From the NCBI GenBank assembly GCA_024275095.1, contig JAJRZV010000111.1:1-14164 (forward strand): 14,164 bases of DNA, read 5' to 3'. The notes under the pieces were generated by a model, which did no database searches, was not told the DNA's origin, and saw nothing but the letters and a program-made list of their open reading frames with translations. The position numbers were made by a program, and so were the translations under genes. The DNA is from a bacterium. Lineage in GTDB: Bacteria; JAJRZV01. This document shows, one piece after another, positions 1 through 14,164 of this stretch (the first letter of the stretch is position 1; every line of letters begins with the position of its first letter).

Positions 1-1049
1 GGGCACACCCCATAACTATCCACGTAAAGTGCCCAGTAAAGATTTTTAAACGTGTTGCCTGTGATTACGAACCTGCATGACTGGTAAGGGTATTTGAGAT
101 CTGAATCAGCAACCTGAACTCCCGGGCCGTTGCTGTCCCGTATTTCATTGTTGATGACCTTGACCTCGTATCCTCCATCAATCCACACTCCTGCATCCCA
201 GTAGTCACCGTTTGCATCCAGGTCATTTTCATAGATTTCGTTATTTTCAACTTTTACATAAAATCCGTCTTCAACAAGTATTCCACCACCTACATTGTTA
301 TAAATTGTATTGTCTTTTATAACAGCGTTTTTAATTCGGTAGGTGTCAACGGCCATTCCGAGTATACCCTGTTCCTGTCGTTCTATTCCCGGACCGTTTT
401 CATATAATTCATTGTTCGCCACTTCTACATCTTCAACCTCAACCAGAGCAAGACCGAACCCCTCGCCTTCAAAATCTGGATTGATGGATGCAAAACCGTT
501 ACCTTTAAAAGTGCAGTTTTTTATGCTGATTCCCGTGCTTTGCATCATATAGAAGCCACCGTCGGTAAAATTCCTGAATTCAATGTTTTCAATTCGTATG
601 TTCTTGCTTCGGGCAAACGCCAGTCCGAACGTTCTGATATTTTCACCGTCCATGATCGCTTTCCCGCCGGTGGTGACCCCGGAAATTGAGATTGGAGCAG
701 TTTCGCTTCCTGCATTACCTACAATGATTGATTCGTGGTATATACCGGGTAGCACGAGTATGGTTTGCCCTGGAGTGGCATTACAAATAGCTTTTTCTAA
801 TGTTCTGAGAGCCGTCTCTTGAGTAAGACCATCATTTTCGTCAGAGCCGTCGGGTGAGACATAAATCACATTTCCAGCCAGGGGCTCAGCATCTTGAGCA
901 AAGCATTCTGTGCCGGATTGAAAGAATATCCCGGTATCTCCTTCGACGATGTTGGTTTTATCACTGCATCCTGAAATTACAATTACGGTGAGACACGTAA
1001 ACACGACGAAAACCGGCTTCACTACAGGAACAAAAGAACCTTTATTCAT
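1..1049 (-). CDS. Right-handed beta-helix (DUF1565-like) lipoprotein, partial
   Basis: Open from an ATG at 1047-1049 to the left edge (about 349 codons); the 3' end is missing. The N-terminus has a basic start, a hydrophobic stretch (residues about 10-25) and a lipobox ISGC with Cys28, so it is probably a lipoprotein. Residues about 62-88 (IYVSPDGSDENDGLT... then ALRTLEKAI) match the start of DUF1565/beta-helix surface proteins. After that come repeated strand-turn units rich in N-x-I and G-I/V patterns, such as IRIENIEFRNF, ISIKNCTFKGN and VEVANNELYENG, typical of parallel beta-helix rungs (pectate-lyase or NosD/PbH1-like folds). Such proteins often bind or cleave polysaccharides, but no catalytic residues can be assigned here. 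The Shine-Dalgarno sequence GAGGAG lies just upstream (about 1056-1061). The class is clear; the substrate is unknown. Confidence 0.85.
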   Translation of the reverse strand, partial: MNKGSFVPVVKPVFVVFTCLTVIVISGCSDKTNIVEGDTGIFFQSGTECFAQDAEPLAGNVIYVSPDGSDENDGLTQETALRTLEKAICNATPGQTILVLPGIYHESIIVGNAGSETAPISISGVTTGGKAIMDGENIRTFGLAFARSKNIRIENIEFRNFTDGGFYMMQSTGISIKNCTFKGNGFASINPDFEGEGFGLALVEVEDVEVANNELYENGPGIERQEQGILGMAVDTYRIKNAVIKDNTIYNNVGGGILVEDGFYVKVENNEIYENDLDANGDYWDAGVWIDGGYEVKVINNEIRDSNGPGVQVADSDLKYPYQSCRFVITGNTFKNLYWALYVDSYGVC

Positions 1050-1146
1050 GCTTAACTCCTCTTTTGAGGTGGACATACATAAAAATTATGGTGGGGAAAG
1101 AAGAAGATATAAAATAAATAGATTGTAAATTGCCACCTCAGGGTAT

Positions 1147-1175
1147 TTGAATTGATTGTATAAAATAATTATACC
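1147..1175 (+). promoter_or_regulatory. Possible divergent plus-strand promoter
   Basis: On the plus strand TTGAAT (1147-1152) is separated by 17 bases from TATACC (1170-1175), four of six matches in each hexamer. It overlaps the minus-strand promoter because the core GTATAAAATAATTATAC is nearly symmetric. It could drive a short RNA or the leader of the gene at 1558. An AT-rich region can give this by chance. Confidence 0.3.
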
Positions 1176-1183
1176 CTTGTCAA
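1155..1183 (-). promoter_or_regulatory. Sigma70-type promoter for the beta-helix lipoprotein gene
   Basis: Reading the minus strand, a perfect -35 TTGACA (1178-1183) is followed by a 17-base spacer and -10 TACAAT (1155-1160). Transcription would start near 1148 and leave a leader of about 100 nt before the ATG at 1049. The match and spacing are among the best in the window. Confidence 0.7.
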
Positions 1184-1300
1184 AACCAAATGCTTGAGGG
1201 TTCATTAATTATGGCTCAAGGTATTTAATTATCTTAACTCCTCCTGAGGAAAGTAATGGATATTTTCGAAAATACAAATTTCAAAACCCTAGAATTTTTT

Positions 1301-1330
1301 GAGATTTCCCCAGCTGGGCATCTCTTTTTT
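1301..1330 (+). terminator. Terminator-like hairpin followed by T6
   Basis: GAGAT (1301-1305) pairs with ATCTC (1320-1324). Inside, CCC (1309-1311) pairs with GGG (1316-1318) around an AGCT loop, with a small internal loop between the two helices. TTTTTT (1325-1330) follows directly. The orientation is plus strand. The stem is short and interrupted, so efficiency is uncertain. It lies about 230 bases before the next plus-strand gene, so it would end a short transcript or act as an attenuator. Confidence 0.4.
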
Positions 1331-1557
1331 ACTGTTATTTTCCTTTTATGCCCATTGTCAGCTCATCTCAGGGTATTCTCTTCGATACACGATATGCTCA
1401 TGGTTCTTTTTTCTTGTATAAGCTTCAAATGTAATCTTATTAGCAAAAGAAGCTGATCTTCTCTTAAAATTTTGTATGTGTTGTGCTCCTCGTTTAAGAA
1501 AGGAATGTTATACGTATTTGATTTTTCGACGGGATTCCCGAGTGATATCTGAGGATA

Positions 1558-2040
1558 ATGAATAGTCAATCATCAGATCAGGTGATTTACCTTGCTTGCT
1601 GGGATGAGAAAACTTATCCATTGAAGTTTTACCGCGTAAATGCAGCAGACTTATCTCGGCACGTGGGTTTGTGGAGAACCATCATTGTCCGCTTTGCTCT
1701 TTTCCGATTGAAAATGCTGGGTATTACCCTTTTTCCATTTGTGATTGTTCGGGGTGATGACCCTGTTGCAGGAATAATTCTGGAATCCGGTGGGTCTTCC
1801 TCGTTGATGCGTCATGAATTCGTACATCTCCTTCAGCAGTGGAAAACGGGCCGCACGCGCTTTTACTTTTGTTATCTCTGGAACTGGATGAAAGAATTTT
1901 TTAAAAGAAGAAACTGGCTTGAAGCGTATCTGCACGTACAGTATGAGGTGGAAGCCAGAGACCTTGCATCAAAACCATTACATTTTCAAAAGTTATTGAA
2001 AGAGTGTGGAGTAATCTCGAAGAAAAAAAGCTCTGTATAA
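1558..2040 (+). CDS. Small HExxH-motif putative metalloprotease-like protein
   Basis: 160 residues, ATG start with GAGG close upstream. I do not recognise the family by name. Residues 86-90 are HEFVH in the context RHEFVHLLQQ, a classical zincin zinc-binding and catalytic motif. About 40 residues later comes YEVEAR (Tyr129-Arg134), where Glu132 or Glu130 could be the third zinc ligand, as in other HExxH plus E families. A hydrophobic or aromatic stretch at about 40-64 and an aromatic-rich segment at 102-115 surround the motif. There is no signal peptide. It is followed 101 bp later by the DksA-like gene on the same strand. The peptidase function is inferred only from the motif; it could equally be a minimal or inactive zincin fold. 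Confidence 0.8.
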   Translation: MNSQSSDQVIYLACWDEKTYPLKFYRVNAADLSRHVGLWRTIIVRFALFRLKMLGITLFPFVIVRGDDPVAGIILESGGSSSLMRHEFVHLLQQWKTGRTRFYFCYLWNWMKEFFKRRNWLEAYLHVQYEVEARDLASKPLHFQKLLKECGVISKKKSSV

Positions 2041-2105
2041 AAATTCTTTCCGTTTTTTTCTTTGTTGCTTTGCAAACGGGCGGGGGTATTTTTGTAAAAT
2101 TGCCG

Positions 2106-2134
2106 TTGGCGAGTGCGGATTTTTCCTGTAAACT
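2106..2134 (+). promoter_or_regulatory. Possible promoter giving a leaderless dksA-like mRNA
   Basis: TTGGCG (2106-2111), a 17-base spacer, then TAAACT (2129-2134); each hexamer matches consensus at four of six positions. The predicted transcription start (about 2141-2142) coincides with the A of the ATG at 2142. No Shine-Dalgarno sequence is visible before that ATG, which fits a leaderless transcript. Confidence 0.35.
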
Positions 2135-2141
2135 TTAAATT

Positions 2142-2504
2142 ATGAAAAGGGAAAAACTCGAAGAATTCAGAGCCATTCTTCTCAACGAGCTCCAGAGTCT
2201 TACAGAAAAGGCTGGAGTCACCATTGACGGGATGTCCAGTCAAATGCAGAATTTTTCAGATGTGGCGGACAGGGCGTATATGGAAGCGCAGCGTGGTCTC
2301 ACACTGCGCCTCAGGGACAGGGAACGCAAACTCATGATGAAAATTCTGGACGCCCTGCATCGAATTGATGACGGCACTTACGGTATATGCGAAGAATGTG
2401 GTCAGCCAATTTCTGAAGAACGTCTGAGAGCACGACCGGTAACCACCTTGTGCATTGACTGTAAAAAGGATCAGGAAGAAGAGGAGCGCCTGAGGGGTGA
2501 GTGA
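2142..2504 (+). CDS. DksA/TraR-family C4 zinc-finger transcription regulator
   Basis: 120 residues. The N-terminal half is helical and charged (predicted coiled coil). Its tip carries DVADRA at 40-45, the DxxDxA signature of DksA that reaches the RNA polymerase active site through the secondary channel. The C-terminal zinc finger has Cys83, Cys86, Cys104 and Cys107, with the family context GTYGICEECGQPI and RLRARP. It is shorter than E. coli DksA (151 aa), like many TraR/YteA-type relatives in bacteria with several copies. The expected role is modulation of initiation at rRNA and stress promoters, with or without ppGpp. The ATG is the first possible in-frame start, since TAA lies at 2136-2138. 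The next gene's GTG overlaps its 3' end by 8 bases, suggesting translational coupling. Confidence 0.92.
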   Translation: MKREKLEEFRAILLNELQSLTEKAGVTIDGMSSQMQNFSDVADRAYMEAQRGLTLRLRDRERKLMMKILDALHRIDDGTYGICEECGQPISEERLRARPVTTLCIDCKKDQEEEERLRGE

Positions 2505-3395
2505 GGTTTCCCCTCGCAGGGTTTGTATAGCAGGTGCAACAGGATTTATCGGTAACACCTGACACGTTACCTGATCAATAGAGAATTTCAGGTCAGATTG
2601 ATCCTTACACGAGAAACAGACGTTCCTGCGGGAGCAGAGGCTGTTCTGTGTAATCTGTTAAATCCCGAGTCGTGCGGCCACGCAGTGAGTAAGTGTCATA
2701 CGGTTATCAACTTGATAGGCCTTATAAGGGAAACAGAAACAAGAAACTTCAGGACATCTCATGTTGACATACCGGCAATACTTGCACGTGTGGCCTCAGA
2801 AGCAGGGGTTAAACAATTTATTCACGTGAGCGCACTTGGTGCATCACAAAATAGCATTAGCATATATAAGATAACAAAAGCAGAAGGTGAAGCGGCCGTG
2901 CGTGCTCATTTCCCTTCAGCCGTCATTGTTCGTCCTTCAGTGGTGATGGGTGCCGGGAATAAGTTTTTCTCCACGGTAGCATTGCTGGCGAGGTTTTCTC
3001 CCGTCCTGCCCGTTCCCAGGCCGAGTTTTAAATTAAGGCCGGTTCACATTGAGGATTTATGCGAGTGCATCGGAAATGTTGTGGAAAAGGGGATAGAGGG
3101 TACGGTTATTGAAGTGTGCGGTCCCGATGTTATGACCAATGCGGAATTGTTCAAGTTTGCTTTAAAAGTGTGCGGCCTGCGTAGATTGCTGATACCTGTC
3201 CCCCTGTTTGTCGCCGAACTTGGTGCAGCATTAATTTCCAGAATATTTCCAGAAGTTACATTTTCTCGTGATAGTGTAAGGGCTCTGAGAGAGGGTGATA
3301 ATGTATGCGCTGATAATTCTACATTTGTACAGGTGCTTGGTCATGAACCCAGAGCTGTTTCACTTAAGGACGTAAAGAGGGCGTGCGGGAATTAG
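2497..3395 (+). pseudogene. NDUFA9-like NAD(P)-binding SDR/epimerase, frameshifted
   Basis: An extended/atypical short-chain dehydrogenase of the NDUFA9-like type, about 299 residues if restored. Translation can start at GTG 2497, inside the end of the dksA-like gene, with GAGGAG at 2481-2486 as ribosome binding site. The first 21 codons end in the Rossmann motif AGATGFIGNT and then meet TGA at 2560-2562. The rest continues without a gap in homology in another frame (LTRYLINREFQVRLI from 2559) to TAG at 3393-3395. One lost base, most simply a C in the CC run at 2558-2559, explains this. Downstream features include a YxxxK pair in IYKITKAEGE, the RPSVVMGAG motif and RPVHIEDL, as in the family. 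A start at TTG 2598 would lack the cofactor-binding glycines. It is a true frameshift mutation or a sequence error. The physiological substrate is unknown. Confidence 0.8.
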
Positions 3396-4279
3396 ATGAT
3401 AATAGGTTGAGGCGTAAAGGAAAGCATTAATACCATCAGTGTGATAAATCCCATCAGGTAATCACGCGGTCGCAGAGGGGCTCCCATTCCGATGGGAGGA
3501 TGAAAAACACCGAGAACAGCATTAATGCCTCCCCACACAATCCATCCCGGCCATTGAAATATTCCCAGTAGAAACAATCCGGCGAGAGACATCACTGCTA
3601 CTGGTCGCGAGAAAGAAGGGTATAGTGCTGTGACCACGTGCCCTCCATCCATTTGCCCGATGGGTAGAAGATTCATTGATGTGACCAGGTACCCGATCCA
3701 GCCGGCAAAAGCAATAGGATGTAACACCACATCCTGGTTTTCAGGAATGCTGCCAATGACAAATTTCGTTATGAGTTTCAATGCAAGAGGCTCTCCAAGG
3801 AGAATCCCGTTGCCTGAAAGTGGCTTCACCTCGGAAAGGTGAAGGCCGATGACAAGAGCAATTGTCTAAAATATGAATCCCGTGAGGGGTCCAGCGAGGC
3901 CGATGTATAACAGGGATTTACGGGAATAAACAGGGTCTTTGATTTTGATGAAAGCACCGAATGTACCCAGGAAAAAAGGAACCGGAATAAAGTAGGGAAG
4001 GGTGGAACGCACCCCGTAATATCGTGCGGCCGTATAGTGTCCGATTTCGTGTGAGCCAAGAATAAGCATGAGAGTGATGGAATATGGCAGTCCCTTTACG
4101 AGTTGCCAGGGTTGGGTAAAAACATCCGCTCCTTCAAATACGGCCCCGACGAACGTGGTCGTGAGGAGAGTTAGAAGGGCAAGAATAATGTTTAAGCGAT
4201 AAGACTCCTTTTTTGGCGCCGGTTCTCTGTACGTTGTTGTGTAGATGAATTCCTGGTCGTTCACAGAGGTACTCTTCAA
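3392..4279 (-). pseudogene. Site-2 protease family (M50) membrane peptidase with in-frame TAG
   Basis: One reading frame of 295 codons broken only by a TAG at 3866-3868 (codon 138). The N-terminal part has a transmembrane helix (about 30-48), then the zinc motif HEIGH at 77-81 in GSHEIGHYTAARYYG, and PYFIPVPFFLGTFGA plus GLAGPLTGF, resembling EGY-type site-2 proteases. After the stop the same frame continues (TIALVIGL...) to NLLPIGQMDGGH, the second active-site motif with the zinc-binding Asp, and further hydrophobic helices. Both catalytic halves are thus intact but on separate open frames; reinitiation at GTG 3829 would make a second peptide. The TTG at 4279 lies four bases past the hisD stop; GTG 4264 is an alternative start. 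It is the last gene of the rpmE-hisD operon. Nonsense mutation, sequence error or, less likely, readthrough. Confidence 0.82.
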
Positions 4280-4282
4280 AAA

Positions 4283-5575
4283 TTACTCTTCGAAACGAAT
4301 GAGAAGACTTCTCTCATGTGCATGGAGCCCTTCCATTCTCGCAATTTCTGCAGCGGGCAGATAGAGTTCGCGCAGTTTTTTACGATTGAAGAAGATGATG
4401 TTGGTTGATTTGATGAAGTCGGTAACAGATAAGCCGGAAGCAAATCGGGCTGTTCCACCCGTAGGAAGCACATGGTTGGAACCTGCCATGTAATCGCCTA
4501 TCGGCTCCGGAGTCCATTGACCAATGAAGATTGTGCCGGCGTTCCGTACCTGTCTGGCCAGTGCTTCTGCTTCAGGATGAATGATTTCAAGATGTTCGGG
4601 AGCAATAGCATTTACGATGTCAACAGCTTCGTCCCAGTTTTTTACCTCGATGAGGTAATTGTTATGTTTAATGGATATGGAAGCGATCTCGCGTGTTTTA
4701 AGCCTGTTGAGCTGGTTGACGATTTCATCTCTCACGCTGTTGATAAGGGTGCGTGATGTGGCGATAAGCACGGTTACGGCCATTTCGTCATGTTCTGCCT
4801 GCGAAAGGAGGTCCGAGGCGATAAAGTCCGGTCTTGCAGATTCGTGTGCAAGTACCACGAGCTCCGATGGCCCGGCAAACAGATCTGTACCAACCATGTG
4901 GGAGAGCAGATTTTTGGCTGTTGCGACAAAAATATTGCCTGGACCCACAATTTTGTCCACTTTGGGAATGGAGTTTGTTCCAAATGCCAGTGCTGCTATG
5001 GCCTGGGCGCCTCCCACGCGATATACCGAGTCAACTCCAGCAATATGCGCAGCGCACAGAACAGCAGGATTTACAGTACCGTCAGGTCCTGGAGGTGTCA
5101 CCATAATAATTTCTTTTACCCCTGCGACCCGTGCCGGAATTACGTTCATGAGGACTGTAGAAGGGTATGCCGCCTTTCCACCTGGTACATAAACTCCCAC
5201 TCTTTTCAGCGGGGTGAATACCTTTTTCAGGTAATTATTTCCTTCTTTCCACTGGACAAGCTGAGGAGGCATCTGTTTCTCGTGGAATGTTCTTATACGC
5301 TGTGCCGCAATTTTAAGAGCGTCTATCTGGAAGGGCTGGAGCTTTTTGCAGGATTTTTCGATAGCCGCCCTGGAGATTTTGATGTTTCGGCGGTTTAAAT
5401 TGTAATTATCGTATTTCCGCGTGAATTCAAACACGGCCTTGTCGCCTTCTTCACGCACCCTTTTGATAATGCGATGTACGCTTTTTTCTACATTGCTTTC
5501 AATGGTGAAAGAGCGATTAGTTATGGAGTTCAGCGTTCTTTTGAAGGTACGATCTCCCGTGCGCAGTATTTTCAT
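4283..5575 (-). CDS. hisD: Histidinol dehydrogenase
   Basis: Catalyses the last two NAD-dependent oxidations of histidine synthesis, L-histidinol to L-histidine, as a zinc-dependent cytoplasmic dimer. About 430 residues, the family's usual length, with the hallmarks GGAQAIAALAFGT, GPGNIFVATAKNLL, LLSQAEHDE (zinc-ligand Gln and His), APEHLE and AGSNHVLPTGGTARF. The ATG at 5573-5575 overlaps the hisG stop as ATGA and has AAGGTGAT a few bases upstream, so it is preferred over an in-frame TTG at 5599 that adds eight residues. It is translationally coupled to hisG and followed within four bases by the M50 gene. Confidence 0.97.
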   Translation of the reverse strand: MKILRTGDRTFKRTLNSITNRSFTIESNVEKSVHRIIKRVREEGDKAVFEFTRKYDNYNLNRRNIKISRAAIEKSCKKLQPFQIDALKIAAQRIRTFHEKQMPPQLVQWKEGNNYLKKVFTPLKRVGVYVPGGKAAYPSTVLMNVIPARVAGVKEIIMVTPPGPDGTVNPAVLCAAHIAGVDSVYRVGGAQAIAALAFGTNSIPKVDKIVGPGNIFVATAKNLLSHMVGTDLFAGPSELVVLAHESARPDFIASDLLSQAEHDEMAVTVLIATSRTLINSVRDEIVNQLNRLKTREIASISIKHNNYLIEVKNWDEAVDIVNAIAPEHLEIIHPEAEALARQVRNAGTIFIGQWTPEPIGDYMAGSNHVLPTGGTARFASGLSVTDFIKSTNIIFFNRKKLRELYLPAAEIARMEGLHAHERSLLIRFEE

Positions 5576-6201
5576 TTGATCACCTTTTTCAACCTGCAAA
5601 TTATTTCCTTTACCGCCGAATATTTCACCCGGAGAGATGCTCTGTTAGCGCACAGGTAAGACGTGACAGGAAACCATTTTTTTACAACGACGAGATTGTT
5701 TTCACGAAGTGTAGCACCCGTGGACATGAGGTCGGCAATGTATTCGCTGAGCCCTGCACGTGGCGCTACTTCTGTGGAGCCGTAAAGCGTGATAATTTCT
5801 CCTCGCAGGGACTGACTGTGCAGAATTTTTTCCGTAATCCGTGGGTACTTTGTCGCCACTCGCATGTACCCGCTGAGCGGGGGAAAAGGTGTGTTTTCAG
5901 GGGCAGCAAATACAAACCAGGCGAGTCCGATGTTAAGGTTGAGAATGATGTCAACATCAGGTTCCATCTCCCGGAGCAGATCTTCCCCGATGACTCCAAG
6001 ATCTGCAGCACCTTTTTCCACGAACACCGGAATATCGCGAGGTTTAAGAGGCATAAAAACGATATTTCCATCCTTCAGATAAAGACTCCGAGAGTTAAGT
6101 ACGGAAGTGTTTTTGAACAGTTGTGCACGTTGCAGGATTTCCACAACAGGTTCCATCATTCGTCCTTTGGGTATGGCACATATGAGCTGTTTTTCACTCA
6201 C
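5572..6201 (-). CDS. hisG: ATP phosphoribosyltransferase, short form catalytic subunit
   Basis: First committed step of histidine synthesis: ATP plus PRPP gives phosphoribosyl-ATP. 209 residues, with the start motif AIPKGRMMEPV, GVIGEDLL, EVAPRAGLSEYIADL and the PRPP-binding STGATLRENNL loop. The length and absence of a C-terminal ACT-like regulatory domain define the short HisG_S form, which in known cases needs HisZ for activity and histidine feedback. No hisZ is in this window. The start is GTG at 6199-6201 with AGAGG about ten bases upstream. It overlaps the end of murA by eight bases and hisD by four. Confidence 0.95.
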   Translation of the reverse strand: MSEKQLICAIPKGRMMEPVVEILQRAQLFKNTSVLNSRSLYLKDGNIVFMPLKPRDIPVFVEKGAADLGVIGEDLLREMEPDVDIILNLNIGLAWFVFAAPENTPFPPLSGYMRVATKYPRITEKILHSQSLRGEIITLYGSTEVAPRAGLSEYIADLMSTGATLRENNLVVVKKWFPVTSYLCANRASLRVKYSAVKEIICRLKKVIK

Positions 6202-7495
6202 TTTTTATTTTCCTCTCTATACGCGCGCCTACAGATTGTAGTTTATTTTCCAATTTTTCATAACCCCTGTCGAGATGACCCACCTCATATATAACACTTT
6301 CCCCTTCAGCAACAAGGCCTGCGAGAACAAGCGATGCACTGGCCCTTAAATCTGTTGCGGTGACAGGGGCCCCCGTGAGACGTTTCACGCCCTTGATGAA
6401 TGCAGTGGTGCCTTCAACATCGATTTGGGCACCCATGCGGACAAGTTCCGGTACGTACTGGAAACGATTTTCAAATATGGTTTCATGGATGATACTTTCA
6501 CCATCAGCCAGTGAAAGTAATACGGCAAACTGGGCCTGCATATCCGTAGGGAATCCGGGGTAAGGTGCGGTTTTAATAGATGCTGGACGAGGCTGCGATG
6601 AACGCCATACGGTTATGGTTTTGTCTCCGAGTTCCAGCTCCACCCCGGCCGTTCGCAGTTTGTCCAGAACGGCAGAGAGATGTTCAGGAACCAATCCTTC
6701 TACCCTCAACGGTTCGCCTGCCAGTGCTCCTGCGACAAGTAGTGTACCTGCCTCTATGCGGTCAGGCATGAGATGCCATTCTGAAGGAGGTGAAAGAGTA
6801 TTTACGCCTTTTATGTGAAGAATGTCCGTACCAATACCTTCAATAATGGCACCACACGCGCGTAAAAATTCGCACAACTCCACGACTTCCGGTTCTCGTG
6901 CTGCATTTTCTATCACTGTTTCACCTTCCGCCAGGACCGCTGCCATAACAAGATTTTCCGTGCCTGTGACCGTTGCGAAATCCAGGACAATGTGAGCACC
7001 TTTTAGTCGCCTTGCACGTGCAATGATATTACCTTTTTCCAGAGATATTGTTGCTCCGAGTGCCTGAAGCCCTTTGATGTGGAGATCCACGGGACGCGTG
7101 CCTATTGAACATCCACCTGGCAACGCCACAACAGCCGTTCCACGCCTGGCCGTAAGAGGACCCAACACAAGAATAGACGCGCGCATTTTTTTTACCAGCT
7201 CATACGGTGCTTCTGCTGCTCCGTTATTACCGGGTACAAGAGTGAGTATGGTGTTGTTTTTTTCTGCTCTGATTCCGAGGACCCGGAGGAGTTCCATCAT
7301 GGTTTTGACGTCGCCGAGATCAGGTACGTTGTGTACGACAAAGGGCTTATCAAAGAGTATGGAAGCTGCCATCAGTGGTAGCGCGGCATTTTTTGCTCCA
7401 CTGACTCGAACTGTACCCCTGAGAGGCTGACCCCCGTATATAATCAGCACTTCTTCAGGGGGCCCTGGCAACGATGACACGTTCTTTGCCACCAT
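6194..7495 (-). CDS. murA: UDP-N-acetylglucosamine 1-carboxyvinyltransferase
   Basis: Transfers enolpyruvate from PEP to UDP-GlcNAc, the first committed step of peptidoglycan synthesis in the cytoplasm. It shows the N-terminal SGAKNAALPL motif with the catalytic Lys, the KKMRAS segment, and the loop PGGCSIGTRPVDLHIKG with the PEP-binding Cys. A Cys rather than Asp at this site predicts normal fosfomycin sensitivity of the enzyme. The coordinates use the only ATG (7495), which overlaps prmC by 41 bases. A GTG at 7450, four bases past the prmC stop, would give 418 residues and place the catalytic residues at Lys20/Cys114, close to E. coli Lys22/Cys115. That later start may be the true one, though neither has a strong Shine-Dalgarno sequence. 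Confidence 0.96.
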   Translation of the reverse strand: MVAKNVSSLPGPPEEVLIIYGGQPLRGTVRVSGAKNAALPLMAASILFDKPFVVHNVPDLGDVKTMMELLRVLGIRAEKNNTILTLVPGNNGAAEAPYELVKKMRASILVLGPLTARRGTAVVALPGGCSIGTRPVDLHIKGLQALGATISLEKGNIIARARRLKGAHIVLDFATVTGTENLVMAAVLAEGETVIENAAREPEVVELCEFLRACGAIIEGIGTDILHIKGVNTLSPPSEWHLMPDRIEAGTLLVAGALAGEPLRVEGLVPEHLSAVLDKLRTAGVELELGDKTITVWRSSQPRPASIKTAPYPGFPTDMQAQFAVLLSLADGESIIHETIFENRFQYVPELVRMGAQIDVEGTTAFIKGVKRLTGAPVTATDLRASASLVLAGLVAEGESVIYEVGHLDRGYEKLENKLQSVGARIERKIKSE

Positions 7496-8303
7496 AATCT
7501 TTCACTGAATATGCCACCTTAAACCATCTTCTGCAACTCTGGAGTATATGTCTCGCATGAGCTGGAGCTGTTTCCACCACTACCCATCCATCTGGACAAA
7601 GTTTTTCTCGAGAAGATTGCAAAAGGTCAATGGTAAATTCGTGTCCCTCAGGCCCGCCGATTAGCGCCTCGGCCGGCTCGAAGTTCTTTACTTCTGGAGG
7701 AAGTTGAGACCACTCATTTTCTCCTACGTAAGGGGGATTGCACACCACTAACGGAATGCTTCGATTTTTGAAAGGGCTTAGAGAATCTGCCTGGAGGAAT
7801 AAGACACGGGATAAGACCCCGTTCCGGATAGCGTTGTATCGTGAAATGTGAAGGGCGTGTGCAGAAACATCTTCTGCCACACATTTCAGATGAGGAAGGT
7901 GTGTGAGAATAGAGATGAATACAGCTCCAGAACCGCATCCCACTTCTACGAAGAATCCAATGGGATGTTTTTTTATAACTTTGAGTACAGTTTCCACCAG
8001 CACTTCTGTTTCAGGACGAGGTATGAGCACGCCCTCATCTACTCGAAATTTGAGAGAATAAAATTCAACGCTACCCGTAATGTATTGAAGCGGATATCGA
8101 GATGCGCGAAGGTTCACAAGATAGAGAACACGTGTTTCTGCCTCCTTGTCAATAAGTAATTCCGGATGCGAGAGAATGTATTCTTTGCTTGATCCAGTGG
8201 CATGAGCCAGGAGTAGAAGGGCTTCCGACCGCGCATTCGATATTCCCGATTCTCGAAGTATGCACGCGGCTTTTTCGAGAACCTGTGCTAACGTGCTTCT
8301 CAC
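7455..8303 (-). CDS. prmC: Peptide chain release factor N5-glutamine methyltransferase
   Basis: Methylates the glutamine of the GGQ motif of release factors using S-adenosylmethionine. About 282 residues from the chosen GTG at 8301-8303, which has GAGG about nine bases upstream and lies just past the prfA stop. A longer in-frame reading begins at 8354 but overlaps prfA by 50 bases and lacks support. Seen in order: an N-terminal helical domain (LAQVLEKAACILRESGI...), YITGSVEFYSL, IPRPETEVLVE, the SAM motif I FVEVGCGSGAVFI (about residues 119-131), and the catalytic NPPY at about 189-192. Its target RF1 is the gene immediately upstream, a common pairing. Confidence 0.96.
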   Translation of the reverse strand: MRSTLAQVLEKAACILRESGISNARSEALLLLAHATGSSKEYILSHPELLIDKEAETRVLYLVNLRASRYPLQYITGSVEFYSLKFRVDEGVLIPRPETEVLVETVLKVIKKHPIGFFVEVGCGSGAVFISILTHLPHLKCVAEDVSAHALHISRYNAIRNGVLSRVLFLQADSLSPFKNRSIPLVVCNPPYVGENEWSQLPPEVKNFEPAEALIGGPEGHEFTIDLLQSSREKLCPDGWVVVETAPAHARHILQSCRRWFKVAYSVKDYGGKERVIVARAP

Positions 8304-8304
8304 A

Positions 8305-9369
8305 TTACAATTCCTCGCTGGCCTTTTCTGCTTCCCATAGCGTGAGCGCATCAATGATGGTATCCAGCTCGCCGTCCATTACCCGGTCAAGCTGTTTAAG
8401 GGTAAGGTTGACGCGGTGATCTGTTACCCGATTCTGCGGAAAATTATATGTACGGATTTTTTCAGAACGTTCACCTGTTCCCACCTGTGAACGTCGCAAA
8501 CTGTCAATTTTTTTCTTTTGTTCTTCCTTGCGCATTTGGAGCAGCTTCGCTCGCAGGATGGACATGGCGCGAGCGCGGTTCTTGTGTTGGGAACGCTCGT
8601 CCTGGCATGTGACCACAATACCGGTTGGTATATGTGTAATGCGGACAGCGGAGTCGGTCACGTTTACATGTTGTCCCCCTGGCCCGGATGCGCGGAATGT
8701 CTCGATTTTCAGATCAGAGGGGTTGATTTTCACTTCCACCTCTTCCGCTTCAGGCAGTACAGCCACCGTTGCTGTGGAGGTGTGAATTCGTCCACCGGAT
8801 TCGGTTACCGGTATGCGTTGTACTCTGTGTACACCACTTTCGTGACGCAAAAGTCCATACGCTCCGGGGCCGCGTATTGCACAAATAATTTCTTTAAATC
8901 CACCGAGTTCACTTTCATGATGTGAAAGAATTTCTACCTTGAGGCCTTTGTTTTCTGCAAAGCGTGAATACATCCGGAAAAGGTCAGCGGCGAAGAGTGC
9001 AGCTTCTTCTCCCCCTGTACCGGCGCGGATCTCCAGTATGGCATCACGATTGTTTTCTTCGTCACCTATAAGCAGCATCTGTTTTACTTCGTTTTCCAGG
9101 TGTTTCAGCCGTTCTTCTATTTCCCGAAGCTCCTGACGGGCTATTTCCTGAAGTTCAGCGTCATCTTCGTTGCGAATGATTTCCCTGAGTTCTTTCGCTT
9201 GGTTGCTCAGATTGTCCATGAGTTGATACTTTTCTGCATACGGCTCTATCTTTTTCAGCTCTTTATGAATTTCAGCAGCCTTTTGATAATCAGAGGCTAT
9301 TTCTGGGGAATGGAGTTGTGATGAGAGTTCCTGGTATTTTTCAAAAAGTTGACGCAAACGCTCCTTCAT
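8305..9369 (-). CDS. prfA: Peptide chain release factor 1
   Basis: Recognises UAA and UAG in the ribosomal A site and triggers peptide release. 354 residues, typical for RF1. It has a helical N-terminal domain (1-100), the IRAGTGGEEA segment, the codon-reading tripeptide PVT at 187-189 (RF1 usually has PxT such as PAT or PVT), and the GGQ motif at 231-233 in ASGPGGQHVNVTDSAVRI. The C-terminal region RTYNFPQNRVTDHR is also typical. ATG start with GGTGGAG about eight bases upstream, 42 bases after rpmE. Presence of RF1 means TAG should work as a stop in this genome, relevant to the interrupted M50 gene. Confidence 0.97.
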   Translation of the reverse strand: MKERLRQLFEKYQELSSQLHSPEIASDYQKAAEIHKELKKIEPYAEKYQLMDNLSNQAKELREIIRNEDDAELQEIARQELREIEERLKHLENEVKQMLLIGDEENNRDAILEIRAGTGGEEAALFAADLFRMYSRFAENKGLKVEILSHHESELGGFKEIICAIRGPGAYGLLRHESGVHRVQRIPVTESGGRIHTSTATVAVLPEAEEVEVKINPSDLKIETFRASGPGGQHVNVTDSAVRITHIPTGIVVTCQDERSQHKNRARAMSILRAKLLQMRKEEQKKKIDSLRRSQVGTGERSEKIRTYNFPQNRVTDHRVNLTLKQLDRVMDGELDTIIDALTLWEAEKASEEL

Positions 9370-9411
9370 CTGCGGAGCTCCACCACAAATATTGTAATGC
9401 TTGAAAGAATT

Positions 9412-9612
9412 CTACTTGAGGCCGTATTTCTTTTTAAATTTTTTGATGCGGCCTTCCGTATCAAGTAATTTCTCTTTTCCGGTGAAGAATGGATGACATG
9501 CAGAGCATATTTCAATTGTATAGCTTCCCTTTGTGGAGAGGGTATGATACTCCGCACCACATGCACATCGGATAACTGCTTCTTTGAGTTCAGGATGAAT
9601 ACCTTTTTTCAT
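9412..9612 (-). CDS. rpmE: 50S ribosomal protein L31
   Basis: 66 residues. The four cysteines Cys16, Cys18, Cys36 and Cys39 (CACG and CSACHPF) make it the zinc-binding (C+) form, which many bacteria exchange for a cysteine-less paralogue under zinc limitation. The start MKKGIHPEL and end [12 protein letters not shown] are typical. The Shine-Dalgarno is excellent: GGAGGGT at 9618-9624, about six bases before the ATG. It is the first gene of the minus-strand operon and ends in TAG, showing that TAG is an ordinary stop here. Confidence 0.97.
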
Positions 9613-9639
9613 TTTTCACCCTCCGGTATTGGCGAAGAG

Positions 9640-9666
9640 TTTATACAAAGGCTTGCTAATTTGCAA
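9640..9666 (-). promoter_or_regulatory. Possible promoter of the rpmE-prfA-prmC-murA-hisGD operon
   Basis: On the minus strand TTGCAA (9661-9666) is followed after 15 bases by TATAAA (9640-9645), 28 bases before the rpmE ATG. The spacer is shorter than the ideal 17, so this is tentative. It is the only reasonable candidate close to rpmE. Confidence 0.35.
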
Positions 9667-9856
9667 CTCATGCTCGCGAAAAGACCCCGAAGTTCCTTGC
9701 AATAGTTTCAGTATGAAATTCTTAACCAAAGGTCGTTGTGAAGACTTTTTGTAGATTTAATCAAGGCCTGTTTTCCTGGTTAATTTTTAAAAAAGTCGAC
9801 TCCCGGAGTTGTTGAAATTGTGAGAAATTTAAGGAAAAGGTGGTAATATAACAGCC

Positions 9857-11089
9857 ATGAAAAAATTGTTTTTCCTGATTTTCTGCGGAACCGTATTTGT
9901 CTGCGGATGCTCTTCGAGTAACTGTTCCAGCATAACCATCGTTAAAGGTCCTTACGTGCTTTATCCTTCCGAAAGGGGTGCCGAAATCCGGTGGGAAAGT
10001 CTGGAAAAAGGCTGTGCTGGAGTGGTGGTCGTCGATCCAGCAACAGGAGAGAAGAAAACATTTCATGGCGATGTTTCACGTTACACCATGGCTGAAGCCT
10101 GGGAACGACAATTTGAAATGGAAAACCATTCCATGACTTTTTTTGACTACGTGGTGAAAGTTGAGGGGCTGGATGCCGGGAAGCGGTATATGTATACAAT
10201 TAAAGGTGACGGGTCCAACAACACCTACTCTTTCCGCACTGCTCCCCCCGAGGGAGCAACGTTTACATTCGCTGTTATCGGTGATAGTGCCAACTTCGGA
10301 GAGGGTTTTGAAGGTAACATGACCGTGCTCGCCAGGTTCAAACCCGACATTCTCATACATACCGGAGACCTCCAATATTACAGCCACGTGCTGGACTCCT
10401 GGATTAAATTTTTTGATGGTTACGCGCCTGTTTTCTCAGTGGCTGCATTCCTGCCTGTCAGGGGCAATCACGAGGACGAACTTGAGGGTGAGCTGGAGAG
10501 ATATTTCAACCGTTTTTTTCGATATCCAGGCAGTGGCACCACACCTTACAATTACGCTGTTCAGTACGGAAGCGGCCTGTTCATAACCCTGGACTCAGAG
10601 GCAAGAGGAACGCTTTTCGACGTGCAGTCGAGGTGGCTTTCTTCGGTAATAGATGAATTCAATTCGCGAGTAACGGACGGTTTTATCGTTGTCTCTTTTC
10701 ACAGACCCCCCTATACCCTTGCACTACATGCCCCTGATCTGGACATTATCCACAAGTTTGTGCCCGTCTTTCAGTCCAAGGGTGTAAATTTGGTCCTTAC
10801 CGGTCATAATCACGTGTACGAAAGATTTGAAATAGGTGGCATCACCTACATCGTCACCGGCGGCGGTGGTGCAATGCTGTACAATGTCAACGAACAAATA
10901 GAAAAGAAAGAAGCAGGTGAACTGTCCGGTGAAACCCTGGAGGTCGTTGACGAAATATACCCCTTGCGGGTCACAGGCGTCAGTACCTACCACACAGTTG
11001 TGTTTGAAGTGGGCAATGGTACTGTGCACGGCCGCGCTGTTGATTATCGTGGCAACGTTCTGGACGAATTCGAAATATCTTTCCCGTGA
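9857..11089 (+). CDS. Purple acid phosphatase-like metallophosphoesterase lipoprotein
   Basis: 410 residues. The N-terminus MKKLFFLIF... has a hydrophobic stretch ending VCGC (Cys18), a plausible lipobox, so the protein is probably exported and lipid-anchored. Residues about 26-128 form a fibronectin-III-like domain as in purple acid phosphatases (GPYVLYPSERGAEIRW, LDAGKRYMYTI, YSFRTAP). The catalytic domain follows with metal-binding blocks in order: AVIGDSA (Asp143), HTGDLQYY (Asp171, Tyr174), RGNHE (Asn204, His205), SFHRPPY (His282) and TGHNHVYER (His317, His319). The first block usually reads GDxG but is GDSA here. Likely a periplasmic or surface phosphomonoesterase or phosphodiesterase; substrate unknown. 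It is 15 bases upstream of the O-antigen-ligase-like gene. The purine-rich AAGGAAAAGGTGG lies about 13 bases before the ATG, a long spacing. Confidence 0.9.
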   Translation: MKKLFFLIFCGTVFVCGCSSSNCSSITIVKGPYVLYPSERGAEIRWESLEKGCAGVVVVDPATGEKKTFHGDVSRYTMAEAWERQFEMENHSMTFFDYVVKVEGLDAGKRYMYTIKGDGSNNTYSFRTAPPEGATFTFAVIGDSANFGEGFEGNMTVLARFKPDILIHTGDLQYYSHVLDSWIKFFDGYAPVFSVAAFLPVRGNHEDELEGELERYFNRFFRYPGSGTTPYNYAVQYGSGLFITLDSEARGTLFDVQSRWLSSVIDEFNSRVTDGFIVVSFHRPPYTLALHAPDLDIIHKFVPVFQSKGVNLVLTGHNHVYERFEIGGITYIVTGGGGAMLYNVNEQIEKKEAGELSGETLEVVDEIYPLRVTGVSTYHTVVFEVGNGTVHGRAVDYRGNVLDEFEISFP

Positions 11090-11104
11090 ACCAGCGAGCC
11101 TGAG

Positions 11105-12205
11105 GTGCAAGAATTTAACAGTAACAAATGGGCGTGGTATCTGCTGGGAGGATTTGTGTTTTTCACACCTTTTTCGCTCGCCATATCCGACGTGTTCCTG
11201 GCATGCAGTGTTATTTTTTATTTGTGGTTGCGCTTTAAAAAAGATCGTACTGTCTCGCCCCATATTACACCTGTGAGGTCATTTTTATTTTTTCTTACAG
11301 CAGCCCTTATCTCTGCTTTGCTCTCCGTGGACCGGTGGCACAGTCTCGTTTCGCTCAAGGAACTGAGGCCCTTTTTTATATTGTTAATCCTGCCTTTTCT
11401 CAGCAACAGCGATGAATCCAGAAAAATGTTTTTATATCCCGTGGGGCTGTTTGGAATATTCATATCACTTATCTGCACCTTGTATTTTCTGTTTCCAGGT
11501 ATACCTGTATTTAGGGGCAAGTTCGTCAGCGGAAGTCACCTTACTCTCATGTCCATGCAGACAATAATATTTGCAGTTCCTGCCCTTGTGGTATTCAGCA
11601 CCACGAGGTGGCGCCTCGTATCGACACTTGGAGTGATCTTCCTTTCCAGCATAGCGTTTCTTGATGCAAACATACCGCTCTTTATGGTCATAGCGGCAGC
11701 GTCTCTTCTGAGCTTCATTCTCAACGGTAAAGCAAGACGTCACGAACTCTGGATTATACCCCTATGCATTGCAGTGCTTTTTGCACTCACAGGAAGACAT
11801 TCTGACAATTTTTTGCTCCATCTCCTCCCAGGGTTTCACAGCGGTCTTATTCAGGAAGCGCGTTCACTAAGCGGTACAGAACCGGTGTTCGGAGCAGGTT
11901 ACAATGCCTTCAGTGTCATGAATTCACTGGCAGAAAAGAGAGCCTTCTCTGATTTCATCACAGCTTATGTGAACATGGGGATGGTCGGAGCCACAGCTTT
12001 TATTGTGTTTCTTTTAGACCTCATGCTTCTCGCATTTCGTGCTCATCAGGTGAAACGGGGGATAGGTACCTCTTCGCTCATTTTCTTTCTCCTCTACTTT
12101 GTCCTTGCCGCATTCAATCCCATGTTCTTTACACCACACGGATTGAGGCTTATGACCGCGTACTGGTGTCAATCTGAAATTATCAAGAATAATATAAAAA
12201 GCTAA
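11105..12205 (+). CDS. O-antigen ligase/polymerase-like polytopic membrane protein
   Basis: 366 residues, with many hydrophobic segments (roughly 11-43, 58-75, 88-99, 108-131, 148-166, 170-205, 215-230, 288-311 and 322-338). The motif ALLSVDRWHSLVSLKELRPF resembles the conserved first cytoplasmic region of the WaaL/Wzy (O-antigen ligase) family. The large loop ends with a G-G-N-type segment (VFGAGYNAFSVMNSL) followed by FSDFITAYVNMGMVGATAF, where the family usually has a His and an E-x-G turn. Expected role: polymerising or ligating glycans at the outer face of the inner membrane. The start is GTG 11105, with only weak ribosome-binding sequence. It probably forms an operon with the upstream phosphoesterase. 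The assignment is to the superfamily; ligase and polymerase cannot be separated by sequence reading. Confidence 0.8.
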   Translation: MQEFNSNKWAWYLLGGFVFFTPFSLAISDVFLACSVIFYLWLRFKKDRTVSPHITPVRSFLFFLTAALISALLSVDRWHSLVSLKELRPFFILLILPFLSNSDESRKMFLYPVGLFGIFISLICTLYFLFPGIPVFRGKFVSGSHLTLMSMQTIIFAVPALVVFSTTRWRLVSTLGVIFLSSIAFLDANIPLFMVIAAASLLSFILNGKARRHELWIIPLCIAVLFALTGRHSDNFLLHLLPGFHSGLIQEARSLSGTEPVFGAGYNAFSVMNSLAEKRAFSDFITAYVNMGMVGATAFIVFLLDLMLLAFRAHQVKRGIGTSSLIFFLLYFVLAAFNPMFFTPHGLRLMTAYWCQSEIIKNNIKS

Positions 12206-12267
12206 CTTTCGCATCCTCAGCATTTTCCTTTTGCAGGATATTCCCGGACCAGTATTGTTGGTTCTAC

Positions 12268-12297
12268 TTGCAAAAAAGATATGAAATGAATTAGATT
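12268..12297 (+). promoter_or_regulatory. Weak promoter candidate for the HD-GYP gene
   Basis: TTGCAA (12268-12273), an 18-base spacer, then TAGATT (12292-12297), four of six matches each, in the 125-base gap before the HD-GYP gene. Tentative. Confidence 0.25.
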
Positions 12298-12330
12298 TAA
12301 GTTGCATTTTAACGAAGTCAAGCGGGGGAG

Positions 12331-13755
12331 TTGAGTATTCAAAAAAACAGAAAGAAGGACCTGTGTAAAAACACAGGTTCTACCGGAGGATATCCTCTCG
12401 ATATCTTTGCAGCTTCCCCTATAGGTATATATATTGCAGTAAGAGGCCGATTCGTATTCGTTAACCCCCGTTTCCAAACGCTGACCGGATACTCCGAAGA
12501 AGAACTTCTTGGTCGTTATACTCTTGACCTTGTGATTCCTCCGGATCGGGCCTTGGTAAGGGAAAAGGCGATTCAGATGCTCCGTGGAACTTTAAAAAAT
12601 CCTTACGAATACCGGATAAGAGACAAAAAAGGCAACATTCGCTGGATTCTGGAGACAGTCACATCCATCGACTATCAGGGCCAAAAAGCCACCATGGGCA
12701 ACTTTATGGATGTGACCGAACGCAAGCAGGTGGAGGAAGCTTACAGAGAATCAGAAGAAAGATACAGACGGCTGGTAAATATGCTTCCTGATGCCGTGGC
12801 CGTTCACACTGACGGTCGTATTGTTTATGTGAACGAACACGGAGTTAAACTCTGCGGGGTAAAAAATGCAGATGAAATTATTGGCAGGAATTTCCTCGAG
12901 TTTGTTCATCCAGACTACCACAAGATTGTTAAAGAACGCGTTAAGGCGATGAAAGAGGGCAGGGGAGCCCCTCTTATTGAAGAAAAATTTGTCAGAGCTG
13001 ACGGTAGTGTGGTTGACGTAGAAGTGGCAGCTGTTCCACTCAACTATAGCGGTAAACTCTCGTTTCTGGTGGTCATAAGGGATATAACAGAAAGAAAACG
13101 TGCTGAAAGAGAGCTTCAGAACAGCTTCAGAAGACTTGAAAATATTATTAATGGTACCATCACGGCCATGGCGAAAATTGTGGAAACCAAGGATCCTTAT
13201 ACTGCCGGGCATCACCGGCGTGTGGCGCGCCTTGCTACTGCCATTGCACGTGAAATGAATGTGGATGAAGAAATAATCAACGGTATAAAAATGGCAGCGC
13301 TTGTTCACGACATTGGCAAAATTAATATACCCGCTGAAATTCTGAGCAAGCCTGGTCGATTGAGTGAAATAGAGATGGAAATTATTAAAACTCATCCATT
13401 ACATGGATATGAAATTCTCAAATTTATTGATTTTCCCTGGCCGGTGGCAGAAATTGTACTCCAGCACCATGAATTGCTGGATGGGTCAGGGTATCCCTAT
13501 GGTCTCAAAAAGGATGAGATACGACTGGAAGCGCGGATACTCACAGTAGCGGATATCGTGGAAGCAATATCATCCCACAGACCTTACAGACCTTCATGGG
13601 GTCTGGAAATCGCTCTTGAGGAAGTCATGGAAGGATGTGGTCGTCTTTATGACACTGACGTAGTAGAGGCCTGTCGCAGTCTCCTTCAAAAGAAGGATTT
13701 TGTTCTGAACGGCGACAGTGAACCCTGGGAATCTTCGAAGGCTGGCCTCCTCTAA
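12331..13755 (+). CDS. PAS-PAS-HD-GYP domain response protein (putative c-di-GMP phosphodiesterase)
   Basis: 474 residues. PAS domain 1 is about 24-130 (IYIAVRGRFVFVNPRFQTLTGYS to GNFMDVTERKQ) and PAS 2 about 142-256 (ending VVIRDITERKRAER). A helical linker leads into an HD-GYP domain at about 270-455. The latter has ETKDPYTAGHHRRV, the metal site HDIGK (His326, Asp327), KTHPLHGYEIL, QHHELLDGSGYP (His379, His380, GYP 387-389) and HRPYRP, so all key residues are present and the enzyme should hydrolyse cyclic di-GMP (or a related dinucleotide). No transmembrane segment or receiver domain is seen, so it senses a cytoplasmic cue through PAS. The start is TTG 12331 directly after GGGGGAG, an unusually tight spacing; there is no in-frame ATG nearby and TAA lies upstream at 12310. 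Confidence 0.93.
   Translation: MSIQKNRKKDLCKNTGSTGGYPLDIFAASPIGIYIAVRGRFVFVNPRFQTLTGYSEEELLGRYTLDLVIPPDRALVREKAIQMLRGTLKNPYEYRIRDKKGNIRWILETVTSIDYQGQKATMGNFMDVTERKQVEEAYRESEERYRRLVNMLPDAVAVHTDGRIVYVNEHGVKLCGVKNADEIIGRNFLEFVHPDYHKIVKERVKAMKEGRGAPLIEEKFVRADGSVVDVEVAAVPLNYSGKLSFLVVIRDITERKRAERELQNSFRRLENIINGTITAMAKIVETKDPYTAGHHRRVARLATAIAREMNVDEEIINGIKMAALVHDIGKINIPAEILSKPGRLSEIEMEIIKTHPLHGYEILKFIDFPWPVAEIVLQHHELLDGSGYPYGLKKDEIRLEARILTVADIVEAISSHRPYRPSWGLEIALEEVMEGCGRLYDTDVVEACRSLLQKKDFVLNGDSEPWESSKAGLL
12357..12380 (+). promoter_or_regulatory. Strong hairpin in the first codons of the HD-GYP gene
   Basis: ACCTGTGT (12359-12366) and its exact complement ACACAGGT (12371-12378) flank an AAAA loop. 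One wobble pair and one more GC pair extend the stem to ten. A 12-bp palindrome GAGGATATCCTC follows at 12386-12397. These lie at codons 9-23, where RNA structure could affect initiation at the weak TTG start. Confidence 0.5.
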
Positions 13756-13820
13756 TCGGGGTCTGGTTTCAACATTGAACATTCGGGGTTTAATGCCAAG
13801 GTTTTATGTGTAGCTGGTGA

Positions 13821-14092
13821 GTGCTTCAGTCGTTCGTTACCTCGCAATGACTGAGGAGGTGGTGCCATTGCGAGTCCTACATCTGGCGGGACGAAGCAAT
13901 CTTTTGGCACATGCACCAGGGCGTCAATGGAGGGTTGTGGATCCGCGATTGCTTCGTCGCTCGCTTTGACTTGCTCCTCGCAGTGACTGATGGGATGAGA
14001 CTGCTTCGGTCGTCCTTCCTCGCATGCCTCCTCGCAGTGGCTGATAGGGATATTCGCAACAGACGGAACTCCATCGCAATAACTGGACGAGG
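13821..14092. repeat. Cluster of degenerate interspersed palindromic-type repeats
   Basis: Four related units share the ends TGCTTCGTCG and CTCGCARTGACTGA. Unit 1 (plus) is about 13821-13854. Unit 2 (minus) is about 13864-13901, starting GCCATTGCGAG and ending GACGAAGCAATC. Unit 3 (plus) is about 13947-13991, starting GATTGCTTCGTCGC and ending CTCCTCGCAGTGACTGAT. Unit 4 (plus) is about 13999-14046. A decayed fragment may sit at 14068-14092. Units 2 and 3 face each other and could fold into a long hairpin. From memory, similar 'GATTGCTTCGTCGC...CCTCGCAATGAC' elements are scattered between genes in several environmental bacterial phyla. They are non-coding. Confidence 0.7.
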
Positions 14093-14103
14093 GTGAATAT
14101 AAA

Positions 14104-14126
14104 GGCGCGCGTGCTGCCTGCGCGCC
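14104..14126. repeat. GC-rich inverted repeat
   Basis: GGCGCGC (14104-14110) and GCGCGCC (14120-14126) form a seven-pair perfect stem with a nine-base loop. No T-tract follows on the plus strand, so it is not a standard intrinsic terminator. No gene is seen between the HD-GYP stop and the window end except the repeat cluster. Confidence 0.5.
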
Positions 14127-14164
14127 GAGAGATAATCAGGGATAGGGCGGGCGGGAAATATAAA

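Follow-up and report, generated by a model that had tools for sequence, protein, structure and literature searches.

The protease gene and its internal stop codon

The window (the whole stretch of DNA that was analysed, 14,164 nucleotides) is an entire contig (C79) of a draft bacterial genome of 2.45 Mb in 136 contigs. On its minus strand, a frame of 295 codons for a peptidase of family M50 (site-2 protease) begins 3 bases past the hisD stop, and its sole interruption is a TAG (Table 1), as had been pointed out in a sequence-only reading of this DNA. That reading had also placed both M50 active-site motifs in one frame and described an alignment that continues across the TAG, and both observations were borne out. 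HEIGH is located about 60 codons upstream of the TAG and NLLPIGQMDGGH 65 codons downstream in the same frame, and the residues GPLTGFIF (3892-3869) directly precede the stop. When the frame is read through, the PF02163 profile matches as one stretch that spans the TAG (residues 67-225, profile positions 3-200, E 2.5e-21), with a score of 76.5 bits vs a curated cut-off of 27.2.

The gene therefore carries the features of an M50 member, namely HExxH, NxxPxxxxDGG in the same frame past the TAG, and a profile score above the cut-off. What it lacks as assembled is the uninterrupted frame of a single membrane protease, and this departure, a single TAG, is believed to be a consensus error. A search of the genome itself recovered the same locus, flagged as containing '1 TAG', and no further copy of this M50 gene. 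No solved structure matching the protease by sequence was found.

Table 1. Positions of the protease features in the window and of lone stops elsewhere in the genome that are discussed in the text
Feature	Position	Strand	Basis
Peptidase M50 (site-2 protease) frame with one internal TAG	3392..4279	-	PF02163 unbroken across the stop; 105 homologues
In-frame TAG at codon 138, probably a consensus error	3866..3868	-	Homologue alignment and genome-wide context
HEIGH, the HExxH zinc motif of M50	4037..4051	-	Sequence
NLLPIGQMDGGH, second M50 active-site motif	3638..3673	-	Sequence
GTG, proposed re-initiation start, without spaced Shine-Dalgarno	3827..3829	-	Sequence
Hairpin, stem CUUCACCU/AGGUGAAG, 21 bases past the start of the stop codon	3822..3847	-	Folding
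prfB, lone TAA	Stretch L182 (contig C21) 8711	+	Profile and solved-homologue alignment
dnaE, lone TAA	Stretch L182 (contig C21) 1989-1991	-	Profile and solved-homologue alignment
Second M50 protease, lone TAA at codon 38, in conserved GDHTA-stop-RAGRLTLNPLAH	Stretch L157 (contig C16) 1186-1184; gene 1297-593	-	

Homologues at the position of the stop

By scanning GTDB contigs and 59 other genomes, 105 usable homologues were collected, chiefly from Neomarinimicrobiota and other uncultured groups, with about 37-61% identity. In tblastn they align across the TAG, with a sense codon at this column in 104 and a gap in the remaining one (Ala 75, Ser 19, Thr 6, Cys 4, gap 1), and none of the 105 has a stop there. 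Mean identity among 102 homologues was 58% before the TAG (residues 60-137) vs 45% after it (residues 139-232). The GTDB contig scan for close relatives returned nothing above about 50% identity. The source is a poorly sampled, deep-branching bacterium, and the comparison genomes include no other member of its phylum.

Lone in-frame stops elsewhere in the genome

A total of 1.45 Mb of the same genome (about 59%) was screened in stretches, and a stop was counted as a lone stop only if a family profile or homologue alignment continued across it. At least ten further lone in-frame stops were found inside conserved genes. One NCBIfam profile stretch spans the stop in eight genes, namely prfB, dnaE, biotin carboxylase (of the acetyl-CoA or pyruvate carboxylase type), proB, nadB, the NiFe hydrogenase small subunit, gspE, and mtaB. 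DnaE, biotin carboxylase, ProB, the hydrogenase, and RF2 could be aligned without gaps through the stop to solved homologues. A lone TAA was also detected in a methyltransferase domain and in a second M50 protease (Table 1).

Together with the TAG in the window there are eleven lone stops, of which eight are TAA and three are TAG. A TGA was proved in no case, an absence that is not significant given an expectation of 23% if substitutions were uniform. The residues replaced differ from gene to gene, being Ala/Ser in the M50 protease, Glu in the hydrogenase homologues, and Glu/Asp in those of proB.

Both prfB and dnaE are single-copy in this genome. The prfB TAA lies well downstream of the autoregulatory frameshift site (CTT TGA C), which is present and distinct from it. 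The stops in the two genes are less than 7 kb apart on the same contig.

In a homology screen that covered 40,788 codons, three clear nonsense lesions and no frameshift were detected, and the reverse screen, over 77,040 codons of DNA from relatives, turned up no more than one plausible internal stop. A codon-usage scan for genes split within one frame was also tried and set aside; it produced many false matches at gene boundaries, such as where glutamine synthetase precedes an amidotransferase or adenylosuccinate synthetase precedes a DUF4388 protein, and in the control genome G057 it returned mostly antisense frames.

Two observations were made in the draft control genome G057. Its main dnaE (C1:2464900-2468900) has one in-frame TAG (KLVPF-stop-IGMTLHKAL), which is a lesion of the same kind in a second draft genome. 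Its prfA (C1:1186000-1201500) is split into two parts that lie 11 kb from each other on opposite strands, and a perfect inverted repeat of 39 bases inside the gene (about 1995-2033 and 14003-14041 of stretch L286) joins them. Since TAG is an ordinary stop in G057, this split is probably a misassembly.

RNA structure downstream of the stop

Right after the TAG, an unusually stable RNA structure is predicted (3766-3868), which includes a perfect hairpin of 8 pairs (z between about -3.4 and -5, according to the shuffles used). When the 103 bases past each lone stop were folded, 3 of the 11 sites (M50, gspE, and nadB) reached z <= -2.5, vs 1.8% of 500 random coding windows, with a probability of about 1e-3 before any correction. 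The other eight sites showed no strong downstream fold, and a fold of equal strength is seen at this place in 4 of 101 M50 homologues with sense codons. The folds at the three sites are therefore regarded as either chance or a feature that promotes sequencing errors. As a candidate readthrough signal the structure was rejected, being absent at most sites and present in some homologues that have no stop, and it is left as a weak, unexplained signal.

Origin of the stop

Four options had been proposed for the TAG: a recent nonsense mutation, a base-call error, readthrough, and a two-piece protease. The second of these is favoured here because many lone stops occur in conserved genes, essential single-copy ones included. 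Replication depends on the polymerase DnaE and termination at TGA on RF2, and lesions of the same type as that in the protease are found in the genes of both. A true loss of both DnaE and RF2 in the living cell is not credible; because the cell cannot lack either, a background of substitution-type consensus errors gives the best account of the lone stops. Lesions that consist of substitutions only and do not spare essential genes have the look of consensus errors. The TAG in the window is thus probably one of many single-base substitution errors in the consensus of this draft assembly, and the gene an ordinary one-piece M50 protease.

The lone stops would accordingly have arisen in sequencing or assembly, possibly through Illumina-type substitution errors at low coverage, and at these sites sense codons would be present in the living cell. 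With some 10 stops among roughly 435,000 coding codons, and with 3.9% of random substitutions leading to a stop, the implied error rate would be roughly 2e-4 per base. It has been reported that substitutions predominate among the errors of Illumina sequencing, which may not be the platform of the present assembly, that G/T and A/C transversions are the commonest of them, and that errors are more frequent around inverted repeats (PMC4719071). The TAG in the protease gene adjoins a strong hairpin. Literature searches for erroneous stop codons in metagenome-assembled genomes returned nothing that bears directly on the matter.

Second in rank, and unlikely, is a genuine nonsense mutation of recent origin in a protease gene that the cell can do without, which would make the gene a young pseudogene or the stop a polymorphism of the sequenced population. 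This explanation takes the sequence as assembled; an M50 protease is not essential in general, and the lesion is single, with the remainder of the frame open and conserved on both sides of the TAG. On the other hand, the same type of lesion in essential single-copy genes implies that this assembly yields such stops without any biology, and the homology screen revealed no frameshifts, which are the usual companions of gene decay.

Readthrough or recoding, in which amino acids would be inserted at these TAG and TAA codons (at the M50 gene perhaps aided by the downstream hairpin), appears very unlikely. Conserved sequence does go on in frame past all eleven stops, and the bases that follow three of them fold unusually well, but most of the sites have no such structure and some sense-codon homologues fold alike. 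Furthermore, the machinery and the pattern of use speak against it. All 43 tRNAs detected have sense anticodons, and neither CUA nor any other stop-reading anticodon is present among them, although an atypical tRNA could be missed in an assembly that is 97% complete. For pyrrolysyl-tRNA synthetase (PylS), the N-terminal domain model (TIGR03912) had no match, and the C-terminal model (TIGR02367) reached 26.8 bits against its cut-off of 178, a weak match of the kind that most control genomes also give.

The sequence-only reading had treated TAG as a normal stop on the grounds that RF1 is encoded alongside and that rpmE (9612-9412) and the epimerase gene (2598-3395) both end in TAG, and these statements hold: prfA is intact within the same run of minus-strand genes, and both genes terminate as described. 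Among 590 genes of at least 200 amino acids, 315 end in TGA and 275 in TAA or TAG, of which 54 end in TAG, so that TAG is neither rare nor absent as a terminator. The residues replaced are also unlike between genes. A broader version, in which this deep-branching bacterium would tolerate TAA and TAG in many housekeeping genes through frequent readthrough, in some of them hairpin-aided and without a dedicated suppressor tRNA, is highly improbable.

Least plausible is a two-piece protease, in which an upstream part ending at the TAG would assemble with a downstream part started at the GTG 13 codons past it; both halves are open and conserved, but the homologues checked continue as one chain through this point, a start at the GTG would lose TIALVIGLHLSE, which lies just past the TAG and belongs to the family alignment, and the GTG is a poor start site because the only purine-rich stretch nearby is a GAG that abuts it without the spacing of a ribosome-binding site.

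The preferred explanation of a consensus error also suggests how a lone stop in a draft genome can be judged, namely by seeking the same lesion in genes that the cell cannot lose. As this test points to consensus error, no claim of a pseudogene or of recoding should rest on codon 138, and further single-base anomalies in this genome should be confirmed by reads.

Comparison with known systems

The lone stops resemble substitution errors in a draft metagenome-type consensus in being scattered over unrelated genes, essential ones included, with no frameshifts seen; the difference is that such errors are deduced here from the assembled sequence. With pyrrolysine (UAG) or another stop reassignment, the M50 gene shares an in-frame TAG in a conserved frame and a downstream hairpin, whereas this genome has neither PylS nor a suppressor tRNA, TAA is affected as well, TAG terminates genes, and unlike residues are replaced. 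With the M50 site-2 proteases (PF02163), the gene in the window shares HEIGH and NLLPxGQMDGGH, the continuous profile match, and the identity to bacterial homologues; it differs in having a TAG between the motifs, which no homologue has. By its motifs, the protease is presumably nearest to the EGY-like single-chain bacterial members of the family.
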